Notes under the pieces: model-generated
Databases searched by the model: none
Seen by the model: the letters and a program-made list of their open reading frames with translations, nothing else
Told to the model about the DNA's origin: nothing
Made by a program: the position numbers and the translations under genes
Shown: in pieces, positions 1 through 64,000 of the stretch
Layout of the letters: each line of letters begins with the position of its first letter
How positions within the stretch are numbered: position 1 is the stretch's first letter
Assembly: GCF_004343305.1 (NCBI RefSeq)
Contig: NZ_SMAF01000003.1
Location: 1-64,000 of the forward strand
Direction of reading: 5' to 3'
Source: Pseudofulvimonas gallinarii
GTDB lineage: Bacteria > Pseudomonadota > Gammaproteobacteria > Xanthomonadales > UBA2363
Length of the DNA stretch: 64,000 nt

Positions 1-1
1 G

Positions 2-55
2 CCCACCACGCTCGATCGCGACATCGACTCGCTGCTCCCGCTGCGACAACACTGA
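2..55 (+). CDS. C-terminal tail of an upstream gene (partial)
   Basis: The first bases read as an open frame that enters from outside the window and stops with TGA at 53-55, giving a 17-residue tail that ends SLLPLRQH. Codon use is GC-rich like the host, unlike the protease that follows. The fragment is too short to identify. A leucine-leucine-proline tail is seen in some transposases, but that is only a guess. Confidence 0.3.
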   Translation, partial: PTTLDRDIDSLLPLRQH

Positions 56-95
56 TCGATTCGCCGCAACAAGGTGTCACCGCCGGACGCTTACG

Positions 96-2516
96 TTGAT
101 CTCGTTTTTGGTAACGGCTCTTGGTTCGGCGCAGCCCGCCGAACTTCGCCCAAGGCTCCACGTGCTCCTGTCCACCGATCCAGCAGCCCCGACACCGGAT
201 CAGGTCGTTAATGGATGGAACTTCGAAACCAAGTCACCAACGCCAGGCTTGGCGGTAGGAAGTCCGGTTGGTGCGTGGTACCTATTGCCGCTGAGGGCAT
301 CCGGAGATTTCAAGGATCTGCTCGAACAGCAGCCCAATACGCCCAGGGCAAGACTGGAGCGATACATCGTTGTCGAGTATCCGGATGATCCCAACGCGGC
401 AGCGGGGATGTTGGCGCTTCAAGCTGATCCCAACATCGAGGCCGTATCAGCGCCGATTTCGTTTCAGTTCTCTTCCGCGACGCTGCAAAGTTTCTCGATT
501 GAGCAATCCGTTCCCCTTGGCGGTGGCACCAACTATGGATGGGGTGGCCTCAATCTTGGGAGAGCGTGGAACTACGCGGGCGGGCATTCGCTCATAGGCG
601 TGATTGATACGGGACTACAGACCAATCATCCCGAGTTGCGCTCATTCACGCCATCGGGATCGTTCACGCTCGGAAACTTCCTTCCGGTTTATTCATTGAA
701 CATCGGTGCTTGGCCCGACAGCATTGACACCAATGTCGACGAGCGCGCACCGAGTGTCGTTCAATACCCCAATCCATACTGCCCTATGGATGGCAATGGG
801 CAGGCTCCCATCGATTTCGTGGGTCACGGTACTCACGTATCAGGACTGTTGGCGGCCAACGCTTATGACGGTACAACTGTCGCGGGTGTCTGCAAGAACT
901 GCGGTGTTGCAATGTATCGGATCGTTTATGGTGTCTGTGTCGTTGGCTACGGAGTTCTCGCCGATTTCAACTCGGATGCAGGGGCGGCAGCTTTCACGTT
1001 CCTGGGAGACACGGGTGCCCAAGTCATCAGCAACAGCTATGGCTTCAATCCATGGGTGGTTGATTGTTGCACTAATTACGGAAAAAACCCGTTCTGCGAA
1101 GCTCTGAACTACATACAGCAACGAGAGATCATTGTTGTGGCCGCGTCGGGCAACAACCGGAACTGGCTTGATTTCCCGGCCTCTGATCCGCGAGTGGTGG
1201 CAGCTGGCGGTTTTGACGAAACGTTGCAGCTGTGGGACGAAGATCGGGATCCGCCACCCGCTCATCTTGACGACTGCCCGATGCCGGGGTTCAGCGACCA
1301 ATGCGGCTCCAATCGGACATTCTCGCTGCTGCAACCCAAGCAGGAGGTCGTCGCCGCGGCTCGACAAGTCTATGGGGCCATCTACACGGGGTTCAACTGG
1401 AATATGGATTTTGGTTGCGGCGACAGTTTTGGCCCGGGTGGTACCAGCGATGGCTATGGCAACTGCACAGGCACGTCGATGTCGGCGCCACAGATCGCGG
1501 GTGTGCTCGGCTTGTTGCGTTCCATCAATTCGCTCGTAGGTGCGGGCGACCCAGAGAACGCCTTAATCTTCGGCGTGCGCGATGTGCTGTCGTCCACGAC
1601 CTATCAGGCACAAGCTGGGATCAGCTGGGGCTTTGATTTGGGTTATGGCCGACCGGACGTGGAGGCGGCAGCGAAGCGCATGCTCGGCAAGGTCGCAGGC
1701 ACTGCCAGCCGGAATCGGGTGACACCGCTGTTCAGCGTCTATGGGAGTGGAGCCAAGGATTACGCGTACACGACATCCCCGCATACGGCAGCCGCGCTGC
1801 TGATAAATGGCGTGTCCAACTACGTCACGACCGGCACGGCGGTGCAGGGCTATCCGGCGTTCCCACCGGACCCCTACATACTTCCGTCCGATATGCCACG
1901 GGCCAACACGTTCATCATGACCACCGAGTACAAGACCCGCGCCAGCTATCCGGACTTGGTGCCGCTGTACTTGCTGGATAGGGAGCGGAACTATCCCATC
2001 GGCTGCAATCCGTCCGTTCCGCCCTGCAACACGAACAACCGTGACTACCTGCTGGCGACCGGCATGGGCGAGGTTGAAGCGCTGCACGCGGCGGGCTATC
2101 GCTATCGCGGCATCGAGGGCTACGTCTACCAGCGCTGCACGCCGGAGCCTTCCTGCATTCCGCCAGGCGCGGAGAAGCTGTGGCGGAAGTGCAAGACGGC
2201 CGATGATGACTGCGCTGTGTTCCTGGAGAGCCAGCGCACCACCTTTGAGAGCCTGGGTTACACCGCGACAGTGCCGGCGGGTTTCCCGCAGCATATCGGC
2301 TACGCCTATCCCAACGTGGATACTGACGGCGACGGGCTGATCGACGGCATGGAATACGTGATCGGCACCAGCCACCTGCATGCGGACAGCGATGGGGACG
2401 GTTCACCGGACGCGACGGAGTTCCCGTTGGCGGCCGTGTCCAACAGCGACCCGTGCAATGGTCCGTTGGCGGGCCGCTGCCCGGCGGACACGCTGTTCGA
2501 CAACGGGTTCCAATAG
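96..2516 (+). CDS. Secreted subtilisin-like (S8) serine protease with Ca-binding tail
   Basis: This is an S8-family endopeptidase, probably exported. The catalytic triad is visible: Asp171 in VIDTG, His244 in GHGTHVSG and Ser461 in GTSMSAP, with the oxyanion Asn in AASGNN. Residues about 85-125 resemble an inhibitor-type propeptide. Near the C-terminus (about 755-785) are two Asp-rich D-x-D-G-D-G repeats like thrombospondin type 3 or EF-hand calcium loops. The protein ends LFDNGFQ, a motif shared with two other exported proteins here. The start is a TTG with a short hydrophobic N-terminus. The frame stays open to the window edge, so the true start and signal peptide may lie upstream or be lost. 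GC is clearly lower than the neighbours over the first two-thirds, which suggests transfer. Confidence 0.85.
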   Translation: MISFLVTALGSAQPAELRPRLHVLLSTDPAAPTPDQVVNGWNFETKSPTPGLAVGSPVGAWYLLPLRASGDFKDLLEQQPNTPRARLERYIVVEYPDDPNAAAGMLALQADPNIEAVSAPISFQFSSATLQSFSIEQSVPLGGGTNYGWGGLNLGRAWNYAGGHSLIGVIDTGLQTNHPELRSFTPSGSFTLGNFLPVYSLNIGAWPDSIDTNVDERAPSVVQYPNPYCPMDGNGQAPIDFVGHGTHVSGLLAANAYDGTTVAGVCKNCGVAMYRIVYGVCVVGYGVLADFNSDAGAAAFTFLGDTGAQVISNSYGFNPWVVDCCTNYGKNPFCEALNYIQQREIIVVAASGNNRNWLDFPASDPRVVAAGGFDETLQLWDEDRDPPPAHLDDCPMPGFSDQCGSNRTFSLLQPKQEVVAAARQVYGAIYTGFNWNMDFGCGDSFGPGGTSDGYGNCTGTSMSAPQIAGVLGLLRSINSLVGAGDPENALIFGVRDVLSSTTYQAQAGISWGFDLGYGRPDVEAAAKRMLGKVAGTASRNRVTPLFSVYGSGAKDYAYTTSPHTAAALLINGVSNYVTTGTAVQGYPAFPPDPYILPSDMPRANTFIMTTEYKTRASYPDLVPLYLLDRERNYPIGCNPSVPPCNTNNRDYLLATGMGEVEALHAAGYRYRGIEGYVYQRCTPEPSCIPPGAEKLWRKCKTADDDCAVFLESQRTTFESLGYTATVPAGFPQHIGYAYPNVDTDGDGLIDGMEYVIGTSHLHADSDGDGSPDATEFPLAAVSNSDPCNGPLAGRCPADTLFDNGFQ

Positions 2517-3041
2517 GAAAAAGCCTGACAACGTGCGTCGTTCGTGACGGTCCGGGATCGGACTGGTCGGAGTGACCACCAGTTTCCGGTGCCGTTCGCC
2601 TCGGAGGCGACCCCCACCGGCGTCAGGATAGATGCCGCCCGGATCGGATCGTAAGCTGCCCAGTCGGGTGATCCCATATCAAAATCCGAATACCGCAAAG
2701 ATATCGAGGGCGGGAAGGGTGAACAGGGTGAGGTTGATCGTCGAGGCCTGGCAGCGGAGACGGCTATCGTAGTGGTGTCCGAACAGCCGCGACCATCCAC
2801 GCGCCAGGATGCCCGTCGCCAGCACCGGGCCCTGGTGAAGATCGCAGCGCCGCCGCGGTCCCCGTCGACCGGCTTGTCGTTGCCACAGTGTTGCGCACCC
2901 GCAGGGTGATGACGTGGGTCAGCCCTCGGCGAGCGCTCAGGGGAAAGGCGCGGCAAGCGATGCGGAAGCGACAGCCAATGCGCGTGACGGTGCGGATTGC
3001 GGTGCTAACATCCACTGCCGACGGAACAGGGAACTTCGACG
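2517..3041. other. Gene-free stretch between protease and decarboxylase
   Basis: Frames open here on both strands lack family motifs and overlap one another. The base composition is mixed, with an AT-richer patch near 2680-2715. The promoter of the decarboxylase gene should lie in the last 150 bases. The 2555-2625 segment, read on the minus strand, has repeated GGTCAC/CCGGAA-like words reminiscent of IS21-family ends, but no transposase is recognisable. Confidence 0.4.
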
Positions 3042-4307
3042 ATGCCGCCCGGCGCCACGACGGACGAAAGCCAAGCGATGCCGATGGCCGGACCGATGCG
3101 CGAATGGCCCCGCGACGACGACGGCGAATGGTTGCTGGGCGGACGGCCGCTGGCGCAGGTCGTCGCCGAAGTCGGTGGCACGCCCTGCTACCTCTACGAC
3201 CGCGGGCGCATCGACCAGCGCATCGCAGCGCTGCGGGCCGGTCTGCCGGTGCGGGTGCTGCTGCATTACGCCATCAAGGCCAACCCCATGCCGGCGCTGG
3301 TCGCGCACATGGCGCGGCGCGTCGATGGGCTGGATGTCGCGTCGGCCGGCGAACTGCGCGTGGCCCTCGATGCGGGTGGCGCACGCGAGCACATCAGTTT
3401 CGCCGGGCCGGGCAAGAGCGAGGCCGAGCTGATCCAGGCGCACGCCGCGGACATCCTCGTGAACCTGGAATCCCGGCGCGAGATCGAACTGCTGGCCCGG
3501 CTCGGCGAGCGCAGCGGCCGCGCGGCTCGTGTCGCGGTGCGCGTGAACCTGCCCTTCGAACTGCGCGCCTCCGGCATGAAGATGAGCGGCGGCGCCAAGC
3601 CCTTCGGCATCGATGCCGAGGAGGTGCCCGAGGTGCTGGCGAGCATCGCCGGCAGCGGGCTGCGCTTCGAAGGCTTCCACTGCTTTGCCGGTTCGCAGAA
3701 CCTCAAGGCCGAAGCCATCGTCGAAGCGCAGACGCGCAGTTACGACATGGTGCGCGAATGGCGGGATCTGTTTCCGGCACCGCTGCGCACGCTGAATCTG
3801 GGTGGCGGATTCGGCATTCCCTACAGTGATCGCGATGCGCCGCTGGATCTCGCGCCGGTCTTCGAGTCGCTGCATGCACTGGCCGAACGCAGTCGCAGTG
3901 ATTTCGGCGCGGACAGCCGTCTGGTGATCGAGCTGGGGCGCTACCTGGTCGGCGAGGCGGGCCTGTACGTCTGCCGCGTCATCGATCGCAAGGTGTCGCG
4001 CGGCCAGGTGTTCCTGGTCACCGATGGCGGCATGCACCAGCATCTGTCGGCGTCAGGCAATTTCGGCCAGGTCATGCGTCGCAACTATCCGATCGCGGTG
4101 AACGGCCGTGCCGGCGACACCTCTGTCGAAAGCGCCTCCGTGGTCGGACCGCTGTGCACGCCGCTGGACCTGCTCGGCGACCGCGTCGATCTGCCCGCCG
4201 CGCAGCCGGGCGACCTCATCGTGGTGTTCCAGTCCGGCGCCTACGGTCGCAGTGCCAGTCCGCGCGATTTCCTCGGTCATCCCGACGTGCGCGAAGCGCT
4301 GGTCTGA
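3042..4307 (+). CDS. PLP-dependent decarboxylase, exosortase A-system type
   Basis: This is a fold-type III PLP decarboxylase related to diaminopimelate and ornithine decarboxylases. The Schiff-base lysine is Lys79 in HYAIKANP. The HCFAGSQ segment, the glycine-rich phosphate loop GGGFGIPY (about 255-262) and ELGRYLVGEAG fit the family, as does the length of 421. The overall sequence matches the subgroup found beside exosortase A in exopolysaccharide loci, where its substrate is not established. Several in-frame ATGs exist near the N-terminus (codons 1, 13, 15, 19), so the start is uncertain. Two nucleotide-sugar genes follow convergently, which supports a polysaccharide role. No exosortase is in the window. 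Confidence 0.85.
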   Translation: MPPGATTDESQAMPMAGPMREWPRDDDGEWLLGGRPLAQVVAEVGGTPCYLYDRGRIDQRIAALRAGLPVRVLLHYAIKANPMPALVAHMARRVDGLDVASAGELRVALDAGGAREHISFAGPGKSEAELIQAHAADILVNLESRREIELLARLGERSGRAARVAVRVNLPFELRASGMKMSGGAKPFGIDAEEVPEVLASIAGSGLRFEGFHCFAGSQNLKAEAIVEAQTRSYDMVREWRDLFPAPLRTLNLGGGFGIPYSDRDAPLDLAPVFESLHALAERSRSDFGADSRLVIELGRYLVGEAGLYVCRVIDRKVSRGQVFLVTDGGMHQHLSASGNFGQVMRRNYPIAVNGRAGDTSVESASVVGPLCTPLDLLGDRVDLPAAQPGDLIVVFQSGAYGRSASPRDFLGHPDVREALV

Positions 4308-4507
4308 TCGCCACCGCCCGCATTGGCGGGCGCAAGGCGGATCGTCACGCCTGGCGTCCGCCGACAGCGCGCCGACGCGAGCGGAGTGGGCCGAGGCTGG
4401 CCACGCCGCCGCGCACCGCCGCGAACAACGGGGCGGCTGGGTCCGCGCGCGCACGCGAGTGAGGAGCGGCAACCGGAATGCGTTGCCGGGAGCGCTTTGC
4501 GGAACCG

Positions 4508-5524
4508 TCAGACGCCGTAGTAGCCGCGGTACCACTCGATGAATCGCGCGATGCCGGTTTCCAGCGGCGTGTCCGGCGCATAGCCGGTGTCGGCACGAAG
4601 GTCCTCGACATCGGCGTGCGTGTCCGGCACGTCGCCCGGCTGCATCGGCAGCAACTGCTTTTCGACGCGGCGGCCAATGCAGTCTTCCATCACTTCGATG
4701 TAGCGCAGCAGCTCGACCGGATGGTCGTTGCCGATGTTGTAGACGCGATACGGCGCCGTCGCCGAACGCCCCGGATGCGGAGGTGCCGCAACGCTGGCCG
4801 GGTCCGGCGCCGCCGGTCGGTCGAGCACGCGGATCACGCCTTCGACGATGTCGTCGATGTAGGTGAAATCGCGGCTGTGCCGGCCGTGGTTGAACACCTG
4901 CAGCGGTTCGCCGGCGAAGATGCGTCGTGCGAACAGGAACGGACTCATGTCCGGCCGGCCCCAGGGCCCGTACACGGTAAAGAAGCGCAGGCCGGTGGTC
5001 GGCAGGCCGAACAGGTGGCTGTAGGTGTGCGCCATCAGCTCGTTGGCCTTCTTGGTGGCCGCGTACAGGCTGACCGGATGGTCGACCGCATCGCGCACCG
5101 AGAACGGCAGCTTGGCGTTGGCGCCATACACCGAACTCGACGAGGCGTAGACCAGGTGCGCGACCCCGTGGTGGCGGCAGGCTTCCAGCACGTTGATGAA
5201 GCCGACCACGTTGGCGTTGACGTAGGCGCGCGGATTCTCGACCGAGTAGCGCACGCCGGCCTGGGCGGCAAGGTTCACGACATGGGTGGGGTGGAACGTC
5301 GCGAACGCCTTCTCCAGCGCATCGCGATCCTCAAGCTGCGCCTGCACGAACCTGAAACCGGCCTGATCGCGCAGCGGCTGCAGACGTGCCAGTTTCAGCG
5401 CCGGTTCGTAGTAATCGTTGAGGCTGTCGTAGCCGACCACCGCGTCGCCGCGTTCCAGCAGCCGCGCCGACAGGCGCGCACCGATGAAACCCGCGGCGCC
5501 GGTGACCAGGATCGTCGTGTTCAC
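4508..5524 (-). CDS. UDP-glucuronate 4-epimerase-like NAD-dependent epimerase
   Basis: This extended SDR enzyme (338 aa) probably interconverts UDP-glucuronate and UDP-galacturonate, supplying an acidic sugar for surface polysaccharide. The Rossmann motif TGAAGFIG is at the N-terminus, followed by [10 protein letters not shown], a segment typical of UDP-glucuronate epimerases. The catalytic YAATK (YxxxK) lies near residue 153. The start is GTG and overlaps the stop of the upstream dehydrogenase by four bases (GTGA), so the two genes are translationally coupled. The partner makes a uronic acid, which fits consecutive steps. Confidence 0.85.
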
Positions 5525-6810
5525 AGCCGGTCGTCCACCGCCTCGCGCGGCAGCAGGTGCTTGACGTCGAACAGCACGCTCTGGGCCTTGCCCAGTGCGC
5601 GGATGGCATCGACGCCGGCAGCGAGGAATTCGCCGTGGCCGACGGCGAGCACGATGGCGTCATAGCTGCCGGCCGGGGGCGCGTCGATCAGCACGATGCC
5701 GTACTTGGCGCGCGCCTCGTCGGCAGCGACCCAGGGATCGTGGACATCGACGTCGGCGCCGTAGCTGCGCAGCTCCTCGACGACATCGACGATGCGCGTA
5801 TTGCGCAGGTCGGGGCAGTTTTCCTTGAAAGCCAGGCCAAGAACGAGGACGCGCGCGGTGCCGGGATGGATGCCGCGCCGGGTCATCAGCTTGACCACGC
5901 GGCCGGCGACGTGCGCACCCATGCCGTCGTTGATGCGCCGTCCGGACAGGATGACTTCCGGGTGGTAGCCGACCTGCTGCGCCTTGTGCGTCAGGTAATA
6001 CGGGTCGACGCCGATGCAGTGGCCGCCGACGAGGCCGGGACGGAACGGCTGGAAGTTCCACTTCGTCGCCGCCGCGGCGAGCACGTCGCCGGTGTCGATG
6101 CCGAGGCGATGGAAGATCAGCGCCAGTTCGTTGACCAGCGCGATGTTGAGGTCGCGCTGCGTGTTCTCGATGACCTTGGCCGCTTCGGCGACGCGGATGC
6201 TCGGCGCCAGGTGCGTGCCGGCGCTGATGATGCGCCGGTACAGCGCATCGACGAACGCCGCCGCTTCCGGCGTCGAACCCGACGTCACCTTGAGGATGTT
6301 CTCCAGGCGTCGCGCCGGATCGCCGGGATTGATGCGCTCCGGGCTGTAGCCGGCATGGAAGTCGCGGTTGAGGTGAAGGCCCGATTCGCGCTCGATCACC
6401 GGCACGCAGTCGTCCTCAGTGGCGCCGGGGTAGACCGTCGACTCGAAGATCACCACGCCGCCTTCATGCAGCGCGCGTCCGACCGTCGCGCTGGCGGCCA
6501 GCAGCGGCCCGAGGTCCGGCCGCTTGGCCTCGTCGATCGGGGTCGGCACGGTGACGATGAACACGTTGCAGCCGGCGAGGTCCGCTTCGCGGGCCGTCAG
6601 TGCCAGGTCTGTCGCCGACGCCAGTGCGTCGGCTTCGATTTCGCGGGTCTGGTCGTGTCCCGCCTTGAGCGCCTCGACGCGGTCGGCGTCGATGTCGAAG
6701 CCGGTGGTTGGCCAATGGCGTGCGAAGGCGACCGCCAGGGGCAGGCCGACATAGCCCAGGCCGATGACGGCGATACGCAGGTTGTCGAAGGTCGGCAGCG
6801 GGGCGGGCAT
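5521..6810 (-). CDS. Nucleotide-sugar 6-dehydrogenase, TviB/WbpO type
   Basis: This NAD-dependent enzyme oxidises C6 of a UDP-hexose or UDP-N-acetylhexosamine to the uronate. The N-terminal Rossmann site is [12 protein letters not shown]. The catalytic cysteine lies in [12 protein letters not shown], followed by the arginine-containing SGRRIND. The 429-residue length and the YLTHKAQ segment fit the Vi-antigen TviB/WbpO branch better than plain UDP-glucose dehydrogenase, though the substrate cannot be fixed by eye. It is the first gene of a two-gene minus-strand operon with the epimerase. Confidence 0.87.
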
Positions 6811-6868
6811 CGATCGGTCCGTTGGCGGCAGCCGCCAGTCTAGCGCGTGCCCGCCGCGCGCCAGAACG

Positions 6869-7399
6869 TCAGCAGTCCAGCGGCGTCGGCTGGATGATCT
6901 CGACCCAGTAACCGTCCGGATCCCTGATGAAGGCCAGCTCGCGCATGCGCCCGTCGCGGAGGCGTTTCTGGAACGGCACGCCGAGCTGTTCGAATCGTTC
7001 GCAGGCAGCGACCACGTCCGGCACCGACACGCAGATGTGGCCGAAGCCGCGCGGATCGCTGTTGCCGTCGTGGTACACCGGCCCCGGTTCGTCCTCGGTG
7101 CCGTGGTTGTGGGTCAGTTCGAGCACGCCGGGCACCGACTTCATCCAGCGGTGGCGGGCCTGGTCGTCGTCGGGAATCTGCGCCGGGTCGTCAACCAGCA
7201 CCAGGAAGTACAGGCTGAAGCGTGCTTCCGGGAAATGCCGCACTTCCACCAGCGTGAAGCCGAGCACGCGCGAATAGAAGTCCAGCGAGCGCTGGATGTC
7301 CTTGACGCGCAGCATGGTGTGGTTGAACACGAAGCCATGGGTGGCGGCATCGCGGCCGGCGGCCAGGCCGGGCGTGGAGGCGAGATCGGAAAGGGCCAT
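6869..7399 (-). CDS. gloA: Lactoylglutathione lyase (glyoxalase I)
   Basis: This enzyme detoxifies methylglyoxal by isomerising its glutathione hemithioacetal to S-lactoylglutathione in the cytoplasm. Metal ligands are visible in the vicinal-oxygen-chelate fold: His in NHTMLRV, Glu in [10 protein letters not shown], His in GFGHICVSV and Glu in YWVEII. The chosen ATG gives 176 residues, the size of the long Zn-dependent type. A 39-codon upstream extension is possible but would overlap the divergent pepQ start. It is divergently transcribed from pepQ. Confidence 0.9.
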
Positions 7400-7490
7400 G
7401 GTTGCATTGGAAAGCGTGGGAGGGGACGCCAAGATACCAGCGCCGGCGGCCCGGCCTGCGGCCGAAGTGACGGGCTGGCACAATGGTGCG

Positions 7491-8825
7491 ATGAACGCCG
7501 ATGCCCGCCACGCCACGCTCGCCCAGCTTTATCCGGACCACCTGCGCACGCTGACGGCGCGCGCCGATGCCGCCCTGGACGACTCCGGTTTCGACCGCCT
7601 GCTGATCGCCTCCGGTCGCCTCCGCTACGCCTTCCACGACGACAATCCCCTGCCGTTCAAGGTGAACCCGTCGTTCAAGGCCTGGCTGCCGCTGTCCGAC
7701 CTGACCGATTCCTGGCTGGTCTACGAACCCGGGCGTCGCCCGAAGGTCATCTATTGCCAGCCAGCGGACTACTGGCACCTGCCGCCTTCACCGCCGCAGG
7801 GCTATTGGACGGCGCACGTCGACGTGGTCGTCGTTCGCACGCCGGAGGAAGCGGCGCGCCACCTGCCGGCGGCGGAACGCAGCGCGATCATCGGTGAACC
7901 GGAATGGGCGCTGGGCGATCATGTTCCGAACAACCCGGCGCTGGTCATCGGCCGGCTGGCCTACGCCCGCGCCGCAAAGACCGCCTACGAACTGGAAGCC
8001 ATGCGCATGGCCAGCCGGCGCGCCGTGCGCGGCCATCGCGCCGCCGAGCAGGCGTTTCGCGAAGGCCGCTCCGAGCGCGCGATCCACGAGGCCTACCTGC
8101 ACGCCACCGGCCACAGCGACCTGGACCTGCCCTACGGCAACATCGTCGCCCTGAACGAGCACGCGGCGGTGCTGCACTACCAGCACCAGCGCCATGACCT
8201 GCCCGATGCACACCGTTCGTTCCTGATCGACGCCGGCGCACAGGCGATCGGCTACGCCAGTGACATCACGCGCACCCATGGCAATGGCGACGCCACCTTC
8301 CAGGCGCTGGTCGACGGCGTCGAACGCGTCCAGCAGGCGCTGTGCGACCGGGTCCGGCCGGGTGTCGACTACCGCGACATCCACCTGGCGGCGCATCTCG
8401 GACTGGCGGAAGTGCTGCGTGACCTCGGCGTCGTGCGCATGGACGCCGGGCGGATGGTCGAAACCGGCGTCAGTGCGACCTTCTTCCCGCATGGTATCGG
8501 CCACCTGCTCGGCCTGCAGGTCCATGACGTCGCCGGTTTCGCGGCCGGCCCCGATGGCGGCAGCATCGACCGTCCGGCGGGGCACCCCTTCCTGCGCCTG
8601 ACGCGCGTGCTGGAGGCCGATTTCGTGGTGACGATCGAGCCCGGCCTGTACTTCATCCCGATGCTGCTGGACGGGTTGCGTGCGCGACCGGAAGCGGCCG
8701 GGGTCGACTGGACGCTGGTCGAACACCTGTCGCGCTTCGGCGGCGTGCGCATCGAGGACAACGTGCGCGCGGTCGCCGGCGCGGGGCCGGAGAACCTCAG
8801 CCGCGATGCCTTCGCCGAGGCCTGA
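7491..8825 (+). CDS. pepQ: Xaa-Pro dipeptidase PepQ
   Basis: This is a cytoplasmic metallopeptidase that hydrolyses X-Pro dipeptides. The pita-bread fold ligands for two metal ions are present: Asp residues in IDAGAQ and ASDITRT, His in PHGIGHLLGLQVHD, and Glu in TIEPGLYF and RIEDNVRA. Starting at the ATG at 7491 gives 444 aa, matching the usual PepQ length. Longer upstream starts would run into the gloA control region. Confidence 0.92.
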   Translation: MNADARHATLAQLYPDHLRTLTARADAALDDSGFDRLLIASGRLRYAFHDDNPLPFKVNPSFKAWLPLSDLTDSWLVYEPGRRPKVIYCQPADYWHLPPSPPQGYWTAHVDVVVVRTPEEAARHLPAAERSAIIGEPEWALGDHVPNNPALVIGRLAYARAAKTAYELEAMRMASRRAVRGHRAAEQAFREGRSERAIHEAYLHATGHSDLDLPYGNIVALNEHAAVLHYQHQRHDLPDAHRSFLIDAGAQAIGYASDITRTHGNGDATFQALVDGVERVQQALCDRVRPGVDYRDIHLAAHLGLAEVLRDLGVVRMDAGRMVETGVSATFFPHGIGHLLGLQVHDVAGFAAGPDGGSIDRPAGHPFLRLTRVLEADFVVTIEPGLYFIPMLLDGLRARPEAAGVDWTLVEHLSRFGGVRIEDNVRAVAGAGPENLSRDAFAEA

Positions 8826-8926
8826 GTCGCGGCGTCCGATGGGCATTGGAGGCGCGGCCGAAGCGCGCGCATTCGGCGCTTCCGCGGCACCGTGCCCGCG
8901 ACGGCGCCCACGTGTTTGCGGAGAAC

Positions 8927-8962
8927 AAAACCCCGGCGGCGACGCCATCGACGAAGCCGGGG
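8927..8962 (-). terminator. Probable intrinsic terminator of ygfB-pepP
   Basis: On the minus strand a 7-bp GC stem (arms at 8956-8962 and 8931-8937, with an 18-base loop) is followed by TTTTG. It lies about 110 bases past the pepP stop. The long loop makes it moderate evidence only. Confidence 0.45.
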
Positions 8963-9073
8963 CGGTGCGCCCCCTGCGGAGATGTAGGCCCTCGCCGCTG
9001 CGACCACGGCGCGGGCGCCGGTCGCTTCAGCGGCGTGGTGCGAAAGACGGCATCCGTGCGCCGGCGGCGAAGC

Positions 9074-10384
9074 TCAACCGCTGCCGACCAGCGCCTCGAT
9101 ATCGGCGGCGGCGCCCGGCAGCGCCCGCGTCAGCACCTCCGGTCCTTCACGGCCGACCAGCACGTCATCCTCGATGCGGATGCCGATGCCGCGCCACTTG
9201 GCCGCCACTGGTGCGTCCGGCGCGATGTACAGGCCCGGCTCGATGGTACAGACCATGCCGGCCTCCAGTTCGCGCCAGTGGCCGTCGATGCGGTAATCGC
9301 CGACATCGTGCACGTCCAGGCCGAGCCAGTGCCCGGTCTTGTGCATGTAGTAGGGCCGGTAACGCTCTTCCTTGAGCGCGGTGCGCAGCGGGCCCTCGAT
9401 CAGGCCCAGCGCGATCAGTCCTTCCGTCAGCACCTTCACGGCCGCATCGTGCATGGCGGAATAGGGCTGGCCGACGCGGGCGCAGTCGATGGCCGCGGAC
9501 TGGGCGTCGTGGACGACATCGTAGAGCGCGCGCTGCGCCGGCGAGAAGCGGCCATTAATGGGAAACGTGCGCGTGATGTCGGCGGCGTAGTTGCGGAATT
9601 CGGCACCGGCGTCGATGAGCAGCAGCTCGCCGTCGCGCAGTTCCGCCGGGCCGGCGCGGTAATGCAGCACGCAGGCGTTGGCGCCGGCACCGACGATGCA
9701 TTCGTAGGCCGGTACGCCGTCGCCGCGGCGGAATTCGGCCAGCAGTTCGGCTTCGATGTGGTATTCGCGCAGGCCAGGCCGCGTCGCCGCCATCGCGCGC
9801 TGGTGCGCACGCACGGAAATGCGCGCCGCTTCGCGCATCAGCTTCAGCTCGGCGCGCGACTTCAGCAGGCGCATCTCGTTGAGCAGGCTGCCGAGCGCGG
9901 AGATCTCGTGCGGCGGCACCGCGCCCCGGCGGGCGTCGGCGCGCACGCGGTTGACCCAGCCGATCAGGCGCTGGTCGAACTCGGCGTCGCGGCCAATGTG
10001 GAAGTGGATGCGGCTGCGGCCTTCGATGAGGCCGGGCAGGATGTCGTCGATATCGCCGATCGGATAGGCATCGTCGGCCCCGTATTGTTCAACCGCGCCT
10101 TCCAGGCCGGCGCGCGGTCCATCCCAGCGTTCGCGGTCCGGATCGCGTTCACGGCAGAACAGCAGCGTCTCGCCGGCGGCGCGGCCGGGCACCAGCACCA
10201 GCACCGCGTCCGGTTCCGGAAAACCGCACAGGTAGTGGAAGTCGCTGTTCTGGCGATATGGATACAGCGTGTCGTTGCTGCGCACGCGCTCGGGCGCCGC
10301 GGCGACGATGGCGATGGCGTCGGCGCCGATCATCCGCATCAGCTGCCGGCGGCGCCGGGCGAATTCCGCGACCGGCATGTCCAT
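9074..10384 (-). CDS. pepP: Xaa-Pro aminopeptidase PepP
   Basis: This Mn-dependent aminopeptidase removes N-terminal residues that precede proline. The N-terminal aminopeptidase-P domain contains SDFHYLCGFPEPDA. The C-terminal catalytic domain has LIDAGAEFRNYAADITRTFP, HKTGHWLGLDVHD, TIEPGLY and RIEDDVLV, which carry the Asp, Asp, His, Glu, Glu metal set. The length of 436 is typical. It starts 3 bases after ygfB, so the pair is an operon as in many gammaproteobacteria. The ubiH/ubiI genes often found downstream are absent. Confidence 0.93.
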   Translation of the reverse strand: MDMPVAEFARRRRQLMRMIGADAIAIVAAAPERVRSNDTLYPYRQNSDFHYLCGFPEPDAVLVLVPGRAAGETLLFCRERDPDRERWDGPRAGLEGAVEQYGADDAYPIGDIDDILPGLIEGRSRIHFHIGRDAEFDQRLIGWVNRVRADARRGAVPPHEISALGSLLNEMRLLKSRAELKLMREAARISVRAHQRAMAATRPGLREYHIEAELLAEFRRGDGVPAYECIVGAGANACVLHYRAGPAELRDGELLLIDAGAEFRNYAADITRTFPINGRFSPAQRALYDVVHDAQSAAIDCARVGQPYSAMHDAAVKVLTEGLIALGLIEGPLRTALKEERYRPYYMHKTGHWLGLDVHDVGDYRIDGHWRELEAGMVCTIEPGLYIAPDAPVAAKWRGIGIRIEDDVLVGREGPEVLTRALPGAAADIEALVGSG

Positions 10385-10387
10385 CGA

Positions 10388-10939
10388 TCAGTGCCGCGTC
10401 GCGCTGGTGGCCGTTTCGCCGGGCAGGCCTTCCTGTCGCAGCAGGACCACGGCCACGCGCACGTATTCGAGGATCTCGGCGAACGCGTTCTCGTCTTCCT
10501 CTTCCTCACCGGCCTCGTAACCGAACTGGGCGATCCGGCCCAGGTCGCGCAGCGCATCCTTGCCGTCGTCGGACAGCCGGCCGGCCACGGCGGGCGCGCC
10601 CAGTCCGTAGCCACCGAGGAAACCGCCGCACCATTGCGACAGCGCGTTCACGCGCTGGGCCATGCCGCTGTCGTCGTCGGGCAGCATCAGCGCGAAGCCG
10701 AGCTCGGGATCGTCGAGCTGGTGGATCGTCGAGCGGCGCAGCTTTTCCAGGTCGTCACGGCTGCCGCCATCGAGGCCGGCGGGATCGATGCGCAGCTGGT
10801 CGAGCCACTGCCCTGGCGTGGGCTGTCCGCCGGCGCAGAGGAAGCCGCACAGGCTGCCGTGCAGCTCCGCCGCCGTGATGCTGAGCGGCGCGACATGGCG
10901 CTGCAGCGAGGGGTAGTCGATGTCGAAGGTTGAAGGCAC
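10388..10939 (-). CDS. ygfB: YgfB/UPF0149 family protein
   Basis: This is a small all-alpha cytoplasmic protein of the UPF0149 family. It is recognised by the AELHGSLCGFLCAGG segment near residue 24 and by QWCGGFLGGYGLG near residue 100, followed by an acidic helix (about 145-153) ending in the family's VAVVLL segment. The biochemical role is not settled by the sequence. It is the first gene of the ygfB-pepP operon, with the TIGR02449/zapA/6S/ygfA group on the opposite strand beyond a GGDEF/EAL gene. Confidence 0.85.
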   Translation of the reverse strand: MPSTFDIDYPSLQRHVAPLSITAAELHGSLCGFLCAGGQPTPGQWLDQLRIDPAGLDGGSRDDLEKLRRSTIHQLDDPELGFALMLPDDDSGMAQRVNALSQWCGGFLGGYGLGAPAVAGRLSDDGKDALRDLGRIAQFGYEAGEEEEDENAFAEILEYVRVAVVLLRQEGLPGETATSATRH

Positions 10940-11089
10940 GTCGGTTGCCGTGAAGTTGATGCGGCCAGTTTAGCCGAGGCGGCCCGGCGCCGCGTTCGGG
11001 GTGGTCCACTGGCGCAGCGACGCCGGTTCGCGCACACTCCGTCCAGTGCGGTTGCCAGGGGGGCGGCCGCCCGGGCGGAGAACCCAACG

Positions 11090-12451
11090 ATGGCCGTCAA
11101 CGGCCCGCTCACGCCATGGTCCGATGACGGCGATGCCGAAGGCAGCCGCAATCCGCCTGCACGGGTGGACCAGTTCCGCGCCGCCGTGCTCGCGGAACGC
11201 CGCGACTTCCTCGACCAGCTGCAGCAGTGCTGCGAGAGCCAGCGTAGCCGCGGGCATCGCCTGGCCGTGCTCTGCGTGGACCTGGATCGTTTCAAGCAGA
11301 TCAACGCTGCCTTCGGCCACGACCTCGGCGACGCCGTGCTGCATGGCGTCGGCCGCCGCCTTGCGTCGATCAGCGACGCTGTCATCGCGTCGCACCTGGC
11401 CGGTGATGAATTCGTGCTGGTGGTGCCGGTCGCCGATGCAGCCGCCGCGCTTGCGGTCGCCTGCGCCGTCCGTGACGGCCTGGCTGCGCCACTCCGTCTG
11501 GACGACGGCCCGATGGTCCGCGTCCACGGCAGTGTCGGCGTTGCGCTGTTTCCCGATCACGGCGACGACGCCGCGGCCCTGTTCCACCGCGCCGACCTCG
11601 CGGCCTATCACGCCAAGACCTCGAGCCCGGATCACTGCGTCCTGTTCTCGGCCGCGCTCGAGCAGGGGCCGCGCGAACGCCAGCGGTTGCTGCTGGCGTT
11701 GCACCAGGCGCTCGAGCGCGAGGAGTTCACGCTGGTCCTGCAGCCGAAGGTCGCGCTCGCCGACCGCAGTTACGCCGGCGCCGAGGTGCTGGTGCGCTGG
11801 TCAAGTCCGCAGCTCGGCGACGTGCCGCCCGATCTGTTCGTGCCGGTGGCCGAGGATGCCGGGCTGATCCAGGGCATCGGCGACTGGGTGCTGGGGGAGG
11901 CCACGCGCGGGCTCGGCAATGGCGACATCGCCGGTGACACGCGGCGACGCATGGCCATCAATGTATCGGCGGCGCAGCTGCAGAACGAGCGGTTCCTCGA
12001 CCGCTTCCGCAGCCGTCTCGACCAGGCCGGCGTGACCGGCGAGGTCATCGAGGTGGAAGTCACCGAGAGTGCGCTGCTCGCCAGCACCGCCGTCGCCGCC
12101 GAACGCCTCGAAGCCCTGCGCCAGCTGGGCGTGACGATCACGCTGGACGACTTCGGTACCGGCTATTCCTCGTTCTCCCACCTCAAGCACCTGCCGATCG
12201 ACGCGCTGAAGATCGCCCCCGAGTTCATCGCCGACATCGACGGCGACGCCGCCGCGGCGCGGCTGCTGGCCGCCATGGTCGCCATGGCGCGCTCGCTGGA
12301 GCTGCGCGTCGTCGCCGAAGGCGTCGAGACCGGGGAGCAGGCCCGGTTCCTCACCGGGCTGGGCTGCACCGAAGGCCAGGGCTACCTGTTCGGGCGGCCG
12401 ATGGCGCCGCCCGATTTCGCCCGCTGGCTGCGCGACCATGACGTGCGTTGA
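11090..12451 (+). CDS. GGDEF-EAL protein with altered signature residues
   Basis: This is a cyclic-di-GMP signalling protein of 453 aa with no membrane segment and no obvious sensor domain. The diguanylate cyclase domain (about 50-190) has AGDEF at 104-108 instead of GGDEF. The EAL domain (about 200-445) has EVL at 232-234, keeps NVSAAQL, VTES, DDFGTGYSS (Asp353, Asp354), VAEGVET and QGYLFGRP, but has LKIA at 373-376 where LKID is usual. AGDEF proteins can be active, while loss of the LKID aspartate would be expected to weaken phosphodiesterase activity. It sits between ygfB and zapA, as if inserted into that neighbourhood. Confidence 0.85.
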   Translation: MAVNGPLTPWSDDGDAEGSRNPPARVDQFRAAVLAERRDFLDQLQQCCESQRSRGHRLAVLCVDLDRFKQINAAFGHDLGDAVLHGVGRRLASISDAVIASHLAGDEFVLVVPVADAAAALAVACAVRDGLAAPLRLDDGPMVRVHGSVGVALFPDHGDDAAALFHRADLAAYHAKTSSPDHCVLFSAALEQGPRERQRLLLALHQALEREEFTLVLQPKVALADRSYAGAEVLVRWSSPQLGDVPPDLFVPVAEDAGLIQGIGDWVLGEATRGLGNGDIAGDTRRRMAINVSAAQLQNERFLDRFRSRLDQAGVTGEVIEVEVTESALLASTAVAAERLEALRQLGVTITLDDFGTGYSSFSHLKHLPIDALKIAPEFIADIDGDAAAARLLAAMVAMARSLELRVVAEGVETGEQARFLTGLGCTEGQGYLFGRPMAPPDFARWLRDHDVR

Positions 12452-12503
12452 CCGCATGGGTACGCGCTGCCTATGCTTGTCCCGATCCTGACCGGGGGTA
12501 GTG

Positions 12504-12728
12504 ATGCCGACTGAACACGATGTCCGCGAACTGATCGATCAGCTCAGCGGACGCCTGGACCAGTTGGCCGTCGTCTGCCAGCGCCTGCGCGAAGAGAACC
12601 GCGTGCTGCGCGCCAGCCAGGAAGCCTGGACCACCGAGCGCGCCACCCTGCTGGCCAAGAACGAACAGGCACGCACGCGGGTGGAGGCGATGATCGCGCG
12701 CCTGAAGCAGATGGAAGGGCATTCATGA
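12504..12728 (+). CDS. Small coiled-coil protein, TIGR02449/ZapB-like
   Basis: This 74-residue protein is almost entirely a predicted coiled coil (heptads through LIDQLSGRLDQL, RLREENRVLRA and RVEAMIARLKQM). It matches the TIGR02449 family that usually precedes zapA and is thought to act in cell division like ZapB. A GTG codon directly before the ATG is an alternative start, and a G-rich ribosome-binding site lies just upstream. Its stop overlaps the zapA start by four bases. Confidence 0.8.
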   Translation: MPTEHDVRELIDQLSGRLDQLAVVCQRLREENRVLRASQEAWTTERATLLAKNEQARTRVEAMIARLKQMEGHS

Positions 12729-13027
12729 GCGAGAGCGCGCCGAACACCGTCAGCGTCAGCATCCTCGACCGCGATTATCTGGTCGCCTGCCCGCCGGGCG
12801 AGCGCGAAGCGCTGCTGGCCGCGGCCCGCCTGCTCGACACCCGTCTGCGCGACATGCGCCAGCACAACCGCAGCGCGACGCTGGAACGCCTGGCGATCAT
12901 GGTCGCCCTGAACCTCGCGCACGAACAGCAGCAGCACAGTGCCCGTGCCGACGCCGTGTCCGGTGACGTCGGCCAGGAACTCGCGCGTCTGTTGCAGCGC
13001 GTCGACCGCGTGCTCGGCGACGACTGA
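12725..13027 (+). CDS. zapA: Cell division protein ZapA
   Basis: ZapA binds and bundles FtsZ at the division ring. The 100-residue protein shows the family start (VSVSILDRDYLVACPPGE), the central LLDTRLRDMR and LERLAIMVALNLAHE, and a C-terminal helix suited to tetramer formation. The ATGA overlap with the small coiled-coil gene implies coupled expression of two Z-ring factors. The 6S RNA gene follows about 100 bases downstream, as is usual. Confidence 0.9.
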   Translation: MSESAPNTVSVSILDRDYLVACPPGEREALLAAARLLDTRLRDMRQHNRSATLERLAIMVALNLAHEQQQHSARADAVSGDVGQELARLLQRVDRVLGDD

Positions 13028-13112
13028 TCGTCGTTTTTACGGTCGCCCGGCACCTCGGTCGCGTCTTCCTGAACGCGACGAAGATTCCGCTTCCAACCGC
13101 GTTGCACTCGGC

Positions 13113-13118
13113 CTAGAA
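13113..13118 (+). promoter_or_regulatory. -10 element of the 6S RNA promoter
   Basis: TAGAAT lies about 7 bases before the inferred 5' end of the 6S RNA. No convincing -35 hexamer is visible at the right distance, so this rests mainly on position. Confidence 0.45.
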
Positions 13119-13125
13119 TCGATGC

Positions 13126-13317
13126 CGGTATCCTCTGCGGTGCTCGGCAACACACTTCATATTGCCTTGACCCGTTAATGTCGGCCCCCGGGACGGCAAC
13201 TGGAGTCCGGTGTGCAGGTCCGCCCTGGTAGCGGAAAGCCTTAAGGAACCACGAGCCTTCCCCCCTGTGATACAGGGATCAAGGTCGTCGATGTGTACCG
13301 GCACGGCGGAGGATGCC
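13126..13317 (+). ncRNA. ssrS: 6S RNA
   Basis: This RNA binds the housekeeping RNA polymerase holoenzyme as a promoter mimic in stationary phase. The ends pair (TATCCTCTGC near 13130 with GCGGAGGATGC near 13306), closing a roughly 190-nt rod. The conserved core GAAAGCCTTAAG and a hairpin CCCCTGTGATACAGGG on the 3' side fit the gammaproteobacterial form. The gene order zapA-ssrS-ygfA is the classic context. Exact ends are estimated from the closing stem, and the 3' end overlaps the first codons of ygfA. Confidence 0.88.
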
Positions 13318-13900
13318 CTTTCTCTTGGATGCCAGCCCCGACAAGACGGCTTTGCGGACGCTGGCACGACAGCGCCGGCGCGCACTGGCGGTCACGCAGC
13401 GCATACAGGCGCAGGCGGAAGTCGCCTCGATCCTGCAACAACGCATCGCACGGCACGGCTGGCGCCGCATCGCCGGCTATGCCGCGGTCGCTTCCGAACT
13501 GGACCTGTCGCCGCTGTACGCGCAACTCGATGTCGAACTGGCCCTGCCGGCCATCGAAGATGCCGGCCTGATGCAGTTCCGGCGCTGGCAACCCGGCGAA
13601 CCGCTCGTACCCGGACCGTTTGCCATCGCCCAGCCGGACCGCCTGGCCGTGGTCATCGAACCGCATGCCTTCGATGCCGTGCTGCTGCCGCTGCTCGGCT
13701 TCGACGGTCGTGGCGTCCGCCTGGGCAGCGGCGCCGGCTACTACGACCGCTGCTTCGCATTCCGCTGCCGCCAGACCGGGCCGGTGCTGATCGGCGTCGC
13801 CTTCGCCGTCCAGCAGTTCGACGCCTTGCCGGTGGATCCCTGGGACGTCCGCCTCGACGCCGTCGTCAGCGAGCGCGGCTGGCAGGACATCAGCGGTTAG
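13313..13900 (+). CDS. ygfA: 5-formyltetrahydrofolate cyclo-ligase
   Basis: This enzyme converts 5-formyl-THF to 5,10-methenyl-THF with ATP. The family signature is GSGAGYYDRCF at about residues 141-151, with LLPLLGFDGRG before it and an N-terminal basic helix (LRTLARQRRRAL) that binds nucleotide. The length of 195 fits. It probably shares its transcript with the 6S RNA precursor, since the ATG lies within the last bases of the 6S stem. Confidence 0.9.
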   Translation: MPFLLDASPDKTALRTLARQRRRALAVTQRIQAQAEVASILQQRIARHGWRRIAGYAAVASELDLSPLYAQLDVELALPAIEDAGLMQFRRWQPGEPLVPGPFAIAQPDRLAVVIEPHAFDAVLLPLLGFDGRGVRLGSGAGYYDRCFAFRCRQTGPVLIGVAFAVQQFDALPVDPWDVRLDAVVSERGWQDISG

Positions 13901-13934
13901 ACTGTCGCGCCCCGAACGCAGCGATGAGCGGCCC

Positions 13935-14417
13935 ATGAGCAGCAAGCGTGCCCAGCGCTACTGGTTGATGAAGACCGAGCCGGACGGCTTTTCCATTGAC
14001 GACCTGGCCAGGCGTGGCCGTGAACCCTGGGATGGCGTGCGCAACTACCAGGCGCGCAATTTCATGCGCGACGAGATGAAGCCGGGCGATGGCGTGCTGA
14101 TCTACCACTCCGCCTGCGCGACGCCCGGCGTCGCCGGCATCGCCGAAGTCGCCAGCGACAGCTATCCCGATCCGACCCAGTTCCGGCGCAACAGCAAGTA
14201 CTTCGACGAGTCCAGCAGGCCGGACGAACCGCGCTGGTGGCTGGTCGACGTCGGCTTCGTCCGCAAGCTCGACCGGCTGATCGGCCTGGACGAGCTGAAG
14301 GCGCTGCCGGCGCTGGAGGATTCACCGCTGGTCAGGCGCGGCAACCGCCTGTCCGTCCTGCCGCTGACCGCGGCGCACTGGCGCGCCATCCTCGCGCAGG
14401 AGAAGAAGAACCCATGA
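13935..14417 (+). CDS. EVE-domain protein
   Basis: This 160-aa protein is a single EVE domain, related to PUA/YTH folds that bind modified bases. Diagnostic segments are [16 protein letters not shown] at the N-terminus, [15 protein letters not shown], and GDGVLIYHS. The family is widespread and its cellular role is not established. The stop overlaps the rpiA start by four bases, so the two are co-translated. Confidence 0.88.
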
Positions 14418-15061
14418 ACGACGCCGAGAACGGAAAGCGCGCCGCCGCCGAGCGCGCACTGGCGCTGGTCGAACCCGGCAGCGTCGTTGGTGTCGGCACC
14501 GGTTCGACGGTGCGCTGGTTCATCGAGGGACTGGCCCGCATGCGCCACGACATCGAGGGCGCGGTGTCCAGCTCCGAAGCCAGCACCGCGTTGCTCAGGG
14601 AGCGCGGCATCGCGGTGTACGACCTCAACGGCGTCGGCGAAATACCGCTGTACGTCGATGGCGCCGACGAGTGCGACGGCAGCCGCTGCCTGATCAAGGG
14701 CGGCGGCGCCGCGCTGACGCGCGAGAAGATCATCGCCGCGGTCGCCCGCGAATTCGTCTGCATCATCGACCCGGCCAAGCGTGTCGATGTGCTCGGCCGT
14801 TTCCCGCTGCCGGTCGAGGTCATCCCGATGGCGCGCAGCCATGTCGCCCGCGAACTGCTCGACCTGGGTGGCCAGCCGGTGTGGCGCGAAGGCGTGGTCA
14901 CCGACAACGGCAACTGGATTCTCGACGTCCACCACCTGCAGATCACCGATCCGGAGGCGCTGGAAACGGCGATCAACCAGATCGTCGGCGTGGTCACTGT
15001 CGGCCTGTTCGCGCGGCGCCGCGCCGACCGCGTCCTGATCGGCGCCGACGGCGAGATCTGA
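14414..15061 (+). CDS. rpiA: Ribose-5-phosphate isomerase A
   Basis: This enzyme interconverts ribose-5-phosphate and ribulose-5-phosphate in the non-oxidative pentose phosphate pathway. The phosphate loop GVGTGSTV, the catalytic DGADECD and [12 protein letters not shown] are all present in family order, and the length of 215 is normal. Translation is coupled to the EVE gene through an ATGA overlap. Confidence 0.94.
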
Positions 15062-15288
15062 GCCGGCAGCGGGCCTGACAGGCGGGCCGGGCCACGGTCA
15101 CGGGGCCGCACGCCGCGCCACCCGGGCCTGTCGCCACCGACCGCGGCCAGATGGTTCCGGGGCGCCCGTCCAAGGGCACGTCGCGCCTGAACCGCAGGGC
15201 GCGCGGGAACCGCCATAAAGGGCCGGGCTGCTAGACTGCCCTTGAATCGACGGCCACCCGCACCAGATTGCCGTCAGGAGACTTGCCC

Positions 15289-15810
15289 ATGGCCCTGCTC
15301 GACATCCTCGAATTCCCCGATCCGCGACTGCGCACCAAGGCCAGGGCGGTGGCGCCGGAGCAGATCGACGACGCCTTCCAGGCGCTGGTTGACAACATGT
15401 TCGAGACCATGTACGCGGCGCCGGGCGTCGGCCTGGCGGCGACCCAGGTGGACGTGCACAAGCGTTTCATGGTCATCGACGTCAGCGAAGGCAAGGACCA
15501 TCCGCTGGTGTTCGTCAACCCTGAAATCGTCGACAAGCAGGGCAGCCAGGTCTACCAGGAAGGCTGCCTGTCGGTACCGGGCATCTACGCCGATGTCGAG
15601 CGTGCCGACGCCGTCACCGTGCGTGCGCTGGACCGTCACGGGCAGCCGTTCGAACTGACTGCGGACGGCTTGCTGGCCGTCTGCATACAGCACGAGATCG
15701 ACCATCTCGACGGCAAGGTCTTCATCGATTACCTGTCGCCGCTGAAGCGCGAGATGGTGCGCAAGCGTCTTGCCAAGGCGCAGCGCGAACGCGCACGCAG
15801 CGCCGCCTGA
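15289..15810 (+). CDS. def: Peptide deformylase
   Basis: This enzyme removes the formyl group from the N-terminal methionine of new proteins. All three motifs are present: [17 protein letters not shown] (metal Cys) and QHEIDHLDG (HExxH). The ATG at 15289 with CAGGAG about 9 bases upstream is preferred over an earlier in-frame TTG, giving 173 aa. fmt follows 12 bases later, so the formylation and deformylation functions are one operon. Confidence 0.94.
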
Positions 15811-15822
15811 GGCTGTCTCCCG

Positions 15823-16758
15823 ATGAGTGGACGCATGCGGCTGGTGTTCGCCGGCACGCCGGATTTCGCCGTGCCCGGCCTCGAGGCCGCGCTGGCCTCC
15901 GGCCACGAAGTCGTCGCGGTTTACACCCAGCCGGACCGGCCGGCCGGCCGCGGTCGCCAGCTGGCTGCCTCGCCGGTGAAGCAGCGCGCGCTCGCCGCCG
16001 GCGTTCCCGTGCTGCAGCCGCAGACGCTGCGCGACGCGCAGGCGCAGGCGGAACTGGCGGCGCTCGCGCCCGACCTGATGATCGTCATCGCCTACGGCCT
16101 GATCCTGCCGAAGAAGGTGCTGGTGATTCCCCGCCACGGCTGCTGGAATGTGCATGCCTCGCTGCTGCCGCGCTGGCGTGGCGCGGCGCCGATCCAGCGC
16201 GCGCTGCTCGCCGGTGATCGCGAAACTGGCGTCTGCCTGATGCAGATGGAAGCCGGGCTAGACACCGGGCCGGTGATCCTCGAAGCCGCGACCCCGATCC
16301 ACGACGACGACACCGGCCAGACGCTGCACGACCGCCTGTCGGCGCTTGGCGCGCAGGTGCTGGGCGATGGCCTGCAGCGACTGGCGAATGGCCTCCTGCC
16401 GGCGGCGCAGGCACAGCCGGCCGACGGCGTCACCTACGCGCACAAACTCGAAAAAAGCGAATCGCAGCTGGACTGGTCGCAGCCGGCGGCGGTGCTCGAC
16501 CGCACCATCCGCGCCTTCGAGCCCTGGCCGGGCACGCAGGCCGACGTCGCCGGCGAGGCACTGCGCATCTGGCAGGCGCGCCCGCTCGATCAACCGCACG
16601 CGGCGGCGCCGGGAACCGTCCTGCGCGCTGGTCGCGACGGCATCGACATCGCCTGCGGCGAAGGCGCGCTGCGCCTGCTCGGCGTCCAGCGCGCCGGCGG
16701 CCGCCGCATCGGCGTCGCCGATTACCTCAACGGCCGTCCGACGCTGCTGTCGTCATGA
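15823..16758 (+). CDS. fmt: Methionyl-tRNA formyltransferase
   Basis: This enzyme formylates Met-tRNA(fMet) using 10-formyl-THF. The N-terminal formyltransferase domain has [19 protein letters not shown], with the catalytic Asn and His, and GLDTGPV. The C-terminal OB-like domain starts near residue 205 ([10 protein letters not shown]-like segment, here [10 protein letters not shown]). The length of 311 is typical. The stop overlaps the rsmB start by four bases. Confidence 0.95.
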
Positions 16759-18074
16759 GCGCCTCCGGCCCGCTGCGCGCGCAGGCGGCCCGGGTGCTGG
16801 CGCAGGTGCTGGCCGGTCGTTCACTGAAAGCGGTCCTCGGTCCAGCCGAAGCGCGCATCGCCGATCCGCGCGATCGCGGACTGCTGCACGCCATCGTCCT
16901 CGCCGGCGTTCGCGGCGCCATCCGTTACCGCGCCCTGCTGGCCATGCTGTTGCAGAAGCCCCTGCCGGCGCGCGCCGCGCCCGTCGAAGCGGCACTGGTC
17001 GCCGCCTTCGCGCAGATCGAAACCCTGCAGTTGCCCGCCCATGCCGTGGTGGCCGAAACCGTGGCGGCGATCCGCGCGCTGCGCCTTGAAGCCTTCGCCG
17101 GACTGGGCAACGCCGTGCTGCGTCGCTGGCTGCGCGAACGCGACGCGCTGGCCGCGCGCCTCGACGACAATGAACAAGCCTTCTGGCGCCATCCGCAGTG
17201 GCTGATCGACGCCCTGCGCCACGACTGGCCAGGTGACTGGCAGCGCATCCTCGAGGCAGGCAACGCCGAGGCGCCGATGTGGTTGCGCGTGAACCGCCGG
17301 CTGGGCAGCCGTGACGACTGTCTGGCCCGGCTGCAGGCCGCCGGCCTTCCCGCCACCGCGCATCCGCAACTGCCGGACGCGCTGCGAATGGATCCGCCGC
17401 AGCCGGTGACGAAACTGCCGGGTTTCGCCGAAGGCCGTTTCAGCGTCCAGGATGCGTCGGCGCAATACGCGGCGCAGCTGCTCGACCCGCAGGCCGGCCA
17501 GCGCGTACTGGACGCCTGCGCTGCGCCGGGTGGCAAGACGTCGCACCTGCTGGAGCGGCGGCCCGATGTCGCATCGGTCCTCGCACTCGACAGCGATCCC
17601 TCGCGCCTGGCCCGTATCGGCGAGAACCTCGAACGCCTGCAGCTGCGCGACACGAACGTCGAGCTGCGCAGCGGCGATGCCGGCGATCCGTCGGGATGGT
17701 GGGACGGCCGGCCGTTCGATCGCATCCTGCTCGACGCGCCGTGTTCGGCGACCGGCATCGGCCGGCGCCAACCCGATGTCCGTCTGCACCGCCGTGCCGA
17801 CGACATCGCCGACCTGTCGCGGCAGCAGGCGCGCCTGCTCGATGCGCTCTGGCCTTTGCTGGCGCCGGGCGGGCGCCTACTCTATGCCGTCTGTTCCGTC
17901 CTGCGCGCCGAAAGCGAAGCCGTGCTCACACCGTTCCTCGCCCGCCATCCCGAAGCCCGCGTCCTGCCGCTCGCGGTCGAGCGCGCGCGCCGGATGGAGG
18001 GCGGGGTCGCACAGTGCCTGCCGGAACCGGAAGGCGGCGACGGATTCGCCTACGCACTGCTGGTGCGCGACTGA
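16755..18074 (+). CDS. rsmB: 16S rRNA (cytosine-967-C5)-methyltransferase RsmB
   Basis: This SAM-dependent enzyme makes m5C967 in 16S rRNA. An N-terminal NusB-like RNA-binding domain (about 1-140) is followed by the Rossmann methyltransferase domain with [14 protein letters not shown] (SAM motif I), DAPCSATG and the catalytic-cysteine motif YAVCSV. The 439-residue length fits. It overlaps fmt upstream and the DUF4390 gene downstream. Confidence 0.94.
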
Positions 18075-18649
18075 TGCCCACGTCCCGGCGCGATGATGGG
18101 CCGGGCACGCGCCGCCGGTGGTTCCGGCCACGGATGCCTGCGCGGATGACAAGCGGCGGACGTATCGGCGCCCTGCTGTTCACCGCGCTGGCGCTGGTGG
18201 CCTGCGGCGGATCCGCTTCCGGAGTGCGCATCGTCGATCTCTACCGCACCGCGGACGGCCAGCTGGAACTGAGCCTGCGACTGGACCTGCCGGCGACGAT
18301 GGTGCAGGGCCTGTTACGCGGCGTGCCGCTGGGTTTCCAGTGCGAGATGCAGGCGGATGGCCGGCGCAGCACGCAACGGCGTGAATTGCGCTTCCTGCCA
18401 TTGAGCCGGCAATACCAGCTGCGCGAACCGGCGACCGGTTACAGCCGCAGCTACGACAGCCGGTCGGCGGCACTGGCGGCGCTGGAGCGCTGGCCGTTGC
18501 CGCTGGACGGCGACCATGAAGGCGCGGTGCGAGTGCGCGTCCACCTCGACCGCGGACGGTTGCCGTCCCCGCTCGCGCTGTCGGCGGTGTTCGACCGCGA
18601 CTGGCATCTGGACAGTGGGGTGGTGACGTGGCCAGCCGGGCAACGCTGA
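18074..18649 (+). CDS. DUF4390 envelope protein, putative lipoprotein
   Basis: This 191-aa protein of the DUF4390 family has no known activity. After a basic N-terminus, a hydrophobic segment ends in ALVACGG, which resembles a lipobox, so it may be an outer-membrane or periplasmic lipoprotein. An internal ATG at codon 25 would give a cleaner signal. It sits between rsmB and the NtrY-like kinase, overlapping each, an order usual in Xanthomonadales. This suggests a periplasmic partner of the kinase, which is an inference. Confidence 0.8.
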   Translation: MPTSRRDDGPGTRRRWFRPRMPARMTSGGRIGALLFTALALVACGGSASGVRIVDLYRTADGQLELSLRLDLPATMVQGLLRGVPLGFQCEMQADGRRSTQRRELRFLPLSRQYQLREPATGYSRSYDSRSAALAALERWPLPLDGDHEGAVRVRVHLDRGRLPSPLALSAVFDRDWHLDSGVVTWPAGQR

Positions 18650-20784
18650 GTCGCTGGGGCGCCGGCCTGCTGGTCGCGGCGACCATCATCGCGCTGAGCG
18701 TGGCAGGCCTGTTCCTGGCCAACGATGCCACCGTCGGTCGCGCCCGCCTGGGTCCGTACTACCCGGCATTGCTGGTGCTGGCCGCCGTGCTGGCGCTGGC
18801 GCTCGGGACGATCATCGCGTTGCAGGTCCTGCGCCTGCTGCGTGCGGTGCGGGCGCGACAACCGGGCGCGCGCCTGAATGCGAGGCTGCTCTGGCTGCTG
18901 CTCGCCATCGGCGTGCTGCCCTCGCTGATCCTGTTCGTGTTCGCGCTGAATTTCCTGTTCGGCACCGTGGACAGCCGCTTCGCGGCACCCGTGACCAGCG
19001 CACTCGACGACGCCCTCGAGGTTGGCCGGCTGTACCTGGAAGAACGGCGCGCCGATGCCGAGGAAGCGACTGCCGGCATTGCCCGGCGACTGTCGCGGCT
19101 GCCGCCGGCGGACTGGCAGCAGGAACTGGACAACGTCATCGACGAAGTGGCGGCGCTGCAGGTCGGCGTGCTGGCCGCCGATGGCTCGGTTCGCGCATCG
19201 GCCAGCGCCGATCCGGACTGGCTGCGTCCGGAGACGCCGCCTGAGCAGCTGCGCCTGCGGCTCAGCACGGATGGCCACGTCGCCGTCGTCGAGAGCCGCG
19301 GGGATGCGCTGGTGCTGCGCGCGCTGGCCCGCGTCGATGTCGGTGCGCTGCTCGCCGTCGGCGATGTCGTGCAGGCGGTGTTTCCGGTGCCACCGCGTTA
19401 TGCGCCACTCGCGCACCGCATCGACCGCGCCGTTGCCGAGTACCGCCAGCTCGACTTCCTGCGCGGCGCGCTCAAGGTCAGCATGGCGATCATCCTCGGC
19501 CTGGTGCTGATGCTGGTGCTGCTGGCCGCGCTGCTGCTGGCGCTGCGTGGATCGCGCCGACTGGTGACGCCGGTGGCGCACCTGGCCGAGGCGACGGCGG
19601 CGATCGGCCGCGGGGAATACCGCTCCTTGCCCACACCCTCGCGCGACGACGAACTCGGCGACCTGGTCATCGCCTTCAACCGGATGAGCGGCGAACTGGA
19701 CCATGCGCGCGCCGACATCCTTGGCAAGCAGGCCTTGCTGGAAGCGCAGCGCGCCTATCTCGACGCCGTTCTCGCACACATTTCAAGCGCGGTGATCGGC
19801 CTGGATGGAAGCGGCCGCGTCCGCCTGCTCAACGCCGCGGCGGAGCAGCTGCTCGGCGTGAACGGCCATGACGTGATCGGTGCCGAGCTGGCGGTGCTGG
19901 GTGGGCGCTACCCCGCGCTGCAGCCGTTCACCCGGCGCATCGGCGAACGCCGCCGCGACGCCGGCGACTGGCATGAGGAAGTCAGGCTCGACGAAGCCGT
20001 GCCGCCACGCGCGCTGCTGCTGCGCGGGCGGGCACTGGTGGAGCCCGATGGCGGGCGCGGCCAGCTCGTCGTGTTCGATGATGCCGGCGCGCTCGGCCGC
20101 GGGCAGCGTGAAGCCGCCTGGGCGGAAGTCGCCCGTCGCCTCGCGCATGAAATCAAGAATCCGCTGACGCCGATACAGCTCGCCGCCGAGCGGTTGCGCC
20201 GACGCTATCTGGGGCGGCTGCCGCCCGATGATGCCGACGTGCTCGAGCGCGCGACCGGCACCATCGTGTCCCAGGTCGAGTCGCTGAAGACGCTGGTCAA
20301 TGCCTTTTCCGACTACGCCCGCCCGCAGCCGCCGCGGCGCGTCGGCATCGGTCTGAACGCGCTCGTCGGCGACGTGCTGGCGCTGTACGGCCAGGATGCG
20401 CGCCTTCATGTCGAGCTGGCGCTGGCGCCGGGCGAGATCATGGTCGAGGCCGATCCCGACCGCCTGCGCCAGGTGCTGCACAACCTGATCAAGAACGCGA
20501 TCGAGGCCATGGCGGAACTGCCTGCGCCCCGCCTGTCCGTCGGCACGGCGGTCGTCGCCGTGGACGATGGCCGACAGGCCATGGTGGAAGTGCGCGATCA
20601 TGGTCCCGGCTTGCCGGCCGACTTCGACATCGCTGCGCTGGAGCCGTACCGCAGTAGCAAACCCCGCGGTTCCGGGCTCGGCCTGGTGATCGTCCAGCGC
20701 ATCATGGCCGAGCACGGCGGCCGCCTGGAAGCCGGCAATGCCGAGGGCGGCGGCGCCTATCTCCGGCTGTGGCTGCCTGCCTGA
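18628..20784 (+). CDS. ntrY: NtrY-like membrane sensor histidine kinase
   Basis: This 718-aa sensor kinase has membrane segments near residues 10-30, 45-67 and 87-110, a periplasmic region to about 285, and a last segment near 288-310. It continues with HAMP (about 315-365), PAS (about 375-490), the HisKA motif LAHEIKNPLTPIQLA with the phospho-accepting His, and HATPase boxes NLIKNAIEAM, DHGPGLP and GSGLGLVIVQ. The layout and ENPLTPIQ-type box match NtrY. The GTG start overlaps the DUF4390 gene by 22 bases. Its usual partner ntrX is not next to it but about 4 kb downstream, past four glycan-type genes. Confidence 0.88.
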   Translation: MASRATLSRWGAGLLVAATIIALSVAGLFLANDATVGRARLGPYYPALLVLAAVLALALGTIIALQVLRLLRAVRARQPGARLNARLLWLLLAIGVLPSLILFVFALNFLFGTVDSRFAAPVTSALDDALEVGRLYLEERRADAEEATAGIARRLSRLPPADWQQELDNVIDEVAALQVGVLAADGSVRASASADPDWLRPETPPEQLRLRLSTDGHVAVVESRGDALVLRALARVDVGALLAVGDVVQAVFPVPPRYAPLAHRIDRAVAEYRQLDFLRGALKVSMAIILGLVLMLVLLAALLLALRGSRRLVTPVAHLAEATAAIGRGEYRSLPTPSRDDELGDLVIAFNRMSGELDHARADILGKQALLEAQRAYLDAVLAHISSAVIGLDGSGRVRLLNAAAEQLLGVNGHDVIGAELAVLGGRYPALQPFTRRIGERRRDAGDWHEEVRLDEAVPPRALLLRGRALVEPDGGRGQLVVFDDAGALGRGQREAAWAEVARRLAHEIKNPLTPIQLAAERLRRRYLGRLPPDDADVLERATGTIVSQVESLKTLVNAFSDYARPQPPRRVGIGLNALVGDVLALYGQDARLHVELALAPGEIMVEADPDRLRQVLHNLIKNAIEAMAELPAPRLSVGTAVVAVDDGRQAMVEVRDHGPGLPADFDIAALEPYRSSKPRGSGLGLVIVQRIMAEHGGRLEAGNAEGGGAYLRLWLPA

Positions 20785-20850
20785 CCGCGGGATCGTCGCG
20801 CGCCGCGCCAGGTCCTACACTTGCCGCCAGGTGATTGGGGACCTTTGAAC

Positions 20851-21714
20851 ATGATCCATCTGGGCAGCGTGCTGTCGCCGTCGCATTACGCCGGGCAGCC
20901 CTTTCCGCATTTCGTCGTGCCCGATGCGTTGCCGGCATCCGTGTATTCGACACTGGCGGCGGCGCTGCCTGACGACGTGCGCATCCGCCAGGGCGGCGAG
21001 CCGGGTGACAACCGGCGCTTCAGCTGGTCGGCGCGGCATACGCTGGTGGACGGCGAGCTTGATCCTGCGTGGCGGTCCTTCATCGCCGCCAATGTGTCGC
21101 AGGATTTCCTCGATGCGGTACTTGCCGCATTCGCGCCGGCGATCCGGCAGCGGTATCCGTGGCTGGAAGATCGCCTCGGGCCGATCTCCGGCTGGCGTGC
21201 CGGCGTGCGTCGTCGCGATGACTTCAGCACCGCCGACGTCCTGCTCGACGCGCAGGTCTGCCTGAATTCGCCCGTGCTCGCCGGCGCCTCTGCGGTGCGC
21301 GGCCCGCACGTCGACAAACCCGACAAGCTGTTCGCCGGGCTGCTCTACATGCGTCCCGACGATGACACCGAGACCGTCGGTGGCGAACTGCAGTTGCAGC
21401 GCTACCGCCATTCCTCCGCCCGCTTCGATGGCAGCCAGCTGGATCCCGGTGATGTCGAAACCGTCCGCCAGGTGCCCTACGCCGGCAATACACTGGTGAT
21501 GTTCCTGAACGGCATCGACGCGATCCATGCGGTGACGCCGCGGCAGCCGGTGGCGCGCAGTCGTTATTTCCTCAACATCGTCGGCGAAGTGCCGGTACCG
21601 CTGTTCGACCTGAAGTCCCGCCAGCGTCGTTTCCGACAGCTGCGTCGCCTGGCCACGCGCATCGGTGACGCGCTGCACGGCCGACGCAGGGATTCCGGGC
21701 AGTTGCGCGACTGA
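20851..21714 (+). CDS. 2OG-Fe(II) oxygenase-like protein
   Basis: This cytoplasmic protein of 287 aa resembles prolyl-hydroxylase-type 2-oxoglutarate/Fe(II) dioxygenases. The iron ligands are apparent in HVDKPDK (HxD) and the distal IHAVTPR, where His binds iron and Arg would bind 2-oxoglutarate. The substrate is unknown. The ATG at 20851 is chosen because an upstream in-frame TTG gives a 10-residue extension with no family resemblance. It opens a group of glycan-type genes, so it may hydroxylate a sugar, lipid carrier or surface protein. Confidence 0.7.
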   Translation: MIHLGSVLSPSHYAGQPFPHFVVPDALPASVYSTLAAALPDDVRIRQGGEPGDNRRFSWSARHTLVDGELDPAWRSFIAANVSQDFLDAVLAAFAPAIRQRYPWLEDRLGPISGWRAGVRRRDDFSTADVLLDAQVCLNSPVLAGASAVRGPHVDKPDKLFAGLLYMRPDDDTETVGGELQLQRYRHSSARFDGSQLDPGDVETVRQVPYAGNTLVMFLNGIDAIHAVTPRQPVARSRYFLNIVGEVPVPLFDLKSRQRRFRQLRRLATRIGDALHGRRRDSGQLRD

Positions 21715-21774
21715 GGTCCGGATCTCGGCGAACCGCCGCACGCGAATCCCGCGCGCCGGCCGCAGGGCGGCGCC

Positions 21775-22692
21775 TCAACCGCCGTGACGCAGCCGGTGCC
21801 GCAGGCGATACCAGAACGCCAGCCAGGGCCGGCGCCGGATGGCTTCGTCGCGACGGCGCGCCGCATCGGCCTTCTTGCGTTCGGCGAAGCGTCGCAGCAG
21901 ACGGCCGTTGGGCACGAAACCCTTTGCCCGGTCCCAGGCAAGGAGACTGGCGGGATCGGATTTCGCCGGCCTGTCCGACAGGCCGAGCTCGCGCAGGATC
22001 GACGGCCGCAGGTAGCCTTCGGCGATCTCGATGTCCAGCTCGTCAGGGGTGATCTCTCCACTGTCGAGCAGCGCACGCACCTGCTTCACCCAAAGCCCGC
22101 CATGTGGATGGCAGGGATACACCCAGGGCTGGGTGCGGATTTCGGTGTAGTGCAGGTTGCAGGTCGTGCCCGGGCGATAGATGTCCAGGTCGTTCCAGCC
22201 GTTCGGCAGGCCGTCACCGATCTCCTGCGGCGACAACAGGGGTGTCAGCGCCATCAGCGGGTTGTAGCCGTAGCTGACGCCAAGGCCGCCGACAATCGCG
22301 GCGACGTCCCAGTCCAGGCGCGAGCAGTCCAGCATCATCACCGCCGCCTGCTTGCCCTTGCCGGGGTCGGCGCCCTGTTCGATCAGCACCTTCGCCGGTC
22401 CGAATGCGATGTCGAACAACGGTGCGATGTCGGCGAACACCAGCATGTCCGAGTCCATGTACAGGGCGCGACCCTGGAAACCGGCCAGGGCCGGGATCGC
22501 GAAGCGCGCGAACGAGAACTCGGTGTACGGCGCGAAGCGCGGCTCGGCAACCGGCGGCGCCAGCGAGTTGTCGATGGTGCGGATTTCTACCGGGCGGCTG
22601 GCGTACTGGCGGATCGAGGCGGCCAGTACCTTGAACGGCAGTTGCTGGCTGCGGTCGGCACCGCAGAAGATGCGGATCGGGGTCGTGGACAT
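21775..22692 (-). CDS. Glycosyltransferase, GT8-like
   Basis: This 305-aa protein resembles family 8-like retaining glycosyltransferases: it opens IFCGADRSQQLPFKVLAASI and has the metal-binding YMDSDML (DxD) near residue 80, then MMLDCSRL and a His-rich LHYTEI...PCHPHGG region. The C-terminus is strongly basic (about 270-305), suited to membrane contact. It is transcribed opposite to its neighbours. The donor and acceptor are unknown. Confidence 0.7.
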   Translation of the reverse strand: MSTTPIRIFCGADRSQQLPFKVLAASIRQYASRPVEIRTIDNSLAPPVAEPRFAPYTEFSFARFAIPALAGFQGRALYMDSDMLVFADIAPLFDIAFGPAKVLIEQGADPGKGKQAAVMMLDCSRLDWDVAAIVGGLGVSYGYNPLMALTPLLSPQEIGDGLPNGWNDLDIYRPGTTCNLHYTEIRTQPWVYPCHPHGGLWVKQVRALLDSGEITPDELDIEIAEGYLRPSILRELGLSDRPAKSDPASLLAWDRAKGFVPNGRLLRRFAERKKADAARRRDEAIRRRPWLAFWYRLRHRLRHGG

Positions 22693-22750
22693 GCGCGGGA
22701 GTATATCCGCCGGTCATGCGGCCGTTGGTGGCCGAAGATACAATGCCGCC

Positions 22751-23578
22751 ATGGCGACCAGCGTGATCCTGTCCACCTACAACCAGCCGGAATGGCTGGA
22801 GAAATGCCTGCTCGGTTACGCCGCGCAGGACCGCCTCGATTTCGAGGTGGTGATCGCCGACGACGGCTCGCGGGACGATACCCGGGCGCTGCTTGACGCC
22901 ATGCGTCCGCGACTCCCGTTCGACCTCGTCCATGTCTGGCAGGAGGATGCCGGTTTCCGGAAATGCCGGGCGCTGAACCTGGCCGTCCTCGCGGCATCGG
23001 GCGATTACCTGCTGTTCTCCGACGGCGACTGCATCCCGCGGCCCGACTTCGTGTCGGTACACCTGCGCGAACGCGAGCCGGGCCGGTTCCTGTCTGGCGG
23101 TTACTGCAAGCTGCCGCGTGCGCTCAGCCTGGCGATCAGCAGCGACGACATCGCCAGCGGCCGCGCCACCGACGCGGCATGGCTGCGTGCCAGCGGCATG
23201 AAGCGTCGCACGCTCAAGATCGCCCGCCATCCGCTGTGGCGGCAGCGCGTGCTCAATGCGCTGACACCGACCCGGCCGCGCTGGCATGGCCACAATGCGT
23301 CCGCCTGGAAGAGCGACATCGTGCGCGTCAACGGCTTCGACGAACGACTGAGCTACGGCGCCGAAGACCTCGAATTCGGCGACCGCCTGGTGAACGCCGG
23401 CGTGCGCGGCAAGCAGATCCGTTTTTCCGCGGTCTGCGTCCACCTCGACCATGACCGCGGCTACGTGCAGCCCGGCATGCGCGACGCCAACGAAGCCCTG
23501 CGCGCGGTCACCATCCGCGAACGCCTGGTCTGGGCGGTGCACGGCCTCGACGGCCACCGCGGACCGCCCGTCCGGTGA
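22751..23578 (+). CDS. Family 2 glycosyltransferase
   Basis: This is an inverting GT-A glycosyltransferase of 275 aa. Nucleotide-binding motifs are at the start (VILSTYNQPEWLEKCL and VIADDGSRD), with the DxD equivalent FSDGDCIP near residue 95. GFDERLSYGAEDLEFGDRL (ED motif) near 195-215 resembles the galactosyltransferase/chondroitin-type subgroup. The stop overlaps the next gene by four bases, so the two products probably act on the same glycan. Confidence 0.82.
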   Translation: MATSVILSTYNQPEWLEKCLLGYAAQDRLDFEVVIADDGSRDDTRALLDAMRPRLPFDLVHVWQEDAGFRKCRALNLAVLAASGDYLLFSDGDCIPRPDFVSVHLREREPGRFLSGGYCKLPRALSLAISSDDIASGRATDAAWLRASGMKRRTLKIARHPLWRQRVLNALTPTRPRWHGHNASAWKSDIVRVNGFDERLSYGAEDLEFGDRLVNAGVRGKQIRFSAVCVHLDHDRGYVQPGMRDANEALRAVTIRERLVWAVHGLDGHRGPPVR

Positions 23579-24669
23579 CGGCGCGGCTGTTCATCGCGTC
23601 GACCCCGATGATCGCGCTGGCCTGCGCCGGCGCCGCACTGGCCCACCCCGGACGATCCCGTCTGCTGCTCATCGAGGATTTCGATCTGGCGGGGCGGTTG
23701 CAGGATCTGCTCGAAGGCTGGCGTGACAATCCCTTCGAAGCGATCATGCGCCTCCCCGGCCGCCACACCGAGCATGTGATGGGTGCGCGCGATGGCGGCA
23801 GCGGCGTCCGCCATTTCCTGCACCGCCTGAGGGTGAAGCGCGCGCTTCGCCGGCAGACGCTGACGGAAATCGAAAAGATCGACGCCAGTCTTCGCCCCGA
23901 CGAGGTGTGGCTGGGCAATGACCGCAAGCCGGAAACGCAGCTGGCCCTGCATCGAGCCAGCCAGCGTGCGCGGCAGCCGGTCGGGCGCTATCTCGACGAT
24001 GGCCTCTACAGCTACCTCGGCGATGTCCGCCAGCGGCCTCTGGTCCGGCGCATCGATGCCTTCGTCAAGCGCCTGGGGTACGGACGCTGGTGGCAGCGCG
24101 CCGACCATGCCGGCACGACGTCCTGGATCCGCGAGGCCTGGCTGGTGTTCATCGACGAGGAGACGCCTTATCCGCCGCACCTGCGTCGCGCCCTGCCGCG
24201 GCACTGGTACGACGGCAGGCCCATCTGCCGGCTGGGCCTGCAGGCCGCACGTGCCTTCGGACTCGATCGGCGCGCACTGTCGAAAGTCGGCCTGGTCCTG
24301 GTGCTGCCGCATTCCAACCAGCTGCGCGCGAATCACGGGTTGCTCCAGCGCCTGCGCGATCGCGTCCGGGATGAGTGCGGCCGGGGCCGTCAGGTCGCGG
24401 TGAAATACCATCCGCGCGAAATCGATCCCGATCCCGCCGGCCTGCTGCGCGACGGCACGGTCCGCGCACTGCCCACGCTGCTGCCCCTGGAGTTGATCCT
24501 GCCGTTGTTGCCGCCCGGCGTTGCCCTGCTCGGGGAAGGCTCGACGGCATTGCTGGCGGCGCGCTGGCTGCGGCCCGACCTTGCGGTGGCCGACCTTGGC
24601 TTCAGCCAGGACGGTTACGCGGCCAGGGCGCGCGAGCTGTTCGCGCGCCACGGCATCCATCGCGAGTAG
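23575..24669 (+). CDS. Sialyl/polysialyltransferase-like glycosyltransferase
   Basis: This 364-aa cytoplasmic protein has the spaced motifs of bacterial sialyltransferases (GT38/GT52/GT80): a D/E-D/E-G motif as LDDGLYSY (140-147), an HP motif as KYHPRE (277-282), and a downstream Ser-Thr in GEGSTAL (320-326). Overall likeness is to polysialyltransferase-type proteins. No CMP-sialic acid synthesis genes are in the window, so the donor may be another CMP- or nucleotide-linked acidic sugar. The GTG start overlaps the family 2 glycosyltransferase stop (GTGA). Confidence 0.62.
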   Translation: MTARLFIASTPMIALACAGAALAHPGRSRLLLIEDFDLAGRLQDLLEGWRDNPFEAIMRLPGRHTEHVMGARDGGSGVRHFLHRLRVKRALRRQTLTEIEKIDASLRPDEVWLGNDRKPETQLALHRASQRARQPVGRYLDDGLYSYLGDVRQRPLVRRIDAFVKRLGYGRWWQRADHAGTTSWIREAWLVFIDEETPYPPHLRRALPRHWYDGRPICRLGLQAARAFGLDRRALSKVGLVLVLPHSNQLRANHGLLQRLRDRVRDECGRGRQVAVKYHPREIDPDPAGLLRDGTVRALPTLLPLELILPLLPPGVALLGEGSTALLAARWLRPDLAVADLGFSQDGYAARARELFARHGIHRE

Positions 24670-24851
24670 CGCGACCGCACACCTGTCCGGGGCCGGCCAA
24701 CAGTCCGCGGCGTGGCAAGGCGGCGCCGATACAGGTCGAGATCGTCAATTCGAGTACTTGCCCACGTTGGGTATGGAAGGCGCCAGCCTGTGTGGCGGGT
24801 CGCCAGCGCGGCCGCTATGCTGCGCTGTCGTTTTTTCGCAACGGAGCGTCC

Positions 24852-26240
24852 ATGTCGCCGGGCTACATCCTGGTTGTCGATGATGAAGCCGATATCCGGC
24901 GGCTGATCGAGGAAATCCTCGTTGACGAGGGTTACCGCGTCATCACCGCCGACGGCGCCGATGCGGCGCGCGCCTGTGTGCGCCGTGAGCGCCCCAGCCT
25001 GGTGCTGCTGGACATCTGGATGCCCGGCGAGGACGGACTGAGCCTGCTGAAGAGCTGGGCGGAACCGGGGCTGACGTTCCCGGTCGTCATCATGTCCGGG
25101 CACGGCACCATCGAGACCGCGGTCGAGGCGACGCGCCTCGGCGCCTGGGACTTCATCGAGAAACCGATTTCGCTGGCCAAGCTCCTGCTCACCATCGAGC
25201 GGGCGCTGGAAGCCAGCCAGTTGCGGCAGGAGAACGCCGGCCTGCGTGCCTTGGCCGCGTGGCCCAACGAGCCGGTCGGCGGCAGCGTCGTCATGCAGAC
25301 GCTGCGCCAGCAGCTGGACAGGCTGTCCGGCCATCCGGCGCCGCTGCTGCTGCAGGGCGAGTCGGGCACCGGCAAGGAAGGCCTGGCCCGCTGGCTGCAT
25401 GGCCGTGGCCCGCGGCGGGCCGGCCCGTTCGTGGTGGTGACGCCGACCGGGCTGACCGGCGAAGAGCGCCGGGTCGCGCTGCTCGGCAGCGAAAGCGGCG
25501 ATTCGGTGCAGGCCGGCCTGATCGAACGCGCGCACGGCGGCACACTTTTCCTGGACGAGTTCATCGGGCTGGATGGCGACAGCCAGGCCTTGCTGGCCGA
25601 TACGCTGGCGCGCGGGGAGCTGGTGCGCGTTGGTGGCAAGGCGCCGGTGCGCTTCGACGTGCGGGTGGTCGCCGCGACCAGCCAGCGCGCCCAGGACTGC
25701 CTGGAGCAGGGCTCACTGCGCGAGGACCTGTACTTCCTGCTCAACGTGGTGCCGGTGGCGGTGCCGGCGCTGCGCGAACGCAGCGAGGATCTGCCGGACC
25801 TGCTCGCCTACCTTGGCGATTTCTTCGCGCACCGCGACCGCCTGCCGTACCGGCGCTTTGGTGTCGCGGTGCAGAATCGCCTGCGCCAGCACGACTGGCC
25901 GGGCAACCTGCGCGAGTTGCGCAACCTGGTGCAGCGCCTGCTGCTGCTGGGGGGCGGCGACGAGATCGGGCTGGGTGAAGTCGAGCCGGCGCTGGCGCGT
26001 GTTGCCGACGCGCCACGCAGCGCGCCGGCGGGCGACGGGCCGGTATTCGATTTCGGCAAGCCGCTGCGCGAGGCGCGCGAGGACTTCGAGCGCGTGTACC
26101 TGGAACACCGCCTGCGCGAAGCGGGTGGCAGCGTCGGCAAGCTCGCGCGCCTGTGCGGCCTGGAGCGCACGCACCTGTATCGCAAGCTCAAGGACCTGGG
26201 TATCCAGGCCGGCCGCGATACGGCCGACGCCGGACCCTAG
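24852..26240 (+). CDS. ntrX: NtrX-like response regulator lacking the GAFTGA loop
   Basis: This 462-aa regulator has a receiver domain (1-120; acidic pocket VVDDEAD, phospho-acceptor Asp in LLDIWMP, Lys in IEKPI), an AAA+ domain (about 150-370; Walker A GESGTGKE, Walker B GTLFLDE, arginine-finger region LREDLYFLLNVV) and a C-terminal Fis-type helix-turn-helix (about 405-455; KLARLCGLERTHLYRKLKDL). The stretch that should carry the sigma-54-contacting GAFTGA reads LLGSESGDSVQAGLIERA and lacks it. It therefore probably regulates without acting as a sigma-54 activator. It is separated from its likely kinase ntrY by four genes. Confidence 0.86.
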   Translation: MSPGYILVVDDEADIRRLIEEILVDEGYRVITADGADAARACVRRERPSLVLLDIWMPGEDGLSLLKSWAEPGLTFPVVIMSGHGTIETAVEATRLGAWDFIEKPISLAKLLLTIERALEASQLRQENAGLRALAAWPNEPVGGSVVMQTLRQQLDRLSGHPAPLLLQGESGTGKEGLARWLHGRGPRRAGPFVVVTPTGLTGEERRVALLGSESGDSVQAGLIERAHGGTLFLDEFIGLDGDSQALLADTLARGELVRVGGKAPVRFDVRVVAATSQRAQDCLEQGSLREDLYFLLNVVPVAVPALRERSEDLPDLLAYLGDFFAHRDRLPYRRFGVAVQNRLRQHDWPGNLRELRNLVQRLLLLGGGDEIGLGEVEPALARVADAPRSAPAGDGPVFDFGKPLREAREDFERVYLEHRLREAGGSVGKLARLCGLERTHLYRKLKDLGIQAGRDTADAGP

Positions 26241-26271
26241 TCCGGCCGGGTCGTTACCGCTACTGCCGCCG

Positions 26272-27198
26272 TCAGGCGTTGCGTCGGCGCCGGGTGTTGG
26301 CACCGTAGCGCGGCGCCTCGCCCGGAGGTCGCCGGCTGAAGCGCTTGTAGGTCCACGCATACTGCGCCGGCGCCCGGCGCACCATTGCTTCGATGGTCGC
26401 GTTCATGGCGGCGGTGGCGCGGACGGGATCCTCCTCGTACAGGCCTTCCGGCGCCGGCACGAACCGGATCCGGAACCCCGCGCTGCCGGGCAGCCTCTCC
26501 GCGCAACCGAATACGGCGACGCAGCGCTGCGCGATGCGCGGCGCCAGCGTCATGGTCAGCGCCTCGACGCCGAAGAACGGTGCGAACACGCCTTCGCCGA
26601 TCTTCGGCTGCTGGTCGGGCAGGATGCCGATCAGGTCGCCGGCCGCCAGTCGCCGGATGAGGGTGCGCGGCGCCTGCTTGTCGGCGCGGATCAGGTCCAT
26701 GCCCAGGGCGCCGCGACTGCGCACGATGGCGGCTTCGACGGCGGCACTGGACGGCGGCCGGTAGAGCACCGCGCCCGGCCCGGTGCCCGCCAGATAGAGG
26801 TTCAGCAGCTCCCAGGCGCCCAGGTGCGGCGCCAGCACCAGCACGCCGCGGCCTTGGGCGCGCGCCTGCACCAGCAGTTCGCCGCCCTCGACCTCGCGGA
26901 TCCATTGCAGGGCGCGTCGTGGCCGGGTCCAGATCCGGAACGCTTCCAGCATGCTGCGGCCCGATTCTCGCATCGTTTCCTCGGCCAGCGCCCGTCGCTG
27001 CGCGTCATCCAGTTCCGGAAAGCACATCTCGAGGTTGCGCAGGGTTATGTGCCAGGCCCGGCCGCGCTGGCGTCCGCCCAGCCATCCGCCCAGCCGGTGC
27101 AGCCAGCGCAGCGGCAGGCTGCCGATCAGCCAGAACGCGATGTAGGCGAGGCGACCGCCCAGGCCTGGAGCGGAAGCGGATGGGGATTTCGTGGACAC
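26272..27198 (-). CDS. Lipid A biosynthesis acyltransferase (LpxL/HtrB family)
   Basis: This inner-membrane enzyme transfers a secondary acyl chain to the lipid A precursor. A hydrophobic N-terminus (YIAFWLIGSLPLRWL) precedes the catalytic HLGAWELLNLY (HxxxxE) near residue 110, then GILPDQQPKIGEGVFAPFFG and YAWTYKRF. The GTG at 27198 is preferred, giving 308 aa, because an ATG 30 codons earlier would overlap the divergent dtd start. The C-terminus is Arg-rich. Which acyl position it serves cannot be told. Confidence 0.87.
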   Translation of the reverse strand: MSTKSPSASAPGLGGRLAYIAFWLIGSLPLRWLHRLGGWLGGRQRGRAWHITLRNLEMCFPELDDAQRRALAEETMRESGRSMLEAFRIWTRPRRALQWIREVEGGELLVQARAQGRGVLVLAPHLGAWELLNLYLAGTGPGAVLYRPPSSAAVEAAIVRSRGALGMDLIRADKQAPRTLIRRLAAGDLIGILPDQQPKIGEGVFAPFFGVEALTMTLAPRIAQRCVAVFGCAERLPGSAGFRIRFVPAPEGLYEEDPVRATAAMNATIEAMVRRAPAQYAWTYKRFSRRPPGEAPRYGANTRRRRNA

Positions 27199-27232
27199 TG
27201 TGGGATGCGGAAGCCGTGGAGCGTAAACAGCG

Positions 27233-27670
27233 ATGATCAGCCTGATCCAGCGGGTGGAACAAGCACGGGTGGTGGTGGAAGGCGACACGGTGGGCGAAAT
27301 CGGCGCCGGCCTGCTGGCGCTGGTGGCGGTGCAGCCTGGCGATGATGAAGATACACCGGCGCGGATGCTGGACCGGCTGCTGCGCTACCGGGTGTTCGCC
27401 GACGAGGCCGGCCGCATGAACCGCTCGCTGGCCGATACCGGCGGTGGCCTGCTGCTGGTGTCGCAGTTCACGCTGGCCGCCGATACGCGCAGCGGGCTGC
27501 GACCGAGTTTCTCGACGGCGGCACCGCCGGAACAGGCGCAGCGGTTGTTCGAGGTGCTGGTGTCGCAGGCCCGGGCGCGGCATGCGCAGGTGGCGACGGG
27601 CCGTTTCGGCGCCGACATGCGCGTCCATCTGGTCAACAGCGGGCCGGTCACGTTCTGGCTGGAAGTCTGA
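27233..27670 (+). CDS. dtd: D-aminoacyl-tRNA deacylase
   Basis: This homodimeric enzyme removes D-amino acids (and glycine from tRNA-Ala) wrongly attached to tRNA. Both catalytic motifs are present: SQFTLAADT near residue 77 and the C-terminal [11 protein letters not shown]. The length of 145 is exact for the family. It is divergent from the lipid A acyltransferase with only 34 bases between the starts. Confidence 0.95.
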
Positions 27671-27834
27671 ACCGATGGGCCGCTGTCCGGCTTGGTTTCG
27701 GGGCCGCCGGGCCCCACTTTGGCCGGTGTCCAGGGCCGCTGGCCGCATTTGTCGGCGTCAAGTGACCTCAACGGCCCTTTTTCTTCGTCTATGAAGATGA
27801 ATGCCTGCCGTTGCTGGTCCGGATGCCATAGCGG

Positions 27835-27881
27835 TTGACTGGAAAATACCTGACCGGCCCCATAAACTATGGGGTTCTTTT
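27835..27881 (+). promoter_or_regulatory. rpoD promoter or attenuator: -35-like box and hairpin
   Basis: TTGACT (27835-27840) is followed after 17 bases by CCCCATAAA (27858-27866), which fits a sigma-32-type -10. The same bases form a perfect 7-bp inverted repeat CCCCATA/TATGGGG with a 3-base loop (27858-27874), followed by TTCTTTT, which is terminator-like. It lies 32 bases before the rpoD ATG. Whether it starts transcription or attenuates read-through from dtd cannot be decided from sequence. Confidence 0.45.
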
Positions 27882-27906
27882 CGCCCGCCGTTCGCGCGAG
27901 GAATTC

Positions 27907-29751
<1,845 letters not shown>

Positions 29752-29774
29752 TCCTGTCCAGGAACGGTCCGACA

Positions 29775-29805
29775 CGGAAAACCCCGCCTTGCGCGGGGTT
29801 TTCCG
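29775..29805 (+). terminator. rpoD intrinsic terminator
   Basis: A perfect 13-bp stem (29775-29787 with 29793-29805, 5-base loop) has a GC core flanked by AAAA on the left and TTTT on the right, 24 bases after the rpoD stop. The symmetry means it could work on both strands. Confidence 0.85.
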
Positions 29806-30048
29806 TCTGCGGCATCGGCGGCCGTGAGCAAGCGTGGGCATCCGGGTATCCGGTCGCCTGGGCCGCCGCCCACGTTGCCGAACAGCCCCCACGTTGCGGT
29901 GGATCGCGTTGCATGTACCGGGTGCGCGTGGCAGGGTAATCGCCAATGATCCGGACGTGTCCCGGGCGGGCCTCCGCGTCGCCGCGTCGTGGCCGTTACG
30001 CCTGCCGTTCTGTCAAACTACGATCAAATTCCTACTTGGAGTCATCCG

Positions 30049-30672
30049 ATGCGTATTGCTGTTCTGCTCCCGTTGTCCCTCGCCAGTCTTGGACTTGCCG
30101 GGACGTTGTCCGCGCAGCAGGTGCCGGCGGAAAAGCCGCAGATCAACCGCGTCACCGTCGAACTGGCATCGGCCAGCGGGCAGCGCGCGACCGGCACGAT
30201 CGTCCTGTCGCCGGACAACCACGGCCTGCATCTGACCGGCACCGTGCGTGGCCTGAAGGCGAACAGCGAACACGGCTTCCACGTCCATGAAAACGGCGAC
30301 TGCAGTGCCGCCGACGCCAGCAGCGCCGGCGCGCACTTCAACCCGGCAGGCAGTGACCACGGCCGCCACGGCCAGGGCGCGCATCACGCCGGCGACCTGC
30401 CCAACATCAAGGCCAATGCCCAGGGCGAGGCGACGGTCGACCTTCATGTAACCGGGCTCACGCTGGGTGATGGCGGCCGTTTCGACATCCTCGATCGCGC
30501 CCTGGTCGTCCACGCCGACGCCGACGACTACACCTCCCAGCCGGCCGGCAACGCCGGCAGCCGCATCGCCTGTGGCGTGATCACCCGTCCGGAGCCGCCG
30601 CAGCTGCCGGCGCCGCCGGCGACCGAAGGCGAGGAAGCAGCGGAAACCACCGCGGACACGCCGGCCAACTGA
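30049..30672 (+). CDS. sodC: Cu/Zn superoxide dismutase, periplasmic
   Basis: This enzyme dismutates superoxide in the periplasm. A signal peptide (about 1-22, cleaved near LSAQQ) precedes the fold with copper ligands in HGFHVHENGDCS, zinc ligands in GAHFNPAGSDHGRHGQGAHHAGDLPN, and HADADDYTSQPAGNAG with the terminal RIACGVI. The start is the second ATG, at 30049, which gives a proper signal peptide. The C-terminus carries an unusual Pro/Glu/Ala-rich tail of about 25 residues past the fold. Confidence 0.92.
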   Translation: MRIAVLLPLSLASLGLAGTLSAQQVPAEKPQINRVTVELASASGQRATGTIVLSPDNHGLHLTGTVRGLKANSEHGFHVHENGDCSAADASSAGAHFNPAGSDHGRHGQGAHHAGDLPNIKANAQGEATVDLHVTGLTLGDGGRFDILDRALVVHADADDYTSQPAGNAGSRIACGVITRPEPPQLPAPPATEGEEAAETTADTPAN

Positions 30673-30719
30673 GGTCGCCGCCCGATCGGGCGCCGGACCG
30701 GCAGCAAGCGGCCCGGCGT

Positions 30720-31793
30720 CTAGGAGGCCGGTTGCGCGAACAGATCCGACTGGGCGATCACTTCGTCCGGGTCGGCGAAATTGGCCAGGCCGACGCCGGC
30801 CAGCCGGTAGCGCGTCGATGCCGGCAGGTCCACCCGGTCGCGCAGGTCCAGCGCGATGCGGACCACGGCCTCCAGGCTGACAGGCGGACTCGCCGGCGTC
30901 AGGCTGCGCGTCAGGACGCGGAAGTCGGCCGTCTTCAGTTTCAGGACTACCGTGCGTGCGATGCGCGACTCGCGCCGGCCTGCCGTCCAGGTTTTCTCCG
31001 CCAGCCGGCGCAGATGCGGCTCCAGCGCCGTCAACGGCAGGTCATCGGCAAACGTGTCTTCGCTGGACACGGACAAGGTCGGCCGTTGCGGTTGTACCGC
31101 ATTGTGGTCAATGCCGCGTGACAGTTCGTGCAGGCGGCGGCCCCAGCGCCCGAACCGTTGTTGCAGCGCTTCCAGCCCGGCCGCGCGCAACTCTCCCACG
31201 GTGCGGATGCCGAGCTTCGCCAGGCGGTCCTGCATCACCTTGCCGACCCCGGGCAGGCGTTCCACCGGCAGCGGGACCAGGAAGCTCTCGACGCGCGCAG
31301 GCCGCAGCACGAACAGGCCATCGGGCTTGTTCCAGTCCGAGGCGATCTTGGCGAGGAACTTGTTTGGCGCGACGCCGGCCGAGGCGGTCAGCGACAGTTC
31401 CCCGCGCACCGCTGTGCGGATGGCTTCGGCGACGGCCGTCGCCGTCGGCAGGCCGCCACGATGCTGGCTGACATCCAGGTAGGCCTCGTCCAGGGACAGC
31501 GGTTCGACCAGTGGCGTGTAACGCTCCATGATCGCGCGTACCTGTCTCGACACCGCCTTGTAGCGCGTGAAATCCGGTGGCACGAACACCGCATCCGGAC
31601 AGAGCCGTTCGGCGCGCACGGCCGGCATCGCCGAGCGCACGCCGAAGCGCCGCGCTTCATAGCTGGCCGCGCACACCACCGAGCGGCGCCCGCGCCAGGC
31701 CACGACCACGGGACGCCCGCGCAGCGCTGGATCATCGCGCTGCTCGACCGAGGCGTAGAACGCATCCATGTCGATGTGGACGATCCGGCGCAT
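30720..31793 (-). CDS. dinB: DNA polymerase IV
   Basis: This Y-family translesion polymerase has catalytic motifs VHIDMDAFYASVEQ and LSLDEAYLDVS, the SYEARRFGVRSAM steric-gate region, a helix-hairpin-helix thumb segment (LPGVGKVMQDRLAKLGI) and a little-finger domain with TFADDLP. The ATG giving MRRIVHIDMD is chosen (357 aa) over one 12 codons upstream. No beta-clamp motif is certain, though the C-terminal SDLFAQPAS may serve. Confidence 0.93.
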   Translation of the reverse strand: MRRIVHIDMDAFYASVEQRDDPALRGRPVVVAWRGRRSVVCAASYEARRFGVRSAMPAVRAERLCPDAVFVPPDFTRYKAVSRQVRAIMERYTPLVEPLSLDEAYLDVSQHRGGLPTATAVAEAIRTAVRGELSLTASAGVAPNKFLAKIASDWNKPDGLFVLRPARVESFLVPLPVERLPGVGKVMQDRLAKLGIRTVGELRAAGLEALQQRFGRWGRRLHELSRGIDHNAVQPQRPTLSVSSEDTFADDLPLTALEPHLRRLAEKTWTAGRRESRIARTVVLKLKTADFRVLTRSLTPASPPVSLEAVVRIALDLRDRVDLPASTRYRLAGVGLANFADPDEVIAQSDLFAQPAS

Positions 31794-31947
31794 TGTTTCC
31801 GTGGCGGCAGCTTGCGCCGGTGGAATCACCGGCGCGGCGTCGTTTTACCACGGCCGCGGCGGGGGCTTGAGCCGCGGCGGCCCGATGCGCTGTGCCTGCA
31901 GGTGGTTCCACGGACGGATCCGGACACCGGATCCCCGCTGCGCGCGG

Positions 31948-32193
31948 TCAGTGGCCGGGAAGCAGCGAGGTCCCGCGTTGAACGCGCTGCCTGCGTCCGC
32001 GTGTCGCGGCGCGCCGCTGACGTGACGGCCCGCGCGTGGCGATTTCGGATTGCAGCTCGCGCAGCGCCCAGCGCAGGTCGGGATCGTCCGGCGTCATTGC
32101 CAGTTCGCGATGCAGGCGGAGGGCGAAGTCCTGCGCCTGCATCCGGCGCAGTTCACTGCGAAGCGTGTCGAGAACATTCATGGCGGCGTCCAC
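31948..32193 (-). CDS. Small hypothetical protein
   Basis: This possible 81-residue protein (or 77 from a second ATG) is not recognised. It is charged and helical at first (VLDTLRSELRRMQAQDFALR), with an Arg-rich C-terminal third. It fills the gap between cysK and dinB on the same strand, and its amphipathic helix argues for a real gene, but its only supports are frame and position. Confidence 0.35.
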   Translation of the reverse strand: MDAAMNVLDTLRSELRRMQAQDFALRLHRELAMTPDDPDLRWALRELQSEIATRGPSRQRRAATRGRRQRVQRGTSLLPGH

Positions 32194-32297
32194 GGGCTAA
32201 CCTGCCCGCGGCAAGCCTGCGCCCGCCGTCGGCCGGCGGCTATCGGAAAATTCCGGTTCCGCCGGCGGAATTCCGCCGCGGGCCGGAGGCGGTCGGC

Positions 32298-33263
32298 TCA
32301 ACCGCTCTCCAGCGATGCCAGCCACTCGTCGTCCGAGCCGTCGTTGACGCCCTCGAACAGGAAGGTGGACAGGTAGCGCTCGCCGGTGTCGGGCAGCATC
32401 GCCAGCAGGACGGAGCCGGCCTCGGCGCGCTCGGCGATCTGCAGGGCGGCCGCCACGGTGGCCCCGGCGGAGATGCCGACGAACAGGCCTTCCTCGGCAG
32501 CGAGGCGACGCGCTGTATCGCGCGCAAGGGTCTCGTCGATGGCCAGGTTCTCGTCGAAGATCGAGCGGTCGAGCACAGCGGGCACGAAATCGGGCGTCCA
32601 GCCCTGGATCTTGTGCGGCGACCAGCCCTGGCCGGCCAGCAGCGCGGCCTGGACCGGCTCGCAGGTGGCGATGCGCAGGTCCGGGCGCGCGGCCTTGAGC
32701 ACGCGGCCGGCACCGCTGAGCGTGCCGCCGGTGCCCCAGCCGCTGATGAACCAGTCAAGGCGCCGGCCGGCGAAATCGCGCAGGATCTCCGGACCGGTGG
32801 TCGCGGCGTGGAAGTCCGGGTTGGCCGTGTTCTCGAACTGCCGGGCCAGGAACCAGCCGTGCCTCTTCGCCAGCTCTTCGGCCTTGCGGACCATGCCGGA
32901 GCCGCGCTCCGCGGCCGGGGTCAGGATGACGCGGGCGCCATAGGCACGCATCAGCTTGCGACGCTCGATCGAGAAGGATTCCGCCATCGTTGCCACGAAG
33001 CGGTAGCCGCGGGCCGCACAGAGCATGGCCAGCGCGATGCCGGTATTGCCGCTGGTCGCTTCGATGACGGTGTCGCCCGGTTTCAGCAGGCCCTTGCGCT
33101 CGGCATCGAGGATGATCGCCAGTGCCAGGCGATCCTTGACCGAGGCGCCGGGATTGAAGGATTCGACTTTCGCGTAGAGGTCGACATGCGCGGGGCCGAT
33201 CCGGTTCAGGCGCACGATCGGGGTATTGCCGATGGTCGAGGTGATATCGTCGTGAAGGCTCAT
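32298..33263 (-). CDS. cysK: Cysteine synthase (O-acetylserine sulfhydrylase)
   Basis: This fold-type II PLP enzyme makes cysteine from O-acetylserine and sulfide. The Schiff-base Lys43 is in GASVKDRLAL, the substrate loop is TSGNTGIALAM, and the phosphate-binding GWGTGGTLSGAGRV and the FVGISAGA serine motif are present. The 321-aa length and the RQFENTANP segment favour the CysK branch. CysM cannot be fully excluded because of the SVKDR form. Confidence 0.9.
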   Translation of the reverse strand: MSLHDDITSTIGNTPIVRLNRIGPAHVDLYAKVESFNPGASVKDRLALAIILDAERKGLLKPGDTVIEATSGNTGIALAMLCAARGYRFVATMAESFSIERRKLMRAYGARVILTPAAERGSGMVRKAEELAKRHGWFLARQFENTANPDFHAATTGPEILRDFAGRRLDWFISGWGTGGTLSGAGRVLKAARPDLRIATCEPVQAALLAGQGWSPHKIQGWTPDFVPAVLDRSIFDENLAIDETLARDTARRLAAEEGLFVGISAGATVAAALQIAERAEAGSVLLAMLPDTGERYLSTFLFEGVNDGSDDEWLASLESG

Positions 33264-33560
33264 GCGGGGCTCCGTGCAGGCGGGAGGAAAGAGCCCGGAT
33301 CAGCGATCGGGCCGATGCTGGCCGGGTGTTGCCGTTGGCACGATCAAAGCGTCCGGCAACCGCCACAGCCTAGCGGCAGTCGCGCCCGCCGTGCATGAGG
33401 ACGCGTCGGGTGTCAAGCGACGTCGGGATGGCCGCCAGCAGCGGGGCGCGTCGCCGGCCCTGGGTGGCGGGTCGGTAGGAAGTCGAATGGTGCCGGCCTT
33501 CCGGGGTTCGACCACAGGCCGACACCGCCGGAGGGCGCGAAGCTCAGGCCGCCAAGCGCA

Positions 33561-34556
33561 TCAGGCGCCAGAAAAGCTGCCGTCGATCTCGAGCAGCAGC
33601 TCGCTGCGGCAGATGTCACCCTGCAGGAACACCACCTGCTCGGGCAGCAGCCCGGCGCTGTCGAGGACGGCGCGCAACACCGGCGCATCCTCGCGATGGC
33701 GGACGTAGGCCTTGAGGCAGGCGCCACGGCCGCGAAGACGGTCGCCCAGTCCTGCCGTCTGCACAAGCGTGTCGAGGTTGCGCAGCGTTTCCGCTGACTG
33801 CGCGGCAGCGTCGCCGACATGCGCGGTGGCATGGCCGACGACGCTCGCCGTGCCCGAGATCAGCAGCGTCGGCGGCTGCGTGTCCACACGCATGGCGCGC
33901 GCGAAACTCGGCGGCACCGGGCCGTACTGGCGCGGATAGCGGTAGGCACTCACCTGGCGCGGGTTCTCGACCGGATGGGCGGACCGGCGCGCGGCAAGCG
34001 CGTAGACGAACAGGTCGCCGTCCTTCACCAGATGGCCGATGGCGGTCGCCGCCGGCAGCCGTTCCGCCGGCCAGGCGCCCATGCCGCGGGTGCGACCGAT
34101 GGAAAAACGGCGGTAGCGCTCGGCGTCGCCATCACCCTCGTTGATCGCGGCCAGGTAGTTCCAGGCCCGAAGCAGGTGCGGATAGTCGTGCCGGCGCACG
34201 CCTTCCAGCAGGCGACGGTAGGCATAGTCGGCCGCACCTTCGGGTCCGTCGTGCCGCGACTCGTCGACGCGCATCGACAGGAACAGGTAACCGCCGCCTT
34301 CCGACCACGCCATGTCGCCATCGCGGCCGTGGCTGACCTCGCCCTCGACACGCCACACCTCGCGGGGCGCGACGCTGCCGTCGAGGGTATCCAGCGGCAC
34401 CACGACTTCACGCGGATCAGCGCCCGCGGCGTGCGATCCGAAGCCGATGACAGCCAGCACGTCATGGCCGGACACGGGCACGGACGCGGGCGCGGTTTCA
34501 TAGCCGACCTTCAAGGTCGGTGCGCATCCGGATGGGAAAGCCTGCACGACCGCCAT
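33561..34556 (-). CDS. xanB2: XanB2-like chorismatase (3-/4-hydroxybenzoate synthase)
   Basis: This 331-aa protein resembles chorismatases of the XanB2/Hyg5/FkbO group, with a RidA-like C-terminal half. XanB2 of Xanthomonas converts chorismate to 3-hydroxybenzoate (pigment starter) and 4-hydroxybenzoate (ubiquinone precursor). Family-like segments are SEGGGYLFLSMRVDE, LLRAWNYLAAINEGDGDAERYR, the GRTRGMGAWP run, and SYRYP-type YRYPRQYGP with LLISGTASVVGHATAHVGD. It is coupled by an ATGA overlap to the FAD oxidoreductase upstream. It marks one edge of the pigment locus and supports the aryl-polyene assignment. Confidence 0.85.
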   Translation of the reverse strand: MAVVQAFPSGCAPTLKVGYETAPASVPVSGHDVLAVIGFGSHAAGADPREVVVPLDTLDGSVAPREVWRVEGEVSHGRDGDMAWSEGGGYLFLSMRVDESRHDGPEGAADYAYRRLLEGVRRHDYPHLLRAWNYLAAINEGDGDAERYRRFSIGRTRGMGAWPAERLPAATAIGHLVKDGDLFVYALAARRSAHPVENPRQVSAYRYPRQYGPVPPSFARAMRVDTQPPTLLISGTASVVGHATAHVGDAAAQSAETLRNLDTLVQTAGLGDRLRGRGACLKAYVRHREDAPVLRAVLDSAGLLPEQVVFLQGDICRSELLLEIDGSFSGA

Positions 34557-35875
34557 CAGTGGCGGTCCTGGGCGGTGTTGCCGCCACTGAACTCGACGCG
34601 CGCCTGGCGCCGGCGGTGGCGCAGGTCGCGCACATGTCGCGGCAGGTTCATCAGGCCGGCGACGGCGAAGACCATCTTGAACAGGTGCAGTTTGCGGCGT
34701 ACGCGGCCGCCATCGTAGACGTCGCCGGCCAGCAGCGAGATCACGCCGCGATCCAGGTCCCAGGGTGGGCTGTCGTGCGCGAACAGCTGGCGCAACGTGT
34801 TGGAATTGAAGCGGTAGACGAACCAGGCGAAGGTCCGCAGGCCGCGGTTCACCCGTCGCGCATACGCCCGCTGCAGTGCCGACTCGCGGCCCGGCTCACG
34901 CAGCACGGTGTCCACCAGCTTCGCCGCGCGCGCGCCGCTGTCCATCGCCAGGTGCACGCCGGAAGAGAAGATGGGGTCGAGGAAGGCGTAGGCGTCGCCG
35001 GCCATGATCCAGTGCCGGCCGCAGGTCGCGGTGCACTGGTAGCTGTAGTTGCCGGTAACGTGGGTCGGCGAGCACCGGGTCGCCGCTCGCATGCGTTGCG
35101 CCGCCTCCGGAATCCGCTGCAGCGTCTCGAGCAGGAATTGCCCGGCGTCGCCGCGACGCTGCTTGAGATACTCGGGCCAGCACACGCAGCCCACGCTCAT
35201 CACGTCATCGGGCAGCGGGATCATCCAGGCCCAGCCGAACTCGAAGCGGTAGATGCTGATGTTGCCGGCATCCTCGCCCTGTCGACGTTCGACGCCGTGG
35301 AAGTGCGCGAAGATGGCCGCGCTCTGGTGTTTCGGATTCTTCCGCTTGATCTTCAGGGCGTTGCCCATGAAGGTCTCGCGACCGCTGGCATCGACCAGGT
35401 AGCGGGCACGGATTTCCAACGTGCCGTGCTCGCCCGTGGCAAAGGCGCGGACGCCATCGGGCAGCAGCTCGACGTTGTCGATGCGCAGGCCTTCACGACT
35501 GTCAGCGCCACTTTCGCGCGCATGCCGGAACAGCATCGCGTCGAAGTCCTCGCGCTTGACCTGGAAGGCATAAGGCGGGGTATCGCCGAGCGCGCGCCGG
35601 AAGCGGAACACGTTCGGCTGCGAGCCGGCACCCGGGAAATCGGCGCCCAGTTTCAGTACGCCCAGTTCGCGCACCTTGTCGAGCACGCCGAGCTCCTCAA
35701 GCAGCGGCACGTTGGCCGGCAGCAGCGATTCGCCGATGTGGAAGCGCGGGTGCCGGTCCATTTCCGCCTGCAGCACATGCCAGCCGCGACGCGCGAGCAG
35801 GGTGGCGGCGGTCGATCCGGCGGGGCCGCCGCCGATCACCAGCACATCGCACTTCTCTTCGACTGCCTCCTGCAT
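34556..35875 (-). CDS. Halogenase-like FAD-dependent oxidoreductase (pigment locus)
   Basis: This flavoprotein of 439 aa has the FAD site VLVIGGGPAGSTAA at 11-24 and the halogenase-type WAWMIP at 215-220, plus the second FAD motif MAGDAYAFLDPIFSSGVHLA. At the place of the catalytic lysine of tryptophan halogenases it has FHIGESLLP, with His46 rather than Lys. It may be an oxygenase or a divergent halogenase acting on the carrier-bound aryl polyene. The ATG at 35875 leaves room for a divergent promoter with the ACP operon. Confidence 0.78.
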   Translation of the reverse strand: MQEAVEEKCDVLVIGGGPAGSTAATLLARRGWHVLQAEMDRHPRFHIGESLLPANVPLLEELGVLDKVRELGVLKLGADFPGAGSQPNVFRFRRALGDTPPYAFQVKREDFDAMLFRHARESGADSREGLRIDNVELLPDGVRAFATGEHGTLEIRARYLVDASGRETFMGNALKIKRKNPKHQSAAIFAHFHGVERRQGEDAGNISIYRFEFGWAWMIPLPDDVMSVGCVCWPEYLKQRRGDAGQFLLETLQRIPEAAQRMRAATRCSPTHVTGNYSYQCTATCGRHWIMAGDAYAFLDPIFSSGVHLAMDSGARAAKLVDTVLREPGRESALQRAYARRVNRGLRTFAWFVYRFNSNTLRQLFAHDSPPWDLDRGVISLLAGDVYDGGRVRRKLHLFKMVFAVAGLMNLPRHVRDLRHRRRQARVEFSGGNTAQDRH

Positions 35876-35993
35876 TGCCAGTGCTGCCGGGGTCCTTGAG
35901 GGGTGCGTATGATACACTTCCAGCGCTGTATCCCGCCTCGCGGACGCCGGGGTCGGAACCCACATCCACGATCCGGAAGGACCCGAGTCAGCC
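35876..35993. promoter_or_regulatory. Divergent control region of the pigment units
   Basis: This 118-base region separates the divergent starts of the FAD oxidoreductase and the ACP gene. TATGAT at 35908-35913 is a good -10 candidate for the ACP operon but has no clear -35. GGAAGG at 35975-35980 is the ACP ribosome-binding site. Confidence 0.4.
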
Positions 35994-36263
35994 ATGAGCC
36001 AGACCCTTCAAGCCGAGCAGGAACTTGCCGCACTGATCGTCGAAGCGCTGAACCTGGAGGGCGTCGCGCCGGATTCGATCGACCCGGAAGCGCCGCTGTT
36101 CGGTGATGGCCTTGGGCTTGATTCGATCGACGCGCTCGAGCTGGCGCTGGCGATCTCCAAGCGATACGGCTTCCAGCTGCGCTCGGACAATCCGGACAAC
36201 AAGCAGATCTTCTCCTCGCTGCGCGCGCTCTCCGCGCACGTCGAGCAGCACCGCACCGCCTGA
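35994..36263 (+). CDS. Acyl carrier protein (pigment locus)
   Basis: This 89-aa carrier protein holds the growing aryl-polyene chain on a 4'-phosphopantetheine arm. The attachment site is Ser44 in GLGLDSIDALEL. The N-terminal part is acidic, as usual for ACPs. It is the first gene of an eight-gene plus-strand operon whose members overlap or nearly abut, and its position beside xanB2 matches xanthomonadin loci. Confidence 0.9.
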   Translation: MSQTLQAEQELAALIVEALNLEGVAPDSIDPEAPLFGDGLGLDSIDALELALAISKRYGFQLRSDNPDNKQIFSSLRALSAHVEQHRTA

Positions 36264-36286
36264 CCCCGCACGCCAACGGCATCGCC

Positions 36287-36952
36287 ATGCGTGCCCTGGC
36301 GGTCCTCGCACCGGTTCTCTATTTCCTTCTTGCGCATGCCGCCACGCTGACCGGCCTGGCTTCGCTGCGCGCGGCGGCCGTGGCCGTGCTGGTCGTCCTG
36401 CTGCTTGCCATGCTGCGCGGGCGCTGGCCCCTGCAGATCGCCTTGCTGGCGGCGCTGGCGGGCTGCCTGTGGCTGGCGCCGCAACCGATGCAGCTGCTCA
36501 TGTATGCGCCGCCGGTGCTGGTTCCGCTGGTGATGTCGGCGCTGGTGGCGCGCTCGCTGTTGCCCGGACGACAGCCGCTGATCGAGCGCTTCGTCTGGCA
36601 CATGCACGGCCGCCCGGACCGGCTGAGCAACGAGCACATCCGCTACACGCGCGCGGTCACCGTGTACTGGTGCGGCGTGTTCATCGCGATGGCGACCGTC
36701 AACCTCGCGCTGGCGCTGTTCGCGCCGCCGGCGCTGTGGTCCTGGATCGCGAACATCGCCACCTACGCCATGCCGCTGCTGGCCATGCTCGCCGAATACG
36801 CCTGGCGCAAGCGCGTGTTTCCGGTGCAGCAGTACCGTGATGTCTTCGATTACCTGGGCCGGATCATCCGTCTGGGCCCGACATTTGCCGGCGAGTTCGT
36901 CCGCGATGCCCGCCGCGAGGATGCCCATGCGCCACCATCGCTTCACCCTTGA
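36287..36952 (+). CDS. Polytopic membrane protein of the aryl-polyene locus
   Basis: This 221-aa inner-membrane protein has about six hydrophobic segments (near residues 3-22, 28-45, 47-63, 69-88, 125-145 and 147-166) and the polar motif RFVWHMHGRPDRLSNEHIRY between the fourth and fifth. Proteins of this type (COG4648-like) recur in aryl-polyene and xanthomonadin clusters without an assigned reaction. It overlaps the next gene by 47 bases. Confidence 0.72.
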   Translation: MRALAVLAPVLYFLLAHAATLTGLASLRAAAVAVLVVLLLAMLRGRWPLQIALLAALAGCLWLAPQPMQLLMYAPPVLVPLVMSALVARSLLPGRQPLIERFVWHMHGRPDRLSNEHIRYTRAVTVYWCGVFIAMATVNLALALFAPPALWSWIANIATYAMPLLAMLAEYAWRKRVFPVQQYRDVFDYLGRIIRLGPTFAGEFVRDARREDAHAPPSLHP

Positions 36953-37214
36953 GCCGGACGCCGCCTGCCTTGCTGGCCATTTCCCGGGACGCCCGATCAT
37001 TCCTGGCGTCGTGCTCCTGGATGCCGCCATCGCCGCTTTCGACCTGCGCGGCCCGCTACGCATCGTGCAGGCGAAATTCCTGAAACCCTGTGCACCTTCG
37101 ACGGCCATCGACATGTATCTGGAGGAAGCGCCAGGTGGGCGCCTCGACCTGCGCATGGAGGACGAGGGGCAGACCGTCCTGCTGGCACGCATGCAGTCAG
37201 GCGCCGCGGGATGA
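36906..37214 (+). CDS. Short hotdog 3-hydroxyacyl-ACP dehydratase
   Basis: This single hotdog domain of about 100 aa resembles FabZ/FabA-type dehydratases: GHFPGRPIIPGVVLLDA contains the catalytic His region, followed by IVQAKFLKPC. It would remove water from 3-hydroxyacyl-ACP during polyene extension. Three in-frame ATGs (36906, 36921, 36927) compete as starts. It is followed by an ATGA overlap with the acyltransferase. A second, longer dehydratase gene lies later in the operon. Confidence 0.78.
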   Translation: MPAARMPMRHHRFTLEPDAACLAGHFPGRPIIPGVVLLDAAIAAFDLRGPLRIVQAKFLKPCAPSTAIDMYLEEAPGGRLDLRMEDEGQTVLLARMQSGAAG

Positions 37215-38182
37215 GTGATCCGCACTGGACCCAGCGCCCGGAAGGCGGCGGACGCTTCGCGATCTGGCTGATCCGCGGCATCGTGCTGCGCCTGGGACGG
37301 CCGCTCGGCCGCCTGCTGCTGTATCCGATCACGGCCTACTTCCTGGTGCGGCGCAGCTCGGAGCGGCGCGCGTCGCTGGCCTACCTGCGTCGGGCCCTCG
37401 GCCGCAAGCCGACGCTGCTGGATGGTGCGCGGCATGTCCATTGTTTCGCGGCGACGATCCTGGACCGCCCGCTGCTGCTGACCGACCGGCTCGACCGTTT
37501 CGATATCCGCGTGCACGGCGTCGAGACCGTGCACGAATGCATGGCGATGGGGAAGGGCGTGCTGCTGCTCGGCGCCCACCTGGGCAGCTTCGAAGTGCTG
37601 CGCGTGCTGAGCCTGCAACGACCCGATGCGCGCGTCGCCGTGCTGCTGGAGCGCAGCCAGAACCCGGCGATGACGCAGTTGCTGGAAGAATTGAATCCGC
37701 GACTGGCCGCCTCGGTGATCGACCTTGGCATGCCGTCCACCGAACTGATGCTGCGCATCAAGGAAGAAGCCGAGCAGGGCGCCCTGATCGGCGTGCTGGG
37801 CGATCGCCGGCGTGCCGGCGAGCCGGGCGTGCCGGTACCGTTCCTGGGCGAACAGGCGTGGTTTCCGGTGGCGCCCTACCTGATGGCCTCCGTGCTCAAG
37901 CTGCCGGTCTGCCTGTGCTTCGGCCTGTACCGCGGCGGGCGCCGCTACGACCTGCATTTCGAGCTGTTCGCCGAGCGCATCGACCTGCCGCGCGGCGACC
38001 GCCGGGCGGCGTTGCAGGACCATGTTCAGCGCTACGCCAGCCGCTTGCAGCATTATGTCCGCGAGGCACCGTACAACTGGTTCAACTTCTACGATTTCTG
38101 GATCGATGATGCGCCCAGTCTTTCTTATCGCCGCACTGCTGTTGCTGTCGACGCCGGCGCCAGCGCCGGCCGCCGACCTTGA
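37211..38182 (+). CDS. LpxL-family acyltransferase (pigment locus)
   Basis: This 323-aa membrane-associated acyltransferase is of the lipid A acyltransferase superfamily. The catalytic motif is GAHLGSFEVLRVL (HxxxxE) near residue 122, with GVLGDRRRAGEPGVPVPFLG and the terminal YNWFNFYDFW typical of the pigment-cluster subgroup. It probably transfers the aryl polyene from ACP to a lipid or glycerol-type carrier, as proposed for xanthomonadin and aryl-polyene loci. It overlaps the LolA-like gene by 74 bases. Confidence 0.83.
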   Translation: MSDPHWTQRPEGGGRFAIWLIRGIVLRLGRPLGRLLLYPITAYFLVRRSSERRASLAYLRRALGRKPTLLDGARHVHCFAATILDRPLLLTDRLDRFDIRVHGVETVHECMAMGKGVLLLGAHLGSFEVLRVLSLQRPDARVAVLLERSQNPAMTQLLEELNPRLAASVIDLGMPSTELMLRIKEEAEQGALIGVLGDRRRAGEPGVPVPFLGEQAWFPVAPYLMASVLKLPVCLCFGLYRGGRRYDLHFELFAERIDLPRGDRRAALQDHVQRYASRLQHYVREAPYNWFNFYDFWIDDAPSLSYRRTAVAVDAGASAGRRP

Positions 38183-38726
38183 TGCCCTGCTGGCCGCGCT
38201 GCGGCAGCCGCCGCCGCTGAGCCAGCCGTTCCAGGAAGTCCGTTTCCGGCGCGCGCTGAAGGCGCCACTGGTGACGTCCGGCACGCTGGCCTGGCTGGGC
38301 GGTCTGGAGTTCGAGCGGCGCATCGAAACGCCCTATCGGGAAACGGGCGTGGTCAGCGGCCGCACGCTGGTCGTGCGTCGCGACCGGGGTGCCGAACGCA
38401 TCATTCCGCTGGCGCGCGCGCCGGAACTGCAAGTGCTTTTCGGTGGCCTGTCGGCGCTCTTCGGTGGTGATGTCCAGGCGCTGCGCGAGGCCTTCGAGAT
38501 CGAGCTCGAAGGCGGGGAGACCTGGCGGCTGCTGTTGCGGCCCCGGCAGCCGGCGCTGCAGGCGCGCGTGGCACAACTCGAGCTGCGCGGCAGTGGCGGT
38601 GAAGCGCGCTGCCTGGTGCTCCAGCAGGAAGGCGCCGACACGCTGACCGTCTTCACCGACCAGCCATTGGACCTGGCCGCGGGCGACTTCGCGGCCGTCG
38701 TCGACGGCCAATGCCCGCAGCCATGA
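38109..38726 (+). CDS. LolA-like periplasmic lipid-carrier protein
   Basis: This 205-aa exported protein has a clear signal peptide (RPVFLIAALLLLSTPAPAPA, cleaved near APAAD). The rest is a LolA/LolB-like half-barrel (SQPFQEVRFRRALKAPLVTSG, then alternating beta strands). In aryl-polyene loci such proteins are thought to shuttle the lipidated pigment across the periplasm. Two adjacent ATGs (38106, 38109) are possible. It overlaps the following exporter gene. Confidence 0.8.
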   Translation: MRPVFLIAALLLLSTPAPAPAADLDALLAALRQPPPLSQPFQEVRFRRALKAPLVTSGTLAWLGGLEFERRIETPYRETGVVSGRTLVVRRDRGAERIIPLARAPELQVLFGGLSALFGGDVQALREAFEIELEGGETWRLLLRPRQPALQARVAQLELRGSGGEARCLVLQQEGADTLTVFTDQPLDLAAGDFAAVVDGQCPQP

Positions 38727-41041
38727 AGGCGCGCGATGCGGCGCTGGCCGCGATCGTCGCGCTGCTGCTGCTGGGTGCGTGGGCGGCGTCGGGACTGCGC
38801 CTGGGCAGCGACCTGGCGCGCTTCATGCCGGACGCACGGGATGCCGACCAGCGCCTGCTGCGCGGTGAGCTGGGCAGTGGCCCGGCCAGCCGCATCCTGC
38901 TGCTGGCCATCGCTGCCGGCGACGAAGCGCGCGCGGCGGGTCTGAGCCGCGAGCTGGCAGCGCGCCTGCGCACGGATCCGGCTTTCGCCCAGGTGCTCAA
39001 CGGCGAGATCGACGAAAGCGCCATGCTCGCGACCCTGATGCCGCTGCGTTTCAGCCACAGTCCTGGCATGGACGTGGCGCGGTTCGACGTCGATGGCCTG
39101 TACGAGGTACTGCTGGAACGGCTCGCCGATCTGGGCGGTGCCGGCGGCGAGGCCTTCGATACCCTGCTGGCGCACGATCCGCATTTCCTGACCCTGGCGC
39201 TTGCGGAAAGCTGGCAGCCGCTGCAGGAGCCGACGCTGCGCGATGGCGTCTGGTTCACCGGCAACGGCGAGGCCCTGCTGCTGGTGCAGACGGAGGCGGC
39301 CGGATTCGATCCGCAGGCGCAGGCCGCTGCCATCGCGACCATCCGGTCGACCTTCGAGACATTGGCCGGCAATGACGCGACGCTGCTGCTCACCGGAGCG
39401 GGGAGCTTCAGTGCACGCATGAGCGAACGCGTCGCCGCCGAAGCGGGGCTGCTCGGCGGCATCGCGCTGGTGAGCCTGGTCGCCATGCTGCTGCTGGCCT
39501 ACCGTTCGGCGCTGTTCTTGCTGGCGTCGGCCGTGCCCATGGCCTGTGCGGCCGCCGCCGGGGTGATCGCGTTGCGTCTGGGTTTCGACGAGGCGCACGG
39601 CATCACCCTGGCCTTTGCTTTCACGCTGATCGGCGTTGCCCAGGACTATCCCGTCCACCTGTTGAGCCACCTGCACCCCGGTGTCCCGCCAGCGGTGGCG
39701 GCACGCCGCCTTTGGCCGGCGCTGCGCCTGGGCGTGGCCAGCACCGCGGTCGCCTACGCCAGCCTGTTTTCCGGCCAGGCCGAAGGCCTGGCGCAACTGG
39801 CGGTTTTCACCATTGCCGGCCTCCTCGCCGCCGCCCTCGTCAGCCGCTACCTGCTGCCGCAGGTGCTGCCTATGCCGCGACGCGATGTGCTGCACGGTCC
39901 CGGTTTCCGGCGCTGGGCGCAGCGCCTGGACGGCATCGACGGCGGCCTCTGGCCACTGCTGCCGGTGCTGCTGCTGGCCGGGGTGGCACTGATCGCGGGT
40001 GGACAGCGCAACTGGTGGAACAACGACCTGTCCAGCCTGACGCCGCTGCCGCAGGAATGGCTGCTCGAAGACATGCGCCTGCGTGCGGAGCTGGCCAGTC
40101 CCGACGCCCGCCACCTGCTGCTGCTGAGTGCGGCCGATCGCGAGGGCGTGCTGCGCCTGAGCGAGTCGCTTGCGCCGCGCTTCGACACGCTGGTCGAGGA
40201 GGGCGTGCTGGCCGACCACAGCCTGCCGTCGCGCTACCAGCCCAGTCGGCAGGTGCAGTCCTGGCGGCTGTCGAAACTGCCGACGCCCGAGGTCCTGCGC
40301 GCGGCCCTGGCTGACGCATCGGAAGCCAGCGGCTTCGATGCCGCGTTCTTCGAGCCGATGGTGCAGGACGTCGCCGCCGCGCAGGCGCCGGATGCTGCGG
40401 CGCGCATCGCGGCGGCGCAGGCCGACGGTCCGGCCGGCATGCGACTGGCCGCGATGTTCCGCGAACACCAGGGCCGCAGCGTCGCGCTGGTGCAACTGTC
40501 CGGGTTGCAGGATCCGCAGGCGCTGGAGGCGGCGCTCGACGGCCGGCCCGACGCCCGCATCCTCGACCTCAAAGCGGTCGCCGAAGGCATGGTGGCCGAT
40601 TACCGCAGCCGCGTCGTCTCCGGCCTCGGCATCGCCGCGGCGGCGCTGCTCGTGCTGCTGTGTGCCTGCCTGCGGCCGCGCCGCGCCATTCGCGTTCTGC
40701 CGCCGGTTCTACTGGGTCTGGTGGCGACCCTTGCCGTCCTCAGGCTGGCCGGTGTCGAGCTCACCCTGTTCCACCTGATCGCCTTGATGCTCGCTGCGGG
40801 CCTGGGCATGGATTACGCGCTGTTCTTCAATCATGCCGACAGCGCCGGGTCGCGGGCGCGGACCCTGCATGCCGTGCTGATCTCGGCGGCGTCGACGCTG
40901 CTGGTATTCGGCCTGCTCGGTGCGTCGTCCATTCCCGTGCTGCGCGCGATCGGCTCGACGGTCGCGATCGGCGTGGCGGCGCAATTCCTGCTCGCGCTGT
41001 GCATGAGCGGCGCCGCGCAGCGGAGGACAGCCGATGATTGA
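38723..41041 (+). CDS. MMPL/RND-type exporter (pigment locus)
   Basis: This large inner-membrane transporter of about 772 aa has the RND/MMPL layout: one N-terminal membrane segment, a periplasmic domain, then five more (about 245-390), repeated in the second half (about 415 onward, 640-770). Segments GIALVSLVAMLLLAYRS and LGMDYALFFNHA fit sterol-sensing/MMPL-type permeases. It probably extracts the pigment lipid for the LolA-like protein. The ATG at 38723 overlaps the LolA-like stop (ATGA); an ATG 12 bases earlier is the alternative. Confidence 0.85.
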   Translation: MKARDAALAAIVALLLLGAWAASGLRLGSDLARFMPDARDADQRLLRGELGSGPASRILLLAIAAGDEARAAGLSRELAARLRTDPAFAQVLNGEIDESAMLATLMPLRFSHSPGMDVARFDVDGLYEVLLERLADLGGAGGEAFDTLLAHDPHFLTLALAESWQPLQEPTLRDGVWFTGNGEALLLVQTEAAGFDPQAQAAAIATIRSTFETLAGNDATLLLTGAGSFSARMSERVAAEAGLLGGIALVSLVAMLLLAYRSALFLLASAVPMACAAAAGVIALRLGFDEAHGITLAFAFTLIGVAQDYPVHLLSHLHPGVPPAVAARRLWPALRLGVASTAVAYASLFSGQAEGLAQLAVFTIAGLLAAALVSRYLLPQVLPMPRRDVLHGPGFRRWAQRLDGIDGGLWPLLPVLLLAGVALIAGGQRNWWNNDLSSLTPLPQEWLLEDMRLRAELASPDARHLLLLSAADREGVLRLSESLAPRFDTLVEEGVLADHSLPSRYQPSRQVQSWRLSKLPTPEVLRAALADASEASGFDAAFFEPMVQDVAAAQAPDAAARIAAAQADGPAGMRLAAMFREHQGRSVALVQLSGLQDPQALEAALDGRPDARILDLKAVAEGMVADYRSRVVSGLGIAAAALLVLLCACLRPRRAIRVLPPVLLGLVATLAVLRLAGVELTLFHLIALMLAAGLGMDYALFFNHADSAGSRARTLHAVLISAASTLLVFGLLGASSIPVLRAIGSTVAIGVAAQFLLALCMSGAAQRRTADD

Positions 41042-41471
41042 ACGCAGCGAATGGCTCCACCTGATTCCCCACCAGGGACGCATGGCGCTGGTGGACCGTG
41101 TCCTGCACTTCGACAACGAAGGTCTCGATGCGGAGAGCGACAACCACCGTGATCCATCGCATCCGCTGCGTCGCGACGGCGTGCTGCGTGCGGTCCACCT
41201 GTGCGAATACGGCGCGCAGGCCATGGCGGTGCATGGCGCGCTGGTGGCACGCGCAAGCGGCGCCACGGCCCTGCCCGGCCTGCTGGTCGCCCTGCGCGCC
41301 GTGGAACTGGCCGTGGAGCGCATCGACCACCTGCCCGGCACGCTGCAGATCCAGGCGGTGCGCGTGACCACCGATTCCAGCGCCTGGCTGTACCGCTTCA
41401 GCGTCAGGCATGAAGGCGAAGAGCTGGCACGGGGCCAGGCCATGGTGATGCTCGACAATGGCGACACATGA
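41034..41471 (+). CDS. ApeP-like 3-hydroxyacyl-ACP dehydratase
   Basis: This 145-aa hotdog-fold protein resembles the ApeP dehydratase of aryl-polyene clusters. It has LIPHQGRMALVDRV near the N-terminus, CEYGAQAMAVHGAL around residue 60 and VELAVERIDHLPGTLQI further on. Together with the short dehydratase it would set the all-trans double bonds of the polyene. It overlaps both the exporter and the reductase genes. Confidence 0.82.
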   Translation: MIERSEWLHLIPHQGRMALVDRVLHFDNEGLDAESDNHRDPSHPLRRDGVLRAVHLCEYGAQAMAVHGALVARASGATALPGLLVALRAVELAVERIDHLPGTLQIQAVRVTTDSSAWLYRFSVRHEGEELARGQAMVMLDNGDT

Positions 41472-42201
41472 TCCGAAGCCGCAACGGCGGGCACTTGTAA
41501 CCGGTGGCAGTGGCGATCTGGGCCAGGCCATCTGCCGCGCGCTTGCGGCGGATGGCTGTGCGGTGATCGTCCATGCCAGTACCCGTCCGGAACGGGCCGA
41601 GGCGCTGGCGGCATCAATCGATGAATCGGGTGGTTGCGCTGAGGTCGCCGTGTTCGATGTCACCGACGCCGGGACGGCGCAGGCGGCGATCGACGGCCTG
41701 CTCGAAGCAGGGCCAATAGACATCGTGGTGAACAATGCCGGCATCCACGACGACGCGCCCATGGCCGGCATGGGCGATGACCAATGGCGCCGCGTCATCG
41801 ACGTCAGCCTCAATGGCTTCTTCCACGTCACCCGCCCGCTGTTGCTGCCGATGGCGAGGCGGCGTTTCGGCCGCATCATCAATGTGTCCTCGGTGGCGGC
41901 GGTGACGGGCAACCGCGGCCAGGCCAATTACGCCGCCGCGAAAGCCGGCCTGCATGGCGCGACGCTGACGCTGGCGCGTGAAATGGGCAGTCGCGGCATC
42001 ACCGCCAACGTCGTCGCGCCGGGCATCATCGAGGGTCGCATGACCGCGGGCCTTTTCACGCCTGAACTCGTGCGTCAACTCGTCCCGGCCGCCCGCACGG
42101 GGCGCCCGGAGGAGGTTGCGGCGCTGGTCCGTTTCCTTGCCTCGCCGGAGGCGGGCTACATCAACGGGCAGGTCATCGGCGTCAACGGCGGCATGGCCTG
42201 A
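41458..42201 (+). CDS. 3-ketoacyl-ACP reductase, FabG-like (pigment locus)
   Basis: This NADPH-dependent SDR reductase of 247 aa has the cofactor motif VTGGSGDLGQ at 14-23, NNAGIHDDAP, the catalytic Ser in INVSSVAA and YAAAK (YxxxK). The terminal GQVIGVNGGMA is typical of FabG. It would reduce the 3-keto group after each condensation. It is the last gene of the plus-strand pigment operon, with a 14-base overlap upstream. Confidence 0.9.
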   Translation: MATHDPKPQRRALVTGGSGDLGQAICRALAADGCAVIVHASTRPERAEALAASIDESGGCAEVAVFDVTDAGTAQAAIDGLLEAGPIDIVVNNAGIHDDAPMAGMGDDQWRRVIDVSLNGFFHVTRPLLLPMARRRFGRIINVSSVAAVTGNRGQANYAAAKAGLHGATLTLAREMGSRGITANVVAPGIIEGRMTAGLFTPELVRQLVPAARTGRPEEVAALVRFLASPEAGYINGQVIGVNGGMA

Positions 42202-42240
42202 GCCTATCCGGGGGCGGCGCCCGTAGCTGCCGCCGTCACG

Positions 42241-42275
42241 AAAAGCGTGGACGGGCTCGCCCTTCGCGTCCACGC
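42241..42275 (-). terminator. Intrinsic terminator-like hairpin facing the minus strand
   Basis: A 9-bp stem (GCGTGGACG at 42245-42253 with CGTCCACGC at 42267-42275) is preceded by AAAA on the plus strand. It therefore reads as stem plus TTTT only for minus-strand transcription. It lies 44 bases after the ketoreductase stop. Confidence 0.45.
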
Positions 42276-42403
42276 GCGCGAACGGCCCCGGGATAAACGG
42301 CTTCTTGTCCCTTTCCTGCGCGTGTTCGCTGTTCCGCTGGACGCAAACAGACCTTCACGCCCAGAATTCGAAAAAACCGCGGGCGCGTGGGACAACGGCC
42401 CTG

Positions 42404-42503
42404 TTCGAACGTCCCATATTGAATGGGTGCGTTATAATAATTGCAAAAATTACGCACAATAACCTACGTGAATGTTGACAATGTTGCGTGAGCATCTGAT
42501 AGG
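42404..42503. promoter_or_regulatory. AT-rich leader with palindrome and promoter-like boxes
   Basis: This is the most AT-rich stretch seen in the pigment region. GTGCGT (42427-42432) and ACGCAC (42452-42457) form inverted arms around an AT core that includes a perfect TATAAT (42433-42438). TTGACA (42475-42480) is followed after 17 bases by GATAGG, a fair promoter for the secreted-protein gene at 42656. The rest of the 42202-42655 gap shows no gene. Confidence 0.5.
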
Positions 42504-42655
42504 GTAAAGCTGTCGTCGTGCAGCGCAATAGAAGTGTGTCCGGCAGCGGCGACGGGATTGGAGCCGGCAGCCGCACCCTGGACGGTCGCCGTCTCCGTGT
42601 TGGGCGTGGATCCAACCGCGCCCGCGAACTACGCAGGACTTACGGAGCGACAACA

Positions 42656-43750
42656 ATGAAAAAGAACGCAGAAACGGGTCTGAATGCCCGTGCCAAGCGG
42701 AAAGGATGCGGCGTCCTCGCAAGAACCCTGGCTGCAGCTGGCCTGTCGCTCGCGATCGGTGCGGCTTTCGCCGACCCGGTCACGGTTCCGAATGGCGACT
42801 TCAGTGACCCCGGAAACACCGGCACGGTCGGTGGTGGGCTCCTCGGGGGTTCCGGCGTGAACGCGCTGATCGGCAATGGCCCCTGGCGCGGCACCTACTG
42901 GGGTATCGCCGATCTGCTCGCGCCGCCGTCCCTGGCCATCAACCACAATACCCAGACCGCAACGATTGGCGGCATCGCCGGCGTCAACCTGCTGGGCCTG
43001 GTCAACAACGGCGGATACTTCACGCAGACCCTGGCGCAGAACTGGGAGCTCGGACGTTTCTACGTCCTCAGCGCCGACGTCGACGCCGGCGAACTGCTGA
43101 ACCTCGACCTCCTGGGCGACTCCGGCGTCGGCATCGCCTTCCGCTCCGGCAACGATGTGCTGGCCTCCTCCACGAGCGCACTGGGCCACCTGCTCGACCT
43201 CGATCTGGTGGGTAGCGATATGTACCGCGTTCGCCTGGGCTATTTCGCCGATCTCAACGCGACCGGCCCGATCAACATCAAGATGGGCTACGAGCCGCAG
43301 GGCGTGGCGTCTGTGGACCTGCTTTCCGACGTGACCTTCCGCAATGTCGGCCTGGAAGTCCGTGACATCGGTGATCCGGCGGCCTTCGAAATCCTGACCC
43401 ACGGCGACCTGTTGCAGGCCGAGGTCGGCCAGCCGTTCTCGGGCAACCTGATCGTGCTGGTGCGCGACGACGATGGTGACGGAGTCCCGGGCTATACGGT
43501 GACCTTCACCGCCCCCACGACCGGCGCCAGCGCGGTCCTGACCTCGCCGACTGGTGGAACCGGTACCACGGTGACCGCCGTCACCGACATCGACGGCCTT
43601 GCCATGGTGAGCGCACAGGCCAACAGCGAGGCCGGTTGCTACCGCGTGACGGTCGAAGGCGTTGGCATCCCCGAGGTCGCCACGTTCTACCTGCGCAACT
43701 ACAGCAATGCGCCGGGCGTGAACTCGATCTTCTGCAACGGCTACCAGTAA
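42656..43750 (+). CDS. Exported Ig-like-domain protein with C-terminal IFxNGYQ motif
   Basis: This 364-aa exported protein has a long twin-basic signal region (1-40, ending AIGAAFADP). The first half begins PVTVPNGDFSDPGN, like surface proteins of the discoidin-like or anchored type. The second half (about 255-350) resembles an invasin/Big_1 Ig-like domain (GQPFSGNLIVLVRDDDGDGV). The last residues SIFCNGYQ match a motif in two other exported proteins here. GGAG precedes the ATG. The gene interrupts the pigment locus, with its own AT-rich leader. No catalytic motif is seen. Confidence 0.8.
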   Translation: MKKNAETGLNARAKRKGCGVLARTLAAAGLSLAIGAAFADPVTVPNGDFSDPGNTGTVGGGLLGGSGVNALIGNGPWRGTYWGIADLLAPPSLAINHNTQTATIGGIAGVNLLGLVNNGGYFTQTLAQNWELGRFYVLSADVDAGELLNLDLLGDSGVGIAFRSGNDVLASSTSALGHLLDLDLVGSDMYRVRLGYFADLNATGPINIKMGYEPQGVASVDLLSDVTFRNVGLEVRDIGDPAAFEILTHGDLLQAEVGQPFSGNLIVLVRDDDGDGVPGYTVTFTAPTTGASAVLTSPTGGTGTTVTAVTDIDGLAMVSAQANSEAGCYRVTVEGVGIPEVATFYLRNYSNAPGVNSIFCNGYQ

Positions 43751-43851
43751 TTCGATCCTGGACGGCGCCGCCGGAAGCGGCGGCGCGTCCTGCCCGGCAC
43801 GCCCTTTGTGGCATCATCGACATTCACTCAATGTCGATTCGGGAGGATCGA

Positions 43852-44355
43852 GTGACCCATTCTGCAGCGAAGCTTGTCGCCGTGGCCCTGCTGGGCCAAT
43901 GCCTGACCGTGTCGGCGCAACCGGTGGTGATCGCGGATACGGTGCCCTACGCCGAGGACGCCGATGTGCAACGCAAGATCCGCGAGGAGTGCGTCGAGCT
44001 GAACCGGGATTTCGCGCAGTACATCCGCGAGTACGCGGCGGACAAGCGCATCGACGTCACGTTCGGCGACAACCGTTCCGGCTCGGGCACCGAGCTGCGC
44101 GTGGAGATCACGCATGCCGTCAGCCACGGCAACGCCTGGATAGGCCATCAGAAGGGGGCCGCGGCCCGCGGTGCGCTGTTCCGCGATGGCGAGCGCATCG
44201 CCACCGTCAGGGCGCGGCGATTCTCCATGGGCGGCGCCTTCGCCGGCTTCAAGGGTTCCTGCTCTGTGCTCGGCCGGACCGTGAAGGCGATGGGCCGTGA
44301 CATCGCCTACTGGCTGGAAAATCCGCTCGACGGCGCCGAGCTCGGCGACTACTGA
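43852..44355 (+). CDS. Exported hypothetical protein
   Basis: This 167-aa protein with a signal peptide (AAKLVAVALLGQCLTVSAQ) is not recognised. The mature part is alpha/beta-like with a conserved-looking C-terminus (GSCSVLGRTVKAMGRDIAYW). The GTG at 43852 is chosen because GGGAGG lies 5 bases upstream; an ATG seven codons earlier is the alternative. It follows the Ig-like gene by about 100 bases and may be co-transcribed with it. It is convergent with the halogenase. Confidence 0.65.
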   Translation: MTHSAAKLVAVALLGQCLTVSAQPVVIADTVPYAEDADVQRKIREECVELNRDFAQYIREYAADKRIDVTFGDNRSGSGTELRVEITHAVSHGNAWIGHQKGAAARGALFRDGERIATVRARRFSMGGAFAGFKGSCSVLGRTVKAMGRDIAYWLENPLDGAELGDY

Positions 44356-44467
44356 ACCCTCATCCGCAACGGGTCACGCGGCCGTCTCGCGGCGGCCGCC
44401 GACCCTCCGCGGTGTGCGAGGCAAACGTGTACCCGGGCGAGTGGCCGCGTCCAGGCGGCCGTCCTGC

Positions 44468-46033
44468 TCATGTGTTCTCGAACAGCTGGCGGTCGAACAG
44501 GTCCAGCGCCTGCGCCGGCAAGGGTCCGCGGCCGGCGCGGGCGCGCAGTGTGTCGGCCAGCTGCTGGAGTTGCGCGATGTTCCGGCGCAGGCGGGCGCGG
44601 GTCTCCTCGGCGGAGAGGCTGTCGAGCATCTCGCGGTTCAACTGCGCAAACCACTCAAGGCGCCCCTGGTCCAGCATGTGGGCACGATCGGGTTTGTCGC
44701 CATCGCGGTGCCAGTCACGCATCAACGCCTGCATCCGCGTGTTCAGCTGCTGCGCCTGTTCCAGCTCCGGCGCCAGCTCGCTGAACAGCGCCAGGTCGGT
44801 CAGCCGGCCCTGGAACACGATCTGGCACAGCACGCCCCAGTAATAGCTGTAATCCCAGATCACCTTCATCGGCATCACCACGGGGTCGCCGAACAGCGGG
44901 TACTGGTCCTGGTAGAGCGCCAGCGTGTTGCGATAGAAGGAAAAGTACAGCTGCTCATAGATGCGCGCGTGGCCATCGACAGGGTCGCCGGCACGGTCCT
45001 GCGCGACCAGTTCGGTGATGTAGGTGTTGGCGATGCAGATGAAGTCGCTGCCCGGCGAATAGAACGGATCCAGGAACAGCCCGGCCTCGCCGGTGAGCGC
45101 CCATCGGTCGCCGGAAAACACCTGCTTGCAGCCGTAGGAGAAGTGTCGGAAGAACAGGAAGTCCAGCAGCTTGTCGCGCGTGCGCTCGCAGTGGTCCGCG
45201 ATCAGCGGCTGGAACTCGCGCAGCCAGTCCAGCGCCTTGTCGAAGGTGTTCATGCGATCCAGCGGATGCATCTTCGCATCGCAGACGATGCCGACCGAAT
45301 GTGCGCCGGAGGAGAGCGGAATCAGCCAGACCCAGTAGCCCGGACCGACCATGTGGTTGGTGGATCGCCAGCGCTCCGGCGGTGTGCACTGTCCACGCCA
45401 GCCGTCATTGCCGGTCCAGTCGTCGATCAGCAGGTGCTCGTCGATGCGCCACCACACGGCATTGGCGTCATGGTCGTTCGGTTGCGCCAGATCCAGCTTG
45501 CGCTTGATCAGCCCGGCGCGGCCGGTGGCGTCGATCAGCCAGCGGCAGCGCAGGTGGTGGCGAACGCCGTCATGTTCGTATGTGAGGGCGTGGTCGCCCT
45601 CACCGTCGGCCAATTCGAAGCCGCGCACCTTCGCGCGGTCCATGAACTCGATGCCGCGCCGCCGCGCCTCCTCGCCCAGGAAGTTCTCGAAGATGCCGCG
45701 GTCGATCTGGTAGCTGGGCGTCGGGAAGATGCTGCGCACGCCCAGTTCGGTGACGGCGTCGATGTCGCGGCGGTATTCCGACCAGAAGAAACGGAAGCCG
45801 AACTTGCGGATGTGGTCGCGTTCGAGATGCTGGCGAAGGCCGAGCGTTTCGGAGAAATAGCGGGCGCCGATCTCGACGGTGGATTCACCGACCTTGTGTG
45901 CCGCGGCGGGAAGCGGATGTGGCTTGCGTTCCAGGACGAGGATGTCGATGTCGGGGAAGCGCTGGCGAAGCTGGAGCGCGAGGGTCAGGCCGGCGAGGCC
46001 GCCCCCCATGATGACGACTTCACGCTGGATCAT
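44468..46033 (-). CDS. Flavin-dependent halogenase (tryptophan-halogenase family)
   Basis: This 521-aa FADH2-dependent halogenase has the FAD motif VIMGGGLAGLTLAL, the catalytic lysine Lys47 in AHKVGESTVE and the halogenase signature WVWLIP at 234-239. These are the two hallmarks that separate halogenases from monooxygenases. Xanthomonadins are brominated aryl polyenes, so ring or chain bromination of the pigment is the likely role. A partner flavin reductase is not in the window. The start overlaps the stop of the glycosyltransferase by four bases, making it the last gene of a four-gene minus-strand unit. Confidence 0.87.
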   Translation of the reverse strand: MIQREVVIMGGGLAGLTLALQLRQRFPDIDILVLERKPHPLPAAAHKVGESTVEIGARYFSETLGLRQHLERDHIRKFGFRFFWSEYRRDIDAVTELGVRSIFPTPSYQIDRGIFENFLGEEARRRGIEFMDRAKVRGFELADGEGDHALTYEHDGVRHHLRCRWLIDATGRAGLIKRKLDLAQPNDHDANAVWWRIDEHLLIDDWTGNDGWRGQCTPPERWRSTNHMVGPGYWVWLIPLSSGAHSVGIVCDAKMHPLDRMNTFDKALDWLREFQPLIADHCERTRDKLLDFLFFRHFSYGCKQVFSGDRWALTGEAGLFLDPFYSPGSDFICIANTYITELVAQDRAGDPVDGHARIYEQLYFSFYRNTLALYQDQYPLFGDPVVMPMKVIWDYSYYWGVLCQIVFQGRLTDLALFSELAPELEQAQQLNTRMQALMRDWHRDGDKPDRAHMLDQGRLEWFAQLNREMLDSLSAEETRARLRRNIAQLQQLADTLRARAGRGPLPAQALDLFDRQLFENT

Positions 46034-46818
46034 GTGGGCGGCGCCTGTGGCTGCAGGAAGGGCGGTTGCGGATCGACGATCAGCGCCGGCTCGCGACGCA
46101 CGCGACGGAAGTTGCCGATCATGAAACCGGCGCGGACGATGCGCCAGACGACCCGTGAAGCGATGCGCGTGAAGTCGGGCAGCGAGCGGAAATGGCTGCG
46201 GCGGAATTCACTGTGGTAGCGCGACGCGATCGGAACCGACACCATGCGTGCCTTACGGCGCCGGCTGGCCTCGATGAGGATGTCGGTTTCGAAGACGAAT
46301 CCTTCGCCGGCGCTGTCCGCCAGTTCCATCACCGCGCGCGGGTAGTAGCGCTGGCCACTCTGGGTATCGACGACGCGCTGGCCGCAGGCCCAGCTGATGC
46401 CCCAGTCGGCGAAGTTGTTGGCGCGCCGGCGGTAGGCCGGCTGCTGCTCGCGATTGATCAGGCGTGCGCCGATGACGATATGGCCGGGATACAGGGCGGC
46501 CGCCGCCAGCAGGCGCGGGATGTCCGTGGCGACATGCTGGCCATCGCCGTCCATGGTCACCACGGCATCGAATCCCTGCGCGAGTGCATGGCGGAATCCG
46601 GCGCGCAGCGCCTCGCCCTTGCCGCGTGGCGTATCGTGCCGGATGACGGTGACGCCGGGCAGGTCGGCAACCTGGTCGGCGGTGCCATCGCTGGAACCGT
46701 CATCGACCAGGATCAGGTCCGGCAGTTCGGTCAGCGCCGACTCGACCACGCCGCGAATGGCCGCACGCTCATTCAGGGCAGGAACGAGCACGGCGACGCG
46801 CGGCACGGATGGGGTCAT
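46030..46818 (-). CDS. Family 2 glycosyltransferase, DPM/polyprenyl type (pigment locus)
   Basis: This 262-aa GT-A enzyme has AVLVPALNERAAIRGVV at the start, LILVDDGSSDGTADQV, the metal motif TMDGDGQH and FVFETDILIEASRR. It is like dolichyl-phosphate-sugar synthases and the glycosyltransferases that occur in aryl-polyene loci. It lacks C-terminal membrane spans. Four-base overlaps tie it to the chain-length factor upstream and the halogenase downstream. Confidence 0.86.
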   Translation of the reverse strand: MTPSVPRVAVLVPALNERAAIRGVVESALTELPDLILVDDGSSDGTADQVADLPGVTVIRHDTPRGKGEALRAGFRHALAQGFDAVVTMDGDGQHVATDIPRLLAAAALYPGHIVIGARLINREQQPAYRRRANNFADWGISWACGQRVVDTQSGQRYYPRAVMELADSAGEGFVFETDILIEASRRRKARMVSVPIASRYHSEFRRSHFRSLPDFTRIASRVVWRIVRAGFMIGNFRRVRREPALIVDPQPPFLQPQAPPT

Positions 46819-47615
46819 GGAGTCAGTTCCAGGTGCAGTTCAAGTCCGCTCGACAGCTGCAGGGAAAAGGTGCCCGGCACGCCACTGGCGACAGAGGCCA
46901 GCAAAGGGATCGATCCGGCGGCGATCGGATTGGCGCTGCAAAGGTGGGCAATGCCCGAAGCCGTGCCGGCCATATCGCCGGCGGACGCGACCGCGTTCCG
47001 CGGGCGCGCCTCGATGCGCAGGATCGGGCCTTCGGAGGCTGCGGCGTCCAGCACCAGCGCGCAGCCGAACGAGCGCGACACCGAGGCGATGTCGCCGACC
47101 GGGCCGGCGCCGGCGCTGTCGTAGGCGGCCAGCACCACCGGTGCGCGTGCGTCGACCGCCTGGCAGGCCGCTTCCAGCAGTCCGGCCGCGAAGGTCTCGC
47201 GCGACGCCGCGATCGATGTCGTCGGCGCCATCGCACCGGTGGCGATGCTCCAGTAACCCGAAGGTGCGTTGTGCACGGAGTTGTGGAAGCGGATCGGCGA
47301 CATCGTCGACGGATCATCGCGCAGCGTCGCGCACATGTAGTCGTTGATCGACAGGTCGCCGTAGATCGAGGCGAAGACACTCGGCAGCGTCGCCGCGTCG
47401 ACACCGGCCTCCATGCACGCCTGTTCGGCAACGGCCAGCGCCAGGAGCACGCTTTCCGGCGCGCGCCGCCGCTCGTTGGCGGGCATCAGCGTCGGCGCCG
47501 GACGGCCATCGCCGGAGGCCGGCCAGTCGCCATTCGCCAGCAGCGTGCGGGCCAGCGACCAGTCGGCGACGCCCGGCGACCACACGCCGATTCCGCGAAT
47601 GCGCAGCGTCGTCAT
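46815..47615 (-). CDS. Ketosynthase chain-length factor-like protein
   Basis: This 266-aa protein has a partial beta-ketoacyl synthase fold: IRGIGVWSPGVADW at the start, SIYGDLSINDYMC, FHNSVHNAPSGYWSIATGA and a short C-terminal region. No catalytic Cys is seen at the expected place (SIATGAMAP instead of TACSS), so it should act as a non-catalytic partner that sets chain length. It overlaps the true ketosynthase by ATGA, the standard arrangement for a KS/CLF heterodimer. Confidence 0.84.
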   Translation of the reverse strand: MTTLRIRGIGVWSPGVADWSLARTLLANGDWPASGDGRPAPTLMPANERRRAPESVLLALAVAEQACMEAGVDAATLPSVFASIYGDLSINDYMCATLRDDPSTMSPIRFHNSVHNAPSGYWSIATGAMAPTTSIAASRETFAAGLLEAACQAVDARAPVVLAAYDSAGAGPVGDIASVSRSFGCALVLDAAASEGPILRIEARPRNAVASAGDMAGTASGIAHLCSANPIAAGSIPLLASVASGVPGTFSLQLSSGLELHLELTP

Positions 47616-48814
47616 TCGGCACTCCTCTGGAAGACCAGGCTGGCGTTGTTGCCGCCGAAGCCGAATGAATTGCTGAGCGCCGTGCGGATCGCCGCGTGCC
47701 GGCCTTCGCGCAGGAACTGGGGACCGCAGGCCGGATCGGGCTCCTCGCAGTTCAGCGTCGCCGGCAGATAGCCATGCTCCAGCGCCAGCAGGCACAGCGT
47801 CGCCTCGATGGCGCCGGCCGCGCCCAGCGTGTGGCCGGTCCAGCCCTTGGTGGAACTGGCCGCCGTCGTTGCCGGGAACCAGCCGGACACCAGCGTCGCC
47901 TCGACCTGGTCGTTGAGCCGGCTGGCGGTGCCGTGCAAGTTGATGTAGTCGATGTCCGCCACCGACAGGCCGGCGCGTTGAAGGGCCGCCTCGATGGCAC
48001 GACGGGCGCCGGCGCCTTCCGGGTGCGGCGCGGACATGTGGTGGGCATCGGCGCTTTCGCCATGGCCGGTCAGCCGCAGGTCGGGTGCGCCGTCGTTGCC
48101 GCACTCGACCGTGTCACGGACCAGGATCGCGAACGCGGCGGCTTCACCGATGCTGATGCCATCGCGGCGCTGGTCGAACGGACGGCAGGGCCGCGGCGAC
48201 GTCAGCTCCAGCGAGGCGAAGCCATGCAGCGTGCTGCCGCACAGTGTGTCGCAGCCGCCGACGAGGACGGCATCGCAGAGATCCTGTTCGATCCAGCGGG
48301 CGGCGGCGGCCCAGGCCTCGGCACCGGACGAGCATGCCGTCGAGATCGTCATTACCGGGCCATCCCAACCCGTGGCCCGCTGCACGAAAGCCGAAAGCGA
48401 ATGCGGCTGGTGGATCTGCCGGCTGCGCGTCGTATCCGGGAACCGGCCACGTCCGTCGAGCTCGAGATAGGCCTGCTCGGTGTCGCCGATGCTCGATGTG
48501 CTGGTTCCCAGGGCGATACCGAGTCGGTGTGCCGGCAGTCGCCCGCGCAGGTCGCGCAGGATTTCCAGCAGGCCATCCTGGTTCAGGGCCAGCCAGGCCA
48601 GGCGATTGTTGCGGCAGTCCCAGTCGATCCACCGCGGCGGCAGTGCCGCCGATTCGAGCCCGTCGACACGGCCGATGCAGGTGGCCAGCGGCGCACGCGT
48701 GAAGTCGTTCTCGCGCAGCCCGGAGCGCCCCTCGGTCAATGCGCGATAATGCGCATCGCGGCCCTGACCCAGGCAGCTGGTCGCTGTGTGCGTAAGAACC
48801 TTCAGTGGCGTCAA
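47612..48814 (-). CDS. Beta-ketoacyl-ACP synthase (pigment locus KS)
   Basis: This 400-aa condensing enzyme has the nucleophile Cys161 in STACSSGAEAW, the first His in NLHGTAS, the Lys-His region STKGWTGHTLGAAGA, and the glycine-rich end NSFGFGGNNASL. It extends the aryl starter with malonyl units on the dedicated ACP. It is the first gene of the four-gene minus-strand unit KS-CLF-GT-halogenase. Confidence 0.92.
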   Translation of the reverse strand: MTPLKVLTHTATSCLGQGRDAHYRALTEGRSGLRENDFTRAPLATCIGRVDGLESAALPPRWIDWDCRNNRLAWLALNQDGLLEILRDLRGRLPAHRLGIALGTSTSSIGDTEQAYLELDGRGRFPDTTRSRQIHQPHSLSAFVQRATGWDGPVMTISTACSSGAEAWAAAARWIEQDLCDAVLVGGCDTLCGSTLHGFASLELTSPRPCRPFDQRRDGISIGEAAAFAILVRDTVECGNDGAPDLRLTGHGESADAHHMSAPHPEGAGARRAIEAALQRAGLSVADIDYINLHGTASRLNDQVEATLVSGWFPATTAASSTKGWTGHTLGAAGAIEATLCLLALEHGYLPATLNCEEPDPACGPQFLREGRHAAIRTALSNSFGFGGNNASLVFQRSAE

Positions 48815-48840
48815 GGGCGGTGCTCCGGCGAAAGTCGGGG

Positions 48841-48846
48841 ATTATA
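48841..48846 (-). promoter_or_regulatory. Candidate -10 of the KS operon
   Basis: The minus strand reads TATAAT here, about 27 bases before the KS start codon. No good -35 lies at 16-18 bases, so an activator may be needed. The plus strand offers TATAGA for the divergent ydcF-like gene at nearly the same place. Confidence 0.4.
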
Positions 48847-48904
48847 GAAGCACCTCGACGGTGAATCGCCGTCCGTCCAGCCCGAGGAACCGAGGAGATC
48901 CCCT

Positions 48905-49588
48905 TTGCTGGCCAATCCCCGCTGGCGCAATGGCGCACCGTGGCGCGATCCGGACGTCCTCCACGTTCTTGCCGTCGGTGCCTTGGCGACGCTGCTCACG
49001 GCCGGCGTGCTGTACCTGTGGTTCCTGTGGCGGACGTGGTCGCTTGCGCGTCGCGCACCGTGCGAGCCGGGTGGGGCCGCGAGCATCGTCGTGTTCGGCA
49101 AGCAGCTTCGTGAAGGGCGCCCGGACCGGGAATTCCGCTGGCGCCTGCGCCGGGCGCTGGCTCTGCTGCGCCGGCATCCGCAGATCGCGGTGCTGCTGAC
49201 CGGTGGCCACAGTGCGGGAGACGCCCATCCCAGCGAGGCGGAAGTGGCGCGGCAATGGTTGCTGTCGCGCCATCCCGACGCTGCTCCGCGCGTGCATGTC
49301 GAAACCCGCTCGCGCGACACTGTCGACAACCTGCGCGAGGTGCGCGCGCTGCTGCCGGCCGGACCGGTGGCCTTGCTGAGCAGCCGCTACCACCTTGCGC
49401 GCTGTGCTGTGCTCGCGCAAAGCCTCGGCATGGATGTGCGCCTGTGCGCGGCCGAACCGGCGCTGCGCCTGTCACCGGCGACGGCGGCGCGCATGGCACT
49501 GGAAGCCGGCTATCACCTGCTGTTCGTGGTTGGTCGTCGCTGGGCGCTGCTGATCGGCCATCGGCGAATGCTGTCGCGCGTCAGCTAG
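48905..49588 (+). CDS. YdcF/ElyC-like (DUF218) membrane protein
   Basis: This 227-aa protein has one N-terminal membrane segment (about 20-42) and a DUF218 domain outside: IVVFGKQLREGRPDREFRWRL, LLTGGHSAGDAHPSEAEVA, VETRSRDTVDNLREVRALL (the E-x-x-S-x-x-T-x-x-N motif) and LLSSRYHLARC. The family includes ElyC/SanA factors of envelope integrity, but the reaction is unknown. The start is TTG with AGGAGA upstream. It is divergent from the KS operon. Confidence 0.82.
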   Translation: MLANPRWRNGAPWRDPDVLHVLAVGALATLLTAGVLYLWFLWRTWSLARRAPCEPGGAASIVVFGKQLREGRPDREFRWRLRRALALLRRHPQIAVLLTGGHSAGDAHPSEAEVARQWLLSRHPDAAPRVHVETRSRDTVDNLREVRALLPAGPVALLSSRYHLARCAVLAQSLGMDVRLCAAEPALRLSPATAARMALEAGYHLLFVVGRRWALLIGHRRMLSRVS

Positions 49589-49739
49589 TCGGGCCGGAAC
49601 TTCCCGGGCGCGTTGCCGACCGCGACCTTCCATGTCGCATGAAGGTACGCCCGTCGCGGCAGGCCTGTTGGCACCCGGTCCTGCGCATCCGCGAACACGC
49701 GGCCAGGAGGGCGGATGCGGAAGTGCCTGGGTGGCCACG

Positions 49740-50558
49740 TCAGTTCGCTGCGCCCTCTGTTGCCGGCGGCGCGGCCGCTGCTTCGATCACGCGGATCTCG
49801 AACACGGTCGGCCAGAGTTTGCCCGTCACGAACAGGCGTTTGCCCCTGGCATCCCACGCGATCCCGTTGAGCACATCGACGCGCCCGCGCTCCCCGGTGG
49901 GCAGCAGGCCGCCCAGATCCAGCCTGGCGTTCACATCGCCGGTCTGCGGATCGATGCGCACGACCCATTGCGTCGGCCAGACATTGGCGAACAGCTGTCC
50001 TTCGACCATCTCCAGTTCGTTCAGCCCGCGCAGCGGCTGTCCTTCGTAACGTACTTCGAGGCGACCGGTTTCCCGCAGCGTCTCCGGATCGAGAAAGCGC
50101 AGTGAAGGCGTGCCGTCGCTCATGATCAGGCGCTGGCCATCCTGCGTCAGGCCCCAGCCTTCGCCTTCGTAGCCGAAGCTGCGCCTCGGCTCCAGCGTAT
50201 CGAGGTCATAGACGAAGCCGGTGCCGCTCTGCCAGGTCAGTTGCACCAGCGTGTCGTTCCAGTCCGCCAGGCCTTCGCCGAAATACTGGTTCTCCAGCGA
50301 CCGTTGCCGGATCACCGCGCCGGTCTCGAGCACGACCTTGCGCACGCTTGAGCGGCCATTGAGCCCGGTGCTTTCGTAGAGGAAGCCGTCGCGAAACACC
50401 AGGCCCTGGGTGAACGCGGCGCGGTCATGCGGAAAGGTGTTCACCACTTCGTAGCGGAGATCGACGACCTTGGGTGGCGCGCTGCCACCTTCGGCCGCTG
50501 CCAATGGCGCGGCGACGGAGAGGGTCAGCACGAAAGCGGCAAGGGATCGGAATGGCAT
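49740..50558 (-). CDS. Glutaminyl-peptide cyclotransferase, exported
   Basis: This five-bladed beta-propeller enzyme forms N-terminal pyroglutamate on proteins or peptides. A signal peptide (1-22, ending LAAAEG) is followed by the family's PHDRAAFTQGLVF, LYESTGLNG, the blade motif FGYEGEGWGLTQDG, LNELEMVEGQLFANVW and VLNGIAWDARGKRLFVTGK. The length of 272 fits the plant/Xanthomonas type. It acts in the periplasm. It is convergent with the ydcF-like gene. Confidence 0.9.
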   Translation of the reverse strand: MPFRSLAAFVLTLSVAAPLAAAEGGSAPPKVVDLRYEVVNTFPHDRAAFTQGLVFRDGFLYESTGLNGRSSVRKVVLETGAVIRQRSLENQYFGEGLADWNDTLVQLTWQSGTGFVYDLDTLEPRRSFGYEGEGWGLTQDGQRLIMSDGTPSLRFLDPETLRETGRLEVRYEGQPLRGLNELEMVEGQLFANVWPTQWVVRIDPQTGDVNARLDLGGLLPTGERGRVDVLNGIAWDARGKRLFVTGKLWPTVFEIRVIEAAAAPPATEGAAN

Positions 50559-50794
50559 GACAGGATTCGCGGCGTCGATTGGAGGTCGAGTCTAGCGTCG
50601 GCGCCGATCTTGCGCTGCGTCATGGCTTTGTCCGGGCACCGTGGTAGCGTCCGTACGCCGGCGTCTGGAGGGGGTCGGTGCGCCGACAGGGAGGACGTCG
50701 GAGGCGAGCGGTCAGGGAGAGATCGCCGATCAGGGACGGATCCGGGTGCCTGGCGCAGGCCGGGCGGACATGTCCACTTTCCGAGGGAGTTTCC

Positions 50795-51649
50795 ATGCTT
50801 CGACTGCTTCGCGTCGCGCTGCTGATGCTTGCGCTGTCACCGCTGGCCGCCATGGCCAATACCGGTGTCGCCTTCGTGCACGGCACCGGACACCAGACCA
50901 ATGCCCTGGCCGACTACTGGACCAGTGCCTTTGTCAATTCCGTCCGCCAGGGTCTGCCGAACCAGGCCAATTACGTCGTCGTGAACTGCGACTTCACCCG
51001 TTACATGTGGGAAAGCGGTGCCGCGGGTTGCCTGGCCGGCCAGCTGCACAGTTTCGTCACCAGCCGCAACATCACCGACCTGGTGGTGATCACGCATTCC
51101 AACGGCGGCAACGTGATGCGCTGGATCCTCTCCAACCCGACCTACGACAGCCGCTATCCGACGATCATCTCGCGTATCCGCTGGGTCAATGCACTGGCGC
51201 CGTCGAGCGCCGGCACGCCGCTGGCGGATGCGGTGATCTCGGGCAACGTGTTCGAGTCGGCGCTGGGCTGGCTTCTGGGCTACAAGAGTGACGCCGTGCG
51301 CATGCAGCAGGTCAGCTGGATGGCGCAATACAACGCCAACAACCTGCATGGCACCAGCGGTCGTCCGTCGTTGCCGCGTGGATTCTGGAACGTTGTCGGG
51401 ACGGACGTGGCGTCGGGCATCTTCAGCAGCCAGGCCTATTGCGCCGGCTACATGCAGAGCGTCGGGCTGGAGATCACCCAGAACTGGCTCGCCAGCTGCT
51501 CTGACGGTTTCCTCAACTGCACCAGCCAGCGCGCCGCGGGTTCGCTGTGGTTCAACGACACCTCGGTCACCGGCGGCCGTTTCCTCAACCACAACCAGAG
51601 CCGCCGTGACTGCTTCGGCCTGGATGTCATCCTGCGCAACGATCTGTGA
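50795..51649 (+). CDS. Exported alpha/beta-hydrolase (lipase-like)
   Basis: This 284-aa secreted protein has a signal peptide (1-22, cleaved near AMANT), the HGTG oxyanion motif (FVHGTGHQT) and the nucleophile elbow ITHSNGGNVM with Ser about residue 112. Six or more cysteines in the C-terminal part suggest disulfides in an exported enzyme. It resembles bacterial lipase/esterase proteins of the HGTG type. GAGGGAG precedes the ATG. The DUF4785 gene follows 11 bases later, so they form an operon. Confidence 0.8.
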   Translation: MLRLLRVALLMLALSPLAAMANTGVAFVHGTGHQTNALADYWTSAFVNSVRQGLPNQANYVVVNCDFTRYMWESGAAGCLAGQLHSFVTSRNITDLVVITHSNGGNVMRWILSNPTYDSRYPTIISRIRWVNALAPSSAGTPLADAVISGNVFESALGWLLGYKSDAVRMQQVSWMAQYNANNLHGTSGRPSLPRGFWNVVGTDVASGIFSSQAYCAGYMQSVGLEITQNWLASCSDGFLNCTSQRAAGSLWFNDTSVTGGRFLNHNQSRRDCFGLDVILRNDL

Positions 51650-51660
51650 GGACGAACGCC

Positions 51661-52896
51661 ATGACCGCAAACAACCGTTCGTTCCGTTTCAACGTCCTCG
51701 CCGCCACGCTGGCGCTGGCATTCGCATCCGCGGCTGGCGCCCAGCAGGCCGCACGCCTGCAGCCGGCTCAATCCGGCGACCTGGTACCCACCCGGGTCGT
51801 TGAATCGGGCCGGATCGCCGCACCCGACCTGGAGCGCGCGCCGGTCCAGTTCTTCCATCCGCTGTCCGCCGACGAAACGGTGTCGGCCTACCACGAACCC
51901 TTCAAGGCCGAGAGTCGCGAGTACTGGCAGCAGGTCGATGGCGGCCAGCTGCGAGACGGCTATGCGCTGGCCCTGACTTCGCCCGGTGCGGTGGTGATGA
52001 TCAGCCCGGGCGTCGAAGCCCACCCGCTGCAACGTCAGCAGCTGACGGTGTCCAGCGGCGGCCGCGTCTTCAATGCCGACACCGCGACCGAGACGCTGGC
52101 CGACGCCGATGCCCTGCGCCAGGCCGGCCTGGACGTCAATGCCGGCACGATCGCCTTCAAGCTGCGTCCCGGCCACGAGGGTGATGCCCGTGTCCATGTC
52201 GCGGGCGCCGAGGGACGCTATGTCCTGCATGTGCTGGAACCGCAGAGCCGCAATGTCCTGCTCGCGCAGGCGGGTGTCGATGTCGTTCACGCAGGCGGCG
52301 AGCTGGAGGTGCGCGTCGCCCTGGAGGGCGGTGCCGCCATCGACGCCATCAGCGGCCTGCTGGTGTCACCGGACGGCGTGGCCTATGACCTGCAGTTCGC
52401 CGCAGCTGACCGCAAGGCACCGTCCGAACGCGTCGGCACGTTACGCACGCCGGCCCGTATCGCGGCGGTACCGGGCCTGTGGGACGTGCGTGCGACGGTC
52501 GCCGGCAATGACGGGCAGCGCGCCTTCCAGCGTGACGTGCGTACGGCGGTGGCAGTGGTCGCCCCGACCGCGCGGCTGGCCGGCGATGCCACGGTTCAGG
52601 TGATGCGCACCGGCGGCATGGACACGCGCTTCGGCGTCGAGGTCGGTACCGCCGGCCGCTACGAGGTCCGTGCGGTGATGTATGCCACCAGCGCGAAGCA
52701 TGGCGGCATGGTGCCGGTCGGCGTTTCCTACTCGGCCGCGTGGCTGGAGCCGGGTGCGCAGGCGCTGGCACTGAACTGGCCGGCCAGTATCCTGGCCGAG
52801 TATTCGGCGCCCTACGCCATCCGCGACCTGCGCCTGACCGACCAGGGCGGGGTGGCGACGCTGGAACGCCGCGCCGAGGCGCTGCACATCGAGTGA
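51661..52896 (+). CDS. DUF4785-like exported protein
   Basis: This 411-aa protein has a signal peptide (1-27, ending SAAGAQQA). The rest is beta-rich with Ig-like repeats (for example VHAGGELEVRVALEGGA and LAGDATVQVMRTGGM). It resembles DUF4785 proteins, whose function is unknown. It sits downstream of the lipase-like gene and ahead of a strong terminator, so it may be a chaperone or accessory for the hydrolase, an inference from pairing only. An upstream GTG adds five codons. Confidence 0.75.
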   Translation: MTANNRSFRFNVLAATLALAFASAAGAQQAARLQPAQSGDLVPTRVVESGRIAAPDLERAPVQFFHPLSADETVSAYHEPFKAESREYWQQVDGGQLRDGYALALTSPGAVVMISPGVEAHPLQRQQLTVSSGGRVFNADTATETLADADALRQAGLDVNAGTIAFKLRPGHEGDARVHVAGAEGRYVLHVLEPQSRNVLLAQAGVDVVHAGGELEVRVALEGGAAIDAISGLLVSPDGVAYDLQFAAADRKAPSERVGTLRTPARIAAVPGLWDVRATVAGNDGQRAFQRDVRTAVAVVAPTARLAGDATVQVMRTGGMDTRFGVEVGTAGRYEVRAVMYATSAKHGGMVPVGVSYSAAWLEPGAQALALNWPASILAEYSAPYAIRDLRLTDQGGVATLERRAEALHIE

Positions 52897-52921
52897 TCCC
52901 ATCCTTCGTACACGCACGCAG

Positions 52922-52949
52922 GGCCCGCGCCATTCCGGCGCGGGCCTTT
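52922..52949 (+). terminator. Intrinsic terminator of the lipase/DUF4785 operon
   Basis: A perfect 10-bp GC stem (52922-52931 with 52937-52946, 5-base loop) is followed by TTT, 25 bases after the stop. Confidence 0.8.
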
Positions 52950-53079
52950 CCATTACGGGCGTCTTCGACCTGCGGTGCCAGCGCTCCGGGCGGCAGACGT
53001 GATGGAAGGGTGGATGTCCGGTTCCGTTCCGAATCGGTCCCGGCCAGGGCAATGCAGTGGACGCGCTCGCGTCGTTGCG

Positions 53080-53420
53080 CGGCGTCACGTAGCAGCCCGG
53101 CCACGGTTCCCAAGGCGGCCGAGCGCATGGTCGCGCCGGACACGCACTGGCGCCCGTGGCGTTTTCGAGGGAGCACCGCGCCGCGCTGCACTCCACCAAC
53201 CCGCCGGAAGGGTTCCACGGCAAGATCAAGCGGCGGACGGAGGGGGGTCGAACCTCCCCCAGGGAAGTGGCAGTCGTCCCGCCTGCTGGGTCGCTGCCGC
53301 TCGGGCAAACCGATGAGTGGACCATTCAGCGTTGCTCAAGACGCTGAAAACCCTGCGGCCGCCGTCGGCGACACTTCCACCGTCATCTCGCCAACCTTGG
53401 CCCGCTGATCAAGGCTGGCC
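53080..53420 (+). pseudogene. Decayed IS256-family transposase C-terminal fragment
   Basis: Translated pieces in shifting frames match the C-terminal part of IS256-type (mutator) transposases. RHVAARPRFPR near 53080 matches the usual RxVADQLRPRFPK. REHRAALHSTNPPEG begins at 53168 with the diagnostic LHSTNP at 53186, followed by HGKIKRRTE. DEWTIQR lies at 53312, exactly 42 codons from LHSTNP, as in intact elements. At least two frame changes and an eroded middle show it is dead. No terminal inverted repeats or target duplication were identified. Confidence 0.75.
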
Positions 53421-54144
53421 CCTGTCCGTGCGATGACCGGCTGTTACGCCACAGACCCGGTGATGATCGTGGACTGCGAGAAGACCAATGACGAAGCGTC
53501 GGTGCCCGACGTGACGTCGCCTTTGAAGCGCGCGTCCATTGTGGGCGCTGGCCAGCACGCGATGCGGCACAGCCGCGCCTCCGGACAGGGTGGCCGGCCG
53601 GCCTGGAAGTCCGCCGCTCCGACCAGTCCAGGCCGGAAACGTGTGCATGGCAGCGCGCGTCTGCGATGTGGTCGACGCGGGCGGGGAGATCGGCATGCCA
53701 GCTCCCGGAATCCGGCGCACATTCCGGTATGACCGGACAGCAATTGCTGTCACTTTTGAATGGGGCCCGCGGCGAGGGGTCCTGCAACCGCAGTACCCGG
53801 GAGCGTTGCAGCCGTTGTAGACGGCACCGCTTCACCGGCAGCGCCTTCAGTGGCAGGTCCCCTGCCGGCGCAAGATCGTCGCATGCACCTGTTGGCACCT
53901 GTTGGCACCTGTTGGCACCTGTTGCATCGGTGCAGGCTGTACATCGTCGGGCTGTGTGATCGAGGTGCTCGCCACGACCGGCGTACGCCTCGATGCCCCG
54001 CATTCGGCTCCACGTGATATTCCGCCCGGCCTCCAACGCCTGGATCGTCTTTCGGCCCGGTATGAACGCTCCGTCGGGTTCCTCAAACAGGGCGCCAGCG
54101 TGACGGGATGGAGAGGCGGCTCGTCGGTGACCAGCGAAGGACCA
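53421..54144. other. Gene-free stretch beside the IS remnant
   Basis: Open frames of 80-115 codons on both strands carry no recognisable family motif and overlap one another. A short 10-bp tandem array lies at 53885-53924. The 53690-53760 segment contains CCGGAA-type words near an imperfect TGTCA pair. The region is probably eroded insertion-sequence DNA. Confidence 0.45.
53885..53924. repeat. Four-copy 10-bp tandem repeat
   Basis: The unit GTTGGCACCT is repeated without mismatch for 40 bases (four unit lengths), starting and ending within a unit. The copy after the array diverges (GTTGCATC). It lies in non-coding DNA between the IS256 remnant and the terminator of the large surface protein. 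Confidence 0.9.
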
Positions 54145-54145
54145 T

Positions 54146-54172
54146 GAAAAAGGCGGGGCCTGGGCCCCGCCT
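54146..54172 (-). terminator. Intrinsic terminator of the large modular protein
   Basis: On the minus strand a perfect 10-bp stem (54163-54172 with 54151-54160, 2-base spacer) is followed by TTTTT, 64 bases past the stop of the 1233-aa gene. Confidence 0.85.
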
Positions 54173-54235
54173 GTGAAGTTGAAGCTGATTCCGGTGGATC
54201 GCACCACGAGGGTGCGATCCGCCCGGGACCACGAC

Positions 54236-57200
54236 TCAGGGAATCGTGATCGGGTTACCTGCGGAGTTGTAGACGTAACGGGTGATCGTGGCCGGGAAGC
54301 CATTGGGCCCGGTCGTCTGCAGCTCGACATAGCCGTAATTGAACTGGCCAGTGGACTCGTTGCGGAAGTACAGGCCGACATAGCCGGTCGCCCCACCGAT
54401 CCAGTTCTGGGTGTTGGCCTGTCCCGACGAGGTGAGGGGCGAGGACGGGCCGATTTCCGTCCCGGAAGCCAGCACCGCCACCTGCCCGCTTGAAGGACCG
54501 TCGGCTACCGAGCTCTGGTCGGCGACTTCATCGGCGAACACGTAGAAATACATGACGCCGGCGGTACCGGGGTAGATATTGAAATCTGCCCCGCTGTTCG
54601 CGGCATAGGGACCGAAGAAGCCGGTCACCAGGTTGAGCATCATGTCCTGGCCAGGACCGACGACCAGATTCACGGGACCGCTGTCCACGATGTCCGGATC
54701 CACGGTGGCGCAGTCGGGCAGGCCCGCGGCGCACTCGAAGCCGTTCGCGAAGATGAAGTCCGTCTTGCCTTCCAGTTCGGTGGTGATGGTGACCGAGTCG
54801 TTGCTGCTGTCCGGATCGATCTGGTCACCGCTGACGGTGGCCGTGGTGCTGATCGTCCCGGCGCTTGCCGCTCCGCTGACAGCGGTGATCAGCTCAAGGC
54901 CCGGTGCCATGCTGACCGACGGGAGGCTGCCACTGAGGTCGCAGGTAACGGTGCTGCCTGCGGCCGAGCAGTTCCAGGCGCTGCCCCGGGGTGCATCGCC
55001 CTCGTCCCTGTGAGAGTTCACGATGTTGCTGGAGACGTAGGTCAGTTCCGGGGGCAGCTCGAATTCGACCGAGACGCCGGTTGCGGTGTCCGGACCGAAG
55101 TTGGCGACGGTTGCAAGCAGGCTCAGGTCGCCGCCGATGGTTGCCGGATCAGGCATGTCGGTCACGACCAGGGCGAGGTCGGCGGTGCCGGCAGGACCAC
55201 TGCCTTCACCCGGCAGCAGGCACCAGCTGTTCAGCGTGCCGGTGTCGCCCCCTGCATTGTCGCTGACGTTCAGCGTCCACGTGCCGGCCAGGGACTGGCC
55301 GTTGAAGGCGGACAGCGGCTGCGCCGGACGGTACTCGGCGGCCGGGAAGGCCGGGGTCGCGTTCTGGCAGTCGGTCTGGACGGACAGGGTCGCGGCGTCG
55401 CTCAGCGTGGTGGTGATGTCACCACCGGAGCAGCCGTAGGCGCTGGCCGGAACGCCCGGACGGTTGTACAGGTCGATCGTGGTGCTGCCCTTCGTCAGGG
55501 TGACCTTCACGTCGCCGACCCAGGTGTGCGAGATGTCGAGCTTCACGCGCAGGTCATCGACCGTGCCCGTGTCGCTGACTGTCAGCGCATTGTTGAGGCC
55601 GGCCGGAGAGCTGTCCGGAATGGCGGCGTTGACGATGCTGCACAGTTCGGTCGAGGTGGTGAACATGAACACGGCCGAATTGGTGCCGGAGCCGCAGGCA
55701 TTGTTCGCGCGCACACGCCAGTAATAGGCCGTGCCCGAGTCCAGACCGGCGGACACCGTGGCGGTGTTCGTGGCGACCGTGGTCGTGAACACGATGTTGC
55801 TGAAGCTGGCGCTGTCGGCAATCTCCAGCGTGTAGTCGATCGCATCGGCGACCGCGCTCCAGGCGAAGGTCGTCGAGCCGGCGGACACACCGGTGGCGGC
55901 GTCGGCCGGCGTCGTCAGCGTCGTCGCGGCGGGGGCCGCCGTGGCCACGCTCAGGTTGATGTCGGCGCTGCTCGGCGGCAGGGCACCGGAGGTGCCGACA
56001 ATCTGGAACGTGTGGTTGCCCGCCGGCGTGCCGGCGCCAACCGAGATGTTGGCGACGCTGTTGCCGGTCGGAACGACCGGATTGACCGTGAAGTTGCCCG
56101 TGACGCCGGCCGGCTCACCCTGCAGGGCGAGCGTGACCGGATCGCTGAACGCGTTGAACGCGGTGACCGTGACGTTGATCGGGTCCAGCGTGTCCGGCGC
56201 GCAGATGGCGTGGTTGCTCGGGGCCGCACTGACGCCGAAGCCGTCACCCAGGCAGGCGTCGAACTTGAAGCTGGCGATGCGGGTCTGCCACTGGCCGTTG
56301 GTGGGGTTGTACTGGTGGGTGTACCAGAAGGTGCAGTCGTCGACCGGGTCGACGTTCATCGAGCTGTAGTCGCCGAAGCGGTTGCTGGAGTTGGAAGCGG
56401 CGCCCGTAGCGATCGTGTTCTCACCCTGCGGCATCGTGCCCAGCGGATCGCCGGCCAGCCGGCCGGTGTAACGCAGGCTCGGGTAGTTCGGCGCCGTGCC
56501 GTTGTTGGTGCCGTAGCCCAGCGCGATGTTGCCGGTGCGGTCCATGGAGATGCTGCCCATGAAGCGGTTCAGCGCGTCCGGCGCGTAGGTGCCTTCCTGA
56601 TGCAGGGCCCAGGAGCCGGCGAGGCCGCCGGTGCGGCGCAGTTCGAACCAGCGCTTGCCGCCATGATTGGTGCCGACGTCGGTGACGAGGGTGCCGATCA
56701 GCGCTTCATGCGTACCGAAGTTGCGGTACTGCAGGCGGTGCATCACCACCTCGCGCAGCGGGTCCAGCGCCGTGCTGGTGCCCGGCTGCGGGAAGCAGTT
56801 GAACGAGCTCAGGCCGCACAGGTCGGAGTCGATCTCGGCGATCGAGATCTGCACCGGACCGGTCAGCGTGCTGTTTGCCGGCGTCGTGAAGTCCGGCTGG
56901 AAGAAGAACAGTTCCAGGAAGTCCTCGGACAGGAAACCGGTCGGGCCATGGGCCTCGGTGTCGCGGTGGCGGGCGAAGATGCCTGGCGCGCCGGTGGGCG
57001 GCTGCTGGGCGCCGTCGGCGTCGGCCGGCTGGATCATCTGGAAGCCGAAGCCCGACAGCTTGGTGGTGCTCAGGCGGATGAAGGTGGCCGGCTGGCCGGC
57101 AAGCATCTTCACGCGATCAAAGGCGTACAGACCCAGCGTACTCTCGTTGGTGCCGACGAAGTAGGCCGTCGGCCAGACGCCGTACTTGGGATAGTCCGGG

Positions 57201-57937
57201 AACGAGGGTGCCTGGAAGTTGTAGGCGTACCAGCCGCCGGAAACCGGGTCGTTCGACTGCGAGACGTAGACGCACATGCGGTTGCCGGAGTTCGAGAACT
57301 CGCTGATGAGCCAGCGGTCGGCGAACTGGTCGTACAGGGTGATCGGGTCACCCAGGCCGCTCGCGCACTGGGCGCTGCCCAGGCTCTGCATCATGAAGTT
57401 GGCGACCTGCTCGCCGGTATTCTTGTCGTAGATGCGGACCTGCGTACCGGAAGAGCCGTTGATGGCCTGCAGGTAGTGGTTCGGGCCGACGACACCCACG
57501 GTGTCCGGCGGGTTGACGCCGGAGAAGCCGCCGCCGGCGAAGTTCAGGTCGGGCGTGCCGAAGACGCGCTGGTTGCGCGACGGCTCGGCGTTGCGCTGCA
57601 GATCAAGCAGCGGATCGACGTGCGGCGCATCCGAGAGCGGCTTCTTGCTCGGCGTCTGCTGGCCGGGCTGGCCCTTGGGAATCTCCCGGATCGAATCGCC
57701 CGGCTCCCATGCACGCGGCGTAGGCAGCTGGCGGACGTCGCCGTTGAACACGGTCGGCCAGACCGGATCGCTACCTTCACCGCCCACATAGGTGCGGATC
57801 TCGGTGCCGGTCACATTGGTCGGCACGCCGGCAGCATGGACGTGCGCGGCCGGTGCGGCTGCCGCGGCAAGAGCCGTCAGGCTCCCGCACAGCAGGCCGC
57901 AGGCCCAACGCGCCCGCGGTGGATTGGAATACGCCAT
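54236..57937 (-). CDS. Large exported modular protein (propeller-like, FN3, P-domain, DUF11)
   Basis: This 1233-aa exported protein begins with a long signal region (1-37, ending HVHAAG). Residues about 110-560 look like a beta-propeller-type domain (GVNPPDTVGVVGPNHYLQ and YDQFADRWLISEF). An Ig-like part follows, then an FN3-like domain (about 655-745), a proprotein-convertase P domain (about 745-885; ISHTWVGDVKVTL, SLAGTWTLNVSD) and a DUF11 repeat (about 895-1050). The motif IFANGFE is at 1062-1068, with a further Cys-poor domain to the end. No protease triad is present. AAGGAG precedes the ATG. It is likely a surface or secreted protein; binding or adhesion is an inference. Confidence 0.85.
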   Translation of the reverse strand: MAYSNPPRARWACGLLCGSLTALAAAAAPAAHVHAAGVPTNVTGTEIRTYVGGEGSDPVWPTVFNGDVRQLPTPRAWEPGDSIREIPKGQPGQQTPSKKPLSDAPHVDPLLDLQRNAEPSRNQRVFGTPDLNFAGGGFSGVNPPDTVGVVGPNHYLQAINGSSGTQVRIYDKNTGEQVANFMMQSLGSAQCASGLGDPITLYDQFADRWLISEFSNSGNRMCVYVSQSNDPVSGGWYAYNFQAPSFPDYPKYGVWPTAYFVGTNESTLGLYAFDRVKMLAGQPATFIRLSTTKLSGFGFQMIQPADADGAQQPPTGAPGIFARHRDTEAHGPTGFLSEDFLELFFFQPDFTTPANSTLTGPVQISIAEIDSDLCGLSSFNCFPQPGTSTALDPLREVVMHRLQYRNFGTHEALIGTLVTDVGTNHGGKRWFELRRTGGLAGSWALHQEGTYAPDALNRFMGSISMDRTGNIALGYGTNNGTAPNYPSLRYTGRLAGDPLGTMPQGENTIATGAASNSSNRFGDYSSMNVDPVDDCTFWYTHQYNPTNGQWQTRIASFKFDACLGDGFGVSAAPSNHAICAPDTLDPINVTVTAFNAFSDPVTLALQGEPAGVTGNFTVNPVVPTGNSVANISVGAGTPAGNHTFQIVGTSGALPPSSADINLSVATAAPAATTLTTPADAATGVSAGSTTFAWSAVADAIDYTLEIADSASFSNIVFTTTVATNTATVSAGLDSGTAYYWRVRANNACGSGTNSAVFMFTTSTELCSIVNAAIPDSSPAGLNNALTVSDTGTVDDLRVKLDISHTWVGDVKVTLTKGSTTIDLYNRPGVPASAYGCSGGDITTTLSDAATLSVQTDCQNATPAFPAAEYRPAQPLSAFNGQSLAGTWTLNVSDNAGGDTGTLNSWCLLPGEGSGPAGTADLALVVTDMPDPATIGGDLSLLATVANFGPDTATGVSVEFELPPELTYVSSNIVNSHRDEGDAPRGSAWNCSAAGSTVTCDLSGSLPSVSMAPGLELITAVSGAASAGTISTTATVSGDQIDPDSSNDSVTITTELEGKTDFIFANGFECAAGLPDCATVDPDIVDSGPVNLVVGPGQDMMLNLVTGFFGPYAANSGADFNIYPGTAGVMYFYVFADEVADQSSVADGPSSGQVAVLASGTEIGPSSPLTSSGQANTQNWIGGATGYVGLYFRNESTGQFNYGYVELQTTGPNGFPATITRYVYNSAGNPITIP

Positions 57938-58133
57938 TTCGTTGCTCCTTGAACAGGCAAAACAGACTCTCAACGACCTCGCGCATGCCTGTTACGGCAG
58001 GACACGGGTTGCGCCATGGTGCGAGGCCGTCCAGTCGGGCTACTCGCTTTTCCCCCTCCGTGGGGAAACCTCTCCCTTGAAACAGTCGGCCGGTCCGGTC
58101 GATCCTTCCCGGCCAGGATCCGCCCCGTGCGGT

Positions 58134-58994
58134 TCAGCGTCGGGAACCGGCAGGCGCATCCGCCACCGATTCACGCATCCAGCCATACAGGGTGAAACTG
58201 ATGTCCCCGGTCTCGCTCTTCGCATCGATGCGGTGGGCGGCAGGGGCGTCGCCCCAATGGCCACTGAGCGTGTGGCCGTCGAGGACGAGATGCTGGGCCA
58301 GCGCTTCCGGCTCGACCTTGATGGTGCCGGACGTCTGCGCGTGGACCGCCAGCGGCGCCTTGGTCGGGAACTCGACCTCGATCGATCCACTGCGCGTTTC
58401 AGCCTTGTGTTCGTGGTTCCAGCGCTCGCCGATGAGCACCATCTGGATGCGGCCGGAGTCGGAGGCCAGGTCCATCCAGCCGGTGGTGGACAGGTTGATC
58501 AGGCCCGATTCCGAGCGCGCCTCGATGTTGGCGCGCACGCGCTTGCCGGTGATGACGCCATCGCGGGTGCGGACGCGAAGCGTGGTGCCCTGAGGCACCA
58601 GCACGGCGAGGTCGACGCGACCGGGGCGGTTGAATCCGTCCGGCGTGGTGTCGATGCCCTTGGGATAGCTGACTTCCACGCGGACATGGTCCTTGCCGGC
58701 GCGCAGGTCGATGTTCTCGATGGCGGGGTCATGGCCCAGTCGCTGGATGACGCCGGAAACGCCGAAGTTGGATCCGCCGCGGTTGTGGCGGACGTAGACG
58801 TCACCATAGGGGTTGATGACCTCGATTTCGGCGTTCGCAGGCAGTGGAGCGCTCCACTGCTCCATACGCCCGATCTGCAGGCCTTCGAACTCCGTGCTGG
58901 GCGGGTCGAAACGCAGTTCCGGCTTGAACTGGCGACTGCCCGAAGCACAGGCGGTCAGGCCACAGACCAGCAGGAGGATCAATGCGTTACGCAT
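58134..58994 (-). CDS. DUF4097-like adhesin-type lipoprotein
   Basis: This 286-aa putative lipoprotein has the signal RNALILLLVCGLTACASG with Cys after LTA as the lipidation site. The mature part is a repetitive beta-helix-like fold with DUF4097 character: VINPYGDVYVRH, VRTRDGVITGKR, ARSESGLINLST, AETRSGSIEVEF and AKSETGDISFTL. It probably sits at the outer membrane. It is upstream of the large modular protein on the same strand, with a 196-base gap, so it may be related in function but has its own expression. Confidence 0.75.
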   Translation of the reverse strand: MRNALILLLVCGLTACASGSRQFKPELRFDPPSTEFEGLQIGRMEQWSAPLPANAEIEVINPYGDVYVRHNRGGSNFGVSGVIQRLGHDPAIENIDLRAGKDHVRVEVSYPKGIDTTPDGFNRPGRVDLAVLVPQGTTLRVRTRDGVITGKRVRANIEARSESGLINLSTTGWMDLASDSGRIQMVLIGERWNHEHKAETRSGSIEVEFPTKAPLAVHAQTSGTIKVEPEALAQHLVLDGHTLSGHWGDAPAAHRIDAKSETGDISFTLYGWMRESVADAPAGSRR

Positions 58995-59208
58995 CGATGC
59001 GGCGGAAAACGGAAGCGCGCGACACGGGACCACAGTCATAGCCGGAATTCATCCGAAAAGCAGTCCAGAGTCTAGCAGTGCCGGGTGAAAATTCAACCGC
59101 CGCTGAACGGTTCGCGGTGCGCTCGCCGCTCAACGCGCAGGTTTTGGGGAAACGTGAATCCGGTCACGAAATGCGACTGCGACGCCCGCGTCCTGCCGGC
59201 AGGTACCC

Positions 59209-60471
59209 TCAGGCGCGGACGTGATAGTCGCCCTCGACGACCCATTTGTAGCTGGTCAGCTGCTCCAGGCCCATCGGGCCGCGGGCATGCACGCGCTGCG
59301 TCGACACGGCGACCTCGGCGCCCAGACCGAATTCGCCGCCGTCGGTGAAGCGGGTGCTGGCGTTCCAGTACACCGCCGCCGAATCGACCTCGTCCAGGAA
59401 ACGTGCCGCCAGCACCGGGTCATTGCAGAGGATGCCGTCGGAATGGCCGCTGCTGTGGGCGCGGATATGGGCGATCGCCGCATCCATGTCGCCGACGACG
59501 GCGACGCCGAGCACCAGCGACAGCCACTCGCGGTCATAATCCCCGTCAACGGCGGCCACGACACCTTCGTCGCGCCCGGCTGCGTCGAGGGTGGCCAGGG
59601 CCGCGGCGTCCAGGCGAAGCTCGACACCGGCGTCACGCAGGCGGCGGACCAGTGCGGGAACGAAATGGATGGCGATGTCCCGGTGCACGAGCACCGTGTC
59701 GAGCGCGTTGCAGACGGTCGGTCGTTGCGTCTTCGCATTGTGGATGACGTCGAGCGCGCGCCCGGCATCGACATCGCGGTCGACGTAGAGATGGCAGATG
59801 CCTATGCCGCCGGTCACCACCGGCATGCGCGCATGTTGCCGGCAGAAGGCGTGCAGGTCGGCGCCGCCGCGCGGGATCACCAGGTCGACGTCGTCACCGC
59901 AGCCGAGCAGCGCAAGGACTTCGTCGCGGTTGCCGGTATCGATGAAGCCGATCGCGCTGTCCGGCAATCCCGCCTCGCGCAGCGCGTCGTGCACGCAGGC
60001 GACCAGTGCGCGATTGCTGGCCAGCGCCTCTTTTCCACCGCGCAGCACCGCCGCATTGCCGGTCTTGATCGCCAGGGCGGCAATGTCCAGCGTGACATTG
60101 GGACGTGCCTCGTAGATCACGCCCAGCACGCCCAGCGGCACCCGGCGCCGGTGCAGTCGCAGCCCGTTGTCGAGGACCCGGGCATCGAAGCGCTGCCCGA
60201 GCGGATCGGGCAGCGCGGCGAGGTGTTCGACGGCGGTGGCGAGGGCGTCGATGCGCGCCGGCGTCAGGCGGAGGCGGTCCTGCAGGCTTTCCGGCAGCGA
60301 CTGCGCGCGCTGCATGTCCTCGTGATTGGCGGCAAGCAGGCGGTCGCTGCCGCAGCGCAGGCGCCGCGAGAGGCAGCCGAGGAAGCCGTTGCGCCGGCCG
60401 ATATCGGCGCCGGTCAGCGCCGGCAGCGCAGTGCGCGCCGCGCGGGCGATTTGGGGAGCCAGTGCGCTCAT
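59209..60471 (-). CDS. proA: Gamma-glutamyl phosphate reductase
   Basis: This NADPH-dependent enzyme makes glutamate-5-semialdehyde in proline synthesis. It is of the ALDH superfamily: the catalytic Cys is in TQRPTVCNALDTVLVH, with GVIYEARPNVTLD and VTGGIGICHLYVD as expected, and the length of 420 is normal. It overlaps proB by four bases, so the two enzymes of the labile acyl-phosphate step are co-translated. Confidence 0.95.
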   Translation of the reverse strand: MSALAPQIARAARTALPALTGADIGRRNGFLGCLSRRLRCGSDRLLAANHEDMQRAQSLPESLQDRLRLTPARIDALATAVEHLAALPDPLGQRFDARVLDNGLRLHRRRVPLGVLGVIYEARPNVTLDIAALAIKTGNAAVLRGGKEALASNRALVACVHDALREAGLPDSAIGFIDTGNRDEVLALLGCGDDVDLVIPRGGADLHAFCRQHARMPVVTGGIGICHLYVDRDVDAGRALDVIHNAKTQRPTVCNALDTVLVHRDIAIHFVPALVRRLRDAGVELRLDAAALATLDAAGRDEGVVAAVDGDYDREWLSLVLGVAVVGDMDAAIAHIRAHSSGHSDGILCNDPVLAARFLDEVDSAAVYWNASTRFTDGGEFGLGAEVAVSTQRVHARGPMGLEQLTSYKWVVEGDYHVRA

Positions 60472-61565
60472 AGGGTGACCAGGTCGTTGCGGTGGATCGC
60501 CTCGGGCCCGTAGTGGTAGCCGAGCACGGTTTCGATGTCGCCGGAACGGCGTCCGGCGATGCGCAGCAGTTCGGCGGCGCTGTAGTTGGCGATCCCGCGC
60601 GCGAGCAGCCGGCCGGCGGGCCCTCGGACTTCAACGGTGTCGCCACGGCCGAAGTCGCCATCGGTCGTCGTCACACCGACCGCGAGCAGGCTGCGGCCGG
60701 CGCCGAGCGCGGTTTCAGCACCGGCGTCGACCACGATGGCGCCGCGCGCACGGCCGCCGGCGAGGATGTAGCGCTTGCGTGCCTCGCGCGGCGCAATGCC
60801 GGCGCGGATGCGGGTGCCGACCGCTTCGCCAGCCAGCAGACGTTCGATCACCGCGCTGTCCTGTCCGTTCGCGATCACCGTGTCGGTGCCGGCCCGCCGC
60901 GCGATCTCGGCGGCACGCAGCTTGGTCAGCATGCCGCCGGTCCCGAGTCCGCCCGTGCTGCCACCGGCCGCCTCCCAGAGCACGTCGGGGATCGGATCCT
61001 CGGAGATGTCGGTGACCAGGCGCGCGTCCGCGTTGCGGCGCGGATCGGCGTCGAACAGCCCGTCCTGGTCGGTGAGCAGCACCAGCAGTGGCGCGTCCAC
61101 GAGTCCGGCGATGAGCGCCGACAACTGGTCGTTGTCGCCGACACGGATTTCCGCCGTCGCCAGCGTGTCGTTTTCGTTCACCACCGGCACGATGCCGGCA
61201 TCGATCAGCCCCAGCAGCGTGGTGCGCGCGTTGAGGTAGCGACGGCGATGTTCAACATCGGCGTGGGTGAGCAGGATCTGCGCGACCTGCAGGCCTTCAT
61301 CGGCGAACAGCGCGGTGTACAGCGCCATCAGCGCGGGTTGGCCGAGCGCGGAGAGCATCTGCTTGTGCGGCACGTTGCGGCCGGCGGCGATGTCCGGACG
61401 CAAGGCGCGGCCGGCGGCAACGGCGCCGGAACTGACCAGTACCGGCTGGTGGCCGGCGTCGCACAGGCGACGCAAGCTGCGCGCGACGCCGGCGAGGCGG
61501 GCGCGATCGGGTGCGGCACCGCCGCCGGTCACGGTCGACGTGCCGAGCTTGATCACCAGGCGCAT
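60468..61565 (-). CDS. proB: Glutamate 5-kinase
   Basis: This enzyme phosphorylates glutamate for proline synthesis. The amino acid kinase domain (1-250) has VIKLGTSTVTGGG, LVSSGAVAAGR, NENDTLATAEIRVGDNDQLSA and GTGGMLTKLRAAEIA. A PUA domain follows (about 275-360; VVDAGAETALGAGRSLL). The 365-aa length fits. The gap to plsY is 41 bases, so it may be in one transcript with plsY and the DAK2-DegV gene. Confidence 0.95.
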   Translation of the reverse strand: MRLVIKLGTSTVTGGGAAPDRARLAGVARSLRRLCDAGHQPVLVSSGAVAAGRALRPDIAAGRNVPHKQMLSALGQPALMALYTALFADEGLQVAQILLTHADVEHRRRYLNARTTLLGLIDAGIVPVVNENDTLATAEIRVGDNDQLSALIAGLVDAPLLVLLTDQDGLFDADPRRNADARLVTDISEDPIPDVLWEAAGGSTGGLGTGGMLTKLRAAEIARRAGTDTVIANGQDSAVIERLLAGEAVGTRIRAGIAPREARKRYILAGGRARGAIVVDAGAETALGAGRSLLAVGVTTTDGDFGRGDTVEVRGPAGRLLARGIANYSAAELLRIAGRRSGDIETVLGYHYGPEAIHRNDLVTL

Positions 61566-61606
61566 GGGCGAAGTGTCGGCGATCGTCGCCGCCGACGGAA
61601 GGGTGT

Positions 61607-62263
61607 TCAGCGTTTCCGCCGTGCAAACAGGCGGGCCAGGACGCGCGCGCGCTGGAAACGCGGTTCGCTTCCGGCACGAAGGCGGGCAAGGTTGGCGCGG
61701 TGCTTCCAGACCAGCAGTGCCGCGGCGGCGACGGCCACCAGAACCAGCGCCGCGTCGGCGCGCAGCGGCGTCAGCAGCAGGATGATCGGGAACGACACCG
61801 CGGCCATCACCGAGGCCAGGCCAACGTAGCCGGTGCTGGCCAGCACCAGCAGCCAGACCGCCAGCATGGCCAGCGCCAGCCAGGCGGACAGGGCCAGCAC
61901 GCCCCCGAACAGCGTGCCGGCGGCCTTGCCGCCGCGGAATCCATGCCAGACCGGATAGCAGTGTCCCACTGCGGCCGCCAGGGCGCAGGCCAGCCCGACG
62001 GACGCCTGCGACATCGCCACAGGCGTCTGGCCGAAGAGATCGAGGCGGGCGATCACCAGCGCGGCCAGCGCGCCCTTGCCGACATCGATGGCCGCGACCA
62101 TCAGCGCGAATGTCCAGCCTTGGGTCCGGAATGCATTGGTCGCACCGGCATTGCCGCTGCCGGCCTTGCGGATGTCGATGCCGCGCAGGTGACCGAGGAC
62201 GAGGCTGCCGACGATGCTGCCCACCAGATAGGCGAGCAGCAGCTTGATCGCGAGCGCGATCAA
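61607..62263 (-). CDS. plsY: Glycerol-3-phosphate acyltransferase PlsY
   Basis: This polytopic inner-membrane enzyme acylates glycerol-3-phosphate using acyl-phosphate. Active-site loops are clear: GSGNAGATNAFRTQG and VGHCYPVWHGFRGGKAAGT, plus the start AYLVGSIVGSLVLG. The start is TTG at 62263, overlapping the stop of the DAK2-DegV gene (TTGA). The next upstream ATG would overlap that gene by 100 bases and add a non-family Arg-rich segment. It has 218 aa and about five to seven membrane segments. Confidence 0.9.
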   Translation of the reverse strand: MIALAIKLLLAYLVGSIVGSLVLGHLRGIDIRKAGSGNAGATNAFRTQGWTFALMVAAIDVGKGALAALVIARLDLFGQTPVAMSQASVGLACALAAAVGHCYPVWHGFRGGKAAGTLFGGVLALSAWLALAMLAVWLLVLASTGYVGLASVMAAVSFPIILLLTPLRADAALVLVAVAAAALLVWKHRANLARLRAGSEPRFQRARVLARLFARRKR

Positions 62264-64000
62264 GGCTGCACCGGATCGTCGCTGGCGGAGTCCGGCAGCC
62301 GCTGCAGGCCGACGACGACGGTGCCGGGGCCGGCATGGCAGCCAAGCGCCGGTCCGCACTCCGTCACCCAGATCTTGTCGAGTCCCTTCATGCGTTCACG
62401 CAGCGCCCCCGCCAGGGCGGCCGCCTCGTCACCGGCGTCGCAATGGGCGACGATCGCGCGCCATCGCCGGTCCTTGCCCTGCCGTCGCAGGACGCGGTCC
62501 GCAAACCGTTCCATCAGCGGGCCGCGCGCGCGCAGTGCGCCGAACGGCTTGATCCTGCCGTCCCGAATGGTGATCAGCATGCGCAGGCGCAGCAGGTCGG
62601 CCAGCCGTTTCAGCAGCGGCGGCACGCGACCGCCGGCAACGCCGTAGCGCAGATCGGCGATCAGCGCATAGACGCGCGTGTTCTCCATCGCCTGCGCCGC
62701 GGCGGCGCGCACCTGCGCGACACCGCCACCGGCCGCCGCACATTCGGCGGCGCTCAGTGTCACCAGCGCCTGGCCACAGGACGCGGACAGCGTATCGATG
62801 ACATGGATGTGATCGGGGTCGGTATCGCGGGCGGCACTGACGGCGGCCTGCCAGGTGCCGGAGACCCGGCTGGATACGTCGAGGGCGACGACGTCGTCGC
62901 AATGGCCCCGTGTCAGTTCGAACGAACGGCGGAAATCGCCCGCCGGCGGCTGCGACGTGCGCAACGGCGTCGGATCCTGGCGCAGGCGGGCGTACAGCTC
63001 GTCCGCCGACAGCGTGATGCGGTCCAGGAAATCCTCTTCACCGGCAACGACGCGCACCGGGATCACGCCGATGCCGAGTCGTTCGACCTCGCTGGCGGGC
63101 AGGTCGGCGGCGGAGTCACAGACGACGCGCACCGGCTGGAAGGCCGAGGCGCGCAGGCGTGCCTGGGCGTGCATGTCGTCCGCCTTGCGCTGGGCGACTT
63201 CGCCGAAAGCCGCCAGCGCCTCGAACAGCCGGTTCGGCGAATCGATATGGGCATGGACGCGGATGCGTTCGCGACCACCGGCGACGACCAGCGAATCCAG
63301 CGGCAGCGCATCCAGCGCGGCGCGGATGTGCGTGGGGTCCAGACCGGTTCCGGTCACCACGCACTCGCTGCAGTAGCGGTAGCGACTGTCGGTTTCGACC
63401 GATTCCAGGTGCACGTCGGTGTCGTTGACCGTCGTGACCGGGCGCAGCCCTGGCGGAAGGCGCAGCGCCCGCCGGCCGTTTTCCAGCCATTCCTCGACGC
63501 CTTCCAGGAAATCCACGAAGCCGGCGGCGCCGGCATCGACCACGCCCGCGGCGCGGAGGACCGGCAACTGGCGGGGCGTGTCCGCCAGCGACTGCCGGGC
63601 ACGATGCAGTGCCTGGGTGAATTGCGCGCGCAAGTCGGCGACGCCCCGCTCGGCCTGGCGCCGCAGCTCGGCCGCGAAATCGCCGATCACGCTGAGGATC
63701 GTGCCTTCCCTCGGCTGTGCCAGCGCGCCTCGCGCCGAGCGCGCCGCCGCTTCGGTGGCGTTCGCCAGCGTCGAGGCATCGGCGACGCTGCGGCGACCCA
63801 GCGCGTCGGCGAGACCCTGGAAGAACTGCGCGAAGATGGCGCCTGAGTTGCCGCGCGCGCCATCGACCGCGTCGCGCGCCACGCGCGCCAGCAGGTCACC
63901 GACATCCTTGCCGCGACCGCGCCGCGCACTGCCGAGCACGGCATTGAGCGTGAACGCCAGGTTGGTGCCGGTATCGCCATCAGGCACCGGGAATACGTTG
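62260..64000 (-). CDS. DAK2 (DhaL-like)-DegV fusion, putative fatty-acid kinase (partial)
   Basis: The gene runs off the window; about 580 residues are visible. The N-terminal part is a DhaL/FakA-like nucleotide-binding domain with NVFPVPDGDTGTN and GARGNSGAIFAQFFQG. The C-terminal part (last about 280 aa) is a DegV/FakB-like fatty-acid-binding domain: VVCDSAADLP, TSQPPAGDF and LDVSSRVSGTW. In Firmicutes these are separate proteins, FakA and FakB, that make acyl-phosphate. Here they are one chain, overlapping plsY, whose product uses acyl-phosphate. A fatty-acid kinase role is therefore inferred. The start codon is outside the window. Confidence 0.85.
   Translation of the reverse strand, partial: NVFPVPDGDTGTNLAFTLNAVLGSARRGRGKDVGDLLARVARDAVDGARGNSGAIFAQFFQGLADALGRRSVADASTLANATEAAARSARGALAQPREGTILSVIGDFAAELRRQAERGVADLRAQFTQALHRARQSLADTPRQLPVLRAAGVVDAGAAGFVDFLEGVEEWLENGRRALRLPPGLRPVTTVNDTDVHLESVETDSRYRYCSECVVTGTGLDPTHIRAALDALPLDSLVVAGGRERIRVHAHIDSPNRLFEALAAFGEVAQRKADDMHAQARLRASAFQPVRVVCDSAADLPASEVERLGIGVIPVRVVAGEEDFLDRITLSADELYARLRQDPTPLRTSQPPAGDFRRSFELTRGHCDDVVALDVSSRVSGTWQAAVSAARDTDPDHIHVIDTLSASCGQALVTLSAAECAAAGGGVAQVRAAAAQAMENTRVYALIADLRYGVAGGRVPPLLKRLADLLRLRMLITIRDGRIKPFGALRARGPLMERFADRVLRRQGKDRRWRAIVAHCDAGDEAAALAGALRERMKGLDKIWVTECGPALGCHAGPGTVVVGLQRLPDSASDDPVQP

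Follow-up and report, generated by a model that had tools for sequence, protein, structure and literature searches.

A candidate CMP-ulosonate transferase, probably using CMP-Kdo, of the sialyltransferase GT-B kind in Pseudofulvimonas gallinarii

Does the open reading frame at 23575-24669 encode a sialyltransferase-type enzyme and, if so, which sugar could its host supply? The frame lies in a 64,000-nucleotide stretch of the Pseudofulvimonas gallinarii genome (contig NZ_SMAF01000003.1, positions 1 to 64,000; hereafter the window). A sequence-only reading had proposed a sialyl- or polysialyltransferase, with acidic-sugar or sialic-acid-like decoration of the cell surface as a possible outcome. 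Our analysis points instead to a candidate CMP-ulosonate transferase of the sialyltransferase GT-B kind, with CMP-Kdo as the probable donor.

The gene and its neighbourhood

The target gene encodes a genuine protein of 364 residues. The open frame proves little by itself because a 399-aa frame on the minus strand overlaps it, and the case for a real gene comes from its conservation in relatives (63%, 61%, and 46% identity across nearly the full length) and from a very confident alignment-based structural model. The features of the locus are as follows.

20821..21714, + strand: 2OG-Fe(II) oxygenase-like protein (PF13640, a weak match below the curated cut-off), also present in the L049 cassette
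21775..22692, - strand: GT8-like glycosyltransferase, divergent from the GT2 gene; a partner kept in the three nearest relatives
22751..23578, + strand: GT2 glycosyltransferase (the family scan used the start at 22733); a partner kept in the three nearest relatives
23575..24669, + strand: target glycosyltransferase gene, with a GTG start, 364 aa, and the stop codon inside these coordinates
24804..24837, + strand: terminator-like hairpin and T-run found by a consensus scan, separating the target from the response regulator downstream

The TGA stop codon of the GT2 gene (23576-23578) overlaps the GTG start codon of the target (23575-23577), giving a gene overlap of 4 bases. This suggests that the two are translationally coupled, as the sequence-only reading had held. 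The consensus scan found three terminator-like sites where 1.6 were expected.

The gene order across the locus is RsmB, an NtrY-like kinase, the oxygenase, the GT8-like gene on the minus strand, the GT2 gene, the target, and an NtrX-like regulator, followed by a lipid A acyltransferase (minus strand), Dtd, and RpoD; the RsmB, Dtd, RpoD, and Ntr names were given from sequence appearance. The acyltransferase (26272-27288) is the only lipid A gene nearby. Neither a heptosyltransferase nor an O-antigen ligase was found among the scanned proteins of the window locus, which runs against a Kdo reading of the target. The nearby 2OG-Fe(II) oxygenase that had been pointed out earlier is present, with the weak family match given above; the GT8-like gene that separates it from the GT2 gene had gone unmentioned. 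A structure predicted for it from two sequences had a pLDDT of 34.8 and was useless for judging its likeness to the Kdo hydroxylase KdoO. Sequence comparison with the PDB was uninformative for both the oxygenase and the GT8-like protein.

The GT8, GT2, and target genes occur together in Coralloluteibacterium stylophorae and Arenimonas composti, and a Lysobacteraceae MAG carries all three plus the oxygenase within about 6 kb. Strong matches to the target were found in four of 398 genomes of the order: the window genome, Arenimonas, the Lysobacteraceae MAG, and one further genome (G191). GT8-like matches of at least 60% were confined, among 396 genomes of the order, to the window genome, Arenimonas, and the MAG, with one 40% match and two weaker ones elsewhere. 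Two genomes of the same genus lack the target gene, and the cassette therefore looks mobile or often lost.

Motifs, relatives, and predicted fold

The target protein alone is almost silent in sequence searches. It matched no Pfam family at E <= 1 and no NCBIfam model, phmmer against the PDB with the single sequence returned chance-like matches only, and tblastn against phages returned none. An initial scan of genomes using this one sequence yielded no confirmed relative, and a degenerate (and poorly designed) DNA pattern for the first motif had no match. Relatives were recovered with a nine-row alignment as query against one genome per species, which gave 88, of which 80 were kept, corresponding to 78 loci. 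The resulting alignment has 78 rows (the target and 77 relatives), which do not amount to 78 independent cases since near-copies occur (e.g., L058/L059/L066 and L115/L116). Thiomicrospira/Thiomicrorhabdus/Hydrogenovibrio, Oceanospirillaceae, and Lysobacteraceae account for most of the relatives. The following elements were located in the target.

23920..23940, + strand: family signature DRKPETQ, residues 116-122; D116, R117, and Q122 identical in 78/78 rows
23992..24015, + strand: D/E-D/E-G motif LDDGLYSY, residues 140-147, with D142 proposed as the catalytic base
24403..24420, + strand: K-x-H-P motif KYHPRE, residues 277-282; K277, H279, and P280 identical in 78/78 rows
24490..24492, + strand: E306, identical in 78/78 rows; proposed ribose-binding Glu
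24532..24552, + strand: Ser/Thr motif GEGSTAL, residues 320-326; proposed phosphate-binding site

Part of this conservation is built in. The patterns of the relative scan took in the D/E-D/E-G motif and a GNDR motif, and the second pattern spanned the DRKPETQ stretch, so the LDDGLYSY and DRKPETQ stretches were partly selected for. K277, H279, P280, and E306 lie outside the scan patterns, yet they are invariant in all 78 rows. The motif combination is also rare by chance: a loose pattern ([DE][DE]G..HP..[ST][ST]) matched 41 of 5000 composition-preserving shuffles of the target protein, the three-motif pattern with K.HP matched 8/5000, and none of the 5000 shuffles matched a five-part pattern in which K.HP and the spacing to E306 are also required. 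The target was the sole match to both the loose and the five-part patterns among the 125 window ORFs of at least 200 aa. These results bear out the earlier observation that LDDGLYSY, KYHPRE, and GEGSTAL occur in sialyltransferase order and spacing.

The D/E-D/E-G motif, the HP motif, the ribose-binding Glu, and the Ser/Thr site are present in the target in the order known from GT38. In the Mannheimia haemolytica polysialyltransferase MhPST, the published study assigns E153 as base, H291 as acid, E323 to the ribose, and S339/T340 to the vicinity of the phosphate (PMC5517516). The spacing of D142, H279, E306, and S323-T324 in the target is close to that of E153, H291, E323, and S339, and D142 is proposed as the base by comparison with MhPST E153.

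Family profiles agree with this assignment at the level of the relatives. The target has no PF07388 (polysialyltransferase) match by itself, whereas 65 of the 78 aligned members match this family at E <= 0.01 (best 1.7e-14); PF07922 is matched by four members at the same threshold and not by the target. The search against family HMMs that had been recommended for the target thus succeeds for most of its relatives and fails for the protein itself. The first relatives from outside the order are two Halorussus plasmid proteins (26-31% identity) annotated as polysialyltransferase family, and when five relatives were scanned alone against PF07388, the two Halorussus proteins passed the cut-off, two fell just below it, and one had no match. 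A profile of the alignment had 11 matches in the PDB, all of them GT80 sialyltransferases and all weak (E 0.025-0.088), which align over the K-x-HP and FE stretch. Counting residues on our assumption that the PM0188 chain in this alignment begins at residue 25 places H279 on H311 and E306 on E338 of PM0188. Both PM0188 residues are described as catalytically important (PMC4202792), and, with MhPST E323 for comparison, E306 is proposed to bind the ribose.

An AlphaFold2 model built from the 78-row alignment has a mean pLDDT of 94.4 and a pTM of 0.92. Among PDB entries, Foldseek ranked the M. haemolytica GT38 polysialyltransferase structures 5wc6 (E 4.5e-9) and 5wcn (5.9e-9) first, followed by UDP-sugar 2-epimerases from 5.4e-8, GT52 at 1.0e-6, and GT80 at 8.2e-6. 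VIA-align likewise placed the GT38 enzyme first (Z 20.7, 321 residues, rmsd 4.8), then the GT80 structure 2zwi (Z 19.0) and other enzymes at Z <= 17.3. KpsC, WbbB, KrkA, and WaaA were absent among the 50 VIA-align matches listed, which excludes nothing. A GT-B fold alone is uninformative, and what counts is the fold together with the invariant catalytic set. The motifs, the PF07388 matches of the relatives, and the GT38 match of the predicted fold together support assigning the target to the sialyltransferase-type GT-B enzymes. The open-access literature searched (titles, abstracts, and passages) yielded no study of the gene family. As separate observations that count against the reading preferred below, the target has no Pfam or NCBIfam match of its own and is about 12% identical to the solved GT38 enzyme.

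Which donor the host can make

No match to PF03102, the family of the NeuB-type synthases that make sialic, legionaminic, and pseudaminic acid, was found in the window genome, nor did any of the three nearest carriers (all Lysobacteraceae) have one; the same search gave matches in control genomes. The window genome encodes two CTP_transf_3 (PF02348) proteins, both above the curated cut-off of NCBIfam KdsB. The three nearest carriers have exactly one CTP_transf_3 protein each, and the one of these tested further (Arenimonas) passes the KdsB cut-off. The WaaA-type family PF04413 had one match per genome in the six genomes tested; the one in the window genome lies on a different contig from the target (C10), and the target protein has no PF04413 match. 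The neuA- and neuB-like genes that the sequence-only reading had suggested looking for were not found in the window genome. That reading had named two outcomes that would together speak against it, no structural match to sialyltransferase folds and no CMP-nonulosonate pathway: a GT38 fold was found, and the pathway was not.

CMP-Kdo is thus the sole CMP-ulosonate route detectable in the target's clade. Because NeuB is absent and KdsB is the cytidylyltransferase found in the window genome, CMP-Kdo is the most likely donor, by elimination within the target's own clade. Sialic acid is apparently beyond the synthetic capacity of the host and its nearest relatives. Of the decoration proposed earlier, the acidic sugar stands, with Kdo as that sugar, and the sialic-acid-like part is not supported for this organism; fold, motifs, and family favour the sialyltransferase label.

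The wider family gives a different picture. We surveyed NeuB in 47 carrier genomes, drawn from 50 of the 78 carrier loci, and found it in 34; the 13 without it include all three nearest Lysobacteraceae carriers. Across the class, NeuB was found in 147 of 369 genomes (about 39 of the 147 with E above 1e-30 by hand count), a comparison in which the carriers cluster phylogenetically and weak matches enter the class figure. This higher frequency in carriers, and the neuB/neuC genes near five of the 78 relatives described below, are observations against a Kdo donor. Among the other ten NeuB-less carriers, nine have a strong CTP_transf_3 match and one (G778) a weak match below the cut-off. Extra CTP_transf_3 matches include a second full-length protein in G796, a domain that G793 carries within a 473-aa frame, and weak partial matches in NeuB-less carriers that look like GlmU by length.

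In a quick tree of 82 rows, the target groups with the three Lysobacteraceae carriers with support of 99, and this four-member clade is wholly NeuB-less. The NeuB label requires 7 changes on the tree, against a mean of 12.4 in 200 shuffles; NeuB absence is scattered, with at least 6 changes forced by well-supported branches. Many relatives could use sialic-acid-type donors, and the family does not reveal which donor a given clade uses.

In favour of a role in lipopolysaccharide synthesis, the loci of the relatives lie mostly beside lipopolysaccharide-core genes: Wzy_C, GT9, LpxL, or MsbA occur in the fetched flanks of 61/78 loci and GT9, LpxL, or MsbA in 43/78, both raw counts, from flank families typed on representatives and with MsbA named from sequence. 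Five of the 78 loci (L074, L115, L116, L120, and L124) have NeuB- and NeuC-like genes close to the relative, accompanied by a CTP_transf gene in all of these except L115, and in one genome (G516) NeuB is about 260 bases from the relative. A further set of loci (L057, L054, and L117) encodes an HMGL-like aldolase alongside a KdsB-like protein, and L057 and L117 have a HAD phosphatase as well. In L117 this cassette is just upstream of the target relative on the same strand, and it also occurs in the NeuB-less genome G796, on a different contig. No paper on an HMGL plus KdsB-like cassette was found in the open-access literature. This suggests that the family follows whichever CMP-ulosonate its host makes; with the donor pattern varying in this manner, the donor at the window locus rests on elimination in its own clade. 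We tentatively advance the broader view, at a little short of even odds, that the target belongs to a large and apparently uncharacterised gammaproteobacterial branch of the inverting sialyltransferase superfamily whose members use the CMP-3-deoxy-ulosonate that each genome provides: Kdo where NeuB is missing, as here, a sialic-acid-type sugar beside neu genes, and an undescribed HMGL-aldolase/KdsB-like/HAD ulosonate in some loci.

These data bear directly on the possibility that the target is a true sialyl- or other nonulosonate transferase (for Neu5Ac, legionaminic, or pseudaminic acid) fed by scavenging or by a pathway that our searches missed. The target has the fold and motifs of sialyltransferases, NeuB occurs in a larger share of carriers than of the class sample, and several relatives sit beside neuA-, neuB-, and neuC-like genes (e.g., L124 and L074). 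A scavenged sugar would still have to be activated by a CMP-sialate synthetase, however, and the window genome has two CTP_transf_3 proteins, each of them KdsB by the curated model; with NeuB found neither there nor anywhere else in the four-member clade, we regard a nonulosonate donor as unlikely. Nothing on Lysobacteraceae lipopolysaccharide with sialic acid was found in the open-access literature.

Proposed activity and comparison with known systems

The reading that we prefer, with a probability of roughly 0.6, is an inverting CMP-Kdo transferase of the sialyltransferase superfamily, nearest to GT38 (PF07388) by fold and profile, that works with the GT2 and GT8 enzymes. A CMP-activated 3-deoxy-ulosonic acid would bind to the C-terminal domain, with K277 contacting the cytosine, E306 the ribose, and H279 and S323/T324 the phosphate. 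D142, in the N-terminal domain, would deprotonate the acceptor hydroxyl, and H279 would stabilise the CMP. In the host and its Lysobacteraceae relatives the donor would most likely be CMP-Kdo, and the product an alpha-linked Kdo (or Kdo derivative) formed by inversion on a surface glycan, probably the lipopolysaccharide core. The adjacent GT2 and GT8 enzymes may assemble the acceptor glycan, and the target would act in addition to the WaaA enzyme.

A GT-B enzyme for a UDP or GDP sugar, or a UDP-GlcNAc 2-epimerase-like protein that shares only fold-level likeness with sialyltransferases, is distinctly unlikely. UDP-GlcNAc 2-epimerases and related epimerases make up many of the next Foldseek matches, and three of the 78 members match PF02350 (epimerase) weakly, against 65 that match PF07388. 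Furthermore, the lysine of K-x-H-P usually reads the cytosine ring in the sialyltransferase superfamily (PMC12887879), which makes its invariance in the family an argument for a CMP donor.

We consider it quite improbable that the target is a beta-Kdo transferase of the retaining, double-displacement type represented by KpsC, WbbB, and KrkA (GT107, GT99, and GT140). The (K/R)XHP motif is common to sialyltransferases and retaining Kdo transferases (PMC12887879), and KpsC/KpsS-kind proteins are frequent neighbours in the family, with a PF05159 (KpsS-like) protein at most two ORFs from the target relative in 26/78 loci (a raw count). The target itself has no PF05159 match, its D/E-D/E-G base motif is the one found in inverting enzymes, and the position of the nucleophilic Asp appears to correspond to H246 (H in 73/78 rows), an equivalence that we infer. 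A polymerising alpha-2,8-polysialyltransferase making a capsule, the name borne by the best fold and Pfam neighbours and part of the original proposal, is extremely improbable, given that sialic acid synthesis was not found in the window genome, that none of the seven window proteins scanned around the target is a capsule-export protein, and that the relatives lie mostly beside lipopolysaccharide-core genes.

An inverting CMP-Kdo transferase would have consequences for annotation, as the polysialyltransferase-family label on the two Halorussus records invites claims of sialic acid production. If the donor is Kdo, the target would be an inverting Kdo transferase built on a sialyltransferase active site, and would show donor choice shifting between C8 and C9 ulosonates within one fold. 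A direct test is feasible because A. composti and C. stylophorae carry genes that are 61-63% identical.

Among characterised enzymes, GT38 (MhPST, 5wc6/5wcn; PF07388) shares the most with the target: the best fold match, the base motif, the HP motif, the ribose Glu, the Ser/Thr site, and their spacing. It differs in the low sequence identity noted above, in the target's lack of a PF07388 match, in a host with no sialic acid pathway found, and in the context of the relatives, which is of the lipopolysaccharide rather than the capsule type. GT80 (PmST1/PM0188, 2zwi) is the second fold family by Z and aligns over the H311/E338 region, but its profile matches are weak and its base-to-HP spacing is longer. 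The GT52 LOS sialyltransferases (Neisseria NST, 2yk5-2yk7) share the GT-B architecture, a Foldseek E of about 1e-6, and PF07922 with a few members of the family; they differ in that the target lacks this match and in a low TM-score (0.35-0.39). KpsC/KpsS, WbbB, and KrkA resemble the proposed enzyme as CMP-Kdo users, with (K/R)XHP described as conserved in GT99 and GT107 (PMC12887879), but they are retaining, double-displacement enzymes with an Asp nucleophile, and the target has no PF05159 match. The functional precedent for the role proposed here is KdoT of Acinetobacter baumannii, an inverting GT-B enzyme distinct from WaaA that attaches an additional Kdo to the LOS core (PMC12856342). KdoT is described as a member of a different, ELM1-like family with an SRRT motif and no single catalytic base identified (PMC12856342). 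With Kdo as its donor, the target would stand beside WaaA and the recent KdoT as an inverting Kdo transferase, with an active site of the sialyltransferase kind.

KdsB genes of the window genome

The genome that contains the window (G000) encodes two copies of KdsB, the CMP-Kdo cytidylyltransferase; the two genomes of the same genus each have a single CTP_transf_3 gene, the Pfam family that includes KdsB. Both copies (the L029/L030 pair) are adjoined by msbA- and exbD-like genes, named from their sequences:

G000:C36:4222-4875, KdsB gene
G000:C1:168146-168796, KdsB gene

The C36 copy may be foreign or mis-binned, because its contig is 11 kb long and has a lower GC content (63.5% versus 68%).

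A candidate CMP-ulosonate cassette

Three target loci (L057, L117, and L054) and one genome without a NeuB-family match, in which it lies away from the target (L138), carry a cassette that encodes an HMGL-like aldolase together with a KdsB-like cytidylyltransferase and, except in L054, where none was found, a HAD phosphatase. This cassette is a candidate for an uncharacterised CMP-ulosonate pathway.

L057/L031 4450-7471, full cassette, target locus
L117 4300-7240, full cassette, target locus
L054 8056-10418, aldolase and KdsB-like genes, target locus
L138 1-2881, full cassette, NeuB-less genome

Other neighbours of the target

In 26 of the 78 loci (e.g., L061, L105, and L084, with one module each), a KpsS-like PF05159 protein is encoded no more than two ORFs away from the target. 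Among the loci with a listed gene order it sits upstream of the target, which is often followed by a GT2/GT92-like gene. A small protein resembling the GT29 sialyltransferase family (cluster 27) is encoded close to the target in 8/78 loci, often accompanied by a polysaccharide pyruvyltransferase-like gene. On a Halorussus aquaticus plasmid, an archaeal relative of the target and a gene with the annotation N-acetylneuraminate synthase family are separated by approximately 2.5 kb. The 2OG-Fe(II) oxygenase-like protein in the window, possibly sugar-modifying, is kept at 59% in the cassette of a Lysobacteraceae relative (L049).

L094 14132-15271, KpsS-like PF05159 protein, typed representative
L051 11158-11799, GT29-like protein (also in seven further loci)
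L014 8001-12636, Halorussus target relative and synthase family gene
Window 20821-21714, 2OG-Fe(II) oxygenase-like protein

Follow-up and report, generated by a model that had tools for sequence, protein, structure and literature searches.

What supplies acyl-phosphate to the PlsY of Pseudofulvimonas gallinarii, whose plsY gene overlaps the frame of a putative one-chain fatty-acid kinase? In the window, the whole stretch of 64,000 nucleotides analysed here, the kinase frame occupies positions 62260-64000 of the minus strand, exactly where the sequence-only reading had placed it, and is open at the window edge. On the contig beyond the window, the frame reaches an ATG start at 64122 and encodes 620 aa, with 122 of its bases lying outside the window, while an alternative upstream GTG start would extend the protein to 637 aa. 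The TGA stop of the kinase frame (62260-62262) and the TTG start of plsY (62261-62263) form a four-base TTGA overlap, noticed at the first reading and present in the sequence; the TTG start is further backed by relatives whose -4 junctions also carry a start codon, be it ATG, GTG or TTG. PlsY scored 157.9 against TIGR00023, above the cut-off of 137.2, and its translation carries the GSGNxGxTN and GGK motifs. On the same contig, hemF lies divergently upstream of the kinase frame, and proB and proA come after plsY. The features are as follows.

Past the window edge, on the contig to 64122, minus strand: first 41 codons of the putative kinase gene (open reading frame and translation).
62260..64000, minus strand: predicted one-chain fatty-acid kinase gene (FakA_N-FakA_L-FakB), 3' 579 codons (open reading frame and translation; Pfam; AlphaFold).
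63493..63999, minus strand: FakA_N/Dak2 (DhaL-type) ATP-binding domain (Pfam 120.6 bits; invariant nucleotide/Mg ligands).
63961-63999, minus strand: NVFPVPDGDTGTN, Mg/ATP loop at the window start of FakA_N (sequence).
63157..63381, minus strand: FakA_L/FakA-like middle domain (PF21645, above cut-off).
63370-63372, minus strand: FakA_L Cys, equivalent of catalytic C240 (invariant C251).
63253-63255 and 63247-63249, minus strand: FakA_L HxH, equivalents of H282 and H284 (invariant H290, H292).
62308..63132, minus strand: FakB/DegV fatty-acid-binding domain, at the place of the FakA_C docking domain (PF02645 190 bits; TIGR00762).
62260..62263, minus strand: TTGA overlap of kinase stop and plsY start (sequence; -4 junction in 31 of 66 related loci).
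61607..62263, minus strand: plsY, acyl-phosphate:glycerol-3-phosphate acyltransferase, 218 aa (PF02660 155.4 bits; TIGR00023).

Pfam placed Dak2 (120.6 bits), FakA-like_M (48.2) and DegV (190) on the one chain. The DhaL/FakA-like and DegV/FakB-like domains that had been described as fused are thus both present, and the third, a FakA middle domain between them, had been overlooked. S. aureus FakA is built from FakA_N, which binds ATP, FakA_L, which mediates dimerisation and holds the catalytic C240, H282 and H284, and FakA_C, a FakB-like domain that lacks a lipid tunnel and docks FakB (PMC9136124). With residue roles taken from the same work (PMC9136124), S. aureus N32, D38, D40, T41, N82 and D185 correspond to N42, D48, D50, T51, N92 and D196 of the 620-aa protein, and C240, H282 and H284 to C251, H290 and H292. 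These six nucleotide/Mg ligands and the Cys-His-His set were invariant in 18 sequences, the others of which are 39-69% identical to this protein, and again in 41 independently fetched sequences. The FakA_N domain also carries a GARGNSG loop and VVDAG, and the DegV part displays TSQP, SGT, GGR and HxGPG signatures, with key positions invariant among the 18 sequences. A loss of the ATP-site residues, named beforehand as fatal to the kinase proposal, was looked for; all ligands were found in place and invariant, the predicted folds are confident, and the kinase proposal was not refuted.

The C-terminal domain was compared with both FakB and FakA_C. It scored 215.9 against TIGR00762 (cut-off 99.7), and positions 321-597 of the fusion-family profile aligned with residues 2-278 of FakB1, that is, with its whole length. 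The Pfam FakA_C model (PF13684) gave no match in the window protein, and the family profile gave no significant match to the FakA_C region of S. suis FakA. An ordinary FakA with a merely DegV-like C-terminus was therefore rejected, given the DegV score of 190 bits, the lack of a FakA_C score, the full FakB length and the S. suis comparison. PF13684 was matched weakly by 12 of the 41 relatives, all of which have DegV, as the established relatedness between FakA_C and FakB would lead one to expect. A search of the P. gallinarii genome recovered a single DegV, the one inside the fusion.

Structure prediction agreed with the domain assignment. AlphaFold modelled the window portion of the fusion with a pLDDT of 89.4 and a pTM of 0.87, and the full-length relative L073 (61% identical) with a pLDDT of 90.9 and a pTM of 0.86. 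Foldseek matched the S. suis FakA-FakB2 complex and fatty-acid-bound DegV and FakB structures (TMt about 0.84-0.89), with the DegV domain aligning to FakB1 at a TMt of 0.85-0.88 and the FakA_N of L073 superposing on AMP-PNP- and ADP-bound S. aureus FakA_N at 1.0 A (TMt 0.93-0.94). The whole-chain TM of the model to FakA was low (0.3), so these matches are per domain and do not establish a FakA-like domain arrangement.

Gene order was then compared across related loci. In the host's order, nearly every locus examined has plsY 3' of the fusion and in the same orientation, and at 45 of 66 loci a plsY start codon stands at a -4 (31), -8 (12) or -1 (2) junction. Beyond the genus, the fusion no longer has proB, proA and hemF beside it; across families plsY alone is kept, which ruled out an adjacency arising by chance or through a proBA/hemF operon. 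Linkage is not a universal rule: two genomes (G010, G012) retain both genes unlinked, and the fusion of Woeseiaceae and similar MAGs has gspB upstream of it, with plsY elsewhere and usually accompanied by PlsX. PlsY was located elsewhere in the genome in 35 of the 36 genomes tested, 34 of which had been picked for their non-adjacent loci. Adjacency, whose frequency the sequence-only reading had wished to see counted, holds at nearly all loci of the order and fails in Woeseiaceae, other lineages, G010 and G012. At six Woeseiaceae-type MAG loci (L097, L101, L112, L121, L126, L146), the fusion is found just downstream of the type II secretion gene gspB, and a gene of about 550 aa, ATPase-like, often precedes at loci of this type.

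The distribution of the fusion was examined in 200 genomes of the order, with a stricter subset of at least 95% completeness; genome counts are not counts of independent events. The fusion forms a single open reading frame in 98 of the 200 genomes, some assembled in one or two contigs, and its carriers include Arenimonas, Dokdonella, Tahibacter, Pseudoxanthomonas, Lysobacter daejeonensis and Wenzhouxiangella besides many MAGs. A chance fusion is excluded by this number, by the one- and two-contig genomes and by the named isolates. PlsB was detected in 197 of the 200 genomes, PlsY in 100 and PlsX in 93. The fusion and PlsY occur together in 94 genomes, the fusion alone in 4, PlsY alone in 6 and neither in 96 (59, 1, 1 and 78, respectively, in the stricter subset), and in all 4 genomes with the fusion alone a contig ends inside the fusion. 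The association of PlsX with PlsY is much weaker, with 55 genomes holding both, 38 PlsX alone, 45 PlsY alone and 62 neither. A spread throughout Pseudomonadota was rejected, as FakA-like_M appeared in 2 of 398 Pseudomonadota genomes, both of this order, yet the scan by name reaches wider MAG lineages. Two contigs labelled Candidatus Neomarinimicrobiota (L135, L151) also have the fusion, about 35% identical, with plsY behind it, reflecting horizontal transfer, a truly wider range or a binning error. At another locus (L072, G145:C9) the fusion is frame-broken and the downstream plsY is intact.

The search for PlsX (PF02504) found none in the P. gallinarii genome, which is 100% complete and encodes PlsB, or in two congeners (G000, G002 and G014 together), while the same search was positive in E. 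coli and recovered PlsX in other families of the order. At the rpmF-plsX-fabH site, where G004 and G009 carry plsX, the P. gallinarii genome has rpmF followed by fabH across a 173-base gap. In a tree of the fusion, most PlsX-lacking members fell in one clade (f1, f2, f3, f5, f11, f12; support 0.96), so the loss in this main clade may have been a single event; a second, separate PlsX-lacking pair lies in f9 and probably corresponds to G020 and G118, the two members of f9 that lack PlsX and stand apart in the tree. Every genome at least 95% complete that has PlsY also has PlsX, the fusion or both; in the whole set, two MAGs, 94% and 86% complete, may depart from this rule, and the plsY match of the latter runs up to a contig end. 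Such a pattern is expected if PlsY needs one source of acyl-phosphate and either one suffices. Two PlsX-containing genomes (G069, G160) hold C-terminal remnants of the fusion just upstream of plsY (L181:1343-1535, L183:1185-1253), as would be expected if PlsX makes the fusion dispensable. Family f8 (e.g. G008, G027, G035) comprises 31 genomes that have PlsX and lack both PlsY and the fusion, and this orphan PlsX offers a natural setting for roles of PlsX and acyl-phosphate beyond PlsY. One complete genome (G019:C1:535350-535871 and 2288920-2289889) has PlsY, no PlsB and no fusion, and its PlsX is broken into several pieces and contains an internal stop.

Since the P. gallinarii genome has no PlsX, the putative kinase is the only recognised source of substrate for its PlsY. 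From these observations we infer the kinase activity, its substrate, the flux to PlsY and the physiological role, and we consider it probable that the one-chain kinase supplies acyl-phosphate to PlsY without PlsX, in a salvage route beside PlsB. In the proposed pathway, a free fatty acid would pass out of the membrane into the DegV/FakB domain, the DhaL-type domain would bind ATP-Mg, and the middle domain would contribute the Cys-His-His catalytic residues that lead to acyl-phosphate. The FakB domain in the FakA_C place may act as a permanent tether in lieu of the docking step of the two-protein Firmicute enzyme, serving either its own chain or a dimer partner. PlsY, translated from the overlapping frame, would then acylate glycerol-3-phosphate with the acyl-phosphate to give LPA, with PlsB handling newly made acyl-ACP and acyl-CoA. 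The genome also encodes FadD, which gives free fatty acids a CoA route as well, so that salvage or recycling is a likelier role for the module than being the sole outlet for fatty acids. An exosortase A system-type acyl-CoA ligase is likewise encoded in this genome (G000:C20:48173-49267, L176; best match TIGR03098, below its cut-off). The suggestion, made from the locus, that free fatty acids enter phospholipid by a coupled path is well supported by the genomics, namely by co-occurrence, by adjacency with overlapping or near-overlapping frames, and by complete residues and folds, and its case is stronger than had been appreciated, as PlsX is missing from both the genome and its usual site; the adjacency on which it leaned is not universal. 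A broader view, in which PlsY has become independent of PlsX across a wide gammaproteobacterial clade and the co-translated kinase hands over acyl-phosphate at the membrane as a channelled salvage line apart from PlsB, is conceivable, and we put it forward tentatively as a doubtful extension.

The fusion might instead phosphorylate a different ligand, for instance a signalling fatty acid, one with a branch or a hydroxyl group, or a molecule that is no lipid; we judge this unlikely. The protein scored 139.5 of the 975 bits set as the cut-off of the NCBIfam FakA equivalog (NF038248) and 100.7 of the 350 bits of the FakB1 equivalog (NF038249); by these profiles it is not one of the S. aureus-type two-protein FakA/FakB1 equivalogs, and its substrate could accordingly differ. 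Iso-branched fatty acids and DSF-type signals, well known from bacteria related to the host, would provide such ligands, and the DegV domain is just 18-28% identical to solved DegV/FakB structures. Known FakBs, however, already vary in specificity, the nearest folds are fatty-acid-bound DegV proteins, and the linkage and co-occurrence with PlsY suggest an acyl-phosphate that PlsY can use.

We think it improbable that the fusion makes acyl-phosphate mainly as a signal, for example one restraining LPS synthesis, with PlsY chiefly removing it. In favour of such a role, the presence of PlsB in 197 of 200 genomes leaves PlsY unneeded for bulk synthesis, E. coli PlsX and PlsY have roles beyond lipid synthesis (PMC11633183), and, according to an E. 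coli preprint, acyl-phosphate may inhibit LpxC (PMC13060810). Outside E. coli, though, no such target is known, and a kinase of free fatty acids, unlike PlsX, would carry no information on acyl-ACP supply. A degenerate or regulatory relic without kinase activity, to which the broken frame in G145 and the bare remnants in G069 and G160 might point, is very improbable, given that the catalytic residues are kept in proteins only about 40% identical, that the frame is intact in nearly all members and that the models are intact. Hardly credible at all is a dihydroxyacetone-kinase relative with an unrelated DegV partner, set beside plsY by accident: the Dak2 domain name and a weak match to DhaL (TIGR02365) recall such an enzyme, but the 26.6 bits of that match against a cut-off of 138.3 rule out this identity, the protein has no DhaK domain and carries FakA-like_M with its Cys-His-His, the PlsY neighbourhood and co-occurrence persist across many families, and proB, proA and hemF drop out of the neighbourhood beyond the genus.

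Fak has been regarded as a Gram-positive strategy, with Gram-negative bacteria activating free fatty acids as thioesters (PMC10146087, PMC12594616, PMC11633183). The fusion family, with its predicted kinase function, stands as a counter-example across a whole gammaproteobacterial order, in which the natural loss of plsX leaves PlsY tied to the kinase. Our literature searches returned nothing relevant on a DAK2-DegV fusion in xanthomonads, with subscription papers outside their scope and an earlier report therefore possible; the parts are known, whereas the one-chain form, the plsY operon in a Gram-negative clade and the persistence after plsX loss were unreported in the literature searched. 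A one-chain kinase would ease the study of the FakA-FakB hand-over and of the suspected escort of acyl-phosphate to PlsY, and the fusion also bears on the origin of FakA_C, a FakB relative in the same place.

Compared with known systems, the fusion shares with Firmicute FakA/FakB (S. aureus, B. subtilis YloV/DegV, S. suis 7w7h) the FakA_N and FakA_L domains, complete in their named catalytic residues, the DegV/FakB fatty-acid-binding domain and the expectation of feeding PlsY. It differs in being one chain in which FakB itself replaces the FakA_C docking domain, in being gammaproteobacterial, in its frame overlap with plsY and in the absence of PlsX from the P. gallinarii genome. The PlsX/PlsY system likewise provides an acyl-phosphate donor for PlsY, but it draws on acyl-ACP, whereas the predicted source here is free fatty acid and ATP, with plsX lost. 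The FadD/PlsB route of Gram-negatives, both members of which are present here, also brings free fatty acids into phospholipid, running on acyl-CoA where the fusion route is predicted to run on acyl-phosphate. The nearest related arrangement is the PlsY-DegV fusion noted in Anaerolineae (Bellilinea, Thermanaerothrix; PMC5700162), which likewise gives a DegV/FakB-type carrier a physical link with the PlsY step; in that protein PlsY itself is the fusion partner of DegV and no kinase domain was described, whereas in the present one the partner is the kinase, with PlsY separate and co-encoded.
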